Below are positions 1 to 64,000 of a stretch of 64,000 bases of DNA, piece after piece. The position numbers and the translations under genes were made by a program. Position 1 is the stretch's first letter, and every line of letters begins with the position of its first letter. The stretch lies in the NCBI GenBank assembly GCA_001603665.1, contig LUZN01000020.1:1-64000 (forward strand), in the 5' to 3' direction. The notes under the pieces are model-generated. The model had not been told where the DNA came from. It worked only from the letters and a program-made list of their open reading frames with translations, and did no database searches. This DNA comes from Bacteroidales bacterium Bact_22 (GTDB lineage Bacteria; Bacteroidota; Bacteroidia; Bacteroidales; F082).

Positions 1-168
1 TTTTGAAATTAAATGAAAAAACACAGAAAATTGTCATTAGATAAACATTGGCTTTTGGCAATTGGCTTTTGGCTGCCAACAGCTAACGGCCAATTGCCAA
101 AGTTGATTGACAAATACAAGAAACGGTAAGCAATCGAATTAGAAACAACATAAAATGAATACAAAAAC

Positions 169-414
169 ATGAAAAAAATATTATTAACAATAGCGATTTT
201 AATGACAATGGGCTTTTGCGCCAACGCCCAGAGTGACGCATTCTTCAACTGGAATGATGCCGACAACGAGACATACCGTTACAATGACAATGGTGTCACC
301 TTTAACTTGCCGACCGCGCACGGTGTCGATTACGACGGCAACGCTCCGTTGGGAAGCGGTCTGCTGGTACTCACTGCCTTAGGTGTGGGATATGCCATAA
401 AGAAAAAGCACTAA
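169..414 (+). CDS. Small secreted protein with N-terminal signal peptide and C-terminal PxGSG-hydrophobic-KKK tail (candidate exosortase-type sorting signal)
   Basis: 81 aa; MKKILLTIAILMTMGFCANAQ signal peptide; C-terminus APLGSGLLVLTALGVGYAIKKKH has the motif/TM/basic-cluster layout of PEP-CTERM-like tails; strong terminator directly after. Confidence 0.7.
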   Translation: MKKILLTIAILMTMGFCANAQSDAFFNWNDADNETYRYNDNGVTFNLPTAHGVDYDGNAPLGSGLLVLTALGVGYAIKKKH

Positions 415-434
415 CTTGGTTAGTGCTTTTTTTT
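404..434 (+). terminator. Rho-independent terminator
   Basis: GCACTAAC-TTG-GTTAGTGC perfect stem followed by T-tract; stop codon TAA of the upstream ORF lies in the stem. Confidence 0.85.
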
Positions 435-435
435 G

Positions 436-506
436 AGGTACCAGACGGAATCGAACCGCCGTAAAAGGTTTTGCAGACCTTCGCCTAGCCACTCGGCCAT
501 GATACC
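436..506 (-). tRNA. tRNA-Cys (anticodon GCA)
   Basis: Reverse complement GGTATCATGGCCGAGTGGCTAGGCGAAGGTCTGCAAAACC...GGTTCGATTCCGTCTGGTACCT; paired acceptor stem, U73 discriminator. Confidence 0.93.
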
Positions 507-521
507 TTGTCATTGGGACTG

Positions 522-529
522 CAAAAATA
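522..529 (-). promoter_or_regulatory. Bacteroidetes-type -7 element (TATTTTTG) upstream of tRNA-Cys
   Basis: TATTTTTGCAG on minus strand just upstream of the tRNA 5' end. Confidence 0.5.
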
Positions 530-566
530 CAACTTTTTTCAATATCCCAACGTTTTTTCGAAAAAA

Positions 567-854
567 TTAATTTTTCCGGCCGTCAATCCAGAGCCACAAA
601 CGCCACATTAGCCAACCCCACGCAAAAAACAAAACATAGTAAACCCACTTCGGTGTCGTGGGCTGGTAAGCGTCCTCGTTGATGATTTCGGAATACTGCT
701 CCGTCGGGATGTCGGCGTAATAATAAGCTCCCGCACCGAAGTCATAGCCCTCGACAACACCCCTGCGGTTCAGCATGATGTAGATGGCCAAAACCAAAGT
801 GATTACCACCACAACGATGGTAATCACCTTGAAAACTATGTGTTTTTTGTCCAT
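567..854 (-). CDS. Small membrane protein, hypothetical
   Basis: Likely start MDKKHIVFKVITIVVVV; two hydrophobic segments; start overlaps the end of the upstream transporter gene. Confidence 0.6.
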   Translation of the reverse strand: MDKKHIVFKVITIVVVVITLVLAIYIMLNRRGVVEGYDFGAGAYYYADIPTEQYSEIINEDAYQPTTPKWVYYVLFFAWGWLMWRLWLWIDGRKN

Positions 855-2191
855 TATTTGAACAAATCGAGGTTCGGGACGTCGAACACCACGCCTGAGA
901 GCAGGAACCATACGGCAAACAGCGTCAGAGCGATGTTAAACACCTGTCCGACAATGTACAGCCACAGCACCTTGCCACCCTGCATCTGCTTGAAGAGAGT
1001 CTTGAAATTGGTATCCAATCCGATGCTGGTGAATGCGAGCACGAAAGCCCAGTTCTTATACTGGTCGAGCACTCCGTTGATAGCTTTCACATCGGCGCCG
1101 CTAGTAGCAGGCATGATGATGAACGATGCCACCAGTGATGCCACAAAGAAACCGATGATGAACTTCGGGAAACGTGTCCATATCTCGCCTGCGCCAACCT
1201 TGCTGTCGCCAGTCTTGTCGACCTTCATGGCGAAGAAAACAGCCACGAAGAACGCGATGAATCCGATAAGGATGTTCTGAATCATCTTGACCATCGATGC
1301 CACTTGCTCAGCTTCAGGTCCGAGGGCGTTACCCGCCAAAACCACAGCGCCTGTCGAGTCGACGGTACCACCGATGAGCGCGCCGCCCATCATCTGGTTC
1401 ATGCCTGCCCAACGGATGATCATAGGCTCAAACACCATCATCAAAATGGTGAAGATGATAGAGATGGAGATTGCCAGCGAGAGGTCTTCTTTCTTTGCTT
1501 TTGCTGCTGCTCCAGTGGCGATAGCTGCCGATGTTCCGCATACCGAAGTGGCTGATGCCAAAGTGATGACCAACGGCTTGTTGCCGATTTTCAACACTTT
1601 TGTGCCAAACCACCACATGAAGATGATGACGATAGGTGTCACAATCCATGCGATGCCGAGACCGTAACCAGCAAATTTATAGATGTTGCTGAACAACACC
1701 GAGAATCCCATGATGACCAAGCCGGTCTTGATGTAAAACTCAGTGCGTATTGCAGGTTTCAGCCATTCAGGGGTGCCCACGGTGTTTGAAATCAACAGTC
1801 CGATGAGCAATGCCCAGAATGCCCACTCGAGGTACATCTTAAGTGTGAATTCGGCGCTTATCATCCTAACAAGGATGCAGATGACGAATAAAACGAGGTA
1901 TGCTGGGATGAATTTGCTGAGTTTCTCGCCCTGCAGCTTGATGCCGATGCCGAACAAAACTCCTGTCACCAAGAAGGTGCGCAGCAACTTAATCCAGAAA
2001 GCGCCGTTAGCGAACTGTGAGGCAAGCGATTTCTTCTCCTCGACGTTTTCCCACCAGTGCCATGTGCCGAATTTTAAGGCCGAGAAGTCAAACCAGCCGG
2101 CCAAAACCGACACGCAGGCTATAGCGATGACGATGAATCCGATCCACACCGCCAACCAGTCTTCTTTTTTCAAAAGATCATTCTTTGCCAT
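854..2191 (-). CDS. Putative sulfate exporter family transporter (YeiH/UPF0324-like)
   Basis: 445 aa multi-TM protein; SATSVCGTSAAIATGAAAKAKKED and GGTVDSTGAVVLAG typical of the family. Confidence 0.8.
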   Translation of the reverse strand: MAKNDLLKKEDWLAVWIGFIVIAIACVSVLAGWFDFSALKFGTWHWWENVEEKKSLASQFANGAFWIKLLRTFLVTGVLFGIGIKLQGEKLSKFIPAYLVLFVICILVRMISAEFTLKMYLEWAFWALLIGLLISNTVGTPEWLKPAIRTEFYIKTGLVIMGFSVLFSNIYKFAGYGLGIAWIVTPIVIIFMWWFGTKVLKIGNKPLVITLASATSVCGTSAAIATGAAAKAKKEDLSLAISISIIFTILMMVFEPMIIRWAGMNQMMGGALIGGTVDSTGAVVLAGNALGPEAEQVASMVKMIQNILIGFIAFFVAVFFAMKVDKTGDSKVGAGEIWTRFPKFIIGFFVASLVASFIIMPATSGADVKAINGVLDQYKNWAFVLAFTSIGLDTNFKTLFKQMQGGKVLWLYIVGQVFNIALTLFAVWFLLSGVVFDVPNLDLFK

Positions 2192-2221
2192 AATTTTAAA
2201 TTTTGAATTTTAAATCTTAAA

Positions 2222-3298
2222 TTAGAACTTATAGCTTACCATGCATTTAATTATATGGCTGTTTTTGCCTTCAGTCTCATCGGTCGAACCTTCTTTATAA
2301 ACTGTAGTCTGCTTGAGCTGGTAGTTCAGCTTCACGCTTAAGAACTTATATGGCAGGAAGGTGACACCTGCTGTGATGATGCCATACTGGCCGACTTTAG
2401 CATCTGCGTCTTTTGCGAAATAGTCGTAACGGACAAACGGCAGGAGTCGCATCTCATTCTCGCCGCTCTTGAAATCGAACCAATAGCCGGCTATTGAATA
2501 CATGCCGACGCTGCTGAAGTTCTCAACTGTTCCGAGGGTGTCGACGATGTCGCCTGTTGTGCCGGTGATGAACTCTGTACGAGCCACGACTTTGCCGTCT
2601 TTGTATTCTGCGCCGAAGCCCAGACGATCTCTCTTGAGAGCATTTGGTCCGTAATGACCTGTGTAGTACGAAACTGAAGCTGTGATGCTTTTAAGAGGGT
2701 TGATGTTCAAACGTCCGACAAAATCTTTTTCTCTGTTGTCGTCGGAGCTTTGCATCTTGCCGTCTTTAAGTTTGTAAGGTCCGGTGCCGTTGAACACGCC
2801 GACGCTGTAGTCGAACATGTAATGCTCGTCTTTGCCGATTTTCATAAACTTACCGGTAAACATCAAACCCATGTCACGGCCGAGACCGCCAACGCCGCAC
2901 ACATCGCTGTAGCCGACGAGCTTGTTGATAACATCGCCGTAGTCGACTGCTTCGATGTCAACAGGGTTGATTGGATTCTCGATTGAGAACGGGAGCTTGA
3001 ACTGACCGAACTGCACTGCAAAAGCGTCGCAGAATTTGGCCTTTACATAGGCGTCGACCATTGTCGGTACGCTGCTGAAATCTCCCTGAACCTTGTAGGA
3101 GATAACATTGTTGAGGTTTCCGCTGACGGCGAGACGCACACGACGCATACGGAATGAGTTGTCGATGTTGTCGTTGTCATGAACGTCGACCTGATAAAGT
3201 CCTTGGACGAATCCGCCGACTTTAACTTTTTCTTGCGCAAATGTTAAGCTGCTGATTATCATCAACATAGCTAACAAAATGAGTCTTGTTTTCTTCAT
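2222..3298 (-). CDS. Porin-family outer membrane protein (phosphate-selective porin O/P-like)
   Basis: 358 aa; signal peptide; GGFVQGLYQVD...RMRRVRLAVSGNLN...FAVQFGQFKLPFS; terminal aromatic KF. Confidence 0.78.
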   Translation of the reverse strand: MKKTRLILLAMLMIISSLTFAQEKVKVGGFVQGLYQVDVHDNDNIDNSFRMRRVRLAVSGNLNNVISYKVQGDFSSVPTMVDAYVKAKFCDAFAVQFGQFKLPFSIENPINPVDIEAVDYGDVINKLVGYSDVCGVGGLGRDMGLMFTGKFMKIGKDEHYMFDYSVGVFNGTGPYKLKDGKMQSSDDNREKDFVGRLNINPLKSITASVSYYTGHYGPNALKRDRLGFGAEYKDGKVVARTEFITGTTGDIVDTLGTVENFSSVGMYSIAGYWFDFKSGENEMRLLPFVRYDYFAKDADAKVGQYGIITAGVTFLPYKFLSVKLNYQLKQTTVYKEGSTDETEGKNSHIIKCMVSYKF

Positions 3299-3394
3299 AT
3301 TTTTATAAATTTGAACAATTATTTGTTTCGTTTTCGGTGCAAATATACAAAAAAAGTAAACGCTTTTACTATTTTTTTAAAAAAATAAAAAAAA

Positions 3395-3426
3395 ATGTAG
3401 AGACGCATCATGGCGCATCCCTACAT
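3395..3426. terminator. Palindromic repeat that doubles as terminator of atpDC
   Basis: ATGTAGAGACGCATCATGGCGCATCCCTACAT imperfect palindrome immediately downstream of atpC, followed on the minus strand by a T-rich tract. Confidence 0.65.
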
Positions 3427-3430
3427 TAAA

Positions 3431-3667
3431 TCATTCAGCCAACACCGTTATCTTATTCTCCAACACCTCGCACACACCGCCACGGATGTCGAAAAACTGC
3501 TGTTTTCCACCCTCGTCCTCCACCTTGATCTTGCCTTTTCCCAAGGATGCTATCATCGGGGCGTGGTTTTGCAGAATCTCGAAGAGTCCGTCGCTGCCGG
3601 GCAGTTGCACCAGCACCGCGTCGCCGCTGAAAATCTGCTTGTCGGGTGTTGTTATCTCGAGTCTCAT
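3431..3667 (-). CDS. atpC: F0F1 ATP synthase subunit epsilon
   Basis: 78 aa MRLEITTPDKQIFSGDAVLVQLPGSDGLFEILQNHAPMIASL; follows atpD. Confidence 0.9.
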   Translation of the reverse strand: MRLEITTPDKQIFSGDAVLVQLPGSDGLFEILQNHAPMIASLGKGKIKVEDEGGKQQFFDIRGGVCEVLENKITVLAE

Positions 3668-3670
3668 GGC

Positions 3671-5749
<2,079 letters not shown>

Positions 5750-5753
<4 letters not shown>

Positions 5754-6145
5754 TTCCTCTTGTTCTGATTCATCTTAGCCTCGACGCTCAGCGTGGCGTG
5801 CGGCACGGCGCGCAGACGCTCCTTAGGGATGAGCTTGCCGGTCACACGGCAGATGCCGTAGGTCTTGTTCTCGATACGAATCAAGGCGTTCTCAAGATTC
5901 TGGATGTACTTGATCTGACGGACTGCCAGAGCGCTGTTTTCCTCTTTCGAGAGCACTGCTGCACCTTCTTCCAAAATCTTGAATGTAGGAGCGGTGTCGT
6001 CGGATTCGCTGTTGGCGACATTTTCCTGAAGTAATTCCAGATCTTTGCGAGCCTGTGCTAATCTTTCCAGAATCAATTCCTTGAATTCGGCCAGTTCTTC
6101 GTCAGAATATCTGGTTTTTTCTGATGTGTTGACTGTTTCTTCCAT
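5750..6145 (-). CDS. TraR/DksA-family protein
   Basis: 131 aa; TYGICRVTGKLIPKERLRAVPHATLSVEAK C-terminal motif; overlaps lspA start. Confidence 0.85.
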
Positions 6146-6159
6146 ATTGTTATAGTTTG

Positions 6160-9100
6160 TTATGCTTTCTTAATCATTATTTTTGCCGAGACTTTATCGA
6201 CAAGTTCCTGAGCCTCAACGCTTTCGAGTGTGTCGACCATATGAAGCGTTGCAAGGGTCTCGGAGCAGATATAATCGCAGAAGCGTTCCACCGGCTTCAC
6301 GATGTCTTTGTTGTGCTCTATCGTGAGAATAATCTTGTCGGTGACCTCCAAACCGCTGTCTTTTCTCATGTTTTGCACGCGGTTGATGATCTCTCTGGCA
6401 AGACCTTCCTCGAAGAGCTCCTGCGAGATGGTGATGTCGAGGGCAACGGTCATGTTGTCCTGTGTGGTCACTGTCCAGCCTGGGATGTCCTCGGTGGTGA
6501 TGAGCGCGTCCTCAAGGATGAGCTTAACCTCTTCACCCTCAACAGTTAACGTCACGCCGCCGTTTTTCTCGAAGCTTCTGATTTCTTCCTGCGTCATTAC
6601 GGCGAAGAAACGTGAGAGTTGTCCCATGTACTTGGCGTAGCGCGTCTTCAGCGAGGCGAAGTTAGGTCTGATCTTCTTCACAAGGATGTTGAGCTCGCCG
6701 GTGAGGTATTCCACCTTCTTCACGTTGACTTCCGAGAGGATGAGGCCTTCGACCTTCTCAAGCTGCTGCTTCATCTCGTCGCTGAGCACAGGGATCATTA
6801 TCCTTGACAATGGCTGACGCACGCGGATGTTGGCTTTCTTACGGAGCGAGAGCACCATCGAAGCGACGAGCTGAGCCATCTCCATGCGCTCCTCGAGCTT
6901 CTTGTCGATGAACTTCTCGTTTGCCTTCGGGAATCTGGTGAGATGCACCGATTCGGCGCTGTCGCGGTGTGTCACGGCGTTGAGGTCGCGGTAGAGCTGC
7001 TCGCTGAAGAACGGCGCTATAGGCGAGATCAAGCGTGCCAGGGTGTCTAGGCAGGTATACAAAGTCTGATATGCCGAGGTCTTGTCGTCGGAGCCGTTGC
7101 TCTTCCAAAAACGGCGGCGTGACAGACGCACGTACCAGTTGCTCAAGTGAGCGTCGACGAAGTTACCGATAGCACGGCCTGCCTTTGTCGGCTCGTAGCT
7201 CTCGTAGTCTTTTTCAACTTCTAAAATGAGAGAATTGAGTTCCGAAAGTATCCATCTGTCGATTTCCGGACGTTTTGCAAACGGGATGTCGGCTTCTTTG
7301 TACTCGAATCCGTCGATGTTGGCGTAGAGTGCAAAGAAAGCGTAGGTGTTGTATAATGTTCCGAAGAACTTACGGCGGACATCATCGACTCCGTCTTCGT
7401 CAAATTTCAGGTTATCCCAAGGCTGCGAGTTGGTCATCATGTACCAGCGCACTGCGTCGGCACCGTATTTTGTGATGGCTCCGAACGGGTCGACGGCGTT
7501 GCCTAAGCGTTTCGACATCTTGTTGCCGTTCTTGTCGAGCACCAAGCCGTTGGAAATCACGTTCTTGTATGCCACCGAGTCGAAGCACATCGTAGCGATT
7601 GCGTGCAAGGTGAAGAACCAACCACGTGTCTGGTCGACGCCTTCTGCGATGAAGTCGGCCGGGAAGGTCTTGTCGTTGAGCTGACCTGGCTTGCCCATGT
7701 AATGAATCTGTGCGTAAGGCATGGCGCCACTGTCGAACCACACGTCGATGAGGTCCGGCTCGCGGAACATCTTCTTGCCTGATTTTGAAACCAAAACCAC
7801 GCCGTCGATATATGGTCTGTGTAGGTCGAACTTGGTGTAATCTTCTGATTTATAAGGATTTTCCTTCATAAATCCGGCCTTGATAGATTTCTCAATCTCT
7901 TCGCGGAGCTGTGCCACGCTGCCGATGCAGATCTCTTCGTTGCCGTCTTCGGTACGCCAAATCGGCAGCGGGGTTCCCCAGTAACGTGAACGTGAGAGGT
8001 TCCAGTCGACGAGGTTTTCGAGCCAGTTGCCGAAACGACCGCTACCCGTTGCCTCAGGCTTCCAGTTGATGGTCTTGTTAAGCTCAATCATACGGTCTTT
8101 CAAAGCGGTGGTCTTGATGAACCAGCTGTCGAGAGGGTAGTAGAGCACCGGTTTGTCGGTACGCCAGCAGTGCGGATAGTTGTGGGTGTGTTTCTCGCTC
8201 TTGAAGAGCTTGCCCTGTTCCTTCAGCATGATGACGATCTCGACATCCAACGAGATATCTTTGTCGGTCTTCGTCGGGTCGTAGGCGTTTTTCACGAATT
8301 TGCCTGCGTATTTCTTATATTCTTCAACGTCGACATGAGTCTTAACCCATTCAGGATCAAGGTCTTCGAGGTTGAAGAACTTACCTGTCTTATCGACCAT
8401 CGGCTGTGCCTTGCCGTCTTTGTCGTAGAGGTGCAGCGGAGGGATGTTGGTCTGCTTTGCAACTCTGTTATCGTCGGCACCGAAAGTAGGAGCGATGTGG
8501 ACGATACCTGTACCGTCTTCTGTTGTGACGTAATCGCCAGGAATCACGCGGAATCCGTCGCCGTCAGGCTTCACCCAAGGGATGAGCGGCTCGTAGTCGA
8601 GTCCGACGAGGTCTTTACCTTTACAGGTGCCCAAAACCTCGTAAGGAAGCTTCTTGTCGCCCACTTTCCAGTCTTCGAACTTCGGTTTTTCCTCTTCTGA
8701 CGGGAAGAAAGATGCCATCAAAGGCTTTCCGATGATGATGTAAATCTGCTCGCCGCTGTTCGGGTTTACTGTCTTCACGAGGTTGTACTCGATGCCGGGA
8801 CCCACTGCCAATGCTGTGTTCGACGGCAAGGTCCACGGTGTGGTGGTCCAAGCCACGATCTGCACGTCGTGGAAGTTCACGTCGACGCCAAACGGCAGCT
8901 TCTGGAACTTACGCTGCTCGGCTTTCAGGCGGAACATCGCCACGCAGGTGAGGTCTTTCACGTCGCGGTAGCAGCCAGGCATGTTGAGCTCGTGTGAGCT
9001 GAGGCCTGTTCCGGCAGCCGGCGAATATGGCTGAATGGTATATCCTTTGTAAAGTAAACCCTTGTTATACAAGTCTTTAAGCAGGAACCACAGCGTCTCG

Positions 9101-9573
9101 ATATATTCGTTTGTGAAGGTGATGTAAGGGTTGTTGAGGTCGACCCAGTAGCCCATCTGACGGGTGAGGTCGTCCCATCTGTCCTTGTATTTCATCACTT
9201 CCTCGCGGCAGGCGCGGTTATAGTCGTCGACGCTGATCTTCTTACCGATATCTTCCTTGGTGATGCCGAGTTTTTTCTCCACTCCGAGCTCCACTGGCAG
9301 TCCGTGGGTATCCCATCCGGCCTTACGGCTGACGTATTTCCCCTTTAAAGTCTGGAAACGGCAGAAGGTATCCTTAATGGTACGCGCCATCACGTGGTGG
9401 ATGCCAGGCATGCCGTTGGCTGAAGGCGGTCCTTCGTAAAACACGTAGGCAGTGCCGTTCTTGGTGTTCTCCAAACTCTTGTTGAAGATGTCGTTGTCTT
9501 CCCAAAACTTACGAATCTCATCGGCTATATTGGTGAGATTCAAAAACTTATATTCGCGATATGCGTTTTTCAT
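6160..9573 (-). CDS. ileS: Isoleucyl-tRNA synthetase
   Basis: 1137 aa; GPPSANGMPGIHHVMARTIKD (HIGH-type), DKNGNKMSKRLGN (KMSKS). Confidence 0.97.
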   Translation of the reverse strand: MKNAYREYKFLNLTNIADEIRKFWEDNDIFNKSLENTKNGTAYVFYEGPPSANGMPGIHHVMARTIKDTFCRFQTLKGKYVSRKAGWDTHGLPVELGVEKKLGITKEDIGKKISVDDYNRACREEVMKYKDRWDDLTRQMGYWVDLNNPYITFTNEYIETLWFLLKDLYNKGLLYKGYTIQPYSPAAGTGLSSHELNMPGCYRDVKDLTCVAMFRLKAEQRKFQKLPFGVDVNFHDVQIVAWTTTPWTLPSNTALAVGPGIEYNLVKTVNPNSGEQIYIIIGKPLMASFFPSEEEKPKFEDWKVGDKKLPYEVLGTCKGKDLVGLDYEPLIPWVKPDGDGFRVIPGDYVTTEDGTGIVHIAPTFGADDNRVAKQTNIPPLHLYDKDGKAQPMVDKTGKFFNLEDLDPEWVKTHVDVEEYKKYAGKFVKNAYDPTKTDKDISLDVEIVIMLKEQGKLFKSEKHTHNYPHCWRTDKPVLYYPLDSWFIKTTALKDRMIELNKTINWKPEATGSGRFGNWLENLVDWNLSRSRYWGTPLPIWRTEDGNEEICIGSVAQLREEIEKSIKAGFMKENPYKSEDYTKFDLHRPYIDGVVLVSKSGKKMFREPDLIDVWFDSGAMPYAQIHYMGKPGQLNDKTFPADFIAEGVDQTRGWFFTLHAIATMCFDSVAYKNVISNGLVLDKNGNKMSKRLGNAVDPFGAITKYGADAVRWYMMTNSQPWDNLKFDEDGVDDVRRKFFGTLYNTYAFFALYANIDGFEYKEADIPFAKRPEIDRWILSELNSLILEVEKDYESYEPTKAGRAIGNFVDAHLSNWYVRLSRRRFWKSNGSDDKTSAYQTLYTCLDTLARLISPIAPFFSEQLYRDLNAVTHRDSAESVHLTRFPKANEKFIDKKLEERMEMAQLVASMVLSLRKKANIRVRQPLSRIMIPVLSDEMKQQLEKVEGLILSEVNVKKVEYLTGELNILVKKIRPNFASLKTRYAKYMGQLSRFFAVMTQEEIRSFEKNGGVTLTVEGEEVKLILEDALITTEDIPGWTVTTQDNMTVALDITISQELFEEGLAREIINRVQNMRKDSGLEVTDKIILTIEHNKDIVKPVERFCDYICSETLATLHMVDTLESVEAQELVDKVSAKIMIKKA

Positions 9574-9603
9574 AAAAACGTATTTATATTTTCAAACAAT
9601 CTG

Positions 9604-9611
9604 CAAAGATA
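9604..9611 (-). promoter_or_regulatory. -7 element TATCTTTG upstream of ileS operon
   Basis: TATCTTTGCAG on minus strand about 30 nt upstream of ileS ATG. Confidence 0.5.
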
Positions 9612-9699
9612 AAAAAAAGAATTGATTTTCGCTGAATTATTTAAAGTTTTTTTAATTTTGCAGTGAAAATTCATCATTTTGAAATAAAAATCATCAGAT

Positions 9700-10650
9700 A
9701 TGAAAATGACTCACTCTATCGGAATCGATATCGGAGGCACCAACACCGACATCGGAATCGTCCGTGCCGACGGCAAAATCATCGACAAGGAAAACCTGCA
9801 CACCAACGAATACTACGACGCTGAGTTGTATGTGAAAGATATGGCCGACAAGATCAAAATCTTGCTCGAGCGCAACCATATCGCTGAGATCGACGGCATC
9901 GGCATCGGCGCCCCGAACGGCAACACTTACACTGGCAGCATCGACAAGGCGCCGAATCTTAATTTCAAGGGTCAGGTGAAGCTTGCCGAGATGATGAAGA
10001 AACACATCAACGCTAAGGTTGTGGTGTCGAACGACGCCAACGCCGCGGCTTATGGCGAGATGATCTACGGCGGCGCCAAAAACCTCGACCATTTCATCAC
10101 CTTCACACTCGGAACAGGTGTAGGCAGTGGCATCATCATCGACAGGAAGCTCATCCTAGGCTCGACGAGTACTGCCGGTGAGCTCGGTCACTCTATCATC
10201 ATCATCAACGGCCGTCAGTGTGGCTGCGGACGCAAAGGCTGCTTGGAGACTTACACCTCGGCCGGCGGCATCCGTCGTACCGCTCTCGAGCTGATGGAGC
10301 AGAATCCTTTGTACAACGGCGTTTTGCGCCAGGTGGCACATGAGAACCTCACCTCGAAGATGGTTGGCGACGCCGCAAATGCCGGCGACCCGATAGGATT
10401 GCAAACCTTTGAAAACGTTGGCTATCTGCTTGGCATAGCGATGGCGAACGCTGTCACCTTCTCCGCTCCCCAGGCTATCTTCCTTATGGGAGGTCCCGTA
10501 CACGCAGGCGAGGTGCTGATGAAGCCTCTGCGCAAGTCGTTCGACGAGCACCTGCTTAACATCTATCAAGGCACAGTGGAGATTAGGGTTTCAGAACTGA
10601 AAGACAACGAAGTGGCCATACTTGGAGCCGCGGCGTTGTGTCAGCTATAG
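9700..10650 (+). CDS. ROK family sugar kinase (glucokinase-like)
   Basis: 316 aa; GIDIGGTNTDIGIV, TLGTGVGSGIII, RQCGCGRKGCLETYTS zinc motif. Confidence 0.9.
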   Translation: MKMTHSIGIDIGGTNTDIGIVRADGKIIDKENLHTNEYYDAELYVKDMADKIKILLERNHIAEIDGIGIGAPNGNTYTGSIDKAPNLNFKGQVKLAEMMKKHINAKVVVSNDANAAAYGEMIYGGAKNLDHFITFTLGTGVGSGIIIDRKLILGSTSTAGELGHSIIIINGRQCGCGRKGCLETYTSAGGIRRTALELMEQNPLYNGVLRQVAHENLTSKMVGDAANAGDPIGLQTFENVGYLLGIAMANAVTFSAPQAIFLMGGPVHAGEVLMKPLRKSFDEHLLNIYQGTVEIRVSELKDNEVAILGAAALCQL

Positions 10651-11079
10651 TGACGGGAGGTTCTGCATAGGAGAGAATATCAGGCAGCCGATAAGCGCGT
10701 AAAGGGCAACAGATACTAGCGAAAGCAGTATTATCGGTTTGTTGTTGTGATAGAACTTCCTGATAATGACAGCCATCACCGGGATTGAAGTGATAGGCAG
10801 CACAAGCACGAAAAGCCATACTGGGTATTTCCTTTGGAAAAGTATGATTTTTCGTGCTCTTCTTATCTGTTTTTTCGTGAGACGTTTTGTTCTGTTTTTA
10901 TAAAAATGATAAAGAATGATGTCGAAGAAGAAGTAGAAGAAGATGAATCCAAACACTGCTCCTGCTATCGTGGCTGCCAAGGTGACGCCAAACGACAGTC
11001 CTTCCGCCATTCCCGCCGCAGGCGCGAACAACGTCTTCACCGAAGCCGTCAGAAACACAGAAAAAATCTTCCAAAACAT
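10645..11079 (-). CDS. Hypothetical integral membrane protein
   Basis: 144 aa, several TM segments with basic loop KNRTKRLTKKQIRRARK; overlaps 3' end of ROK gene by 6 bp. Confidence 0.6.
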   Translation of the reverse strand: MFWKIFSVFLTASVKTLFAPAAGMAEGLSFGVTLAATIAGAVFGFIFFYFFFDIILYHFYKNRTKRLTKKQIRRARKIILFQRKYPVWLFVLVLPITSIPVMAVIIRKFYHNNKPIILLSLVSVALYALIGCLIFSPMQNLPSL

Positions 11080-11107
11080 TTTTTATCACATCAATTTAAA
11101 AAAGTTG

Positions 11108-11115
11108 TATCTTTG
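11108..11115 (+). promoter_or_regulatory. -7 element TATCTTTG upstream of tRNA-Thr
   Basis: TATCTTTGCACC 15 nt before tRNA. Confidence 0.5.
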
Positions 11116-11129
11116 CACCCGAAAAACAA

Positions 11130-11202
<73 letters not shown>

Positions 11203-11208
11203 CTTTTT

Positions 11209-13134
11209 TTATTTGTCAAGTATCTGATACACAGAGTTATTCGACTTGAATTCCGGCACAATGACCTTCATCTGCTTCACTATCTCGAAATCGTTGCATG
11301 TCGGAAGAATCTCAAGCAGTTTTCCAATCTCGTTGTTCACCTCATCCTCGGTATATTCACGCACCTTGGCGCGCATGATCTTCGGATGCTCGGTCGGGAT
11401 GGTGTTTTCCTTCGTCGCCAGCAACTCTTCGTATAGCTTCTCACCCGGACGCAGACCAGTGATCTCGATCTGGACGTCAGGCACATGCGACAATTTGATC
11501 ATCTTGCTTGCCAGGTCGTAGATCTTCACCGGCTTGCCCATGTCGAACACAAAGATATCGTCGTCATCGCCAATGGCACCAGCCTCCAGCACAAGGCTGC
11601 AGGCTTCCGGGATGGTCATGAAGTAACGGATGATGTTACGGTCGGTGACGGTGAGCGGTCCGCCATGAGCCAGCTGCTTCTTAAACAGCGGGATGACCGA
11701 ACCGTTGGAACCTAAAACGTTACCAAAACGCGTGGTCACGAACTTAGTCTTACTATTTCTGCTCTGCGTGTAAATCTCGGCGATACGCTTGGTGGCACCC
11801 ATCACGTTGGTAGGGTTCACAGCCTTGTCGGTCGAGATCATCACAAACTTCTCAACGCCATATTTTATTGCCAAATCCGACACTATCTTTGTTCCGAAAA
11901 CGTTGACAAACACCGCCTCGTAAGGGAAACTCTCCATCAAAGGCACGTGCTTGTAGGCTGCTGCATGATAGATAATCTGGGGCTGGTATTTCTCAAACAC
12001 CTCAGTCATCTTGTTGATATCCTTCACGTTACCCACCACAAACTCCTTCGGCACCGCGATGTGACGGTAAGGATCCTCGTTGTTCAGCTCAAACTGCAAA
12101 TCATACATCGGCGACTCGGCCTGGTCGAACATCACAAGGCATTTCGGGTTGTGCTGCAGCACCTGACGGCAAATCTCGCTACCTATCGAACCGGCCGCGC
12201 CAGTCACCATCACCACCTTGCCTTCAAGCTCGTGTTTCACATTTTCCTTACCTAAAACTATAGGGTCTCTTTCAAGCAAATCTTCAATCTTAATATCTTG
12301 AATCTGATTGAAATTCAATTGGTTACCGTTGATCCATGAGTCAACGTGAGGCACCGATTTCACCGACACGCCGAGGTCGATGAGCTTGTTGACGATGTCA
12401 TTACGTTTATCGATACTCAAACTCGGCATAGCCAAAATAATCATATCGACACTGTATTTCTGGATGAAACCTTTGTTAAGAACCGCCTCAGGCTTGCGGA
12501 TACGCACTCCGTTGACGGCTTTTCCGATCTTCGATGACGAGTCGTCGACAAACGAAACGATGTTGTATTGCGTCGAAGTGTCTTGATACAGAGCGTTTTG
12601 CGTGATAGGACCTGCGTCGCCGGCACCATAGATGATGACGTTGATCTTATTAGGCTGAGGACGCAGATATTCATTGTAAACACGACGTATCAGAAGTCGG
12701 GCCACGACCAAGAACACCAAGGCGACGATACACGTCAGGAAGAGCGTGAGATAATTAGGGAAGAACTTGTCGAGTACTTGTAAACCTTCTATGTTGTTAA
12801 TCAAATACTTACAGATACCAAGGGCGAGAAATACCCATATGGTCGTCCGGGTAATTGTCTCAATATCTTTAAAACCGGTATATCTGACAAGACCTTTATA
12901 TGATCCTGTAACCAGAAAACCTATTATAAAAAACAGCAAAACAGAAGTGGTTCCTTGGAAAAAGAATAATAATGTCGGCTTTGTGTAGTTTGGATAATAA
13001 CCTACCAAAGGGACGAAAACCAACGCCATTATCACGATAAAAATATCGAAAACAAGGGCGTAAGCTCTTGATAATGAACCTGAATTCCGTTTTCCGAAAA
13101 ACAACTTCGCGATATTAGTTAAAAGTTTCCTCAT
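11209..13134 (-). CDS. Membrane-anchored nucleoside-diphosphate-sugar 4,6-dehydratase (PglF/CapD/WbpM-like)
   Basis: 641 aa; N-terminal TM domain, MVTGAAGSIGSEICRQ, AAYKHVPLMESFPYEAVFVNVFGT, FVMISTDKAVNPTNVMGATKR. Confidence 0.9.
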   Translation of the reverse strand: MRKLLTNIAKLFFGKRNSGSLSRAYALVFDIFIVIMALVFVPLVGYYPNYTKPTLLFFFQGTTSVLLFFIIGFLVTGSYKGLVRYTGFKDIETITRTTIWVFLALGICKYLINNIEGLQVLDKFFPNYLTLFLTCIVALVFLVVARLLIRRVYNEYLRPQPNKINVIIYGAGDAGPITQNALYQDTSTQYNIVSFVDDSSSKIGKAVNGVRIRKPEAVLNKGFIQKYSVDMIILAMPSLSIDKRNDIVNKLIDLGVSVKSVPHVDSWINGNQLNFNQIQDIKIEDLLERDPIVLGKENVKHELEGKVVMVTGAAGSIGSEICRQVLQHNPKCLVMFDQAESPMYDLQFELNNEDPYRHIAVPKEFVVGNVKDINKMTEVFEKYQPQIIYHAAAYKHVPLMESFPYEAVFVNVFGTKIVSDLAIKYGVEKFVMISTDKAVNPTNVMGATKRIAEIYTQSRNSKTKFVTTRFGNVLGSNGSVIPLFKKQLAHGGPLTVTDRNIIRYFMTIPEACSLVLEAGAIGDDDDIFVFDMGKPVKIYDLASKMIKLSHVPDVQIEITGLRPGEKLYEELLATKENTIPTEHPKIMRAKVREYTEDEVNNEIGKLLEILPTCNDFEIVKQMKVIVPEFKSNNSVYQILDK

Positions 13135-13173
13135 AGTATATTAGTTTTAAAAATAGTATATTAGTTTTAAAAA
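13134..13173 (-). repeat. 20-bp tandem duplication in the leader of the PglF/CapD-like gene
   Basis: TAGTATATTAGTTTTAAAAA at 13134-13153 and again at 13154-13173. Confidence 0.85.
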
Positions 13174-13177
13174 AGTT

Positions 13178-14224
13178 CTATTTTTGCCATTCTTTGATGA
13201 GTTGCTCGTCTTGCATTTTACAGATGAGAAGACAGTTGTTGTCGTCGACAACTATGTAATTATCAAGACCTTGCACTATCACCTTCTTCCTTCCGTAGGA
13301 ACGCACCACGCAGTCTTTGCTGTCGACCATCTGTATGTTTTCGCCGATGAGCGCGTTCTTGTTCGCGTCGTAAGGAATATGGGTGTAAAGACTGCCCCAG
13401 GTGCCGATGTCGCTCCATCCGAAACTGGCCGGATACACTAGCACATCCTTCGATTTCTCCATCACTGCGTAGTCGATGCTGATGTTCGGACAGGTCGGGA
13501 AGAGCTCGTCGACGACTTTTTGCTCGTCGTTTTTGTAGAAATGTGGCTCGATTTTGTCGAAAACCGCTGCCAAATCGGGCACTAGCTTAGCTATCGTGTT
13601 GACAACCATCTTCACGTTCCAGATGAAGATGCCTGCGTTCCAGTAATATCCGCCGTCGGCCAAGTATTTCTTGGCTGTCTCGAGGTTCGGCTTCTCTTTG
13701 AAAGCCTCCACTTTCTGGATCTTCTCCTTCGAGTTGGCATCGACCGACTTGATGTAGCCGTAGCCTGTCTCCGGACGTGTCGGCATCATACCGAGCGTCA
13801 CGATGACGTCGTTATTCTTAGTATATTCAAGCGATTCCTTTATTACTTCCTGGAAATGCGGCACGTTGAGCACCAGATGGTCGGCTGGCGAGAACACCAG
13901 GTTCGCGTCGGGGTATTTGGCGTAGATCTTACGGCTCACATACTCGATGCAAGGTGCTGTGTTGCGCATGATTGGCTCCATAAGTATCTGAGTCTCAGGT
14001 ACTTCTGGAAGTTGCCGCATCACAATATCTTTATATTTCTTAGATGTCACAATCCACACATGGTCAGGACTGATGATGCCTGCGAAACGCTCCACTGTGA
14101 GCTGGATCATCGTCTTGCCGATGCCCATCACGTCGATAAACTGTTTCGGCTTCTCGGGTATCGACATAGGCCAGAAACGCGAGCCGACGCCGCCTGCCAT
14201 GATAATCAAATGATTGTTATTCAT
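13178..14224 (-). CDS. Mannose-1-phosphate guanylyltransferase
   Basis: 348 aa; IMAGGVGSRFWPMSIPEKPKQF signature, FSPADHLV. Confidence 0.9.
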   Translation of the reverse strand: MNNNHLIIMAGGVGSRFWPMSIPEKPKQFIDVMGIGKTMIQLTVERFAGIISPDHVWIVTSKKYKDIVMRQLPEVPETQILMEPIMRNTAPCIEYVSRKIYAKYPDANLVFSPADHLVLNVPHFQEVIKESLEYTKNNDVIVTLGMMPTRPETGYGYIKSVDANSKEKIQKVEAFKEKPNLETAKKYLADGGYYWNAGIFIWNVKMVVNTIAKLVPDLAAVFDKIEPHFYKNDEQKVVDELFPTCPNISIDYAVMEKSKDVLVYPASFGWSDIGTWGSLYTHIPYDANKNALIGENIQMVDSKDCVVRSYGRKKVIVQGLDNYIVVDDNNCLLICKMQDEQLIKEWQK

Positions 14225-14235
14225 ATTTTTTTCGT

Positions 14236-15285
14236 TTATTTATCAATTTTAAAACAAGTCTTGCCTTCGCGATAGGCTTTCTCCCATTCCCAGGCGCTGC
14301 GTGTCATGTCGTCGAGGCTGCGCTCGGCCTTCCATCCCAGTTCTTTGTTGGTGTAGGTCGGGTCGGCCCAGATTTTCACTATGTCGCCAGCTCTGCGGCC
14401 TACTATCTCGTATTTCAGTTTCACGCCATTGCTGCGCTCGAATGACTTGATGATGTCCAAAACCGAGTATCCGGTGCCAGTTCCGACGTTAAACACCTCG
14501 AAGCGTGCTTTCATCTTACCTTGAATCATGCGTTCCACAGCTTTCACGTGGGCTTTCGCGAGGTCCATGATGTGGATGTAGTCGCGGATTGGCGTCCCGT
14601 CGGGTGTGTCGTAGTCGTTGCCAAACACTCTGAGGTATGGACGGATGCCGTAGGCTGTCTGTGTGACATAAGGCATGAGGTTGGCCGGCACTCCGAATGG
14701 CAGCTCGCCGAGTTTTGAGCTGTCGTGTGCTCCGACAGGGTTGAAATAACGTAACGCTATGGCGTTCAAGCCTTTATAAGCCGTGATGCAGTCCTGCATT
14801 ATCTCTTCGGCGATCTGTTTGGTGTTACCGTAAGGACATTCGGCCTTCTTGATAGGCGCTTTCTCCGAAATAGGAAGGTTTTCGGGGTCAGGCTCGCCGT
14901 AGACGGTGCACGACGACGAGAAAACGAGGTTTTGCACGCCGTATTTGTCCATCGATTCGAGTATGTTCATCAACGAATCGAGGTTGTTGCGGTAGTATTT
15001 CAACGGCTGTTCCACCGACTCGCCGACCGCTTTGTGCGCGGCGAAGTGAATCACGCCTTTAATGTCCTGGTGACGTTTGAAGAAATCGTCGACTTTTTGG
15101 CGGTCGGCGAGGTCAAAGCATTCAAATTCAGGCTTCTTTCCTGTTATTGATGCGATGGCGTCGAGCGCCTCGATGCGCGAGTTAAACAAGGCATCGACGA
15201 TGATAACATCATAGCCTTGCTGCTGCAGTTCGACTGTAGTGTGCGAACCGATAAATCCCGTGCCGCCTGTAACTAATATCTTCAT
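14236..15285 (-). CDS. galE: UDP-glucose 4-epimerase
   Basis: MKILVTGGTGFIGSHTTVELQQQGYDVIIVD; FSSSCTVYG; YGNTK; start chosen at MKIL. Confidence 0.92.
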   Translation of the reverse strand: MKILVTGGTGFIGSHTTVELQQQGYDVIIVDALFNSRIEALDAIASITGKKPEFECFDLADRQKVDDFFKRHQDIKGVIHFAAHKAVGESVEQPLKYYRNNLDSLMNILESMDKYGVQNLVFSSSCTVYGEPDPENLPISEKAPIKKAECPYGNTKQIAEEIMQDCITAYKGLNAIALRYFNPVGAHDSSKLGELPFGVPANLMPYVTQTAYGIRPYLRVFGNDYDTPDGTPIRDYIHIMDLAKAHVKAVERMIQGKMKARFEVFNVGTGTGYSVLDIIKSFERSNGVKLKYEIVGRRAGDIVKIWADPTYTNKELGWKAERSLDDMTRSAWEWEKAYREGKTCFKIDK

Positions 15286-15286
15286 A

Positions 15287-16255
15287 TTACCTCCAACCAA
15301 ACGGATGATTTGACAATGGCAGCTTCGCCAAAGGATGGTAATCTCCTACCAATCCCACTGGTTTCGCATTCCTAATATCATAAACTATCTCGATGCAGTT
15401 GCGGGCCTCTGAAATGCGGAAGCCTTCGCCTGCAAGTATCTTCTCATAACTCTTGGTGTGCAGCTCGGTGAAACCTGCGCTGAACTCAAACTCGGAGCCG
15501 TCAATCATGATGGTACGATAGGTCTTTTTTTCACCTTGAACGGCGTTTTCCGGAAGTGTGTCGGCGTTGATACTCAAGAAGTAACGCACTCTGGCCTTAG
15601 GCATCTCGAGGTAGCCTGCCACACGGTCGTGCGTCGACACGTGCACCACGCTCTTTGTCACCGGACCGAAAATCCACGACAGCATGTCGTAGAAATGAAT
15701 TCCGATGTTGGTGGCTATGCCTCCGCTCTTGTTTTCGTTGCCTTTCCACGAGGTGTAGTACCAGTTGCCTCTCGCGGTGATATATGTCAGGTCGACGTCG
15801 TAAATCTTGTCTTTCGGACCTTCGTCAATCTTCTTTTTCAATGCCACTATGGAGTCGTGCAGACGCAGCTGAAGTATAGTAAATGCTTTATGTCCCGTAG
15901 CTTGTTCCACTTTTTCCAACGCGTCGATATTCCAAGGGTTGAGCACCACAGGCTTCTCGCAGATGACGTCGGCACCGAGACGCAGTCCGTAGCGGGTGTG
16001 TGCGTCGTGCAGGTAGTTTGGCGTGCAAACTGTCACATAATCGATATTTGTGCCACGCTCGATGAGGCGTGTGTTATGACGGTCGAAGAGCTCCTGTTCG
16101 GTGAAAAACGCCGCATTCGGGAAATAACTGTCCATGATGCCCACCGAATCGCTCTTGTCGTAGGCCGAAACCATGTTGTTTCCCGTGTCTTTTATCGCCT
16201 TCAAATGTCTCGGGGCGATATAACCTCCAACTCCGATAATCGCAAAATTCTTCAT
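15287..16255 (-). CDS. Gfo/Idh/MocA-family nucleotide-sugar oxidoreductase (WlbA/WbpB-like)
   Basis: 322 aa; MKNFAIIGVGGYIAPRHLKAIKDTGN, VCTPNYLHDAH, CEKPVVLNP. Confidence 0.85.
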   Translation of the reverse strand: MKNFAIIGVGGYIAPRHLKAIKDTGNNMVSAYDKSDSVGIMDSYFPNAAFFTEQELFDRHNTRLIERGTNIDYVTVCTPNYLHDAHTRYGLRLGADVICEKPVVLNPWNIDALEKVEQATGHKAFTILQLRLHDSIVALKKKIDEGPKDKIYDVDLTYITARGNWYYTSWKGNENKSGGIATNIGIHFYDMLSWIFGPVTKSVVHVSTHDRVAGYLEMPKARVRYFLSINADTLPENAVQGEKKTYRTIMIDGSEFEFSAGFTELHTKSYEKILAGEGFRISEARNCIEIVYDIRNAKPVGLVGDYHPLAKLPLSNHPFGWR

Positions 16256-16298
16256 TTTTTAATCTAAAAAACCCTTAACTATCAACTATTTAACTACT

Positions 16299-16853
16299 TT
16301 AAACTTTCAACTTTAAACTTTCAACTTTCAATTCGTATTGTCTCCCGCATTCACATTTCAAATCTTCACCCAGTTTTTTCCCGCACTCGCAGACCCAGCC
16401 GATCTGTCGTGCCGGCACTCCTGCCATCAGGGCGTAGTCTTTCACATCTTTCGTCACTACCGCTCCGGCCGCGATGAGCGCGCACTTTCCGACGGTGTGG
16501 CCGCATACCACTGTGCAGTTGGCACCCAGCGACGCACCTTCTTTTATTAGTGTCTTCGCATAAACGCCGTGCGCCGGAAAGTGCGCGCGTGGTGTCACGA
16601 CGTTAGTAAATACGCAGCTCGGACCGCAGAACACGTTGTCTTCAATCTCCACGCCCTCATACACCGACACGTTGTTCTGAATCCTGACGCCGTTCCCTAT
16701 CTTTACATTGTTTCCGATGTTGACATTCTGCCCGAGGGAGCAGTCTTTCCCTATCACCGCGCCCTTCTGGATATGACAGAAATGCCAGATTTTGGTGCCG
16801 TCGCCAACGACGGCACCTTCATCTATAAAACTCGATTCGTGTTTATAAAACAT
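16299..16853 (-). CDS. Hexapeptide-repeat acyltransferase (WbpD/WlbB-like N-acetyltransferase)
   Basis: 184 aa left-handed beta-helix repeats ([33 protein letters not shown]...). Confidence 0.83.
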
Positions 16854-17644
16854 TATAAGTTACCTTTTTCAATGTCTTTGAAATAGTTCACCGTTCCGAC
16901 TTTCAGCTCTTCTGTGGCTGCGTCGTCACACACGATGATGCCTTTCGGATGCATCTGCAATGCGCTCACAGTGCATAGATGGCAGACTCCGCCTTCGATG
17001 GCCTGTGCCAAGGCGCGTGCCTTGTTGTGACCGTTGGCGAGAATCATCACCTCGTCGCTGTCCATCACAGTGCCCACACCGACTGTCAAAGCGGTCTTCG
17101 GCACCTTGTTGATGTCGTTCTCAAAGAAACGTGAGTTGGCAATGATGGTATCTGTGGTCAACGACTTCACACGTGTGCGTGATGTCAGCGATGAGCCTGG
17201 CTCGTTGAAGGCGATGTGACCGTCAGGACCGATGCCGCCCATAAACAGATGGATGCCGCCGTATTTCTTGATCTTTGCCTCGTAGTTGGCGCATTCTTTC
17301 TCAAGATCTTTGGCGTTTCCATTGAGGATATTGACATTTTCCTTCTTAATGTCGATGTGCTTGAAGAAATTGTTCCACATGAATGAGTGGTAGCTCTCCG
17401 GATGGTTCTCAGGGATCTGCACATATTCATCCATGTTGAACGTCACGACGTTCTTAAACGACACCTTGCCGGCCTTGTAAGCCTTGATGAGGGCTTTGTA
17501 AGTGCCAATAGGTGTTGAGCCTGTCGGCAAGCCGAGGATGAAAGGCTTCTTTGCCGTTGGCTTGAATTCGTTGATTCTGCGGACGATATGATTTGCCGCC
17601 CACTGTGACATCTTGTCGTAATTAGGTTCAATGATAACTCTCAT
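16853..17644 (-). CDS. nagB: Glucosamine-6-phosphate deaminase
   Basis: 263 aa; [41 protein letters not shown]. Confidence 0.95.
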
Positions 17645-17665
17645 ATTGCTTATAGTTTAATAGTT

Positions 17666-19873
17666 TTATTTAATCAATTCTCTAGCATCGGCGATATATT
17701 GCATCGCTTGCTCAGTTTCTTTCTTAATCTGTTTTACGAAGCTGTTGTCTTCCAGCTTGCCGTTCACCGCGTCACGCTCGGCCTCATTGCGGAATGTCGA
17801 GTTGCGGATCACGTTTTCGTAGTCTTTCTTCCTCGAAAGATAAACCTGTTCGCAGACGTACTGAAGCACTTTTTCGCCTCTGTTAAGGGCATCCGCGAAG
17901 ATTTCTTTTGTCAAAGAAGGACATTTATTGTAGATGAATCTCAAAGCCTGATAGCTGTGTAACAGCTTGTCGGTCTGGTACTTAGTCCACAGCTCGTTGT
18001 AACGGTTGTGGATGTCATCCCAGCTGTCGAGCTTGCCGCTGCAGATGTCGTCGATGAGCTTCTCGAGGTCGTCTTCCGTCACGAGCTGTCCACCGAGGTT
18101 GATCCACTCGCGCTGACGTACGTTGGTGAGACGTTTGCACATCTGTTCGAACGTCTCTTTCGGATGTATCTCCATATGGTAGACAAGATTTTTCACCGCA
18201 TAGTAGATGATCATGTCTTCGTAGGCGTGATAAGCCTCATAAGGCTTGAGTATCACAACCTTACGATGCGATTTCTCCATCTCTTCGCCGAGGACTTCGA
18301 GACCTTTAACCACGTTTTTATCTCCGTTGAGGAGCCTATGTCCGAGCTCACGCAGGGTGTAGTATTCTTGCTCAGGATTCTCGCCTTTCGAGCGCAGATA
18401 AGCCTTGGCAGTCCACACCTCGAGGAGCTTGCGGCCAGCTATGACTTCTTCCATAGTGTCAGGCGCAAATGTCTCAAACTCAATGTTTTGGATGCGGCGT
18501 TTACGCTTGTCGCGCTTCTGGTATTTCGAGGTGTTACGCGCTATGGCGTACATGTTGTACATCCACCAGTATGCCGGCATCACCTCGAGCTGATCCTTGG
18601 CCATGTTGTTGTTTACCAACGCAAACGGCAACTTGATGTTCATCTCGTTAGGATAGTCGGCCTTCGAGAGGAGGGTGAATGATGCGAACTTCGACGAGTG
18701 CTTCACACTTGAGCAAAGTCCAGGCCAGAAGCCACGTTTCGCTACTATCTCACCATCGGTTGCGCGGCTGTTGTGGTTCGAACCCAGCGTCGCACCGGCG
18801 GCCATATTGCTCTGTCCCATGACGCAGGCAGCGATGAGGAACGAGTTGTTGTGATGCTGCTCATGAGCCGGGAAGATGAGGTTGTTCAACACCTCGCAGC
18901 AAGATATTGTCGAGTTGTCGCCGAGGATTGAGTAGATGACGCGTGCTCCGTATTTCAGGTTACAGTTGTCGCCGATCACGAAACGTGTCGCCACTACCGA
19001 ATAGAAGATGTGGCAGCCGTAGCCCACGATGCCGTTGACGAGTATCACGCCTTCGCCGATCTGTGTCGGCTCTTCCTCCGATGAGTTGATGGTGATGTTT
19101 TTCAGCTTACTTGCACCTTTGATGTAGCAGCACGGACCGACCTTCGCGTCTTTGATGATCCATGAGTTCTTGATCACGCAGCCTTCGCCTATCGTGCCGT
19201 AGTAACCTCTGCGGCTGTCGTAGGCTTTGTTGGTGATTTCGAACAGACGGTCCTGAAGCTTTGTGATATCGGTGTATTTTGCCCAGAGGTAGGCGTCGGC
19301 GGTGATCATGCCGTCGAAAGGCAGCACCTTACGTCCGCCGGCCTCGTTCATGAGCTCCAGCCACACACGCACGTCTTCCGGCTCGCCTTCTTTCAGTATG
19401 CCGTTGCCGAACTTCGAGTGGTCGGTACACGAAACCTCATGGATGTTGAAGAGTATGCATTTGTCGCCGATGATGTAGTTGGCGATGTAATGCACGTCGT
19501 GGATGGCCACGTAGTCGCCGATGTCGCACGAGATGATGGTGCTGTCGGTGATTCCGCACGTCATCTTCAGGTCATGGTACTGAAGCACCACGTTTTTTAT
19601 GGTTCCAATCCGCACTAAACCATAAAAACGATTGTTTTTGACCAGGTTGGTATCAAACTCGTCGGTGACGAGGATGTCGTCCCAACTTGTGGCAGTGTTG
19701 CTGTTCTTCACCAAGCGCTCGATCTCGTCGGAACGCAAGTGACGCCAGCCCTTTTCCGGTTCTTTTACCTGCTGGTTTCTGAAAGAGTACTGATCGAGAC
19801 CTTTCTTCAGATATTTCTTATCGATGAAGTTCTCGTAGATACTCTCGTATGGTAATAAAGTTACTTTTTCCAT
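17666..19873 (-). CDS. DUF4954-type protein with left-handed beta-helix domain
   Basis: 735 aa; hexapeptide-like stretch (GEGCVIKNSWIIKDAKVGPCCYIKGAS...), long helical C-terminal half. Confidence 0.75.
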   Translation of the reverse strand: MEKVTLLPYESIYENFIDKKYLKKGLDQYSFRNQQVKEPEKGWRHLRSDEIERLVKNSNTATSWDDILVTDEFDTNLVKNNRFYGLVRIGTIKNVVLQYHDLKMTCGITDSTIISCDIGDYVAIHDVHYIANYIIGDKCILFNIHEVSCTDHSKFGNGILKEGEPEDVRVWLELMNEAGGRKVLPFDGMITADAYLWAKYTDITKLQDRLFEITNKAYDSRRGYYGTIGEGCVIKNSWIIKDAKVGPCCYIKGASKLKNITINSSEEEPTQIGEGVILVNGIVGYGCHIFYSVVATRFVIGDNCNLKYGARVIYSILGDNSTISCCEVLNNLIFPAHEQHHNNSFLIAACVMGQSNMAAGATLGSNHNSRATDGEIVAKRGFWPGLCSSVKHSSKFASFTLLSKADYPNEMNIKLPFALVNNNMAKDQLEVMPAYWWMYNMYAIARNTSKYQKRDKRKRRIQNIEFETFAPDTMEEVIAGRKLLEVWTAKAYLRSKGENPEQEYYTLRELGHRLLNGDKNVVKGLEVLGEEMEKSHRKVVILKPYEAYHAYEDMIIYYAVKNLVYHMEIHPKETFEQMCKRLTNVRQREWINLGGQLVTEDDLEKLIDDICSGKLDSWDDIHNRYNELWTKYQTDKLLHSYQALRFIYNKCPSLTKEIFADALNRGEKVLQYVCEQVYLSRKKDYENVIRNSTFRNEAERDAVNGKLEDNSFVKQIKKETEQAMQYIADARELIK

Positions 19874-19987
19874 TTTTTAAAAATTAGGGTTATTTTACTT
19901 AAGTGAATTACAAAATATCCCTAGAATCACGGCCAAGGTGTAACTACACGCGCATATCTACACTTCGATTTGATTATATGTGATAAC

Positions 19988-21121
19988 TTACCTGTTCGCA
20001 TACATTTCCTTGTAATAATTCTGATAATCGCCACTCGTCACATTATCCATCCACGCCTGATTTTCGAGATACCATTTCACTGTCTTCTCAATGCCTTCCT
20101 CGAATTGCAACGATGGTTCCCAGCCAAGTTCGCGTTGAAGTTTTGTCGAATCGATGGCGTAACGCATATCGTGGCCTGCTCTGTCGGTGACAAAAGTGAT
20201 GAGGTCCATGTCTTCGCCTTCTTTTCTGCCTAAAAGACGGTCGACGGTATTGATGACAACCTTAATGATATCGATGTTTTTCCACTCGTTGAAACCTCCG
20301 ATGTTATAAGTCTCGGCTATCTTTCCCTTATGGAAGATGAGGTCGATGGCTCTGGCGTGGTCTTCAACATACAACCAGTCGCGCACATTCTCTCCCTTGC
20401 CGTAAACCGGAAGCGGTTTTCTATGACGTATATTATTGATAAACAATGGGATAAGCTTCTCCGGGAACTGATACGGACCGTAGTTGTTCGAGCAGTTCGT
20501 CACGATAGTCGGAAGTCCGTATGTGTCGTGAAATGCTCTGACAAAATGATCCGAACTGGCTTTCGATGCTGAATATGGGCTATGCGGCTGATATTTCAAA
20601 TCTTCAGTGAAGAATTTTGAGCCATAAGCCAGATGGTGCTTTCCACTGCTTGCTTTTGTCGTAAACGGAGGCTCGATGCCTTCAGGATCGGTCAGTTCCA
20701 GCGCTCCATACACCTCATCGGTTGAGATATGATAGAAACGCTTTCCTTCCCATTTCTCAGGAAGCTGCTCCCATGTCAGTTTCGCGGCCTGCAGCAGACT
20801 CAAAGTGCCCATCACATTGGTCTGGGCGAAGGTAAACGGGTCTTTTATCGACCTGTCGACATGACTTTCGGCTGCGAGATGAATCACTCCGTCGACATTG
20901 TATTTCTTGAAGATGTCCATAATGGTCTCAAAGTCACAAATGTCGGCCTTCACAAAGGTGTAGTTAGGCTTGTTCTCGATGTCTTTGAGGTTGGCGAGGT
21001 TACCCGCGTAAGTCAGTTTATCGACGTTAATGATATGATAATCAGGATATTTGTTCACAAAAAGCCGCACGACGTGACTTCCTATGAATCCTGCTCCTCC
21101 GGTGATGATGATGTTTTTCAT
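19988..21121 (-). CDS. rfbB: dTDP-glucose 4,6-dehydratase
   Basis: 377 aa; IITGGAGFIGSHVVRLFV, HLAAESHVDRSI, HISTDEVYG, YSASKASSDH. Confidence 0.95.
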   Translation of the reverse strand: MKNIIITGGAGFIGSHVVRLFVNKYPDYHIINVDKLTYAGNLANLKDIENKPNYTFVKADICDFETIMDIFKKYNVDGVIHLAAESHVDRSIKDPFTFAQTNVMGTLSLLQAAKLTWEQLPEKWEGKRFYHISTDEVYGALELTDPEGIEPPFTTKASSGKHHLAYGSKFFTEDLKYQPHSPYSASKASSDHFVRAFHDTYGLPTIVTNCSNNYGPYQFPEKLIPLFINNIRHRKPLPVYGKGENVRDWLYVEDHARAIDLIFHKGKIAETYNIGGFNEWKNIDIIKVVINTVDRLLGRKEGEDMDLITFVTDRAGHDMRYAIDSTKLQRELGWEPSLQFEEGIEKTVKWYLENQAWMDNVTSGDYQNYYKEMYANR

Positions 21122-21987
21122 ATTCTATTAACGCAGATTTTTAATGATTCTTTCCAATATGGAATCGTGATATTCAATTCTTTCTTGATTTTCGTCTTGT
21201 CGAGCACCGAATAGCTCGGACGCTTGACTTTGCTCGGGAATTCGTCGCTGTGGCACGGCTGGATGTCGCACTTGTTGCCGCTCAGCTCGCATATCTCTTT
21301 GGCGAAGTCGTACCAACTCGTAACTCCTTCATTACTAAAGTTGTAGAGGCTGTTGGCTGTTGGCCATTGGCCGTTGGCATTTTTAAGTTTTTCGATAAAA
21401 ACTTCTATCACTTTCGCGAGATCCAAAGCGTATGTCGGGGTGCCTACTTGGTCGAAAACGACTTTCAGACTGTCACGTTCGGCCGTAAGTTTGCGCATGG
21501 TCTTCACGAAATTGTTGCCAAACTCGCTGTAAAGCCAGGCAGTGCGGATGATTATGTGCTTGCATCCCACTTTTTCGATGGCGCGCTCGCCGAGAAGCTT
21601 GCTTCTACCGTATGCCCCCGTCGGATTCGCAGGCTCCGTCTCCGTCCTCGGAGTATTACCCTCATTTCCGCCGAAGACATAGTCCGTGGAGATGTGGATG
21701 AGCGTGGCGTCGTTGTCTTTGCATGCCTCCGCGAGATATCCCACCGCCGTTGCGTTAAGCTTCTCGGCGAGCGCCGGCTCATCTTCAGCCTTTTCGACGT
21801 TGGTATACCCGGCGCAGTTGACAATCACCTCTATCTTCTCGCGTCTCACGCAGTCCATCACGGCTTTTCTGTCGAGAATGTCGAGCTCCTCCACATCGGT
21901 GAAGATGTAGCGGTCGGACGAGTTCTTCGAAACTATCCGCATCTCGTTGCCGAGCTGACCGTTGGCGCCTGTGACTAATATATTCAT
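21118..21987 (-). CDS. rfbD: dTDP-4-dehydrorhamnose reductase
   Basis: 289 aa; ILVTGANGQLGNEMR, HISTDYVFGG, YGRSKLLGE; carries an extra NANGQWPTANS segment. Confidence 0.93.
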   Translation of the reverse strand: MNILVTGANGQLGNEMRIVSKNSSDRYIFTDVEELDILDRKAVMDCVRREKIEVIVNCAGYTNVEKAEDEPALAEKLNATAVGYLAEACKDNDATLIHISTDYVFGGNEGNTPRTETEPANPTGAYGRSKLLGERAIEKVGCKHIIIRTAWLYSEFGNNFVKTMRKLTAERDSLKVVFDQVGTPTYALDLAKVIEVFIEKLKNANGQWPTANSLYNFSNEGVTSWYDFAKEICELSGNKCDIQPCHSDEFPSKVKRPSYSVLDKTKIKKELNITIPYWKESLKICVNRI

Positions 21988-21990
21988 CTC

Positions 21991-22551
21991 TTATTTCTCA
22001 AAAACAAATGGCGATTCAAAATCTTTAAACAGAGTGTGATGCTTGTCTTTCTCCGACAAAATAACCTGTTTTTCAGATATTAACCAATTGATATTCAAAT
22101 CTTTATCATCCCACTGTAGTGCTCCTTCGCTTTGCGGAGCGTAGTAGTTGTCGCATTTGTACTGAAACACCGCAGTCTCGCTCAGCACGGAGAAACCATG
22201 GGCAAAGCCGCGCGGGATGAAAAACATACGATGGTTGTCTTCCGAGAGCTCACAAGCCACATGCTGTCCATAGGTCGGCGAGCTTTTGCGGATGTCGACG
22301 GCCACATCGAGAACTTTGCCTCTCACGCAGCGCACGAGCTTGGCCTGCGCGAACGGAGGTGCCTGAAAATGCAGACCTCTCAGCACGCCGAAACACGACC
22401 GTGACTCATTGTCCTGTACGAAGTTAACCTTCGCCACCTTTTCCTCAAACTCCCTCTGCGAAAACGACTCAAAAAAATATCCTCTCTCGTCACCAAACAC
22501 CTTCGGTTCGATGATCACCACGCCTTCTATGTCAGTTTTTATGACTTCCAT
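21991..22551 (-). CDS. rfbC: dTDP-4-dehydrorhamnose 3,5-epimerase
   Basis: 186 aa; DERGYFFESFSQREFEE, GVLRGLHFQAPPFAQAKLVRC, FIPRGFAHGFSVL. Confidence 0.95.
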   Translation of the reverse strand: MEVIKTDIEGVVIIEPKVFGDERGYFFESFSQREFEEKVAKVNFVQDNESRSCFGVLRGLHFQAPPFAQAKLVRCVRGKVLDVAVDIRKSSPTYGQHVACELSEDNHRMFFIPRGFAHGFSVLSETAVFQYKCDNYYAPQSEGALQWDDKDLNINWLISEKQVILSEKDKHHTLFKDFESPFVFEK

Positions 22552-22577
22552 CTAGCAAAAAATGTACAATTAACCTG

Positions 22578-22608
22578 CAAAAATACATATTTAAATTTTA
22601 ATATCAAA
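22578..22608 (-). promoter_or_regulatory. Promoter of the rfbC-led minus-strand operon
   Basis: Minus strand TTTG-N19-TATTTTTG. Confidence 0.55.
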
Positions 22609-22644
22609 GGAAAAAGTAGTATTTTTGCAAAAAATTCGAAAAAC

Positions 22645-23319
22645 ATGATTCTCTGTTTGGAAACTGCTACGCCGTCGTGTTCGGTGGCTTTAGTGCATAA
22701 TGGCGAGGTTTTGGCTTGCGAGGAAGACCCGAAAGGCCAGAATCACAGCGAAAAAATCACCCTTTTCATCGATAAGGTGATGAAAACAGCGGGTATTTCT
22801 TACGATCAACTCGACGCCGTCGCCGTCAGCATGGGACCGGGCTCCTACACCGGCCTCCGCATCGGCGTGAGCACCGCCAAAGGCATCTGCTACGCGGTCT
22901 CCAAACCGTTAATCGCCGTGGAAACGCTGCATGCGATGGCATATGGCTGTAAAAACAACGGCTTTTTGATCCCGATGATCGACGCCCGCCGCATGGAGGT
23001 CTACGCCGCCATCTTCGACGAAAACGTCAATAAAATAAAGGACACCGAGGCCCTCATCATCGACGAGAACTCGTTCGCTGAGTTGAAGAAAGATCATCAT
23101 CTGTACCTCTTCGGCGACGGCGCCGATAAATGCGCCGAACTCTTCGAAAACGACGATAAAATCACCGTAATCAAAGAGTTCTACTGCTCAGCGAAGTATA
23201 TGAACATCATCGCACAACGTAAGCTCGACGCCAAAGACTTCGTCGATGTGGCTTATTTCGAGCCTTTCTACCTCAAGGACTTCGTCCCTGGCACCCCAAC
23301 CGTCAAGGGTTTACACTAA
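22645..23319 (+). CDS. tsaB: tRNA threonylcarbamoyladenosine biosynthesis protein TsaB
   Basis: 224 aa; ILCLETATPSCSVALVHNGEV, GPGSYTGLRIGVSTAKGICYA. Confidence 0.93.
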   Translation: MILCLETATPSCSVALVHNGEVLACEEDPKGQNHSEKITLFIDKVMKTAGISYDQLDAVAVSMGPGSYTGLRIGVSTAKGICYAVSKPLIAVETLHAMAYGCKNNGFLIPMIDARRMEVYAAIFDENVNKIKDTEALIIDENSFAELKKDHHLYLFGDGADKCAELFENDDKITVIKEFYCSAKYMNIIAQRKLDAKDFVDVAYFEPFYLKDFVPGTPTVKGLH

Positions 23320-26300
23320 TCCTCGATCCGTTTGAATATGCTCCGAACTCCGGCGCATACTGGCACTGAATCTGCGCGTATCCGGCGCTGAAACTGCCGT
23401 CTTTTGTCACGTACAACTCGTACGAAACAGTGTGCTTGCCCTTTGGCAGACTTTCGAAGAAATATTCCATCGAAACATCAGTAGTGCTTTGATAATACCA
23501 AAGTCCATTGTCCCAATGGTAGCGCGAAAGCTGCTCCACCGGCTCGAAGCAGGCGCCCCGCAGGTCCTTCAGGTACACAAACTCCATGTCCTGACTGTTC
23601 TCAAACGTGATTTCCACCTTGACTTTATCGCCCACCTTGACGTTTTCAGGTATGATAAGCTCGCGTTTGATCTTCATCACGTCGTTGTGTTTCTGCACCT
23701 TGTCGATAGGCACGAAATACTGCCTGAAAACGCCGCCCCAAACCACATGATTCGAGTGGTTTTCAACCGTCACCTTGACGCTGTCATCGTTAACAATCAT
23801 TGATGCTTCCGCGCTTTCGGCACTCCAGTTGGTGCCGCGGTTCATGAGGGCGAAGATGGCCTCCACCGTGGCGCGCTCGTTCTCCCACATATTGGTGCGT
23901 TTCTGCGTGAGAATCCACAGACGCATATTGTCGATTTCGTCGGCGATAGGTTCAATTTCATTGAACGCCTCCAAAATCCTTGCTTCAGTCTCCACGCTGA
24001 TATAACGCCAGTACATTCCGAGTTCGTTCTTGAGAGCGCGCTCACGCAGCGACTTGACGACTAGTTTGGCTATTTCGCCGTGGTTGTTTCTGTTGAGTAT
24101 CAGGGCGATGTAAGACTGCTCTTCAATACTGAAACGTCGCCAGTCGCTGTATAACTTCCTGATAAAGAAGTCTTTAGCCTCGTTGAACTTGTCGCTTGTT
24201 TCGTAATCGAAATAACTCATCGCATAGAGTTCCTGCATCGTCATGAAGCCGCAGATGGCGTCTTTTTTCTTCTTCGGCGTGTCGAGTTTCTTATATCTCG
24301 TAATCACTTCATTTTCAAGGAAATGGAAGGCTTTTTCGGTCATCTCCGTGTTGTCGCCCAGATGACCGAGTCCGCACAGGATATACTGCGTGATGTACTC
24401 GCTTTCAGGCATGCCTTCGATCCACGACCAGCCACCGTTGACGGTCTGTTTTTTCTCAAGAATGCTCAGCGCTGAAGCGAGATTTTTGTCAATAGCTTCA
24501 GTATCAAAGAGTTTTGCGACGTTGGCGCGTTGCTGGGACTCGCTCTTGGCCTCAAGCACCCATGGCGTTTCCTTTAACAAAATAGCCTTCAGTTCTTCGT
24601 ATTTCTGCAGTTCCGACAAGGTGTCGCCTTCGTGGTCATCCAGCATTTCCTTGATGTTCGGATTGTTTGCGATAATTTCCTGAGCCATCTTGTTGGTGAA
24701 ATATCTGTTGAAGGCTGTCATCGCGTATTTCTCATCGCCATCGGCGAGATATGGCAAGGCCTGAATCGCGTAAAACATAGGATTTGCGTTGAAATTCAGC
24801 TTCACGTCGTAGTTGCGCTCATTATCATTCTTGATGTTAAACTCGTATTCCTCGTTGGTATTGGCCTTCGTCGTGAGCGAGTAGGTCTGAGTGAGGAACA
24901 CTTCGGAGCTCAACACTGGCAGCAGATGCTGCTCGGCATCGCTGAAACCGCCAGTGATTGCTGAGAAACGGAATGTCAGCACTCCGAGGTCTTTGCGCAT
25001 CGCCACTTTCCAGCGCACCCTACGGCTCTGATTGGCCGGAACCTTCATATGCTTGATGTCTTGAGCCAAGATAAGGTCGACAGGATTCCCGTTTTCGTCG
25101 AAAATCTCAAGTTTTGCTTCTGGATAAGCGAATTCGTCACTCATATTGATGACGTTGGCGGCAATCCAGAGCGTGTCTTCGTCGTAGGCAAACCTCGGCA
25201 TGTCGGCCATAATCATCAACGGCTGCTGTGTGACGACGGTTGTCTCATAGTTGCCGACTTTCAAATCTTTACTATATGTCAAAACCTTGAAATTCCAGCG
25301 TGTCAGCGCGTCAGGCATGGTGAAGGTGAAGGTGCAGTCGCCGTTTTCGTCGGTCCGCAGGTTAGGGTAGAAGAATGCCGTCTCGTTGAAGTCTTTACGG
25401 ATCTTTGCGGGCTGGATTTCCTGTTGTTGCGCACCTTCAGCCGAGGCTGTTTCTTTCAACTCTTGAGCTATGGCGGCATTCCCCGCAGGTGTGGCATCCT
25501 CTGTAATGACATACTCATACTCTTCGTCCATAACTAAGGTCTTCGCGTAGAGATTTCTATGGCCAAATCTGTTCCAATGACGCGGCAGCAAAGGCATATC
25601 CGAATACACGCTATTTTCCTCGATAAAGAAATGCGAGATGTAATAATACTGCGATTTTCGTTTTGTATCGAAACTTCTGTCTGACATTATTGTGCTGCTC
25701 GCAGGTATCGACGGCAGGGTGTTGAACGACCAGCTGAGCGCAGCGAAGTTGTCGAGAGCGGCATCGTACATCACAGCAAACATTGGCACTTTCACTGGAT
25801 TGCCCTTATAATCCTTCACTGTCACGCTCCATGTCTCCTCCGAACCCGGCAAGATTTTATTACGCTCCGTGTTCAGCACTATATCCAACTTCATATTGTC
25901 GAACGGCACCTCAACAAAGTCGATGTGTCGCATCTCAGTATTGTATTTCACCAACGCTACTTGGAAATCCATCCGACCGCGGTCCTCTTCCTTTACTTTG
26001 TACGAGAACTTGTAAATACTGTTGTTCAGGCTCACGCGCTCCGACTTGAGAATCTTCTTGCCGCTCTTTACCATCACCAGCGCCGAAACATTCTTTTCCG
26101 ATGAACCGACATAATAATTTATCGTCTCGCCAGGCTGAACCGAAGTCTTGTCGATATTTGTCCAAAGCATTGATTTATAAGGCATCTTCTTTGATTTTAT
26201 ATCGTGCACGACATATTTTTTTGAGAAGGCCGAAAGAGTGTCATCGACCGAGCGAAGTTCAATAATGTATTGTGCCGGAGTTAGTTTCTTATCCTTCAAT

Positions 26301-28741
26301 AGCTTGGCTTTGCCATCGACATCTAAAACTCCCTGAAAAACGATTTCTTTGGTAATGTTTTCTTTAGAATAATAATCGAATTTCGGGAAATAGGCCTTGA
26401 GCAGAACATCACTCAGAATCTTTCTGTCAAAATCGCCTAAATTTTTGGGATATTTATCTATATCATTGATTTTGAATACCTTATATTCGACTTTGGTGTT
26501 AGCTGGCTTACCGTTGATATTTGTCACGTTGACCATAAGGTTGTTAAGATCGCTGACGTCGATAGTCTCATCGTTGTTCGACAACGAGATGTTATATTTA
26601 TTATAGGTAGCGGTGATTCTGAACGAGCCTCTTTGTGATTCGCCTTGCTTATTTGTGGCTGTCACCTCAATCTCATAAGTGTACTGCGGAATGTTGACAA
26701 CAGGCACGTAATCCGACGGTTTCAGCTGAAAATCAATGTTATACGTGCCGTCGACTGCCGTAACGCCTTCGCCTAGCGAGATGGTCTCATCGTCGACATA
26801 ATACGGTACCCAATCCCAGAAACGGAACGGGAAATATGTCTTTCTAACGATTTGATATTTGAATTCTACGTTATCGAGACCGAATCCCGAGAGTGCAGCC
26901 ACCTTGCCCGAAATGGTAACGCTGTCGCCGATTTTGTATTCCTTCTCAGGCGATTCGAAAGTCACCTCGAAGGTCGGACGCTTGTATTCTTCAACCTGCA
27001 CGAATGCCGAGTTATGCTCGCCGACAATATAAAAATAGCCGTTGACTCTGTCGGTAGGGATGGTAAAACTGCCGCTTACCCTACCATATTCGTCGGTTGT
27101 AAGATGCAGAGTGTCAATAGTTTGCATGTTTGGATCTTGGAATGTAAAAGTGGTCTCGTAGTTAGGCACCACTTCCTTTGTCGTTGAGTTTCCGCGCAAC
27201 ACTATACAACTGAATTGCACCGTCTGTCCGGGACGATAGATGGCGCGGTCGGTAAAAATTCTGCTCTGAATCGTGAGGTTCTGATTTACATGGTTTTTAT
27301 AATAGTTGAAAACTCCCATCGACATCAGGGTGTCCTCGCCGTGGTAAAGATCGATGAAATACCTGTTGTTATTGGTCTTGGGAGCGACGATAAAACCGTT
27401 TTTGTCGCTCACTGCATCGCCTAAATCCTTGCGTTCGTACGATTTTGTCTTGTACGAATAGTTGCTTTCCGAAAAATGTGCCTTCACATTGTTCATAGGC
27501 TGTCCGCTCTCACGATTCACCACGTAAATGTTGAGCCCGTCGTCGGTCTCGAGGTTGAAAAATGCGAGGTCGCTGACCTGGAACGGCACAACAATCAGGT
27601 TATCCTTGTCGTCAAATTTTGTGTTATTCGAGAAGACGAGGTAATAAATTCCGTAATGCAATGCCGGCAGGGCGATGAGCGTCGAATGCTCGCAATAGTC
27701 AGTCTCGTAAGGCAGTTTCACGATGTTCTCAATGACGAGCTCCTTGCCGGCAAGAGCATCGATGAGCTTTTCGTTGTCGAGCTGCGAGAGATTAATGAAA
27801 TCTTTTGTGGAAACCTTGTAAAGTTTATATTTAGCGCCGGTTGTGTTACGATATGTTAGTCCGACAGGCACAGCCTGACCTGCCACGCACACGCTGTTCA
27901 GCTGTACGGCTACGCTTTTCTTCGTTATAGAAGTAAGATATTCCTCGCATTGCTTGTAAAGCGGATGGTTTTTATCAAGCAAAGTTATGGTTTCGTCGCA
28001 TAGTTTTTTTGCCTCGACATATTCATTTACATAAGTAAGATACTCGATCTGCTTGATTTTTATCTTCGCAATGAATTCATTATCAGTGCATTCGTCGGCC
28101 AGTTTGGTAAAATCGTCGTAGTTTTTATCAGTAACTTGTCCGAGCTGGTTAATCCTATTATTATAATAAGCCTTCGTGTATTCGTTTTCGAGGTCGAAGG
28201 CAAGAAGCTTTTCGTAAAGATTCTGTTTGTCGGCAAACCAGAAGTACTCACTTATCAGACAATGCATTACGTAGTCGTAGAGCGTCGGCTCGAGATCGAT
28301 GTCGAAGACGGTATGGTCGTTTTCCGACTGGAAAAGATCGGCATATTGCTCCATCGAGACGGTCTTGATGAAATCGTCGTCCTGATAGCCGATAACGTCG
28401 TCATATTTTGACTTAAATTTAGCGATTTCGACGTTCAGAATCACCTGCGAAGCCTTGGAAAGCTTGGGGAGATACGACTTACAATAACCCACGATGGTAT
28501 CCTCGGGATTCTCCTCTTTCATGTTGAGGATATCGCTGCGGCGGAGCACTGTCTTGAGCAGCTGGACGTCGTTTTTGTCCTTCAGTGCCTGTTTTTCGAT
28601 GTTGTTCAGCACTTTTTCGGCCGATTCGGGAAGCAGGTTGGAGATGTTTTCATCGTACTCCTTCCACATTTTTTGATAATCTTGAGCGTTGATACTCAAT
28701 GATATAGCTAATGCTATTATGAAAAATGCGATTTTTTTCAT
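23303..28741 (-). CDS. Alpha-2-macroglobulin-family protein (MG2/A2M)
   Basis: About 1812 aa from MKKIAFFIIALAISLSINAQ; FTDRAIYRPGQTVQFSCIVLRG, MPDALTRWNFKVLTYSKDLKVG, MIMADMPRFAYDEDTLWIAANVINMSDE. Confidence 0.88.
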   Translation of the reverse strand: MKKIAFFIIALAISLSINAQDYQKMWKEYDENISNLLPESAEKVLNNIEKQALKDKNDVQLLKTVLRRSDILNMKEENPEDTIVGYCKSYLPKLSKASQVILNVEIAKFKSKYDDVIGYQDDDFIKTVSMEQYADLFQSENDHTVFDIDLEPTLYDYVMHCLISEYFWFADKQNLYEKLLAFDLENEYTKAYYNNRINQLGQVTDKNYDDFTKLADECTDNEFIAKIKIKQIEYLTYVNEYVEAKKLCDETITLLDKNHPLYKQCEEYLTSITKKSVAVQLNSVCVAGQAVPVGLTYRNTTGAKYKLYKVSTKDFINLSQLDNEKLIDALAGKELVIENIVKLPYETDYCEHSTLIALPALHYGIYYLVFSNNTKFDDKDNLIVVPFQVSDLAFFNLETDDGLNIYVVNRESGQPMNNVKAHFSESNYSYKTKSYERKDLGDAVSDKNGFIVAPKTNNNRYFIDLYHGEDTLMSMGVFNYYKNHVNQNLTIQSRIFTDRAIYRPGQTVQFSCIVLRGNSTTKEVVPNYETTFTFQDPNMQTIDTLHLTTDEYGRVSGSFTIPTDRVNGYFYIVGEHNSAFVQVEEYKRPTFEVTFESPEKEYKIGDSVTISGKVAALSGFGLDNVEFKYQIVRKTYFPFRFWDWVPYYVDDETISLGEGVTAVDGTYNIDFQLKPSDYVPVVNIPQYTYEIEVTATNKQGESQRGSFRITATYNKYNISLSNNDETIDVSDLNNLMVNVTNINGKPANTKVEYKVFKINDIDKYPKNLGDFDRKILSDVLLKAYFPKFDYYSKENITKEIVFQGVLDVDGKAKLLKDKKLTPAQYIIELRSVDDTLSAFSKKYVVHDIKSKKMPYKSMLWTNIDKTSVQPGETINYYVGSSEKNVSALVMVKSGKKILKSERVSLNNSIYKFSYKVKEEDRGRMDFQVALVKYNTEMRHIDFVEVPFDNMKLDIVLNTERNKILPGSEETWSVTVKDYKGNPVKVPMFAVMYDAALDNFAALSWSFNTLPSIPASSTIMSDRSFDTKRKSQYYYISHFFIEENSVYSDMPLLPRHWNRFGHRNLYAKTLVMDEEYEYVITEDATPAGNAAIAQELKETASAEGAQQQEIQPAKIRKDFNETAFFYPNLRTDENGDCTFTFTMPDALTRWNFKVLTYSKDLKVGNYETTVVTQQPLMIMADMPRFAYDEDTLWIAANVINMSDEFAYPEAKLEIFDENGNPVDLILAQDIKHMKVPANQSRRVRWKVAMRKDLGVLTFRFSAITGGFSDAEQHLLPVLSSEVFLTQTYSLTTKANTNEEYEFNIKNDNERNYDVKLNFNANPMFYAIQALPYLADGDEKYAMTAFNRYFTNKMAQEIIANNPNIKEMLDDHEGDTLSELQKYEELKAILLKETPWVLEAKSESQQRANVAKLFDTEAIDKNLASALSILEKKQTVNGGWSWIEGMPESEYITQYILCGLGHLGDNTEMTEKAFHFLENEVITRYKKLDTPKKKKDAICGFMTMQELYAMSYFDYETSDKFNEAKDFFIRKLYSDWRRFSIEEQSYIALILNRNNHGEIAKLVVKSLRERALKNELGMYWRYISVETEARILEAFNEIEPIADEIDNMRLWILTQKRTNMWENERATVEAIFALMNRGTNWSAESAEASMIVNDDSVKVTVENHSNHVVWGGVFRQYFVPIDKVQKHNDVMKIKRELIIPENVKVGDKVKVEITFENSQDMEFVYLKDLRGACFEPVEQLSRYHWDNGLWYYQSTTDVSMEYFFESLPKGKHTVSYELYVTKDGSFSAGYAQIQCQYAPEFGAYSNGSRISVNP

Positions 28742-28787
28742 AGCAATAAAATTTATTCGGTAAAATAATAACAAAAATCGTGCCAAA

Positions 28788-29381
28788 TTATTGTTGCTCT
28801 TGGCCTTTCTCCTCCATCGCCTTCTTGTAACACTCGCGGCAGAGCGGTTCGTAGCTCTCGGTCTCGCCCAGCACGACGAGCTTGTCGCCGGCGATTTTAC
28901 GGTAGGAATACTGCGCCAGACTTCCGCAGCGCATGCAGATGGCGTGTACCTTGGTGACGTCTTCGGCTATGGCCATCAGCTGAGGCATCGGACCGAACGG
29001 CTTGCCCATGAAGTCCATGTCGAGACCAGCCACCACCACTCTAATCCCTTGATTAGCAAGCTGTTGACATACGTCGATAAGTTCGTTGCCGAAAAACTGG
29101 GCCTCGTCGATGCCTATCACGTCGCATTCGTTTGAGTAGAATAGAATCTGCTGGGCGTTTTCCACCGGGATGGAATGCAGGGCGTTGGAGTTATGCGACA
29201 CCACGTCTTCTTCTGAGTATCTCGTATCGATTCCCGGCTTGAAGATTTCGACCCTTAACTTGGCGATTCGGGCGCGGTTCAGACGACGGATCAACTCCTC
29301 GGTTTTGCCCGAAAACATTGAGCCGCACACCACTTCAATCCATCCTTGCGATTTATTATGAGAATCTTTTTCGAGAAACAT
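28788..29381 (-). CDS. tdk: Thymidine kinase
   Basis: [47 protein letters not shown]; start reset to [12 protein letters not shown]. Confidence 0.95.
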
Positions 29382-29438
29382 ATACGACGCGTTTAAATTT
29401 TTTATAATTTTGTAGCTACAAAAATAAGGAATTTTATC

Positions 29439-30221
29439 ATGGAAACACAAAAAAATGATGAAAAAAATATTGTGCTTGAGCTGAAACACCAGCTGGGCCG
29501 CATGATGGTGCAGGTTGACTACATGTATCGCAACGACCGTGAGATGAGCCGTCTCGACCTCGACATCATGATGGAACGCACCCGCGATTTGTATGATTTG
29601 CTGTGCGATTATCAGGCTGGGGAATATCATCATTCGCCCGTCGATGAGGTTGAGGAAGAACTTCGTAATACTGAAATTAACGAAGGAGGTGAGCTAATCA
29701 ACCGTGATGTGGATTTCGAGATAGAAACGCCGGCTGAGGTTTTGAACGAACCTGAAAATAATGAAAAAAATTCAGAGGAACCAGTTGATGAAACTCCCGC
29801 CGAACCAACGGATGAACCTGTTGCTGAAGATGAAGACGAGGACTGGGAGGACGAAGACGACGAGATGTTCCGCGTTGAACAACCTGTTGAAGAGATGCAG
29901 GAAACCCATGTAGAAGCTGAAGATGCTGAAGAAGAAATTGTTTCAGAGCCAGAAGACAACAGTCTGGCGGCAAAATTGCAGCGCGCACATGTCTCGGATA
30001 TCAGATTGGCATTGGGTATCAACGATAAAGTGATGATTATCAATGAGTTGTTTATGGGTTCGGTCGACCGCTACAACAAATCCATCGACGCTCTGAACGA
30101 CTTTCCGACGCTCTCGGGCGCCCGCGTCTACATGAGCGAGCTGCAGATCGAATTGCAGTGGGATACAGAATCTCAAGCATATAAGATGCTAAATGATTTG
30201 GTTGAAAGACGGTTTGTATGA
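29439..30221 (+). CDS. Hypothetical protein with conserved ends and long acidic linker
   Basis: 260 aa; C-terminal [36 protein letters not shown]; acidic middle [13 protein letters not shown]. Confidence 0.75.
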
Positions 30222-30919
30222 AGTTATATTTAGTCCCCACACCGATCGGTAACCTCGAGGATATCACCTTGAGGGCGTTGCGAGTGCTTCGCGAGGAGGT
30301 CGACGTGATTCTCGCCGAGGACACCCGCACCAGCGGTAACCTCTTGAAACACTACGACATAAGCAAGCCGATGCAGGCGTTCCATCTCAACAACGAGCAC
30401 ATGGTGGTGGAGCGTATCGCCGAGCGCATAGCCAACGGCGAACGCATGGCTTTGGTCACCGACGCCGGCACTCCGGCCATCTCCGACCCTGGCTTCATGC
30501 TCGTGCGCGAGTGCATAAAAAGAGGTGTGGCGGTGGAATGTCTCCCCGGTGCCACGGCCTTCGTGCCGGCTCTCGTCAACTCGGGACTGGCAGCCGACCA
30601 TTTCATATTCGAAGGATTCCTTCCACATAAGAAAGGCCGTCAGACGAAGATCAAGCAAATCGTTGAAAATGAATACACTACGATATTGTACGAGTCGCCG
30701 TTCCGACTGGTGAAGACGCTCGAACAGCTGGCCGAGGCTGCCAGTCCCGACAGAAAGGTGTCGGTGGCCCGCGAGCTGACGAAGATTCACGAAGAGAACG
30801 TGCGCGGAACACTGGAGGAGGTGATAAAATATTTCAAACAGAAGGAAGTCAAGGGAGAGATTGTAATTATTTTAGAGGGTAAAAACGGATCGAATCCGTC
30901 CGAATTATCGACCGACTGA
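30218..30919 (+). CDS. rsmI: 16S rRNA (cytidine1402-2'-O)-methyltransferase
   Basis: 233 aa; [52 protein letters not shown]. Confidence 0.95.
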   Translation: [233 protein letters not shown]

Positions 30920-30927
30920 AAAATTGC

Positions 30928-31015
30928 AAAATTCGACCTTTAGATACTGTTTTGTGACAAAATTTCCATATGTGTGACGAAATTCGGAAAAATTCGACCA
31001 AAAGATACTTTTTGA
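30928..31015 (+). repeat. Direct repeat AAAATTCGACC..AGATACT..TTTGAC (two units, offset 61 bp)
   Basis: Unit 1 30928-30958, unit 2 30989-31015. Confidence 0.7.
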
Positions 31016-31038
31016 CGTTAACGAGAAACGATTTTTTT

Positions 31039-31106
31039 CGTCATTTCGAGCGGACGTCGAACGCAGTGAGATGGTAGTCGAGACCTGAACTTCAGTCGAA
31101 ATGACG
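31039..31106 (+). repeat. REP/MITE-like element, short copy
   Basis: CGTCATTTCGAGCGGACGTCGAACGCAGTGAGATGGTAGTCGAGA...CAGTCGAAATGACG; inverted ends; homologous to 54168-54282. Confidence 0.8.
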
Positions 31107-31134
31107 GGGTTGTTCGAAAGTAAATTATAAAAAT

Positions 31135-32580
31135 ATGAAAAAGTTCTTTATCACATTATGTGTAATCTTTCTGACGACTGGATTAGTCGCTCAAGACAAC
31201 GGCAAGACATTAAACGAAAAAGGTGAAATCATCAAGAAAGGCTGGAACTTCGGACCGCTACCAGTGGTAGGCTACAACAGCGACCTCGGATTCCAGTACG
31301 GAGCCTGCGTTGACATTTTTAACTATGGCGACGGCTCGAAATATCCGGGCTACGATTTCAAAATCAACGTCGAGGTGTCGACTTACACCAAAGGCTCGAG
31401 TATCTTCCGCTCGTATTCCTACTGGAACAACGTCATTCCCAAAGGTGTGCTTTTTGCCGATTTCGGATATTTTATCGATAAAAAATTCGACTTTTATGGT
31501 TTCAACGGATATGCTTCGCCATATTATAAGGATTTGGCCGTGAATATAGATAGGGAAGCCAATTATTATGATTTTTCCCCAGGTATTGTTAGCGAGCCTG
31601 GAATGAAAGAAAGTGGTTTTTATGCGATGGACAGAAGGCAGTTCCGTGCTGTTATCAGCATGCAGCAGCAGATTGGAAATGTGAAAAATTTGTATTACGG
31701 ATTAGGGTTGGCATATTATAATTATGACAATAATAGATTGAATATCAAAAAATATGAAGATCAATACACGCTTTATGATTTCTATATAATGAGCGGTCTT
31801 ATTCGTCCAGATGAAAGCGATGGCAACGTGACAGAGTTTAAGGCTGGAATTATTTACGATTCGAAGGATTTTGTAAACGATCCAACGAGAGGAATATATT
31901 TCGAGGCAACATTTGCTGTTGCTTCTGATTTAATTAAAAGAACTGTTGATGGACTTGACAAATCAACAGGTAAAATTGTAAATAACAGAAATTACTATGA
32001 CCACTTGACATTTACTGGAGTTTTTCATCATTACATCCCGATTGTCGGAGATAAGTTGACATTCTGCTATCGTTTGGGCGCTCAGAACGTGTTGGCTGGT
32101 GACATCCCGTTTTACGCGATGATGAACACCAATTTGATGTTTTACAAGAAGATATACACTGAGGCGTATGGTGGTTCGACAACTGGTCGAGGCATCAAGA
32201 GAAACAGTGTCATCGGACAAGGCGTGGCGTGGATGAACGTGGAGTTGCGTTGGAGGATTGCCAACTTCAAGTTCATAAACCAAAACTGGTGTGTGGCGCT
32301 TAACCCCATGTTCGACGCAGGCATGGTGACACAGTCTTTCCGTCTGGAAGAACAGAAAGCCGCGATGGATCTGATAAAAGAACATCTCAGCTATGAGACG
32401 GAAGAAGAATACAACCTTTTATACAGCGGCAAAAGCGAAGGTCTCCACACCTCAGCGGGATGCGGCTTGAAGCTCATCATGAATAAGAATTTTGTGGTGT
32501 CGGCGGAATTCGCCAAAGCCCTCAACAAATTAGATGGTGAGGGAATGCGAGCCTACATAGGATTTAATTATATTTTCTGA
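31135..32580 (+). CDS. BamA/TamA-type (Omp85 barrel) outer membrane protein, no obvious POTRA domains
   Basis: 481 aa; signal peptide; KKGWNFGPLPVVGYNSDLGFQYG; GRGIKRNSVIGQGVAWMNVELRWRI; C-terminal YIGFNYIF. Confidence 0.75.
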   Translation: MKKFFITLCVIFLTTGLVAQDNGKTLNEKGEIIKKGWNFGPLPVVGYNSDLGFQYGACVDIFNYGDGSKYPGYDFKINVEVSTYTKGSSIFRSYSYWNNVIPKGVLFADFGYFIDKKFDFYGFNGYASPYYKDLAVNIDREANYYDFSPGIVSEPGMKESGFYAMDRRQFRAVISMQQQIGNVKNLYYGLGLAYYNYDNNRLNIKKYEDQYTLYDFYIMSGLIRPDESDGNVTEFKAGIIYDSKDFVNDPTRGIYFEATFAVASDLIKRTVDGLDKSTGKIVNNRNYYDHLTFTGVFHHYIPIVGDKLTFCYRLGAQNVLAGDIPFYAMMNTNLMFYKKIYTEAYGGSTTGRGIKRNSVIGQGVAWMNVELRWRIANFKFINQNWCVALNPMFDAGMVTQSFRLEEQKAAMDLIKEHLSYETEEEYNLLYSGKSEGLHTSAGCGLKLIMNKNFVVSAEFAKALNKLDGEGMRAYIGFNYIF

Positions 32581-33066
32581 TTATTTCTTTCTGAAAAAGC
32601 TCAGAACGAACAGCGCAACGGCACATCCTATGAGGCCGAACAGTTGCCATGTCCATGGATTTGGATGGACATCTTCTTCATAGATCTCCATGCGGGTTTT
32701 CACCGAATTGATGATGGCCTTTGAGCTGTAGGTGGCGCCACTCACGGCGTCAAGGTCGAGGTCGATTGCTTCTTTTGGTGTGAGACCGTAGAAATTCTCA
32801 ACAAGCTGAGCGTTGGTGACTCTCTCAAGGAAACGTGGAGTCTCCTCATTGTCAAGGATGACGATACTTTCGATTTTACCGTTTACCATGTTGATTTCCA
32901 TAGGGATAGCACCGTTAAATCCGATGATATCCTGGCAATATTCGGCAGTGTAAAGCGTGCCGTTGCCGGTGTTGTTCAAATCGTGATTTCCAAAACGGTC
33001 GATGCCGAACATCACAGCAAAGAACCCGAGGGCGATTGCGAAAACGTAGTTTAAGAATTTGACCAT
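32581..33066 (-). CDS. FMN-binding domain protein flanked by two TM segments
   Basis: 161 aa; DLDAVSGATYSSKAIINSV motif; N- and C-terminal TM helices. Confidence 0.72.
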   Translation of the reverse strand: MVKFLNYVFAIALGFFAVMFGIDRFGNHDLNNTGNGTLYTAEYCQDIIGFNGAIPMEINMVNGKIESIVILDNEETPRFLERVTNAQLVENFYGLTPKEAIDLDLDAVSGATYSSKAIINSVKTRMEIYEEDVHPNPWTWQLFGLIGCAVALFVLSFFRKK

Positions 33067-33125
33067 AATAGTATTGTTTGACGAAACAAAATTACAAAAT
33101 TTCTGTCATTTCGATTATTTTTTTG

Positions 33126-33133
33126 TAACTTTG
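33126..33133 (+). promoter_or_regulatory. -7 element TAACTTTG upstream of acyltransferase gene
   Basis: TGTAACTTTGTAC 20 nt before ATG. Confidence 0.5.
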
Positions 33134-33152
33134 TACTTTCAATTTTTGTGCA

Positions 33153-34415
33153 ATGGGAAAAATTCAGGACGATAACACTCTTTATTCAATTTGTAAATAC
33201 GCAGTCGACCACCATACCCGCCGCAGCTTTTCGCGGATCAAGATAGTAGGCGAGGAGAACATCCCCACCGACGGCGCCGTCGTGTTCGGTGCCAACCACT
33301 GCAACACCTTGATGGACGCCCTCGTGCTGCTCCAAACCACGAGGCAGAAGAAGGTGTTCATCGCGCGTGCCGACATCTTCCAAAAACCGCGTATCGCCGC
33401 GATTTTGCGGTGGCTCCGAATACTGCCGATCTATCGAATCAGAGACGGCATCGGTGCGGTGCGTGATAAAAACGGCGACATCATCGACCAGGCCGTCGAC
33501 GTCATGCACGACCAGGTGCCATTGTATCTCTACCCCGAGGCCACGCACCGCACCATGCATTCGTTGCGGCAACTCAGCAAAGGCATCTTCCACATCGCTC
33601 TCGACGCAAACCGTAAGTTCGGTCATGAGAAGCCGGTGTACATCGTACCTGTGGGACTCGAATACGGCGACTATTTCCGTTTCCGCACTAAACTCCTGAT
33701 AACCTACGGCAAGCCAATCAATGTGACGGAATACATGAAAGCCCACGAAGGCGAGACTGAAGCGGTGATAATCAACGAGTTAAAGACGATGCTCAGAGAA
33801 AAGATGTCGGAACTCATCTCTTTCGTGCCCGATGATCCCGACTACGACGCCATCTGGGAGATGACCAAGATAAAAGTCGGAAAACGCCCGTGCAACCTGC
33901 AAAAACAGATGCAGAAAAACAGGGAAGAGATAGCGAAAATCATCGATTTCAGAGAAAAAGAACCCGAAAAAGCACAATCGGTATTCGAAAAAGTCAGAGA
34001 ATTTACGAAAAAACGTCTCGAGAAGCATATTTCAGTGAAATCGGTGGCTAAAAACCAGTCGTTTTTACTCACCTTCTTAAAGTCGTTGCTGGCCATCGTC
34101 GGACTCCCGATTTTCCTCGCGGCAGCCGTGGTGACTTGTCCGATTTGGATAGTTGCATCGTTGATAATCAGTAAGTTAAAAGATCAGGCATTCCGCAACA
34201 CAGCCAACATGTGCGTCGAGTTTGTGCTGCATCCGCTCCTCATGATAATCGGGGTGACGCTGCTGTTCTGTCTGGCGCCATGGGAATACGCCATCGCAGG
34301 CTCGCTTTTCCTGTATTTCAGCTATGTTTTCTTCTTCGATTACAAGGAATTTGTCCGCGTTATGGCCTCCGACTGGCGCTGGCTTTTCAACAGAAAAATG
34401 ATGCCTGAGATATAA
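33153..34415 (+). CDS. 1-acyl-sn-glycerol-3-phosphate acyltransferase-like (PlsC domain) membrane protein
   Basis: 420 aa; FGANHCNTLMDALVLLQ (NHxxxxD), YPEATHRTMHSLRQLSKG. Confidence 0.83.
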   Translation: MGKIQDDNTLYSICKYAVDHHTRRSFSRIKIVGEENIPTDGAVVFGANHCNTLMDALVLLQTTRQKKVFIARADIFQKPRIAAILRWLRILPIYRIRDGIGAVRDKNGDIIDQAVDVMHDQVPLYLYPEATHRTMHSLRQLSKGIFHIALDANRKFGHEKPVYIVPVGLEYGDYFRFRTKLLITYGKPINVTEYMKAHEGETEAVIINELKTMLREKMSELISFVPDDPDYDAIWEMTKIKVGKRPCNLQKQMQKNREEIAKIIDFREKEPEKAQSVFEKVREFTKKRLEKHISVKSVAKNQSFLLTFLKSLLAIVGLPIFLAAAVVTCPIWIVASLIISKLKDQAFRNTANMCVEFVLHPLLMIIGVTLLFCLAPWEYAIAGSLFLYFSYVFFFDYKEFVRVMASDWRWLFNRKMMPEI

Positions 34416-34446
34416 AATTTTCATTGTTTATATTTATTTAATGAAA

Positions 34447-34490
34447 AAGTCTTATCTTTGTAAGTTAAACAGATAAGGCTTTTTTTATTG
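34447..34490 (+). terminator. Rho-independent terminator overlapping a -7-like motif
   Basis: AGTCTTATCT-TTGTAAGTTAAAC-AGATAAGGCT followed by T7. Confidence 0.7.
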
Positions 34491-34564
34491 GTTCGCTTTT
34501 GTGACCCAAGTGGCGAAGCTGTATAGAGAAGTCACGTAACTTATTAATTATCAATTGTTTAAAT

Positions 34565-35980
34565 ATGAACAAAGTTTTTGACGGACTGCGACCATTTCAG
34601 AAAGCGGAGTTGCTGATAATGATGTTTTTGGCAATGGCGATACCGTTTCACTGGCTCGCGGCGCAATATTTCGAGGTAGCGTTGTTTGTGTGCGCCGTCT
34701 TGAAGCTCATTTTCGATCAGAAATTCAAGCTTAACGAGCAGCAGTTGAAGCTGAAATGGGCATATATTATCTTTGCTTTGACGTGGTTTATCTACCTCAT
34801 CGGGATGTTTTGGACGCAGAACACCTCGGTAGGCTGGGCACAGGTGAGCAAGAAGCTCGGATTCCTGATTTTCCCAGTGATATTTGTCATTTCCGACATG
34901 TCGTATATCAACAAAACCAGACTTAAAGCCATCGGAAATGCCTTGGTTTTGGGCTGCATACTGTTCTTCCTGATGCACCTGGTTTATGCCATCTACGACG
35001 TGATCTTCAACGGAGCCACAACAGCGCGTTTCTTCGACGCCGACCTCATGAAACTCTACTATGTGCATCACAGTTACCTCTCGATGTACGCCGGTCTCGG
35101 ACTGATGTTCTGTTTTATGGAAATTTTCGGCGAAAATAGTCGTAAAGTAAAGATATTCAATATCTTAGCTTATATCACTCTTGTTATTTTCGTCATCCTG
35201 ATCCGGTCGAGAGCGGGCTTGCTTTGCATGGTTCTGCTTTTCATTCTGCAGTGGATTTGGCTCACTTTCATCATGAAAAAGAAGAAATTGGGCACGATAA
35301 TGGGATGTGTTTTCCTTGCGGCTGTCATCGCCACGATTGTCGTTTTCCCCAGCAGTGTCGCGCGAATCACCACGACAATCAAGGATTTGACGACGGAGCA
35401 TGCCAACGACCACCGCATGGTGCAGTATAAAGGTTACAAGCCGGTGATGCAGGAAAACTGGCTCTTCGGCGTGGGTACTGGCGACCGCACCGACGCTACG
35501 CAGGAGGCATATCAGGTTTATAAGAAGGATATCATCGAGAAAATCGGTCAGCAGATAGCGTTTCAGATTGACATGATTACCGCTTGCGACTACTACGAAC
35601 CTACCGACGAGATGCGCGCCGACATGCAGAAGCTGGCCTTGAAATACGGTCGCGATCCAGAGGTGGTGAATGCGTATCTTGTTGATTATCTGTATATTAA
35701 CTTCGCTATAGATAAAGGCATCAACGCGCATAATCAGTTTTTCGAGACGCTGATAAGCGTAGGAATCATCGGAGTGATACTGCTGCTGGCTTACTTCGTG
35801 GTGCCGCTGATTTTATGGATAAAGAGAAAGCGCTGCGATATGTTGTACTTCTCGTTTTTGCTGATGATAGGCTTTAACATGCTGTTTGAGTCGGTGTTTG
35901 AAGTGCAAATGGGGATAATATTTTTCGCTTTCTTTAATTCTCTGCTATTCCTGTTGTCATTTCGTGGACAGGAGGAGTAG
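34565..35980 (+). CDS. O-antigen ligase/polymerase (Wzy/WaaL)-like protein
   Basis: 471 aa polytopic; HNQFFETLISVGIIGVILLLAYF, loop HRMVQYKGYKPVMQENWLFGVGTGD. Confidence 0.85.
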   Translation: MNKVFDGLRPFQKAELLIMMFLAMAIPFHWLAAQYFEVALFVCAVLKLIFDQKFKLNEQQLKLKWAYIIFALTWFIYLIGMFWTQNTSVGWAQVSKKLGFLIFPVIFVISDMSYINKTRLKAIGNALVLGCILFFLMHLVYAIYDVIFNGATTARFFDADLMKLYYVHHSYLSMYAGLGLMFCFMEIFGENSRKVKIFNILAYITLVIFVILIRSRAGLLCMVLLFILQWIWLTFIMKKKKLGTIMGCVFLAAVIATIVVFPSSVARITTTIKDLTTEHANDHRMVQYKGYKPVMQENWLFGVGTGDRTDATQEAYQVYKKDIIEKIGQQIAFQIDMITACDYYEPTDEMRADMQKLALKYGRDPEVVNAYLVDYLYINFAIDKGINAHNQFFETLISVGIIGVILLLAYFVVPLILWIKRKRCDMLYFSFLLMIGFNMLFESVFEVQMGIIFFAFFNSLLFLLSFRGQEE

Positions 35981-36030
35981 TTTAGAGTTGAGAGTGTAGA
36001 GTTGAGAGTAGTTTAAAAGTGTAGAGTTGA
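35979..36030 (+). repeat. Simple repeat copy A (AGTTTAGAGTTGAGAG...)
   Basis: Shares an ~36-nt string with copy B at 47289-47325. Confidence 0.8.
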
Positions 36031-36043
36031 AAAAGTATTGAAT

Positions 36044-37750
36044 ATGAAAAAGTTTTTATTGATTGTTGGTTTGTTAGTGACTGCTTGCTTTGCAAGAGGT
36101 CAGGAGTTGCTGATTCCGTTGAATGACGATTACGAGATGGAGGTGCAGACGGCGGCTTACAGCTCCGATCATCTGTTTCACACTGCGATGCGAGGTTGGT
36201 CGGAGTCGATGTTCGACGGCATTATCAACCTCGACAGTATCAATGAGTTATATCGCATTCCGATTCATAAAAAAGGAAAGTTTTCGAATTATATCCTGAA
36301 TTCGTTGCTTAACGACGACTTCGTGAGGGTGAAAAACGACGATTATTACGTCGCCATCAATCCTTTTATCGATTTTCAGATTGGAAGCGACGGTCACCGC
36401 ACCACTTGGGTGAACACTCGAGGCGCTGAGATTAAAGGAACTATTGGAAAGTCATTCGCTTTTTATGCCGCTGCCCGCGAAAACCAGGCAGTTTTTCCGA
36501 TTTATATCGACGATTATTGCACAAAAGTAAAAGTCACCCCAGGTCAGGGCCTTGCCAATCGTTTCAAGAAGACAGGTCGTGATTACACCAATGCGGCGGC
36601 TTATGTGGCTTATCGTCCGGCCAAGTGGTTTGATGCGACTTTAGGTTACGGAAAGAACTTCATCGGCGACGGCTACCGCTCGATGATGCTCTCCGACAAT
36701 GCCGCAAACTACCCGTATTTTAAGGTGAAAGCGGAGTTTTGGCGTGTGCAGTACACCTGCCTGTATGCTCAGCTTACCGACCGCAACACTGTGATGGCCG
36801 ACAACACCTTCGCACGTAAGTGGATGGTGGTGCATTATCTCGATTTTGCTGTCACAAAACGCTTGAATATCGGCTTTTTCGACGCTGTGATGGCTTCGGC
36901 TCAGACTCACCAGGAGGTGATGGTCAACGACTCGACTACAGCGACCATCGACATGCGCCGAGGCTTTGATTTTCAATACATTAACCCGATTATCTTCCTA
37001 CGCTCAGCCGAATATTACGCCGGCTCATCGCCCGACAATGCCTTGCTCGGCTTGAATGCCAGCTTGATTGTCGGCAAACACACCACAATCTACGGACAGT
37101 TCGTCCTCGACGAGATGACGGTTCACAGATTCATTGCACGTAAAGGCTATTCGGGAAATAAGCAATCGTATCAGCTCGGTATCAAGAGCTACGACTGCTT
37201 TGGAGTAAAGAATCTTTTCCTGCAACTCGAAGGAAACATTGTAAGACCTTACATGTATTCGCATTCTTCGCTTCATACTCAAAAATCTATTGGCGAAGAC
37301 AATTACGCACATTACAACGAGCCGCTGGCACATCCTTGGGGAGCAAATCTCTGGGAGGCTGTAGCGCGTGCCCAATACAACTGGAATCGCTGGTATTTCC
37401 AGTATAAATTGAATTACGGACAATATGGCGACGACTGGGATGTGAAAAACAACGAGTGGGCCAATTACGGTCACAGCGTGTATAGCGATTACACCACCGC
37501 CATTCCTCTGGATTGGGACGAAAACGGCAATGATACGCACGATGGTCATTATCTCCTTACGGGAAGAAAGACGACGCTGATGATGAACGACGTGATAGTG
37601 TCGTATATGGTCAATCCGAGGTATAACATGAATATTTTTGTGGAGGCTACACATCGTCACTTTGCGGCGCAAGGTCTTGATACTCAAAGCGATTTCATCT
37701 TCAGCTTTGGCATCAGGTCGAGTTTGGACAGAAAATATTACGATTTTTGA
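36044..37750 (+). CDS. Capsule assembly Wzi-family outer membrane protein
   Basis: About 568 aa; signal peptide MKKFLLIVGLLVTACFARGQ; beta-barrel repeats, GYGKNFIGDGYRSMMLSDNAANYPYFKV. Confidence 0.8.
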   Translation: MKKFLLIVGLLVTACFARGQELLIPLNDDYEMEVQTAAYSSDHLFHTAMRGWSESMFDGIINLDSINELYRIPIHKKGKFSNYILNSLLNDDFVRVKNDDYYVAINPFIDFQIGSDGHRTTWVNTRGAEIKGTIGKSFAFYAAARENQAVFPIYIDDYCTKVKVTPGQGLANRFKKTGRDYTNAAAYVAYRPAKWFDATLGYGKNFIGDGYRSMMLSDNAANYPYFKVKAEFWRVQYTCLYAQLTDRNTVMADNTFARKWMVVHYLDFAVTKRLNIGFFDAVMASAQTHQEVMVNDSTTATIDMRRGFDFQYINPIIFLRSAEYYAGSSPDNALLGLNASLIVGKHTTIYGQFVLDEMTVHRFIARKGYSGNKQSYQLGIKSYDCFGVKNLFLQLEGNIVRPYMYSHSSLHTQKSIGEDNYAHYNEPLAHPWGANLWEAVARAQYNWNRWYFQYKLNYGQYGDDWDVKNNEWANYGHSVYSDYTTAIPLDWDENGNDTHDGHYLLTGRKTTLMMNDVIVSYMVNPRYNMNIFVEATHRHFAAQGLDTQSDFIFSFGIRSSLDRKYYDF

Positions 37751-37777
37751 TAAATTTGAAAAAATATTGAACGAGAT

Positions 37778-38683
37778 ATGACATTCAGAAGAAAAGTTAC
37801 CGATTTCATTCAGGCACTCATGATGAAAAACAGCTTCACCGCTGATCTCATCATGAGAGTCAGCTACAGACATCATTCCGGGCATAAGCTGAACCTCGAG
37901 AACCCGCAGACGTGGTCGGAAAAGCTCATTTGGCTCAACAAATACTGGCAGCCCGAACTGAAATCGATAGGTGCCGACAAATACGCCGCGCGCGATTATA
38001 TCAAGAGTAAAGGTCTCGACGACATCCTCCTCGACCTCTACGGCGCCTGGGACGATGCCGATAAGATTGATTTTGAAGCACTTCCGCAGCGTTTCGTGAT
38101 GAAATGCAACCATGGATGCGGCTATAACATCATTGTCGAAGACAAGAAAGACCTCGACGTGCAGAAAAGCGTGAAACAGCTGAAGGAATGGATGAAAGTC
38201 GACTGGGGCGCTGTGACACCTGAGCGGCACTATCATTACATCAAGCCGATGATTATCTGCGAACAGTTCCTGCCGGTGAAAGATTACCGCGAGGTGAAGG
38301 ATTATAAGGTACATTGCTTCAACGGCGAGCCGAAGTTCATCGGTGTGTGCTACGACCGCGACATTGTGACGCGTCACTCGAAAGGCGCCATCTACTCGAC
38401 CGACTGGAAACGACTGTTTTTGCTGAAGGACGACGACCCTAATGACGACGGCAACGTCGAGAAACCTGAGGCTCTCGACAGGCTCATCGAGGTGGCGAAG
38501 AAGCTCTCTGAAGGCATCCCTTATGTGAGAGTCGACCTCTACGCTGTCGGCGAGCGCGTGTTCTTCGGCGAGATGACGTTCTCACCCGACGGCAACGTGC
38601 TCGACCGCGAATACACCTACGAGACGACGGTCGAGATGGGCAAATATATTGATTTACCTGAAAAAATTAGCAGAAAATGGTAA
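37778..38683 (+). CDS. TupA-like ATP-grasp protein
   Basis: 301 aa; TWSEKLIWLNKY, ADKYAARDYIKSKGL, FVMKCNHGCGYNIIVEDK, CEQFLPVKDYREVKDYKVHCFNGEPKFI, FGEMTFSPDGN. Confidence 0.82.
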   Translation: MTFRRKVTDFIQALMMKNSFTADLIMRVSYRHHSGHKLNLENPQTWSEKLIWLNKYWQPELKSIGADKYAARDYIKSKGLDDILLDLYGAWDDADKIDFEALPQRFVMKCNHGCGYNIIVEDKKDLDVQKSVKQLKEWMKVDWGAVTPERHYHYIKPMIICEQFLPVKDYREVKDYKVHCFNGEPKFIGVCYDRDIVTRHSKGAIYSTDWKRLFLLKDDDPNDDGNVEKPEALDRLIEVAKKLSEGIPYVRVDLYAVGERVFFGEMTFSPDGNVLDREYTYETTVEMGKYIDLPEKISRKW

Positions 38684-39888
38684 AAAAGAAACAACTTGTA
38701 GTTTGCGGAGGCGGCAGCAGCGCCCACACGCTGATACCGTTTTTGAAAGACTCCGATTTTGAGGTGTCGATATTCACTTCAAAACCCGAAAAATGGCATC
38801 ACACCATCGAGCTTCAATACCAATCGCCCGACGGGAAGGTGCTCGCGACGTTTTCAGGTCCGCTGAAAAAAGCCTCCAGCAACGCTGCGGAGATCATCCC
38901 CGACGCCGACTACATAGTGTTTTGCATGCCAGTGCACAAATACAGGCTCGGACTTGAGGAGATCGCGCCGTATATCAACAGAAACAAGACCGTTTTCCTG
39001 GGCACCATGTACGGTCAGGGTGGCTGGAACTGGATGGTAAATGAAATCAAGCAGAAGTATTCGTACGACAACATCGTGACCTTCGCTTTCGGCCTCATTC
39101 CTTGGATTGCTAGGACCATTGAATATGGCAAGATAGGCGTCACCTACGGCTGCAAAGCTGCAAATTACGCCGCCTGTTACCCGAAATCGTATTTCAAGCA
39201 GATCGACGAGGAGTTTTTTGAGAATATATGTAAAAAATGGTTCGGGAAAGGCGCTGTGGAGCAGAGCGAAAACTTCATCTCGCTGACGCTTTCGGTCGAT
39301 AACCAGATAATTCACACCTCGCGCTGCTTCGGCTTGTATAAGGTTTATGGCCGTTATTGGAAAGAGAAGTCGGAAGTGCCAATGTTTTATAGGGATTACG
39401 ACGATATCTCGGCTAATCTGCTTGCCGATTTGGATAATGATTACACTAAGATAAGAGAAGAGATAAAAAGGCGCTATCCGCAGGAAAACTTCAAGTATAT
39501 GCTTGATTATCTGGCACTTGAGCGTTTTTCATATCAGTCGCATAACACCGACATCAAAGAGTCGTTCATCAACTCGCAGACGCTGGTGGCCATAGGCACG
39601 CCGGTGATTCAGAACAAAGAAGGCCTGTGGGAGATCAACAACAACTACAGGTTCTTCATGGACGACATCTACTATGGTAACTGCATTGCCAAGTGGATGG
39701 CTGAGCAGCTGAACATTGAGGTTCCGACCATCGACGCTATACTGCGTTGGGCACAGATGGTCAGAAATGAGCAGATTATCGATGAAAACGGTCGCCTGAT
39801 GATTGAAAATGAATGTCTTAGCGCGCCGTATAAGTCGGGAGTGCCTTGTTTTTACGGATTTAAAACCATCGAAGATATTATAGACTGA
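38677..39888 (+). CDS. NAD/NADP octopine/nopaline dehydrogenase-like protein
   Basis: 403 aa; N-terminal Rossmann VVCGGGSSAHTLIPFL, C-terminal VAIGTPVIQNKEGLWEINNNYRFFMDDIYYGNCIAKWMAEQLNIEVPTIDAILRWAQ; overlaps ATP-grasp gene by 7 nt. Confidence 0.75.
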   Translation: MVKKKQLVVCGGGSSAHTLIPFLKDSDFEVSIFTSKPEKWHHTIELQYQSPDGKVLATFSGPLKKASSNAAEIIPDADYIVFCMPVHKYRLGLEEIAPYINRNKTVFLGTMYGQGGWNWMVNEIKQKYSYDNIVTFAFGLIPWIARTIEYGKIGVTYGCKAANYAACYPKSYFKQIDEEFFENICKKWFGKGAVEQSENFISLTLSVDNQIIHTSRCFGLYKVYGRYWKEKSEVPMFYRDYDDISANLLADLDNDYTKIREEIKRRYPQENFKYMLDYLALERFSYQSHNTDIKESFINSQTLVAIGTPVIQNKEGLWEINNNYRFFMDDIYYGNCIAKWMAEQLNIEVPTIDAILRWAQMVRNEQIIDENGRLMIENECLSAPYKSGVPCFYGFKTIEDIID

Positions 39889-41333
39889 TGTCGTTAGGTC
39901 AACAGACGGTTAGCGGAGTGGCTTGGACCACGGTGCAGCGATTTGTCACGCTTTTCCTGGCGTTTGTGGCGAATCTCGTGCTTGCCCGTCTGCTTTCGCC
40001 CGACGATTTCGGCTGCATAGCCCTGCTGATGGTTTTCATCTCGCTGTCGCAGATATTTGTCGACGGCGGCTTCGGCGCGGCTTTGATACAGAAGAAAGAG
40101 CCCACGCAGGCCGACTATTCCACCATTTTCTACTGGAACCTGCTGCTCGCGCTGGGATTGTATTTCCTGCTGTTTTTCTGCGCGCCCGTCATCGCCAGAT
40201 ACTACGAGATACCAATTCTCAAAGACATCTTGAGGGTTCAGGGCTTGATTATCATCCTCGACTCGTTTGGACTTGTCCACAAGAACAACCTCCGCAAGAC
40301 GCTGCAGTTTAAGAAGATATCGCTGATAGTCCTGGGCGCCAACTTCATCGCTGTGGTTGTGGCTATCACCATGGCTTACAACGGCTTCGGAGTATGGTGC
40401 CTAGTCGCTCAGCAGCTGCTGATAAGCGGCATGACGACGGCTTTGTTCTGGATTTTCAACAGGTGGAAGCCGTCGCTGGTGTTCAGCAAGCAGTCGTTCA
40501 AAGAACTGTTCGGCTTCGGCGGGTTCATACTTCTTTCGAATATGATTGTGACCTTTACAAATGAGGTTCAATCACTTATCATGGGTAAGCTTTACACAGC
40601 GAGGGACGTCGGACTCTATTCGCAGGCGCGTAAGTTTGAGTCGATAATGTCGGGTACACCGTCGACTGTCGTGAATCAGGTGACGTTCCCGGTTTTCTCG
40701 AAGTTTCAGAACGACATACCGCAGCTGACAAACATCTTGCGAAGAATCACCAAAGTGATGGCTTTTGTGGTGTTTCCAGCGATGATATTAGTGATTTTGA
40801 TAGCAAAGCCTGCCATTGTGCTGATGCTCACCGACAAATGGGTCGACTGCGTGCCGTTTTTCCAGATTCTGTGTATCGGAGGCATGGCCGAGGCGCTTGG
40901 CGACATCAACTACAACGCGGTGGCGGCCATCGGCAAGAGCAGGGTTTTGTTTAGGTGGACGTGCATCAAGTCGGTGTTGGGCATACTGCTGATCGTCGGC
41001 GGCTCGTTTTTCGGCGTGAGGGGGATAATCTGGGCGGTGACAATACGCTTTTACCTTGTTTTCCTGATACATGCGTCGCTGGCGGCACATTATCTCAATT
41101 TCAACATATTCACTCAGCTGAAGGATTTGTTTGAGATAGCGCTCGTCTCGGCGGCGGCCGGTGCGTTGGCGTATATCGTCAGCACTAAGCTCTTTATGAG
41201 TTTGAATATGTACTATCTCGCTGGCATTCAGATAGTTATCTACGCTGTGGCATATTTCCTGTTGGCTTATGTGTTCAGCAAGCCGATGTTCGGCGAGGTG
41301 AAATATATAATCGGGATGTTTAAGAAAAGATGA
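39888..41333 (+). CDS. Polysaccharide flippase (Wzx-like, MOP superfamily)
   Basis: 481 aa; SGVAWTTVQRFVTLFLAFVANLVLARLLSPDDFGCIALLMVF...DGGFGAALIQKK. Confidence 0.92.
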   Translation: MSLGQQTVSGVAWTTVQRFVTLFLAFVANLVLARLLSPDDFGCIALLMVFISLSQIFVDGGFGAALIQKKEPTQADYSTIFYWNLLLALGLYFLLFFCAPVIARYYEIPILKDILRVQGLIIILDSFGLVHKNNLRKTLQFKKISLIVLGANFIAVVVAITMAYNGFGVWCLVAQQLLISGMTTALFWIFNRWKPSLVFSKQSFKELFGFGGFILLSNMIVTFTNEVQSLIMGKLYTARDVGLYSQARKFESIMSGTPSTVVNQVTFPVFSKFQNDIPQLTNILRRITKVMAFVVFPAMILVILIAKPAIVLMLTDKWVDCVPFFQILCIGGMAEALGDINYNAVAAIGKSRVLFRWTCIKSVLGILLIVGGSFFGVRGIIWAVTIRFYLVFLIHASLAAHYLNFNIFTQLKDLFEIALVSAAAGALAYIVSTKLFMSLNMYYLAGIQIVIYAVAYFLLAYVFSKPMFGEVKYIIGMFKKR

Positions 41334-42430
41334 AGATTTGCTGCATTTTCAATATGGCCCCGCATTACCGTATGCCGATTTTCTCGAAGATGAGCGAGAA
41401 TTTCGACTGTGATTTCTATTTCGGCGACCATATGCAGCAGCCGATTAAGAAGCTGAATTACAACGAGTTACAAGGATTTAAGAAGGAGTTTCACAACGTC
41501 TTTTTCGGGAATTCTTTTTATTGGCAAAGAAAATCCGTCAGACTTGCTTTCAAGAAATACGATTATTTTCTGCTGAGCGGCGAGCCGTTTTGTATCTCAT
41601 ATTGGTTTATCTTGTTGATAGCCAAGTTGTTAGGAAAGAAAACAGTCACTTGGACGCATGGTTTTTACGGCAGGGAAAGCGGCATTAAAAAGGTAGTAAA
41701 GAGAGCGTTTTTCAAACTTTTCACCAAGATAATGGTCTATACCGATTATTCCATCGATTTGATGAAAAAAGAAGGTATCAAACCAGAGAAAATGTTTTGC
41801 ATTGCGAACTCTTTAGATACTGATAATCAGTTAGTTATAAGAAAGAAGCTTAAGAAGACAGATATTTTCACTTCGCATTTCGGCAACGACGATCCGGTGA
41901 TGATGTACATCGGGAGGATTCAGAAGATTAAGCGTCTGGATTTGTTGGTTGAGAGTTTTTATAAGCTTAAAAATGAAGGTGTGAAATGCAACCTTCTGAT
42001 TGTCGGGAAAGATGATGAAAATGTCGATTTGCCAAAGATTATCAATGAGTTAGGATTGGAAGACTCGGTTTGGTTATATGGTCCGTGTTACGATGAGGAG
42101 GCGATTGGGGAGATGTTTTACAACTCTGCGGTCTGTGTCTCGCCTGGCAATGTCGGCCTGACTTCGATACATGCCCTGACGTATGGCTGTCCGGTGGTGA
42201 CGCACGACAATTTCCCGTACCAAATGCCTGAGTTTGAGGCGATTACGCCTGATGTCACCGGCAGTTTCTTCAAGATGGACGACGTTGACGATCTGACCGA
42301 AAAGATTCGTTTTTGGCTTGAAAAGTCGACTGATGAGCGCGAAGCGACACGGTCGGCGGCCTACCGAACGATTGATGAGAAGTGGAACATACATTACCAG
42401 CTTGAGGTGATGAAAAAAGTTTTTGTGTGA
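41330..42430 (+). CDS. Glycosyltransferase family 4-like
   Basis: 366 aa; MYIGRIQKIKRLDLLVESFYKLKNEG, CVSPGNVGLTSIHALTYGCPVVTHDN. Confidence 0.87.
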   Translation: MKICCIFNMAPHYRMPIFSKMSENFDCDFYFGDHMQQPIKKLNYNELQGFKKEFHNVFFGNSFYWQRKSVRLAFKKYDYFLLSGEPFCISYWFILLIAKLLGKKTVTWTHGFYGRESGIKKVVKRAFFKLFTKIMVYTDYSIDLMKKEGIKPEKMFCIANSLDTDNQLVIRKKLKKTDIFTSHFGNDDPVMMYIGRIQKIKRLDLLVESFYKLKNEGVKCNLLIVGKDDENVDLPKIINELGLEDSVWLYGPCYDEEAIGEMFYNSAVCVSPGNVGLTSIHALTYGCPVVTHDNFPYQMPEFEAITPDVTGSFFKMDDVDDLTEKIRFWLEKSTDEREATRSAAYRTIDEKWNIHYQLEVMKKVFV

Positions 42431-43644
42431 TGCCGAAGATTATCCAGATAAACACCGCTTTGAACTGTGGCTCGCACGGTAGAATCGTGGAGCAGATTTC
42501 GCGTGTGGCCGCCGACCGTGGCTTCGACACGACGATAGTCCATGGCGCGCGTTATCTGAATAAGTCGCAATTCGCTGATATTCAGACGACTACAAAAAAC
42601 CAGGAGAGGCTGAATGGGGTGAGAAGTCTGCTGTTCGACGCTCACGGATTAGGATTGAAATGTGCGACAAAGTCGTTGATAGTCAAGATGAAAGAGATAA
42701 AGCCCGACATCGTTCATCTGCATAACATCCACGGGTATTATCTGAACTACAAGATTTTGTTCGATTATCTCGCCGAGAGCGGCGTTCCGGTGGTGTGGAC
42801 TCTCCACGACTGCTGGAGCATGACGGGCCATTGTTCGCAGTTTGAGAACTACAATTGTGACAAATGGAAGACGCAATGTTATGATTGTCAGCACCTTATG
42901 GATTGGTATCCGAAGTCGATAATCGACAGGTCGAAGCGCAATTTTGAGTTGAAGAAACAATGTTTTACCTCGGTGAAAAACATGACGATAGTGCCCGTCT
43001 CACACTGGCTGGAAGATGTAGTGAAGCAGTCATTTCTCGCGAAATTCCCAATAAAAGTTATCAACAACGGCGTCGATTTATCGTTGTTCCAACCACGTAG
43101 GGACACATCGAATGTGTCTGCGATTGGCGCCAAATTCACCATCCTAGGCGTCGCCTCCAATTGGGACGACGATAAAGGCGTGAAAGAGTTTGTGCAGTTG
43201 TCGCAGAACCCTGATTATCAGGTGATTATGGTCGGAGTGAATGATAAGTTGAGCAAGCGGCTGCCGGATGCGATTATCAAAGTGGCGAGGACTAACAGTC
43301 AGGAGGAGCTGGCGAAGTATTATTCGATGGCCGATGTGTTTGTGAATCCGACATATAAAGACACTTTCCCGACGACTAACCTCGAGGCACTGGCTTGCGG
43401 AACGCCAGTGATTACTTACAAAACCGGCGGCAGTCCCGAGTCTATCACTCCTGAAACTGGTATCGTGGTCGAAAAAGGTGATTTCGGTCAGCTTTGCGAG
43501 GCCATCGAGACCATCCGAAAGAACGGAAAGAGTTGTTATTCAGAGAGTTGCAGGGAGCGGGCCGAGAAGTTTTACAATAAAGACGATCGTTTTAAAGATT
43601 ATATCGATTTGTATGAAAATATCCTTGATAACAGTCACGTTTAA
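42430..43644 (+). CDS. Glycosyltransferase family 4-like
   Basis: About 404 aa; VVWTLHDCWSMTGHCSQFENYNCDKW, FVNPTYKDTFPTTNLEALACGTPVITYKTGGSPE; ATG at 42430 preferred over GTG at 42427. Confidence 0.88.
   Translation: MPKIIQINTALNCGSHGRIVEQISRVAADRGFDTTIVHGARYLNKSQFADIQTTTKNQERLNGVRSLLFDAHGLGLKCATKSLIVKMKEIKPDIVHLHNIHGYYLNYKILFDYLAESGVPVVWTLHDCWSMTGHCSQFENYNCDKWKTQCYDCQHLMDWYPKSIIDRSKRNFELKKQCFTSVKNMTIVPVSHWLEDVVKQSFLAKFPIKVINNGVDLSLFQPRRDTSNVSAIGAKFTILGVASNWDDDKGVKEFVQLSQNPDYQVIMVGVNDKLSKRLPDAIIKVARTNSQEELAKYYSMADVFVNPTYKDTFPTTNLEALACGTPVITYKTGGSPESITPETGIVVEKGDFGQLCEAIETIRKNGKSCYSESCRERAEKFYNKDDRFKDYIDLYENILDNSHV
43097..43122 (+). repeat. Palindromic GTAGGGAC-type repeat inside a glycosyltransferase gene
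   Basis: GTAGGGACACATCGAATGTGTCTGCG; GACACAT/ATGTGTC stem; resembles 3395-3426 and 51408-51432. Confidence 0.55.
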
Positions 43645-44374
43645 CAGTGCCGAGACCTTGCGCGACACCATGCAAAGTGTTCTTAATCAGACGTTTAAGG
43701 ACATCGACTACATCATTGTCGACGGCAACTCGAAGGATGGCACCTTGGACATCGTGAAGGAGTTCGAGCCTAAGTTCGAAGGCCGGTTGCGCTGGGTTTC
43801 CGAACCCGACAAGGGCATCTACGACGCCATGAACAAAGGAGTGAAGATGGCCCAGGGCGACGTGGTGGGGATCCTCAACAGCGACGACTTCTTTGCATCG
43901 GACCACGTGCTGCAGACGGTTGCCGACGCTTTTGCCGGAAACCCAGCGCTGGAAGGCGTCTACGCCGATGTGCGTTACGTCAACTGGCACGACACCACGA
44001 AGACCGTGAGGATGTTTTCGGGTAAGGACTTTAAGCGTGAGAAACTATGTTGGGGAAAGATGCCGCCGCATCCGTCGTTCTACGTGAAGCGCAGCTGCTA
44101 CGACCGTTTCGGTCTCTATAGCCTCGACTACCCGATATGTTCCGACTACGACATGTTTGTCAAGATGATATGGGTCGGCAACATCAACACATTGTATATC
44201 AACGATGTATTTGTCAACATGCGGAGCGGCGGCACCTCGTCGAACGGCATCAGAGTGCATCGTAAGATAATGCGCGAAAGGGTGCGCTGCGTGCGCGAAC
44301 ACAAGATGCCAAGCAACTTCTTCAAGCAAAACTGGCGTTATTTCGAGAGAATTATAAGTCTGATAAAAAAATAA
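43613..44374 (+). CDS. Glycosyltransferase family 2
   Basis: MKISLITVTFNSAETLRDTMQSVLNQTFKDIDYIIVDGNSKDGT, ILNSDDFFAS; start reset to 43613. Confidence 0.92.
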   Translation: MKISLITVTFNSAETLRDTMQSVLNQTFKDIDYIIVDGNSKDGTLDIVKEFEPKFEGRLRWVSEPDKGIYDAMNKGVKMAQGDVVGILNSDDFFASDHVLQTVADAFAGNPALEGVYADVRYVNWHDTTKTVRMFSGKDFKREKLCWGKMPPHPSFYVKRSCYDRFGLYSLDYPICSDYDMFVKMIWVGNINTLYINDVFVNMRSGGTSSNGIRVHRKIMRERVRCVREHKMPSNFFKQNWRYFERIISLIKK

Positions 44375-44380
44375 TTACAA

Positions 44381-45745
44381 ATGAAAGAGAAACTAAAATA
44401 CTTCTACATCCTGGTCTGCAACATCCTCATCACGATGATTGCGGCCGTCCCTTACATTTGGATATGGCACAAATACCTTAACCAATTGCTGTTCAAGGAG
44501 TTCCTCTTCAAAGGAAACTACGCGATGTATTTCATCTACATCGTCTTTGTGATTGTTTTTGTCAATATGTTCGGCGGCTACAAGCTGAACGTGAGCAAAA
44601 AATCGAACGTGCTGCTGTCGCAATGCGTCGGATTGCTGTGCGTCAACATCTGCGAGATCATGATCACCGACCTGATGGTGGGATATTTCTGGATGATACC
44701 ACGACTCTCCGTGTATTTCCTGCAGATTTTCATCGTTCAGGTTGTGCTTCTTTTCCTTTTCACGATAGTGATTATCGTAGTCTACCGCAAGACTTTCCCG
44801 CCTTACAACGTGCTTCACATTTATGGAAGTTATAAAAACAACCTTAAAGAGAAGATGATGGATAGAGGCGATAACTATCAGATAGTCAAGGAGATATATT
44901 GCTTGGATGCACTTGAGGATTTGATTAACCTGATTCAACCTTACGACCTGATTCTTGTCAACGACGTGCCCACCGAGGTGCGAAATAAGATTTTGAAGGC
45001 TTGTTTCAAGAATAACAAAAAGGTCTACATCACCCCGAAGATTTCGGATATCATCATCCGCGGATGCGAAAATCTGGCCGTCTTCGACACGCCTTTGCTG
45101 TTTGCCAATGACACCGTGCTAACCATCCCGGAGCGCATAGTGAAACGCAGTTTCGACATCTTCCTTTCGGCAATAGGATTGATAGTGCTTTCGCCGATAA
45201 TGATACTCGTCTCGCTGGCTATTTTCTGCTACGACAGAGGTCCTGTGTTTTATCGTCAGACGCGATACACCAAAGGCGGAAAGACCTTTAAAATCTTGAA
45301 GTTCCGCAGCATGATACCCGATGCCGAGAAGGATGGCGTGGCGCGTCTGGCTTCAGAGAATGACGACCGCATCACGCCTATCGGAAAGTTCCTGAGAGCC
45401 TGCCGTCTCGACGAGCTCCCGCAGTTTTTCAACATACTTGCGGGCGACATGAGCTTCGTGGGACCGCGTCCCGAACGCCCGGAGATTGCTGATGAATACA
45501 CCAAGGAGGTGCCTGAGTTTGCCTTCCGTCTACGTGTCAAGGCCGGACTGACGGGCTACGCGCAGGTGTTCGGAAAATACAACACCACCTCGTACGACAA
45601 GCTCAAACTCGACATGATCTACGTCGAGCACGCCTCGCTGCTCACCGACCTGAAGCTTTTGCTTCTCACCTTGAAGGTCATCTTCATTAGAGAAAGCACC
45701 GAGGGCCTGGAAAAAGGACAGATAACAGCTTCAAACAAGAAATGA
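44381..45745 (+). CDS. Polytopic undecaprenyl-phosphate sugar phosphotransferase (WcaJ/WbaP type)
   Basis: 454 aa; N-terminal TM region; KRSFDIFLSAIGLIVLSPIMILVSLAI, YTKGGKTFKILKFRSMIPDAEKDG, LDELPQFFNILAGDMSFVGPRPERPE. Confidence 0.93.
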   Translation: MKEKLKYFYILVCNILITMIAAVPYIWIWHKYLNQLLFKEFLFKGNYAMYFIYIVFVIVFVNMFGGYKLNVSKKSNVLLSQCVGLLCVNICEIMITDLMVGYFWMIPRLSVYFLQIFIVQVVLLFLFTIVIIVVYRKTFPPYNVLHIYGSYKNNLKEKMMDRGDNYQIVKEIYCLDALEDLINLIQPYDLILVNDVPTEVRNKILKACFKNNKKVYITPKISDIIIRGCENLAVFDTPLLFANDTVLTIPERIVKRSFDIFLSAIGLIVLSPIMILVSLAIFCYDRGPVFYRQTRYTKGGKTFKILKFRSMIPDAEKDGVARLASENDDRITPIGKFLRACRLDELPQFFNILAGDMSFVGPRPERPEIADEYTKEVPEFAFRLRVKAGLTGYAQVFGKYNTTSYDKLKLDMIYVEHASLLTDLKLLLLTLKVIFIRESTEGLEKGQITASNKK

Positions 45746-46494
45746 CGCCGCTGGTTTCCATAATAATGCCTAGCTACAACGCCGAGCGCTACATCGCGCA
45801 GAGCATTGAGTCGGTTTTGTCGCAGACCTACACCAATTGGGGACTGATAATCACCGATGGTCCGTCATCCGACAAAACAGCAGCAATTGCAAAAGAATAT
45901 TGCGATAAGGACGATCGCATACATCTGATAGTTCCTCAGCAACATCAAGATATTGCGGAGGCTCGCCACACTTCTATCCAAAATTCCAAAGGAAGATTTT
46001 TGGCTTTTCTTGACAGTGATGATATTTGGGTGAAAGATAAGCTCGAGAGGCAAGTTGCATTTATGCTTGAACATGACTATGCGTTTACTTACTCCGATTA
46101 TCAAACTATAGATTCAGATGGGAACTTGACGGGTAAAACAATTCATAATGGCGGTGTGGTTGATTACCATAAATATCTGAGAAACACAATCATAGGATGT
46201 GGCAGCGTGATGATTGATACTGAAAAAGTTGGACAGATACTTTTGCCGTCAAACGAGGTGAATGACGACATGGGTTTATGGTGTTCGTTGTTCAGAACAG
46301 GCATCAAGGCATATCCTATCGACGAGGTTATGTATTATTATCGCATCAGGAACGACGGAGCGTCGAGTCAAAGGTTTAAAATGATGCGAAGTGTTTGGAA
46401 AGTGTATAGAAAACAAGAAAAAATGTCATTTTTAAAATCGACTTCTTGTTTTATGAGTTATGCTTATCATGCTATAAAAAAGCGCATAAAATAG
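45742..46494 (+). CDS. Glycosyltransferase family 2
   Basis: 250 aa; PLVSIIMPSYNAERYIAQSIESVLSQTYTNWGLIITDGPSSDKT, FLDSDDIWVKDKLE. Confidence 0.92.
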   Translation: MTPLVSIIMPSYNAERYIAQSIESVLSQTYTNWGLIITDGPSSDKTAAIAKEYCDKDDRIHLIVPQQHQDIAEARHTSIQNSKGRFLAFLDSDDIWVKDKLERQVAFMLEHDYAFTYSDYQTIDSDGNLTGKTIHNGGVVDYHKYLRNTIIGCGSVMIDTEKVGQILLPSNEVNDDMGLWCSLFRTGIKAYPIDEVMYYYRIRNDGASSQRFKMMRSVWKVYRKQEKMSFLKSTSCFMSYAYHAIKKRIK

Positions 46495-47288
46495 TGTTCG
46501 GTTATTTCATATATCGTCATGCTTGGAGATATGCTTTAGCTCCTGATAAAGAATCGCAACTTACTGATTCTCAATGCAAAGCATTGCTGAAAAATGGCGG
46601 ATGGATGATTCGTAATACTTTTGATTTCGATTGTAATACACCTACTGATTTTTGGTACTTGATAAAGGATTCGTATGGAGGAATGGAGGAGCTTACTAAA
46701 AACAATAGGCAGAAGATACGTAAAGCATTCAGATTGCTGGAATTTAAGCTTGTCGATAAGAGTCTTATTGCAGAAAAAGGATACGAAATCACTCAAAAAA
46801 CATACGATGATTATAGGATTAAGGACAGAAGGATGAATAAAAGGATCTTTAATGATCTTTTACAATTATGGGATGAAAAAACTTATGATTTTTGGGGATT
46901 TTTTGATAGAAAAGACGGCCGTTTGATAGGATTTTGTGTCATAAAAGTCTTTGATGACTGTTGTTTGTATGATACGGTGTGTGTGTTGCCTGAGTATAAA
47001 TATAATAAGTCGGGAGTTTATTATGGGAAATACCATATAACAAACGAATATTATTTAAAAGAGAAACATTTCAAATATGTATTTGACGGCACGCGTACCA
47101 TCACCGAACACTCTAATATTCAAGAGTTTTTAGTACAGAATTTTAATTTTCGAAGAGCTTATTGCAAGCTTCAAATCAAATATAAATGGTGGTTTGGAAT
47201 CATTGTGAGGCTGTTGCTGCCGTTTAGAAAGATTATTAAAAATAGAAATGTCAGGGCGGTTCTTAATATGCATTTGATGCAGTCGTAA
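46494..47288 (+). CDS. GNAT/FemAB-like acyltransferase domain protein
   Basis: Frame extends 46446-47288; probable GTG start in TAGTG overlap; GGMEELTKNNRQKIRKAFRLLE, FWGFFDRKDGRLIGFCVIKVFDDCCLYDTVCVLPEYKYNKSGVYYGKYH. Confidence 0.6.
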   Translation: MFGYFIYRHAWRYALAPDKESQLTDSQCKALLKNGGWMIRNTFDFDCNTPTDFWYLIKDSYGGMEELTKNNRQKIRKAFRLLEFKLVDKSLIAEKGYEITQKTYDDYRIKDRRMNKRIFNDLLQLWDEKTYDFWGFFDRKDGRLIGFCVIKVFDDCCLYDTVCVLPEYKYNKSGVYYGKYHITNEYYLKEKHFKYVFDGTRTITEHSNIQEFLVQNFNFRRAYCKLQIKYKWWFGIIVRLLLPFRKIIKNRNVRAVLNMHLMQS

Positions 47289-47325
47289 AGTTTAGAGTTG
47301 AGAGTAGTTTAAAAGTGTAAAGTTG
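47289..47325 (+). repeat. Simple repeat copy B
   Basis: AGTTTAGAGTTGAGAGTAGTTTAAAAGTGTAAAGTTG, near-identical to copy A (35979-36030). Confidence 0.8.
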
Positions 47326-47335
47326 TAAGTTATTA

Positions 47336-47923
47336 ATGGTATTTAAGTATATTTTTGATCGGATTTTTGCATTTTTGGGTTTGATAATATTATCACCTGT
47401 CATTTTCGTCATTTTTATTCTTCATAAGATAAGAATGCCGAGGGGAAGATTTGTTTATAAGCAGGTGAGGGTTGGAAAGAATGCGAAGCTGTTTAAAATC
47501 TATAAGATCCGTACTATGGCCGATGATTCGGAAGCCGATTGCACTGTGACGACAGCCGATGATTCGAGGATTACGCGGTTTGGGCATTGGCTTCGCGAGA
47601 CCAAGGTCGACACGTTTTTGGAGCTCATTAATATATTAATAGGTGACATGAGTTTTGTGGGTCCGCGTCCCGATGTGCCGGGCTATGCCGACAATCTCGA
47701 AGGCGACGACAGAGTGATTTTGAAGATGCGTCCCGGACTGACTGGTCCGGCCTCGATAAAATATCGTCATGAAGATAAAATCTTGGCTCAACAAAACGAC
47801 CCAAAACGCTATAATGACGAAGTTATTTGGCCCGATAAGGTAAAAATCAACAAAGGATACTACGAAAACTGGTCGATTTGGCGCGATATTACGATACTTT
47901 GGAAAACCGTTTGGGGAAGATAA
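47336..47923 (+). CDS. Short phosphoglycosyl transferase (PglC-like sugar transferase)
   Basis: 195 aa; FDRIFAFLGLIILSPVIFVIFILHKIRMPRGRFVYKQVRVGKNAKLFKIYKIRTM, FLELINILIGDMSFVGPRPDVPG. Confidence 0.92.
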   Translation: MVFKYIFDRIFAFLGLIILSPVIFVIFILHKIRMPRGRFVYKQVRVGKNAKLFKIYKIRTMADDSEADCTVTTADDSRITRFGHWLRETKVDTFLELINILIGDMSFVGPRPDVPGYADNLEGDDRVILKMRPGLTGPASIKYRHEDKILAQQNDPKRYNDEVIWPDKVKINKGYYENWSIWRDITILWKTVWGR

Positions 47924-47973
47924 CAGGCTGATAGTCAAAAAGATACGAAAATTTTCAAAAATTAGTGCAAATT

Positions 47974-48007
47974 TTTGTCGCGCGTATTGAAAAACGTCGT
48001 ACTTTTG
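47974..48007 (+). promoter_or_regulatory. Promoter of tRNA-Asn (TTTG-N22-TACTTTTG)
   Basis: TTTG 47974-47977, TACTTTTG 48000-48007. Confidence 0.6.
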
Positions 48008-48035
48008 CAGTCGCAAACGGAGAAAACCGTTGTTA

Positions 48036-48109
48036 GCCTCCTTAGCTCAGTTGGTTAGAGCATCTGACTGTTAATCAGGGGGTCTCAGGTTCAAGTCCTG
48101 AAGGGGGCG
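48036..48109 (+). tRNA. tRNA-Asn (anticodon GTT)
   Basis: GCCTCCTTAGCTCAGTTGGTTAGAGCATCTGACTGTTAATCAGGGGGTCTCAGGTTCAAGTCCTGAAGGGGGCG; full cloverleaf. Confidence 0.95.
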
Positions 48110-48202
48110 CAAGAGAGATTACAAAGTGTAATTTTTTATGTTTCATGTTATTAATTGAAGAATGAAAGCCAGCAGGTTTCCATTCTTTTTTTATCGGAAA
48201 TT

Positions 48203-49171
48203 ATGAAGAAAGTTCTAGGTATCGGCAATGCTCTGGTTGACATCTTAACCAGAATCGACAATGACAATATTCTGAGCGAGCTCGGTCTCCCCAAGGGCTC
48301 CATGCAGCTCGTTGATGAGAAGACCGCCGCGAAGGTGGCGAAGGCACTCGAGAAGTTCGACAACTCGATGGCGCCAGGCGGCTCCGCCGCCAACACCATC
48401 CACGGCTTGGCAAAATGCGGCGTGGAAGTGGGATTCATCGGTTTTACTGGCAACGACAAGGTCGGAGAGTTCTTCGACGACGCCATGAAGTCGGTGGGAG
48501 TGAAGCCCATCATGTTTCACAACGACGTGCCTTCGGGGATTGCCCAGGCAATCATCTCGCCTGACGGCGAGCGCACCTTCGCGACTCACCTCGGAGCAGC
48601 CGTTTTACTGAATGAGACTCACCTCACCTTGGACATATTCAAAGGCTGGGATTACTGCTATGTCGAGGGTTATCTCATCGCCAACCGTCCGCTGTTCAAG
48701 AAAGCCATCGAGCTCGCGAAACAGGCAGGCTGCAAGGTAGTTCTCGACCTCGCATCGTACAACGTCGTTGAAGATAACCGCGACTTTTTGATCGAACTTC
48801 TGCCTCAGATCGACATCGTTTTCGCCAACGAGGAAGAGGCCAAGGCGTTGACTCAAGGCACACCGGAGGATGCCCTTGAATTCATCGGGAAACAGTGCGA
48901 AATAGCAGTGGTTAAAGTCGGAAGCAAAGGCTCGATGATCAAGCGCGGCAACGAGAAAGTGACCGTCGGCTGCAACAAAGTCAACGTCATCGACACCACT
49001 GGCGCCGGCGACATGTACGCTGCTGGTTTCATGGCCGGTCTCATCAAAGGTTTCGACCTGAAAAAGAGTGGCGAATTAGGCACTTGTCTGGCAGGAAATG
49101 TGATTCAAAATCTCGGTGCCAAACTGAATGATAATCAATGGGAAAAAATTATTTCCTTTTATTTTAAATAG
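48203..49171 (+). CDS. PfkB-family carbohydrate/adenosine kinase
   Basis: MKKVLGIGNALVDILTRID, GGSAANTIHGLAKCGVEVGFIG, DTTGAGDMYAAGFMAGL. Confidence 0.92.
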   Translation: MKKVLGIGNALVDILTRIDNDNILSELGLPKGSMQLVDEKTAAKVAKALEKFDNSMAPGGSAANTIHGLAKCGVEVGFIGFTGNDKVGEFFDDAMKSVGVKPIMFHNDVPSGIAQAIISPDGERTFATHLGAAVLLNETHLTLDIFKGWDYCYVEGYLIANRPLFKKAIELAKQAGCKVVLDLASYNVVEDNRDFLIELLPQIDIVFANEEEAKALTQGTPEDALEFIGKQCEIAVVKVGSKGSMIKRGNEKVTVGCNKVNVIDTTGAGDMYAAGFMAGLIKGFDLKKSGELGTCLAGNVIQNLGAKLNDNQWEKIISFYFK

Positions 49172-49187
49172 GTATCGAAAAAATGTG

Positions 49188-49195
49188 TACTTTTG
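49188..49195 (+). promoter_or_regulatory. -7 element TACTTTTG upstream of EF-G paralogue
   Basis: GTGTACTTTTGCACCC. Confidence 0.5.
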
Positions 49196-49241
49196 CACCC
49201 AAATTGAAAAATAATTAATAAAAATATAGAATTTAAGAAAA

Positions 49242-51377
49242 ATGAAGGTATTTCAGACAGACGACATTCGGAACATCGCTCTCATTGGAGCTGCTAAATC
49301 CGGAAAGACCACGCTTGCCGAAAACATGATTTTCGAAGGCAAGCTCATCAACAGAAAAGGCGACACCACTAGTAAGAACACAGTGTCAGACTACCGCCCG
49401 ATCGAAATGGAGCGCGGTATCTCTGTTAACGCCAGCTTGTGCTACACAATCTTTAACGACAAGAAAATCAACATCTTGGATACTCCTGGCTTTAGCGATT
49501 TCTCTGGCGATATCGTCGCTTGTCTGACCGCTGCCGACACAGCAGTGTTCACCGTCAACGCACAGTCGGGTGTTGAGGCTACGACAGAAAATGCATGGAA
49601 ACACGCCGCTAACACAAACAAGCCGGTGGTGTTCTTCATGAACCAGCTCGACCACAACAACGCCAACTTCGACGACACCATCCATCAGCTGAAGGAATAT
49701 TTCGGCGACAAGGTCACTCCTATCCAGTTCCCAGTGAACACAGGCGAGGGCTTCAACGCTGTCATCGACCTCATCATGAAGAAGATGCTCGTCTTCAAGA
49801 ACGGCAACGGCGCTCCTGAGGTTCAGGACATCCCTGCCAACCTTGCTGACAAGGCTGAAGAGCTTCACAACGACCTCATCGAGCACGCCGCTGAAGGTGA
49901 CGACGCTCTGATGGAGAAATTCTTCGACGAAGGCACACTCTCAGAGGAAGATATGGAAGCCGGTATCCGTATGGGTATCGCAAAACGCGAGATCTTCCCT
50001 GTGATCTGCGGCGCAGCAAAGAGCGGTGCAGGCGTGACACGTCTTCTCGAGTTCATCGTCAACGCTTGCCCATCACCAGCACACGTTGCTCCTATCAAGG
50101 CTGAAAACGGCACAGAGTTCCACAACAGCGTGAACGATCCTGCTGCAATGTTCTTCTTCAAGATTTCGAACGAGCAGAACGTCGGTGACGTCGCCATGGC
50201 ACGTATCTACGGTGGCACAATCACTGAGGCTCAGGACCTTGTCAACCCACGTACAGGCAACAAAGAGCGTATCTCACAGATCCTCGTTTCGAACGGTAAG
50301 AACCGTGAGAGAGTCGAGAAAGCCTGCGCTGGCGATATCATCTCAACCATCAAGTTGAAAGATGTCCGCGTGAGCGACAGCCTCGTCGACGCTAAGGTCG
50401 CTGAAGCTGCATTCCCGGCTATCAAGTTCCCGACACCTATCTTCTCGATCGCCATCAAGGCTACCAACTCACAGGAAGACGAGAAACTTGGCGGTATCCT
50501 CAACGATATGCACAAGACAGACCCGACTATCATCACAGGTATGTCGCGTGAGTTGAGACAGAACATCCTGCAGTGCCAGGGTGAATATCACCTCAACACC
50601 ATTAAGTGGTACCTCGACAACGTTCATAAGATCGGCGTTGAGTTCGCATCACCTAAGATTCCGTATCGTGAGACCATCACCAAGTCGGCAAACGGCGACT
50701 ACCGTCATAAGAAACAGTCGGGTGGTTCAGGTCAGTTCGGTGAGGTGCACATGCGCTTGGCTCCTTACTACGAGGGCTACACCGATCCTACCGACCTCCA
50801 GGTCCGTGACACTCAGGAGTACGACCTCCCATGGGGCGGCAAGCTCATCTTCAAGAACTGCATCGTCGGTGGTGCTATCGACGCACGTTTCATGCCGGCT
50901 ATCTTGAAGGGTATCAACGAGCGCTTGGAAGAAGGTCCTCTTACAGGTTCATACGCCCGCGACATCATCGTCTACGTGTATGATGGTAAGATGCACCCGG
51001 TCGATTCAAACGAAATGGCATTTAAGATTGCCGGACGTATGGCATTCTCTATCGCCTTCAAGGCCGCTGGCCCGAAGATCATGGAGCCTATCTATGACCT
51101 CACAGTCCGCATGCCTGAAGACATGATGGGTGCAGTCAACACTGACCTTCAGGGTCGTCGCGCCATCATCATGGGAATGGATTCAGACCGTAACTACCAG
51201 ATTATCCGCGCTAGAGTGCCGCTCGCAGAGATGGATCGTTATTCGACATCGCTCAGCTCACTCACCTCAGGTCGTGGCTCATTCACAATGGAATATGCTG
51301 AGTACGCTCAGGTTCCGGCCGATGTCCAGACCAAGCTGTTGAAGGCTTACGAGGAGTCGAAGAAAGACGAGGATTAA
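49242..51377 (+). CDS. Elongation factor G paralogue (EF-G2-like)
   Basis: 711 aa EF-G architecture; GAAKSGKTTLAENM P-loop, IEMERGISVNA, DTPGFSDFSGD instead of DTPGHVDF, NQLD instead of NKxD. Confidence 0.9.
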   Translation: MKVFQTDDIRNIALIGAAKSGKTTLAENMIFEGKLINRKGDTTSKNTVSDYRPIEMERGISVNASLCYTIFNDKKINILDTPGFSDFSGDIVACLTAADTAVFTVNAQSGVEATTENAWKHAANTNKPVVFFMNQLDHNNANFDDTIHQLKEYFGDKVTPIQFPVNTGEGFNAVIDLIMKKMLVFKNGNGAPEVQDIPANLADKAEELHNDLIEHAAEGDDALMEKFFDEGTLSEEDMEAGIRMGIAKREIFPVICGAAKSGAGVTRLLEFIVNACPSPAHVAPIKAENGTEFHNSVNDPAAMFFFKISNEQNVGDVAMARIYGGTITEAQDLVNPRTGNKERISQILVSNGKNRERVEKACAGDIISTIKLKDVRVSDSLVDAKVAEAAFPAIKFPTPIFSIAIKATNSQEDEKLGGILNDMHKTDPTIITGMSRELRQNILQCQGEYHLNTIKWYLDNVHKIGVEFASPKIPYRETITKSANGDYRHKKQSGGSGQFGEVHMRLAPYYEGYTDPTDLQVRDTQEYDLPWGGKLIFKNCIVGGAIDARFMPAILKGINERLEEGPLTGSYARDIIVYVYDGKMHPVDSNEMAFKIAGRMAFSIAFKAAGPKIMEPIYDLTVRMPEDMMGAVNTDLQGRRAIIMGMDSDRNYQIIRARVPLAEMDRYSTSLSSLTSGRGSFTMEYAEYAQVPADVQTKLLKAYEESKKDED

Positions 51378-51407
51378 TTGGTTTACCGTTTACGGTTTAC
51401 AGTTTAG

Positions 51408-51438
51408 TAGGGACGAATCATCATTCGCCCCTTTTTTT
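51408..51438. terminator. Bidirectional terminator formed by GTAGGGAC-type palindrome
   Basis: AGGGACGAAT-CATC-ATTCGCCCCT followed by T7; lies between convergent EF-G paralogue and mnmA. Confidence 0.75.
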
Positions 51439-52498
51439 ATTCAATAACGCCTGAACCGAGAACGATCGGTTCCGTTGCGTGATAAATCGTGCCGAATTGA
51501 CCACTGGCGACGCCGGAAATCATCACGTCGCTGTTGATTTTCAGGCCTTTTTCGGTAATGTTCAATGTGCCGGTGCGGAACTCGGGTTGGTGACGAATTT
51601 TATATCTAATCGGCTGATTATCAACGAATTTTATAACAGGATTCATAGCTTGGACATCGACCAGTTCGATGGTGTTGACGTATTGTGCCTCGGGGTCGTA
51701 GCCTTGCGACACATAGACGATGTTCTGGTCGGTGTCTTTCTTAACCACAAACCACGGTCCGCCGCCTAATCCCAAGCCCTTGCGCTGACCGATGGTGTGG
51801 AACCAGAAACCTTTATGTTTGCCGAGTTTCTTGCCTGTCTCGAGTTCGATGATGTCGCCTTCCTTCTCGCCGACATATTCGCGGATGTAGTCGTTGTAGT
51901 TGATCTTTCCTAAGAAGCAAATGCCTTGAGAATCATGACGTTGTGCACTCGGAAGGCCATATTTCTCGGCTAATTTGCGCACCTCGCTCTTCGGCAGTGC
52001 CCCGACAGGGAACATCGCTTTCTTAAGCTGCGGATAAGTGATTCTTGCCAGGAAGTCGGTCTGATCCTTGAAAGTGTCGACGGCTGTGCCTAGCCACGCA
52101 ACTCCATCATTATCAATCCATTGCTGAGCGTAGTGACCAGTGGCGATGCGGTCGAACTGATAGCCTGCCTTCTCCTCGAAAGCCCCGAATTTGATGAAGC
52201 GGTTGCACATCACGTCGGGGTTGGGGGTGAGGCCCTTGCGCACCGAGTCCATGGTGTAGGCCGCTACGCGGTCGTAGTATTCCTTCTGCAGGTCGACGAT
52301 GTCGAACTTACAGCCGTATTTCTTGGCGATGAAGGTGGTTATCTCTATATCTTCCTCCGAAGGGCAGTCCATGAGGTCTTCCTTGCCTTCGAGGCCTATC
52401 TTGATGTAGAAAATATGAGGTTCGATGCCTTGTTCCTTAAGGAGAGGCACTATCACAGAGCTGTCGACGCCGCCGGAGACTAACGCTGCAATCTCCAT
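51437..52498 (-). CDS. mnmA: tRNA-specific 2-thiouridylase
   Basis: 353 aa; EIAALVSGGVDSSVIVPLLKEQG, LTPNPDVMCNRFIKFGAF, DSQGICFLGK, HTIGQRKGLGLGGGPW. Confidence 0.95.
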   Translation of the reverse strand: MEIAALVSGGVDSSVIVPLLKEQGIEPHIFYIKIGLEGKEDLMDCPSEEDIEITTFIAKKYGCKFDIVDLQKEYYDRVAAYTMDSVRKGLTPNPDVMCNRFIKFGAFEEKAGYQFDRIATGHYAQQWIDNDGVAWLGTAVDTFKDQTDFLARITYPQLKKAMFPVGALPKSEVRKLAEKYGLPSAQRHDSQGICFLGKINYNDYIREYVGEKEGDIIELETGKKLGKHKGFWFHTIGQRKGLGLGGGPWFVVKKDTDQNIVYVSQGYDPEAQYVNTIELVDVQAMNPVIKFVDNQPIRYKIRHQPEFRTGTLNITEKGLKINSDVMISGVASGQFGTIYHATEPIVLGSGVIE

Positions 52499-52501
52499 TG
52501 T

Positions 52502-53383
52502 TTATTTACGCTTCTCGAATTTCGTTCTGGTGACCGGGATGGTGAAACCGTATTGGCCTTGTCCCGTGTCGATCTCGGCCGAGCCGTAGATGCCGCCGTT
52601 GCGTTTGCCTTTATAGGCAGCCCACATACGGTCGCCGTAGGAGAAATGCCACCATTCGCCAGGGAAGTTGATGAAACCTTCTTTTTTCATCAGCTTGACA
52701 AGTTTTTTGCGGTTTCTGCGCTGCTCCTTGGTGATATGGCTGCTGTAGGTGAATGTCGAGTCGTTATACTCGTGGAAACGCGTGCCGTAGTTGAAATCTT
52801 CGCCTTTGTCGTTGCACAGTGCCACGTCGACTGCGCCGCCTGTCTCGTGACCGCCCATGCTGCCTTTCGGGTCGTCGGTCTTGAACTTGGCGAGTTTCAT
52901 GGCCTCGTGACGGCCAATCTCAGGGTTCTCGGCGGTGATTTGTGCTATCACGCTCTCGAAGCTCTCGCTCATCTTGATGCGCGAACGGAAAGTCTTGTAA
53001 ATCTTGAGGTTTACGCCTTCTGGAAGCTTGTCGGCGATGCGATAAAGCTTAAACAGGACCTGTTTTCTTATGAGGTTAGGGTCTTCGAGTGTCTCTTCGT
53101 TGAAGATGATATGACGGTGCGGCAGGAAGTCGACGAGCGGGTCGAAGTTCTCGTGCACGTGCACCTTACCGACGTAACGGCGCGACATGATCTTACGCAG
53201 TCCGATGGCATAGGTGAAATGATGCCAATGGAAGCGGAAATGACGTCTTCTTCTCTTCGATTTGAAATACCAAATCAACCAAATGAGGATTATCAGAACA
53301 ACCGCTCCGATGATGAAATTTGGGATGTTTGCGATGAGCGCCGCCTTGTGGGCTTCAAACCATTTTAAAACTTCTTCTAACAT
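52502..53383 (-). CDS. Membrane-anchored M15-family (VanX-like) D-Ala-D-Ala dipeptidase/carboxypeptidase
   Basis: 293 aa; N-terminal TM; GSMGGHETGGAVDVALCN and PGEWWHFSYGDRMWA zinc-ligand motifs. Confidence 0.78.
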   Translation of the reverse strand: MLEEVLKWFEAHKAALIANIPNFIIGAVVLIILIWLIWYFKSKRRRRHFRFHWHHFTYAIGLRKIMSRRYVGKVHVHENFDPLVDFLPHRHIIFNEETLEDPNLIRKQVLFKLYRIADKLPEGVNLKIYKTFRSRIKMSESFESVIAQITAENPEIGRHEAMKLAKFKTDDPKGSMGGHETGGAVDVALCNDKGEDFNYGTRFHEYNDSTFTYSSHITKEQRRNRKKLVKLMKKEGFINFPGEWWHFSYGDRMWAAYKGKRNGGIYGSAEIDTGQGQYGFTIPVTRTKFEKRK

Positions 53384-53393
53384 ATCTTGAATC

Positions 53394-54155
53394 TTATTTT
53401 ATTTCAACAAAAACCGGACAATGGTCGGAATGCTTTGCTTCCGGCAGTATCGCCGCGTCAACTAATTTATCTTTTAACGAATCTGTAACTATATGATAAT
53501 CAATGCGCCAGCCTTTGTTATTCTCTCTTGCGTTGGCACGATAGCTCCACCATGAATAGTGGTTCGGCTCCTTGCAGAGATGACGGAAGCTGTCGATGTA
53601 TCCATCGCTCAAGAAATCTGTGAACCATTGGCGCTCTTCCGGTAAAAAGCCTGAGTTGGTGGCGTTACGCACCGGGTCGTGGATGTCGATGGCCTCATGA
53701 CAGATGTTGTAATCGCCCGAAAGCACCAGGTTTGGCCGTGTTTTCCGCAGATTGTTGACATATTTTCTGAAGAAATCGAGCCATTCCATCTTGAAATCCT
53801 GACGTTCCTCGCCCGTGGTACCTGAAGGATGATACACGCTTACGACTGAAAGGTCACCGAAGTCGGCACGCAAAAAGCGTCCTTCGTCGTCGTAGAGCGG
53901 GTTATTCATACCGAAAACCACGTTATCCGGCTCGCGTTTCGTGAGGATTCCCACGCCGCTGTAGCCTTTTTTCTTTGCCGAGAACCAATAGCTATGATAT
54001 CCCATCGCCTCAATCTCCATCACAGGAATCTGATCGGGAGTGGCTTTCAGCTCCTGAAAGCACACGACATCCGGCGATACGGCATCAAGCCATTCAAGCA
54101 ATCCCTTTGAAATTGCAGCTCGGATTCCATTGACATTGTAACTTACGATTCTCAT
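53394..54155 (-). CDS. Exodeoxyribonuclease III
   Basis: MRIVSYNVNGIRAAISKGLLEWL, CFQELKATPDQ, LSGDYNICHEAID, WRIDYHIVTDSL, HSDHCPVFVEI. Confidence 0.93.
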   Translation of the reverse strand: MRIVSYNVNGIRAAISKGLLEWLDAVSPDVVCFQELKATPDQIPVMEIEAMGYHSYWFSAKKKGYSGVGILTKREPDNVVFGMNNPLYDDEGRFLRADFGDLSVVSVYHPSGTTGEERQDFKMEWLDFFRKYVNNLRKTRPNLVLSGDYNICHEAIDIHDPVRNATNSGFLPEERQWFTDFLSDGYIDSFRHLCKEPNHYSWWSYRANARENNKGWRIDYHIVTDSLKDKLVDAAILPEAKHSDHCPVFVEIK

Positions 54156-54167
54156 GCTCATTTAATT

Positions 54168-54282
54168 CGTCATTTCGACTGGAGCGTAGCGAAATGGAGA
54201 AATCCTTTTTAGAAAAAGCTTTTGCGAAAAGAGGATTTCTCGACTGCCATCTCACTGCGTTCGATGTTCGCTCGAAATGACG
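54168..54282. repeat. REP/MITE-like element, long copy
   Basis: CGTCATTTCGA...TCGAAATGACG inverted ends, inner AGGATTTCTC/GAGAAATCCT arms; homologous to 31039-31106. Confidence 0.85.
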
Positions 54283-54294
54283 TTTAATTTTTTG

Positions 54295-54302
54295 CAAAGA
54301 TA
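54295..54302 (-). promoter_or_regulatory. -7 element TATCTTTG of exonuclease III operon, upstream of repeat
   Basis: TATCTTTGCAAAA on minus strand. Confidence 0.5.
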
Positions 54303-54344
54303 ATATTTTTTAATAAAATAATGTAAAACAATAAATGAATTTTT

Positions 54345-54352
54345 TATTTTTG
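54345..54352 (+). promoter_or_regulatory. -7 element TATTTTTG 4 nt before the ClC start codon
   Basis: TTTATTTTTGCGATATGAG. Confidence 0.4.
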
Positions 54353-54356
54353 CGAT

Positions 54357-56150
54357 ATGAGATTAAGATTAAAGACTCGAGCGAAGATTTTCTTTAAGTC
54401 GTTGAATAAGTGGCGATTAGCCCATTTATCCGACCGGCAGTTCATGATACTTTTGGCTGTCCCGACCGGTTTTTTGGCGGGCGTGGCGGCGGTTTTGATC
54501 AAATTTTTCGCCCATTCGATACGCGATTTGTTCTTTTATATAAGGACATTGGACAGCAACTTCAATCTCTTGTTCTTTATCCTGCCCGCAATAGGTATCT
54601 TATTGACTATCATTGTGATACGATATGTCATCCGACGGGAAGTGGGGCATGGGATACCCGGACTTTTATATGCGCTTTCGCGAAATAAGGGCATAGTGAA
54701 GCCCTACACCACCTTCTCTTCGATAATAACCAGCGCTTTGACGGTAGGTTTCGGCGGATCGGTGGGATTGGAAGGTCCTTCGGTGTCGACAGGTGGCGCC
54801 ATCGGCTCGAACATCGGCCAGCTGCTGAAGCTAAACCAAAAACAGATCAACGTGCTGATAGGCATGGGAGGCGCCTCGGCATTGGCCGCCATCTTCCAGG
54901 CACCTATCACCGGCGTGGTGTTCGCCATGGAGGTCTTCATGATCGACATCTCCATGACCGCGCTCATCCCCATCATCATATCGGCGTTTTGCGCCATCCT
55001 CACCTCTTATTACTTCCTCGGAAGGGCTGTGGAATACGACATCACCATAGCCGAGTCGTTCATCCCGGCTAATACGCTGTACTACGTAGGTTTAGGTCTC
55101 GTGGTGGGACTGGTCTCGGCCTACTTCATGAAGGTCTACTTCACCGTAGGCAAGAGGTTCGGAAAGATCGAGAACCCCTGGCGGCGCTTCATCATCGCGG
55201 CCTTATGCCTCGGCGCCCTGATCTTCGCGTTCCCGTCGCTGTACGGTGAGGGCTATGAGACCATCAATGCGGCCCTCAACGGCAAGTGGGACATGATTCT
55301 GTTCAACACCGTGTTCGAGCCGTTCGCCGACAATATCTGGATAGTCATCCTCATCTTTGTGTGCATCATCCTTTGCAAGGCGTTTGCCACATCACTGACA
55401 TTTGCTGCGGGCGGCGTGGGAGGAACATTCGCTCCCGCTCTGTTCCTCGGCGCCATGACGGGTATGGTTTACGCATTGGTTATCAATAATTTAGGTCTCG
55501 GCGACCTGAACGTGACGAAGTTCGCCCTCGTGGGTATGAGCGGACTCATCGCTGCCATGCTGCATGCCCCGCTGACAGGCATTTTCCTCATCGCGGAGAT
55601 CACCAACGGCTACTCGCTGATGGTGCCTCTGATGATAGTGTCGGCACTGTCGCTGGCCGTCAACAGGCTGTTCTTCCGCGAGTCGATCTACACCCAGAGC
55701 ATAGCTGAGAAAGGCGTGAGGGTGTCGTTCAACAAAGACGAAACCATACTTAACATGATGACTTCCAGCAACTTAATAGAGACTAACTTCAGCACCATAC
55801 GTCCTGAGCAGACACTTGGCGACCTGGTGAAAGTCATAGCCTCGTCGTCGAGAAACATCTTCCCCGTGGTGGCCGAAGACGGCGAGTTCCGCGGGCATAT
55901 CCTCTTCGACGACGTGCGGAAGTTCATGTTCGACACAAGTCTTTACGGCACCTCAGTGGAAAAGATTATGGTTTACCCCGACTACGTTATCAATTACGAC
56001 GAGTCGATGGAGGAAATCGTAAAGAAATTCGAGGAATCACATAAGTATAATATTGTGATAGTCGACAATGGAAAGTATCTTGGCTACATTTCGCGAGCCA
56101 ATGTGTTTACTGCTTATCAAGCGACTTTGAAGGAGATTTCCGCTGAGTAG
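54357..56150 (+). CDS. ClC-family chloride channel/antiporter with C-terminal CBS domains
   Basis: 597 aa; GFGGSVGLEGPSVSTGGAIGSN, SLTFAAGGVGGTFAPALFLGAMTG, CBS-like C-terminus. Confidence 0.93.
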   Translation: MRLRLKTRAKIFFKSLNKWRLAHLSDRQFMILLAVPTGFLAGVAAVLIKFFAHSIRDLFFYIRTLDSNFNLLFFILPAIGILLTIIVIRYVIRREVGHGIPGLLYALSRNKGIVKPYTTFSSIITSALTVGFGGSVGLEGPSVSTGGAIGSNIGQLLKLNQKQINVLIGMGGASALAAIFQAPITGVVFAMEVFMIDISMTALIPIIISAFCAILTSYYFLGRAVEYDITIAESFIPANTLYYVGLGLVVGLVSAYFMKVYFTVGKRFGKIENPWRRFIIAALCLGALIFAFPSLYGEGYETINAALNGKWDMILFNTVFEPFADNIWIVILIFVCIILCKAFATSLTFAAGGVGGTFAPALFLGAMTGMVYALVINNLGLGDLNVTKFALVGMSGLIAAMLHAPLTGIFLIAEITNGYSLMVPLMIVSALSLAVNRLFFRESIYTQSIAEKGVRVSFNKDETILNMMTSSNLIETNFSTIRPEQTLGDLVKVIASSSRNIFPVVAEDGEFRGHILFDDVRKFMFDTSLYGTSVEKIMVYPDYVINYDESMEEIVKKFEESHKYNIVIVDNGKYLGYISRANVFTAYQATLKEISAE

Positions 56151-56715
56151 GATGCAGAAACTTCTCTACCCAAATCATCCACATCAGGAAGATAACAACG
56201 TAAAACATTATCTTGAAGATAACGTCGTGCGCTAGGGCGAAGTCATGCGGGAATGGTCTTAAAAACAAGGCGATTCCGACGACTCTCACTACGTTTGTAA
56301 ACTCAACGATTACCAAGCCCAGCGGGATGTACCATGCTTTATGTTTCCACGGTCCCGGGAAGATGAGCATGAGGAAGAGCCAGTGCATCCACTGCTTCAG
56401 ACTGGTGCATTCGGGCGCCACCGTCACGTAGGAATAGGTGTCCTCATGGTTGAGGAAGCCTATCGTTTGTCCGTAGGTGAAGAAATCCATGCCGAAAATG
56501 TGCTCCAGCGTCCATGTGCTCTGGTCGAAAAGCAGAGCCGAAGCCCAGATGAAGAGCTTGTCGACCGCGCCTTTAATCGGCCAAAAATCGAGGCCTTCAT
56601 TCCAAAAAAGATAAAGGAAGTGGAAGCTGAAAATCAAAACGAAGAACAGTCCCACGTCGAAGTACGACTGGTAGCGCTTATCCGCGTAAAGTTCTTTTAA
56701 TCGCTGCTTGTCCAT
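56107..56715 (-). CDS. Exosortase/archaeosortase-family protein
   Basis: 202 aa polytopic; APECTSLKQW (Cys), EFTNVVRVVGIAL (Arg), ALAHDVIFKIMFYVVIF (His). Confidence 0.8.
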   Translation of the reverse strand: MDKQRLKELYADKRYQSYFDVGLFFVLIFSFHFLYLFWNEGLDFWPIKGAVDKLFIWASALLFDQSTWTLEHIFGMDFFTYGQTIGFLNHEDTYSYVTVAPECTSLKQWMHWLFLMLIFPGPWKHKAWYIPLGLVIVEFTNVVRVVGIALFLRPFPHDFALAHDVIFKIMFYVVIFLMWMIWVEKFLHPTQRKSPSKSLDKQ

Positions 56716-57503
56716 TAAAACCTGTATCCTGCGGTTAATGACACTGAGTTAGTTGACGATTTCGTGTCGGTGTAGCGGTATTTCACTGTGCCGTAGCGGT
56801 CGTGAATGTCATCGAGGTATGGCTCCTTGGTCTTCAGCACGTCGGTCAAGCCGATATTCGCGGTAAGCGAAAACATGATGCAGTCGAGGTAATAGTAAGT
56901 AATTCCTATAGTTCCGCAGATATTCAGCGGTTTATATTCGTCGCCGCTTTTGTAGTTAAGTGTCTTATGAAGAGGACCGCGCTCGACGTTTTTCTGTGCC
57001 CTCACGCAAAGGCTAGGTGTGACACCGGCTTGGATCGACAGACCTTCGGCCGGGAGGGCGATTTTCAGCAGCAATGCCGCGCTGAGGTTGGTCATCTTCA
57101 TCTCACCAGTGTAGTCGTATTCCACTGAAAACTCATCGGTGATATCGGGCTGGTCGACCTTACCTTTAATAGTGTAGCCATATTTATTGTAGAGCAGGTG
57201 GAACTGCACACCCAAATCCTTAGTCAGTGGCATTTCGTAGTAACCGCCGATGGTAAATGACGGGGTCATAGCATCCAGTTTGGCGTCGTCGATAGGCAGA
57301 TAACGCACCTGATAAGTGGTGTCACCGGTATTGTCGACTATGGTTTTTGTAAACACCTCGCTGTCGTCGTAATACAAGTTGCTGTTGATGCTCATATTAC
57401 TGCCATTTATGCCGAGATAAATGCCGTATTTATAATCTTGGGCCATGGTTTTCACCGCAAAAAAGGCCAAAATTCCTATTAATAATGCCAGTTTTCTGTT
57501 CAT
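56715..57503 (-). CDS. Outer membrane beta-barrel protein (PorT-like)
   Basis: 262 aa; signal peptide; YKYGIYLGINGSNMSI, C-terminal SVSLTAGYRF; overlaps exosortase start. Confidence 0.78.
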   Translation of the reverse strand: MNRKLALLIGILAFFAVKTMAQDYKYGIYLGINGSNMSINSNLYYDDSEVFTKTIVDNTGDTTYQVRYLPIDDAKLDAMTPSFTIGGYYEMPLTKDLGVQFHLLYNKYGYTIKGKVDQPDITDEFSVEYDYTGEMKMTNLSAALLLKIALPAEGLSIQAGVTPSLCVRAQKNVERGPLHKTLNYKSGDEYKPLNICGTIGITYYYLDCIMFSLTANIGLTDVLKTKEPYLDDIHDRYGTVKYRYTDTKSSTNSVSLTAGYRF

Positions 57504-57550
57504 AATGCGAAAAAATTTTTACAAAAATAGTAAAAAATCAATAAAAGTAG

Positions 57551-57558
57551 TATATTTG
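57551..57558 (+). promoter_or_regulatory. -7 element TATATTTG upstream of nitrilase-family gene
   Basis: AGTATATTTGTAAG. Confidence 0.45.
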
Positions 57559-57581
57559 TAAGTTTTTTTAGTGAATTTTTT

Positions 57582-58343
57582 ATGAATCTGAGAGTCACAT
57601 GCGTGCAGAGCGACGTCATCGCGCGGGATCCTGAGGCCAACAGGCTTCATCTCGACGAGATGCTGAAAAACGTTGAAAACACTGATGTTATCGTGTTGCC
57701 TGAGACGTTTACGACGGGCTTTCCGGCCGACCCGAATCTCTTTGCCGAAGAGGTTGGAGGTGCGACGATGCAGTGGATGCAGGAGAAGGCCAAGCAAAAA
57801 AATTGCGCGGTATGTGGCACTATTGTTTTGAAAAATAAGGGTTTTTACAACAGTTTTATCTGGATGGAGCCCGATGGGAAATATTATTTGTACTATAAAC
57901 GGCATCTGTTTACCATGGGCGGCGAGCTGGGCTTGAACCCAGGCGAGGAGCGCATCACCATCGAGTGGAGGGGTTGGCGGATAAGGCCTTTCGTGTGCTA
58001 CGACTTGCGTTTCCCTGTGTGGGACAGAAACAGCGTGAAGGATGGGAAGTTTGAGTACGACGTGGCGATTTTTACCGCCGAGTGGCCGCAGAAGAAGTCG
58101 GAGGTGTGGAACACTCTCTTGAGGGCGCGAGCCATTGAGAATCAAGCGTTTGTGGTGGGAGTGAACAGGGTCGGCATCGACGATGAGAACATAAAATACA
58201 AAGGCGAGAGCATGGTTTTGAACGTGAAAGGCCGTGTGGTGGAGCAGGCTCAAGAAGGGGAAAGCATTTTCACAGCGGAGCTAAGCGAATTCGAGTTGGA
58301 AGCGTTCCGCGAGTATTTTAGAGTATCTCAAGATTGGGACTAA
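57582..58343 (+). CDS. Nitrilase/omega-amidase-family carbon-nitrogen hydrolase
   Basis: 253 aa; VLPETFTTGF, YYKRHLF, FVCYDLRFPVWDRN, catalytic E-K-C layout. Confidence 0.9.
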   Translation: MNLRVTCVQSDVIARDPEANRLHLDEMLKNVENTDVIVLPETFTTGFPADPNLFAEEVGGATMQWMQEKAKQKNCAVCGTIVLKNKGFYNSFIWMEPDGKYYLYYKRHLFTMGGELGLNPGEERITIEWRGWRIRPFVCYDLRFPVWDRNSVKDGKFEYDVAIFTAEWPQKKSEVWNTLLRARAIENQAFVVGVNRVGIDDENIKYKGESMVLNVKGRVVEQAQEGESIFTAELSEFELEAFREYFRVSQDWD

Positions 58344-58349
58344 AAATGA

Positions 58350-58497
58350 ATTGATAATTGACAGTTGATAATTAAAAGAGTTCAAAGGGTTCAAAAAGTT
58401 CAAAGATCTTGAACCTCTTGAACCACTTAAACCTCTTGAACTAAAAAAATAGAATTTTCAATTCTCAATTTTCAATTGTCAACTAAAAAAATAGAAT
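58350..58497 (+). repeat. Nested inverted/direct simple repeats in trkA-like leader
   Basis: GTTCAAAGGGTTCAAAAAGTTCAAAGA/TCTTGAACCTCTTGAACC...CTTGAAC; AACTAAAAAAATAGAAT at 58439-58455 and 58481-58497. Confidence 0.85.
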
Positions 58498-59838
58498 ATG
58501 GACATCATTATAGCAGGTGACGGTGAAGTTGGTATGCACTTGGCGGAGGCCTTGGAGCGCAGCGACCATAACATCACCATCGTGGACCCCCACGAGGAGC
58601 TTCTGAAGATGATGGAGTCGCACTCCGACCTTATGACGATTGCTGGTGACTCCACCTCTATCAAGGTTTTACAGAAAGCCAACGTGAAGAAGGCCGACAT
58701 GGTCATTGCGGTGCTTCACGACGAGCATATCAACCTCTTGACGGGTATCTTGGCGAAGAAACTCGGTGCCAAGCGCGTGATAGTGCGCGTCAACACCATG
58801 GAGAACCTCAGTCCGGAGTCGTGGCGCATCTACCAGGACCTCGGCATCGACGGTATCATCTCGCCTGAAGACATTGCTGCTCAAGAGATTATCACCTTGC
58901 TGAAGCAGACGGCGGCGACCGAAGCCTACGACTTCGCGGGCGGCAAACTCGAGATGTATATGATGAAGCTCGAAGACAACGCCAGCGTGCTCAACAAAAC
59001 GTTGGCCGAGCTCGCTGAGCGCTTCAAACACCTCGATTTTAAGCTGGTGGCGATACACCGCAGGCAGAACACCTTCATCCCGCACGATGGCGACGCCCTC
59101 AAGTCGGGCGACATGGTGTATGTGATCACCAAGCCGAGCGCTGTGCGAGAGCTGATGCAGATGGGCGGCAAGAAGAAATACGACATCCACAACGTGATGA
59201 TCATCGGTGGCGGCCGCGTGGGACGAATCACTGCCAAGCGACTTGAAAACGACATGGACATCAAGATCATCGAGAAGGACAAGGAACGCTGCTACGAGCT
59301 GACGAATGCGTTATCTAACACATTGGTAGTCAACGCCGATGCCCGCGACGTGGATATGCTCGAGGAAGAAGGCATCAAGAGTGTCGACGCCTTCATCGCG
59401 GTGACCGAAAACACCGAGACCAACATCCTGACGTGCCTGCAGGCCAAGGCTTATGGCGTGAAGAAGACCATCGCCTTGGTTGAAAACATCGATTACATCG
59501 ACATTTCGCAAAATATCGGTATTGATACCATTATCAATAAGAAGCTGATTGCGGCGAGCTACATAGTGCGCTACACTTTGGGCGATAATGTGTCGACTCT
59601 GAAGTGCCTCAGCGGCATCGATGCCGACATCATGGAGTTTGTGGTGCCGGATGGTTGTCTGGCTACAATGCGGCCTATCAACAGGCTTCACGTGCCGGAG
59701 GGAGCGATTATCGGAGGAATTATAAGAGGTGAAGTGAGCTACATCGCCAACGGCGACTTCCAAATCGAAGCCGAAGACCGTGTGGTCGTTCTTGCATTGC
59801 CGCAGGCGATTAAAGAAGTAGAGAAACTATTCAGATAA
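58498..59838 (+). CDS. trkA: Trk-type K+ transport NAD-binding protein (TrkA)
   Basis: 446 aa with two tandem RCK units: MDIIIAGDGEVGMHLAEALERSDHNITIVD and NVMIIGGGRVGRITAKRLEND. Confidence 0.92.
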   Translation: MDIIIAGDGEVGMHLAEALERSDHNITIVDPHEELLKMMESHSDLMTIAGDSTSIKVLQKANVKKADMVIAVLHDEHINLLTGILAKKLGAKRVIVRVNTMENLSPESWRIYQDLGIDGIISPEDIAAQEIITLLKQTAATEAYDFAGGKLEMYMMKLEDNASVLNKTLAELAERFKHLDFKLVAIHRRQNTFIPHDGDALKSGDMVYVITKPSAVRELMQMGGKKKYDIHNVMIIGGGRVGRITAKRLENDMDIKIIEKDKERCYELTNALSNTLVVNADARDVDMLEEEGIKSVDAFIAVTENTETNILTCLQAKAYGVKKTIALVENIDYIDISQNIGIDTIINKKLIAASYIVRYTLGDNVSTLKCLSGIDADIMEFVVPDGCLATMRPINRLHVPEGAIIGGIIRGEVSYIANGDFQIEAEDRVVVLALPQAIKEVEKLFR

Positions 59839-61778
59839 TGAAGCGAATACCTGTATTTGTAACGGTAACGTTCAGATTATACGTAATTCTTATTGCTATA
59901 TACACTGCATTCAGAATTGCGCTTTTATTACTAAATCTTGACCGCGTTGGCTCAACAACCACTTGGGAAGTCGTTCAAGCCTTTGTGATGGGTGTCCGCT
60001 TTGACATCGTTACAATCGGCTTTGTTATCGCAATTCCTACAATAATTCTAACCGTTTTTTCATTTTTCGGCAAGAAAAGCCGAACCTTCGAACTAATCTA
60101 CACTTGGGTTCTAACTGTTTGTTTTACAATTACTTTCGGCATTTGTGCCGCAGATATTCCATATTTTGATCAATTCTTCGACAGGTTTAATATCACCGCT
60201 TTCGAGTGGATGGCGACCGGCGATAGCGCCTTTGTCTTCAAGATGGTTTGGGAGGAGCCGACCTACATTTTGATGATGCTTCCGGTGCTTGGCGCAGGCT
60301 TCGTTTTCTGGTTCTTTACAAATAGAATAATGAAGCGCTCAACAGGCTGGGAGTCAGTGGGTTATGTAAGATATGGCATTGCGACAGTGCTGCTTTGGGG
60401 ACTTGTTTTCATCGGCATGCGAGGCCGCCTGAACGAGAAATCGCCTATCATGGTGGGCACCGCATATTTTGGCAACAACGCCATGCTCAACCAGCTCGGC
60501 TTGAACCCTAATTTCACTTTGGCGCGTAGTTGGCTCGATGCGAAAAACCCTGATAATCAGAAGGTTAGGTTTATGTCGGATGAGGCTGCCATTGCCTTGG
60601 TGCAGAAGAATTTAGAAATTGAAAATCCTAACGAAGAATTTCCTATTGCGAGAGAAATTGCAAGTGACTCAGTATCAAACAATTATAACGTTATTGTGGT
60701 GATTATGGAAGGCATGAGCTACAACAAGACCGCTCATGGCGGCAACACCCGAAATCTCACTCCTTTTCTCGATTCTTTGATGTGTAACTCGTTGAGTTTC
60801 AATAATTGTTATACAAGTGGCACTCACACCTACTGCGGCATCTACAGCACTTTTGTGTCGTATCCCGTCATCTTCAGGAATATGCCTTTGAAGCGCATCC
60901 CCGTGCTGCAGTACGACGGCATCGCTGCCACCTTGCAGAAAAACGGCTACCAGACCGCCTATTTCACCACTCACGACAAAGAGTTTGACAACGTGGCCGG
61001 CTTTTTGACCCAGAACGGCGTGGAGCGTATCGTTTCGCAGGCCGATTATCCCATCGCGGAAGTGAAGACAACCCTCGGCGTGCCAGACGATTTTATGTTC
61101 CGGTTCGCTATGCCTATTTTCGACGAGATGGCCAGTAATGACAGGCCTTTCTTCGCGGCGATGATGACTGCTTCCGACCATGGTCCCTTCTACGTCCCGG
61201 AGTATTTCAAGGCCAAAAACGACGACGTGCGGTACCAGATTACCGAGTATGCCGACTGGTCGCTGCGGAGGTTTATCGAGATGGCACAGGAAAAGCCTTG
61301 GTTTGACAACACTTTGTTTGTGTTTGTGGCCGATCATGGCGCGGCTTTGGACACCGACTATTCCATCCCGCTGAGTTATTTTCACTCGCCTCTGGTGTTT
61401 TACATGCCGAAGCATCTGCAAGCTGTTGAAAATGAGGCGATTGCGAGCCAGATGGACATCTTCCCTACGGTGATGGGTATCTTGAGTAAAGGATATGTGA
61501 ACAACAGTTTCGGTATCGATTTGCGGAAGGAGAGCAGGAGGTATGCTTATTTCATGGGCGACGACAAATATGGCGTGCTCGACCACGAGTGGTTGCTCAT
61601 CAACAAGCCGAGTGAGGAGCAGGTGGGTTTGTACCGATATGTGGAAAAAGACAAGAAAAATTACATTTCTGAGTATCCCGAGGTGGCCGAAGAGATGAAA
61701 AAATACGCCGAATCGGCTTGGCAAGTGAGTGATTATCAACAAGATAAGAAAAAAGTAAAATTTTTGTTGCACGAATAA
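59838..61778 (+). CDS. LTA synthase/sulfatase-family phosphotransferase
   Basis: 646 aa; N-terminal TM bundle; NVIVVIMEGMSYNKT, NCYTSGTHTYCGIYSTFVSYP, FVADHGAALDTDYSIPLSYFHSPLVFYMP. Confidence 0.88.
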   Translation: MKRIPVFVTVTFRLYVILIAIYTAFRIALLLLNLDRVGSTTTWEVVQAFVMGVRFDIVTIGFVIAIPTIILTVFSFFGKKSRTFELIYTWVLTVCFTITFGICAADIPYFDQFFDRFNITAFEWMATGDSAFVFKMVWEEPTYILMMLPVLGAGFVFWFFTNRIMKRSTGWESVGYVRYGIATVLLWGLVFIGMRGRLNEKSPIMVGTAYFGNNAMLNQLGLNPNFTLARSWLDAKNPDNQKVRFMSDEAAIALVQKNLEIENPNEEFPIAREIASDSVSNNYNVIVVIMEGMSYNKTAHGGNTRNLTPFLDSLMCNSLSFNNCYTSGTHTYCGIYSTFVSYPVIFRNMPLKRIPVLQYDGIAATLQKNGYQTAYFTTHDKEFDNVAGFLTQNGVERIVSQADYPIAEVKTTLGVPDDFMFRFAMPIFDEMASNDRPFFAAMMTASDHGPFYVPEYFKAKNDDVRYQITEYADWSLRRFIEMAQEKPWFDNTLFVFVADHGAALDTDYSIPLSYFHSPLVFYMPKHLQAVENEAIASQMDIFPTVMGILSKGYVNNSFGIDLRKESRRYAYFMGDDKYGVLDHEWLLINKPSEEQVGLYRYVEKDKKNYISEYPEVAEEMKKYAESAWQVSDYQQDKKKVKFLLHE

Positions 61779-61796
61779 AAATTATGTGTAATTTTG
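61763..61796 (+). promoter_or_regulatory. Promoter of tRNA-Gln (TTTG-N22-TAATTTTG)
   Basis: TTTG 61763-61766, TAATTTTG 61789-61796. Confidence 0.6.
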
Positions 61797-61806
61797 CGGT
61801 CGGAAA

Positions 61807-61879
61807 TGCCCAATGGTGTAATTGGCAACACGACTGACTCTGGATCAGTAAAGTCTAGGTTCGAACCCTGGTTGGGCAA
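61807..61879 (+). tRNA. tRNA-Gln (anticodon CTG)
   Basis: TGCCCAATGGTGTAATTGGCAACACGACTGACTCTGGATCAGTAAAGTCTAGGTTCGAACCCTGGTTGGGCAA; fully paired acceptor. Confidence 0.94.
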
Positions 61880-61889
61880 CGCAAGTTGA

Positions 61890-61930
61890 AATTGAGATGT
61901 CGAAAGGCGTCTCAATTTTTTTTATTTTTT
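61890..61930 (+). terminator. Rho-independent terminator after tRNA-Gln
   Basis: AATTGAGATG-tcgaaagg-CGTCTCAATT followed by T-tract. Confidence 0.8.
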
Positions 61931-61963
61931 TTGTCGAAGCTATTTATATTTTTATTAACTTTG
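61930..61963 (+). promoter_or_regulatory. Promoter of UpxY-like gene (TTTG-N22-TAACTTTG)
   Basis: TTTG 61930-61933, TAACTTTG 61956-61963; ~125-nt leader with hairpins follows. Confidence 0.55.
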
Positions 61964-62089
61964 CGAATGACTATTTTCCCGCAAAGGAAAATCCCATATT
62001 GTTTTTATAAATGATTGAAATCCAATAACTTAGCTGATTTCGATGTCCCCGAGGTATACTCGGCCCTGAAACTGTGCCCTTTTTGATAT

Positions 62090-62638
62090 ATGAATATCAT
62101 TGAAAAAAACGCTTTAGCATGGTATGTTTTGCGCGTGACTTATCAGCGCGAGATAGCGGCATCGAAGGCTTTGGAGGAACTTGGCATTGAGCATTATGTG
62201 CCGACGGTGAGGATGCGCATCCGTAACGAGAAAGGCGTGGCGACGGGTTGGAAAGTCGAGCCTTTGGTGCACAACTACATCTTCATTCACGACACGTTCG
62301 AAAATATCAAGAAGCTGAAGCAGAGCAAGCTCGACTATCTGCGTTTCATAATGGCGAAGGACGATGCGGGGATGATGAGCGTGCCGCAGTACGTGCCCGA
62401 CAAGCAGATGAGCGATTTCATCATGGTGGTGCAGACCATGGGGTCGAAGCCGGTTGATCCGGATATTGACCTTCGTAAAGGTGACCGCGTGAGGATTCTG
62501 ACCGGTCCGTTTGAGGGTGTTGAGGGCGTTTACGTTAGGATGCCAAACAGACACGAGAAACGCGTGGTGATTAAGATCGAAGGCGTAGCCGCTGTAGCAA
62601 CGGTAGCGATTAACGCCTCGGATGTAGAGAAGATTTAG
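62090..62638 (+). CDS. NusG-like transcription antiterminator (UpxY family)
   Basis: 182 aa; AWYVLRVTYQREIAASKALEELGIEHYVPTVRM, LRKGDRVRILTGPFEGVEGVYVRM (KOW). Confidence 0.88.
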   Translation: MNIIEKNALAWYVLRVTYQREIAASKALEELGIEHYVPTVRMRIRNEKGVATGWKVEPLVHNYIFIHDTFENIKKLKQSKLDYLRFIMAKDDAGMMSVPQYVPDKQMSDFIMVVQTMGSKPVDPDIDLRKGDRVRILTGPFEGVEGVYVRMPNRHEKRVVIKIEGVAAVATVAINASDVEKI

Positions 62639-62656
62639 CTTATAATCTCATAAACT

Positions 62657-63955
62657 ATGAATATAGCAGTAGCAGGAACAGGATATGTAGGATTAAGTAT
62701 CGCTACATTATTAGCTCAGCATAATCACGTTACCGCAGTTGATGTGGTGCCGGAGAAAGTTGAATTGATCAACAACAAGAAATCTCCGATTCAGGATGAG
62801 TATATCGAGAAATATCTCGCCGAGAAAAAGCTCGATTTGACAGCCACTCTCGATGGCGAGAAGGCATATAAAGATGCCGAATTCGTTGTCATTGCAGCTC
62901 CGACCAACTACGACCCGGTGAAGAATTTCTTCGACACGACTCACGTTGAGGAGGTGATCGACTTGGTTTTGAAAGTTAATCCGGATGCCACGATGGTGAT
63001 TAAGTCGACCATTCCGGTAGGATACACGAGAAGTCTGTATGTGAAATATGCAGCGAAGGGCGTGAAGAAGTTCAACCTGCTGTTCTCGCCGGAGTTTTTG
63101 CGCGAGAGCAAGGCGTTGTACGACAACCTCTATCCTTCGAGAATCATCGTCGGTTATCCTAAGGAAATCGATGGTTTCGATGAGGAAAACAAGGCTATCA
63201 AGAAGGTTGTGAGCGTGAATCTTGAGGAGAAAGCCAAGACTTTCGCCAAACTTTTGCAGGAAGGTGCTATCAAAACCGACATCCCGACGCTGTTTATGGG
63301 CATGAAGGAAGCCGAGGCAGTGAAGTTGTTTGCAAACACTTATCTCGCTTTGCGTGTGTCGTATTTCAATGAGCTTGATACATACGCAGAGGTAAAAGGA
63401 CTTGATACTCAAGCTATTATCGATGGTATTTGTCTCGACCCACGTATCGGCTCTCATTATAACAACCCTTCGTTTGGTTATGGCGGTTATTGCTTGCCGA
63501 AGGATACGAAGCAACTTTTGGCCAACTATGCCGATGTGCCTCAGAACATGATGAGCGCTATTGTTGAGAGTAACCGTACCCGTAAGGATTTCATTGCCGA
63601 TCAGGTGTTGAAGAAAGCCGGTTACTACGACTATTACGACAACGGCAGTTACAACGCCAAGGAAGAGAAAGAATGCACAATCGGAGTTTATCGTTTGACG
63701 ATGAAATCGAATTCAGACAACTTCCGCCAGAGCTCAATCCAGGGTGTGATGAAGCGCGTGAAAGCCAAGGGCGCTAAGGTTATCATCTATGAGCCGACAC
63801 TTGAAGATGGCTCAACATTCTTTGGCTCATTGGTGGTTAACGATTTGAAGAAATTCAAAGAGCAAAGCCAAGCTATCATAGCCAACCGTTATGATTCTTG
63901 CCTTGATGATGTGATTGGAAAAGTTTATACGAGAGATATTTTTAAACGCGACTAA
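62657..63955 (+). CDS. UDP-glucose/UDP-sugar 6-dehydrogenase
   Basis: 432 aa; [81 protein letters not shown]. Confidence 0.93.
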
Positions 63956-63972
63956 CATAAAAATAACATATT

Positions 63973-64000
63973 ATGAATCTCAAAGGAACAAAAACAGAAA
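63973..64000 (+). CDS. Partial CDS cut by window end, possibly rubrerythrin
   Basis: MNLKGTKTE... resembles rubrerythrin N-termini; only 9 codons visible. Confidence 0.3.

Follow-up and report, generated by a model that had tools for sequence, protein, structure and literature searches.

In the 64,000-nt stretch of Bacteroidales DNA analysed here (the window), two overlapping forward-strand genes encode a TupA-like ATP-grasp amidoligase of 301 aa (37778..38683) and an opine-dehydrogenase-like protein of 403 aa (38677..39888). They probably form a cassette that decorates a Wzx-dependent surface polysaccharide with an opine amide, in which an opine of a diamino acid would be linked by the TupA-like enzyme to a uronic acid. 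The initial annotation had proposed that the dehydrogenase makes an opine and that the ligase attaches it to a glycan through an amide, and this proposal is supported because the dehydrogenase has the fold and the catalytic residues of octopine dehydrogenase, because a ligase adjoins it almost without exception across 22 loci, and because the TupA-type Cj1438C sets a precedent for the amide (PMC11800379). The adjacency of the dehydrogenase to exchangeable ligases is the strongest result of the analysis. The chemistry of opine-bearing glycans is known from a small number of O-antigens of Proteus and Providencia. Each of the enzyme families is already known, as is each chemical outcome (opine O-antigens and TupA-type uronate amidation). 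The literature searched, which covered few subscription journals, yielded no description of a dehydrogenase–ligase pairing with exchangeable ligases and a link to an ornithine module, and no opine dehydrogenase was recognised there in O-antigen or capsule clusters.

The pair lies inside a run of genes in one direction, which extends from a Wzy/O-antigen-ligase-like membrane protein (34565..35980, +, PF04932, E 7e-10) to a second sugar transferase (47336..47923, +, PF02397, E 6e-52). Both reading frames start with ATG and stand, with their 7-nt overlap and the quoted motifs, where the initial annotation had placed them; the overlap (gap -7) is kept in three relatives (L016, L036, L037). The dehydrogenase frame ends in TGATG, its stop codon overlapping the start codon of the next gene at 39888, whose description as Wzx-like holds good (Wzx-type MOP flippase, 39888..41333, +, PF13440, E 4e-94, TuaB/PRK10459-like). 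This is followed on the same strand by two GT4-type glycosyltransferases (41330-42430 and 42427-43644, PF00534), a GT2-type glycosyltransferase (43583..44374, PF00535, E 2.5e-26), a bacterial sugar transferase, or initiating phosphoglycosyltransferase (44381..45745, PF02397, E 6e-64), another GT2-type enzyme (45742..46494, PF00535, E 4e-33) and a protein with no Pfam match (46500..47288) that is syntenic in the cluster of L016, L018 and L019. The whole cluster is kept in four further genomes of the window's genus, with 93-95% identity for TupA, 91-92% for the dehydrogenase and 53-65% for several glycosyltransferases.

The gene directly upstream of the pair encodes a putative secreted or outer-membrane-like protein of 568 aa (36038..37750, +), which is found at the same place in relatives and is 80-92% identical in L016, L018, L019 and L027. 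Its earlier label, Wzi-like, finds no backing in Pfam or, when a profile of four homologues is used, in the PDB. Fucose-pyrophosphorylase-like and GHMP-kinase genes are inserted between this 'wzi' gene and TupA in L018:7167-9597 and in L019. Another species of the genus has, at the corresponding chromosomal capsule locus, a different PF02317 gene (L027:9713-10735, 24% identical) in the TupA–dehydrogenase place behind the 'wzi' gene, a replacement that we read as a cassette exchange.

The dehydrogenase matches PF02317 with 76 bits (cut-off 30, E 4e-21), and phmmer aligns its residues 7-399 with the octopine dehydrogenase of Pecten maximus (3c7a, E 3e-16). Its AlphaFold2 model, for which 28 relatives were aligned, reaches a mean pLDDT of 94 and shows a two-domain Rossmann plus helical fold, for which the top Foldseek matches are 3iqd, 3c7d, 3c7a and 1bg6, the first being octopine dehydrogenase (E 5e-28, TM 0.80). 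The likeness to the Pecten enzyme (3c7a, 3c7d, 3iqd) therefore covers the full length, the fold and the His/Asp, Arg and Gln positions, although identity is about 20% and the window's protein differs in its glycan-cluster context and in the pocket residues discussed below. The second-best distinct enzyme is the carboxyethyl-norvaline dehydrogenase of Arthrobacter (CENDH/ArODH, 1bg6, E 2e-19), a member of the same family that is about 45 residues shorter and 16% identical in the structural alignment; it is followed by the staphylopine, yersinopine and pseudopaline enzymes.

Residues H212, R324, D329 and Q118 of octopine dehydrogenase correspond to H213, R325, D330 and Q114 of the window's protein, and H213, R325 and D330 are invariant both in a 26-row alignment that includes octopine dehydrogenase and in a 28-row alignment. 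The catalytic His/Asp dyad (H213, D330) is kept together with the nearby R325, and its loss, which the initial annotation had named as a ground for giving up the proposal, is ruled out by this invariance across aligned homologues. Judged by the alignment, the arginine pocket of octopine dehydrogenase is not reproduced: E142, M206 and W278, which presumably shape it, are replaced by G139, V207 and a gap, so that an amino acid other than arginine is expected. The different pocket could also fit an enzyme acting on the sugar itself, either on an amino sugar plus an oxoacid or on a keto sugar plus an amino acid, with no free opine being made. This is hardly to be expected of a protein that keeps the catalytic His, Asp and Arg, whose relative in L043 is followed by an ornithine module, and which is almost constantly accompanied by a ligase that direct alkylation of a sugar does not need. 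Returning to the free opine, nearly all TupA-/PaaK-type loci retain the motifs near H213 (SVDNQIIHTSRC) and after D277 (YLALERFSY), and in most loci of these types the active-site segments are 82-86% identical to the window's (77% in L053) and the whole protein 65-72%. These motifs are shifted in the PylC/PF14397 subclade, and hence the substrate there may differ.

The TupA-like protein scores 164 bits against PF14305 (cut-off 25, E 5e-48) and is encoded by the sole such gene in the window's genome. Its AlphaFold2 model (pLDDT 86) has D-Ala-D-Ala ligase, LysX/ArgX and RimK as best Foldseek matches (E ~1e-6 to 1e-4, TM 0.4-0.5), and sequence searches of the PDB with the protein and with its profile gave no useful match. 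Residues K109, K177, R251, D253 and E265 are invariant in the TupA alignment, and the conserved Lys and acidic residues are likely to occupy the ATP-grasp and metal-site positions. The founding member of PF14305 is TupA of Bacillus halodurans (teichuronopeptide), which is implicated in a polyglutamate/glucuronate polymer that is not known to contain an opine. Amide formation on a uronic acid has been demonstrated for a single TupA-type enzyme, Cj1438C of the Campylobacter jejuni capsule, which amidates glucuronic acid at its C6 carboxylate (PMC11800379). Cj1438 has in common with the window's enzyme a TupA-like ATP-grasp in a capsule cluster, but its domain is fused to a glycosyltransferase, it uses serinol-P or ethanolamine-P, and no opine dehydrogenase has been described with it (PMC11800379).

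A scan of genome contigs gave 27 dehydrogenase loci, mostly of rumen Bacteroidales and including two Acidobacteriota, the bearers of the dehydrogenase being mostly rumen and gut bacteria. Once copies of at least 95% identity were dropped, 22 non-redundant loci of the dehydrogenase's own clade remained (57-93% identity), and their ligase families were assigned by Pfam, NCBIfam and PDB profile. A same-strand ligase stands immediately upstream of the dehydrogenase in 20 of these 22 loci, against a background of 16 of 345 for the other genes in these loci (Fisher p 3e-21, for loci that are not strictly independent). These ligases are TupA in 10 loci, PF14397 (ATPgrasp_ST, a 'sugar-transfer associated' ATP-grasp) in four, a PaaK-like adenylate-forming enzyme in four and a CPSase/PylC-like enzyme in two. 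In the two exceptions a ligase lies directly downstream (L062) or TupA lies three genes downstream (L042). When the ligase types are mapped on a maximum-likelihood dehydrogenase tree, no fewer than nine changes are required (mean of 12.2 when shuffled); the association therefore outlives replacement of the ligase. The co-conservation that had been anticipated is thus borne out, but not the idea of TupA as the sole partner: TupA is one of several ligase families, and about half of the dehydrogenase's relatives use a non-TupA ligase, so the TupA-only proposal is corrected and widened here. Conversely, most TupA genes of the bacterial family occur without a dehydrogenase of this clade (TupA above cut-off in 37 of 173 genomes, a full-length clade dehydrogenase in 10 of 173).

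It could be argued that the dehydrogenase has a metabolic or redox role, or belongs to opine utilisation or to a metallophore pathway, and that its position in the cluster is incidental, as PF02317 members do occur in other contexts, including a siderophore-type operon of Proteus with IucA/IucC and a TonB receptor. This is very unlikely, given that an upstream ligase is found in 20 of 22 glycan loci despite repeated ligase exchange and that the surroundings of the window's pair yielded no siderophore or transport genes. That Proteus mirabilis match (strain H63, L110:3514-13497), once taken as a candidate O-antigen locus, is a siderophore-type operon in which the PF02317 gene is accompanied by IucA/IucC, a TonB receptor, a PALP enzyme, a decarboxylase, an MFS protein and a binding protein.

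The link of opine dehydrogenase to ligase is broader than the window's clade, since a second PF02317 clade (~360 aa, ~25% identity), found in this bacterial family and in one more of the same order, immediately follows a ligase of the PylC type or of PF14397 in the glycan clusters of L093, L094, L096, L099, L108 and L109. Tentatively, the loci may be regarded as a modular Bacteroidales system, in which a conserved opine dehydrogenase is combined with four interchangeable ligase families to place the same or a similar opine on different sugar acceptors, with its own ornithine pathway in at least one species, and in which opines would recur as a surface-glycan decoration among rumen and gut bacteria. 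In L093, L094, L096 and L108 the order is a CPSase/PylC-like ATP-grasp, the short PF02317 dehydrogenase and a ~621-aa protein with no Pfam match; this order, with the ~621-aa protein behind the short PF02317 gene, is also seen in another family of the order.

In the TupA loci the acceptor is likely a uronic acid. Five of 10 TupA loci have a UDP-sugar 6-dehydrogenase (UDP-glucose or UDP-GlcNAc type) within two genes upstream of TupA: it is the immediate upstream neighbour in L045, L046 and L047 and is separated from TupA by a single gene in L040 and L060; among the non-TupA loci it is nearby in L052 only, a weak difference (Fisher p 0.06). Its presence per genome was set aside as evidence, since it occurs in 26 of 27 genomes and in 13 of 14 controls and is therefore uninformative, so that local adjacency alone counts. 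The uronic acid acceptor postulated earlier thus gains support from the five relatives in which the gene adjoins the pair, but not from the gene to which the initial annotation had turned, the UDP-glucose 6-dehydrogenase-like gene at 62657..63955 (+; TIGR03026 above cut-off; NF011631 533 bits, below the cut-off of 757). This gene is real, but it lies ~23 kb from the pair, behind an UpxY antiterminator that opens another capsule-type cluster; it is a possible source of UDP-glucuronate, though unlinked to the pair. The second capsule-type cluster, opened by the UpxY-type antiterminator and the UDP-glucose 6-dehydrogenase (window 62090-63955; likewise in L030), extends past the end of the window.

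For PaaK-like and CPSase/PylC-like ligases, the substrate to be activated is usually a small acid. Such small-carboxylic-acid ligases are found at about half of the loci (the CPSase/PylC-like ones also in the second dehydrogenase clade), and the window's own cluster has no UDP-sugar 6-dehydrogenase; both facts would fit an arrangement in which the opine is made likewise and the ligase activates the opine's own carboxylate to acylate an amino sugar. Such a product exists, as the alanopine on Qui4N of Providencia alcalifaciens O35 (PMC10609480). For the window's pair this is unlikely, as the uronic acid is the substrate activated by TupA-type enzymes of known activity (PMC11800379) and half of the TupA loci have a UDP-sugar 6-dehydrogenase beside the pair. 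The non-TupA loci may well work in this way, acylation of an amino sugar being at least as likely a fit there.

Under the uronic acid reading, the opine would derive from a diamino acid; for the amino acid, which the initial annotation had left open, a candidate is suggested by L043:11306-16124 (the same as the L022 locus), where ArgC, a GNAT protein, ArgJ, ArgB and ArgD follow directly behind TupA and the dehydrogenase, on one strand, with gaps of at most 99 nt and glycosyltransferases on both sides. This module represents a complete glutamate-to-ornithine pathway within a glycan cluster; the gene behind the dehydrogenase had been taken for an aspartate-semialdehyde dehydrogenase, which is wrong, as it is ArgC. 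L043, whose genome is 80% complete, is the sole relative with the module, and its genome alone in the window's genus has ArgJ (173 genomes of the bacterial family searched). A search for argininosuccinate synthase gave no clear match in the L043 genome, which has one weak match of 19.7 bits, or in the window's genome; the L043 ornithine therefore probably serves the glycan. The window's cluster has no ornithine module, and ArgJ and ArgC were not found in its genome. Its dehydrogenase is 84% identical to that of L043 in the active-site segments (70% overall), and from this resemblance ornithine may be its substrate as well.

To our knowledge, the PF02317 enzymes studied so far alkylate the alpha-amine, and the solved relatives of the dehydrogenase take free amino acids as substrates. 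The latter point weighs against a reversed order, in which the ligase would couple a plain diamino acid to the uronic acid and the dehydrogenase would then alkylate the remaining amine on the precursor. The gene order, ligase then dehydrogenase, agrees with this sequence of events but is no proof of reaction order, and the reversed course seems quite improbable. It would directly yield the connectivity of Providencia rustigianii O14, described as N-epsilon-(1-carboxyethyl)lysine amide-linked to GalA, that is, with the amide on the alpha-N and the carboxyethyl group on the epsilon-N (PMC10609480). Alkylation at the epsilon-amine sets the O14 opine apart from the alpha-amine chemistry mentioned above, a discrepancy that counts against the favoured reading. 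In O14 and O35, which belong to a different phylum, the opine amide is known from structures (PMC10609480), whereas here it is predicted from genes.

In the favoured scheme, with a free opine formed before the amide, the dehydrogenase would reductively condense a diamino acid, most likely ornithine and possibly lysine, with a 2-oxoacid, for example pyruvate; the product would be an N-(1-carboxyalkyl) amino acid with one amine left free. TupA would then use ATP to activate a uronic-acid residue at its C6 carboxylate and join this carboxylate to the free amine; alternatively, the dehydrogenase could act after amide formation, on the amine of the side chain. Wzx would flip the repeat unit so decorated, and polymerisation would follow. 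The substrates, the linkage and the sequence of the steps are thus predictions from the genes.

If the model is correct, an opine dehydrogenase directly behind a ligase would be a genomic signature from which opine glycans could be predicted, and opine dehydrogenases would join the toolbox of glycan modification. Many rumen and gut Bacteroidales would be predicted to carry charged, opine-like surface groups, likely relevant to phage binding, host lectins and immune recognition, and ornithine becomes a testable candidate substrate for the dehydrogenase clade. Two further arrangements were seen among the scanned loci: clade dehydrogenases in tandem with no ligase alongside in an Acidobacteriota genome (L059:9992-12588), and, in L028:8520-12768, a row composed of an ornithine-cyclodeaminase-like gene, a PF02317 gene, a YdjC-like gene and a second PF02317 gene.
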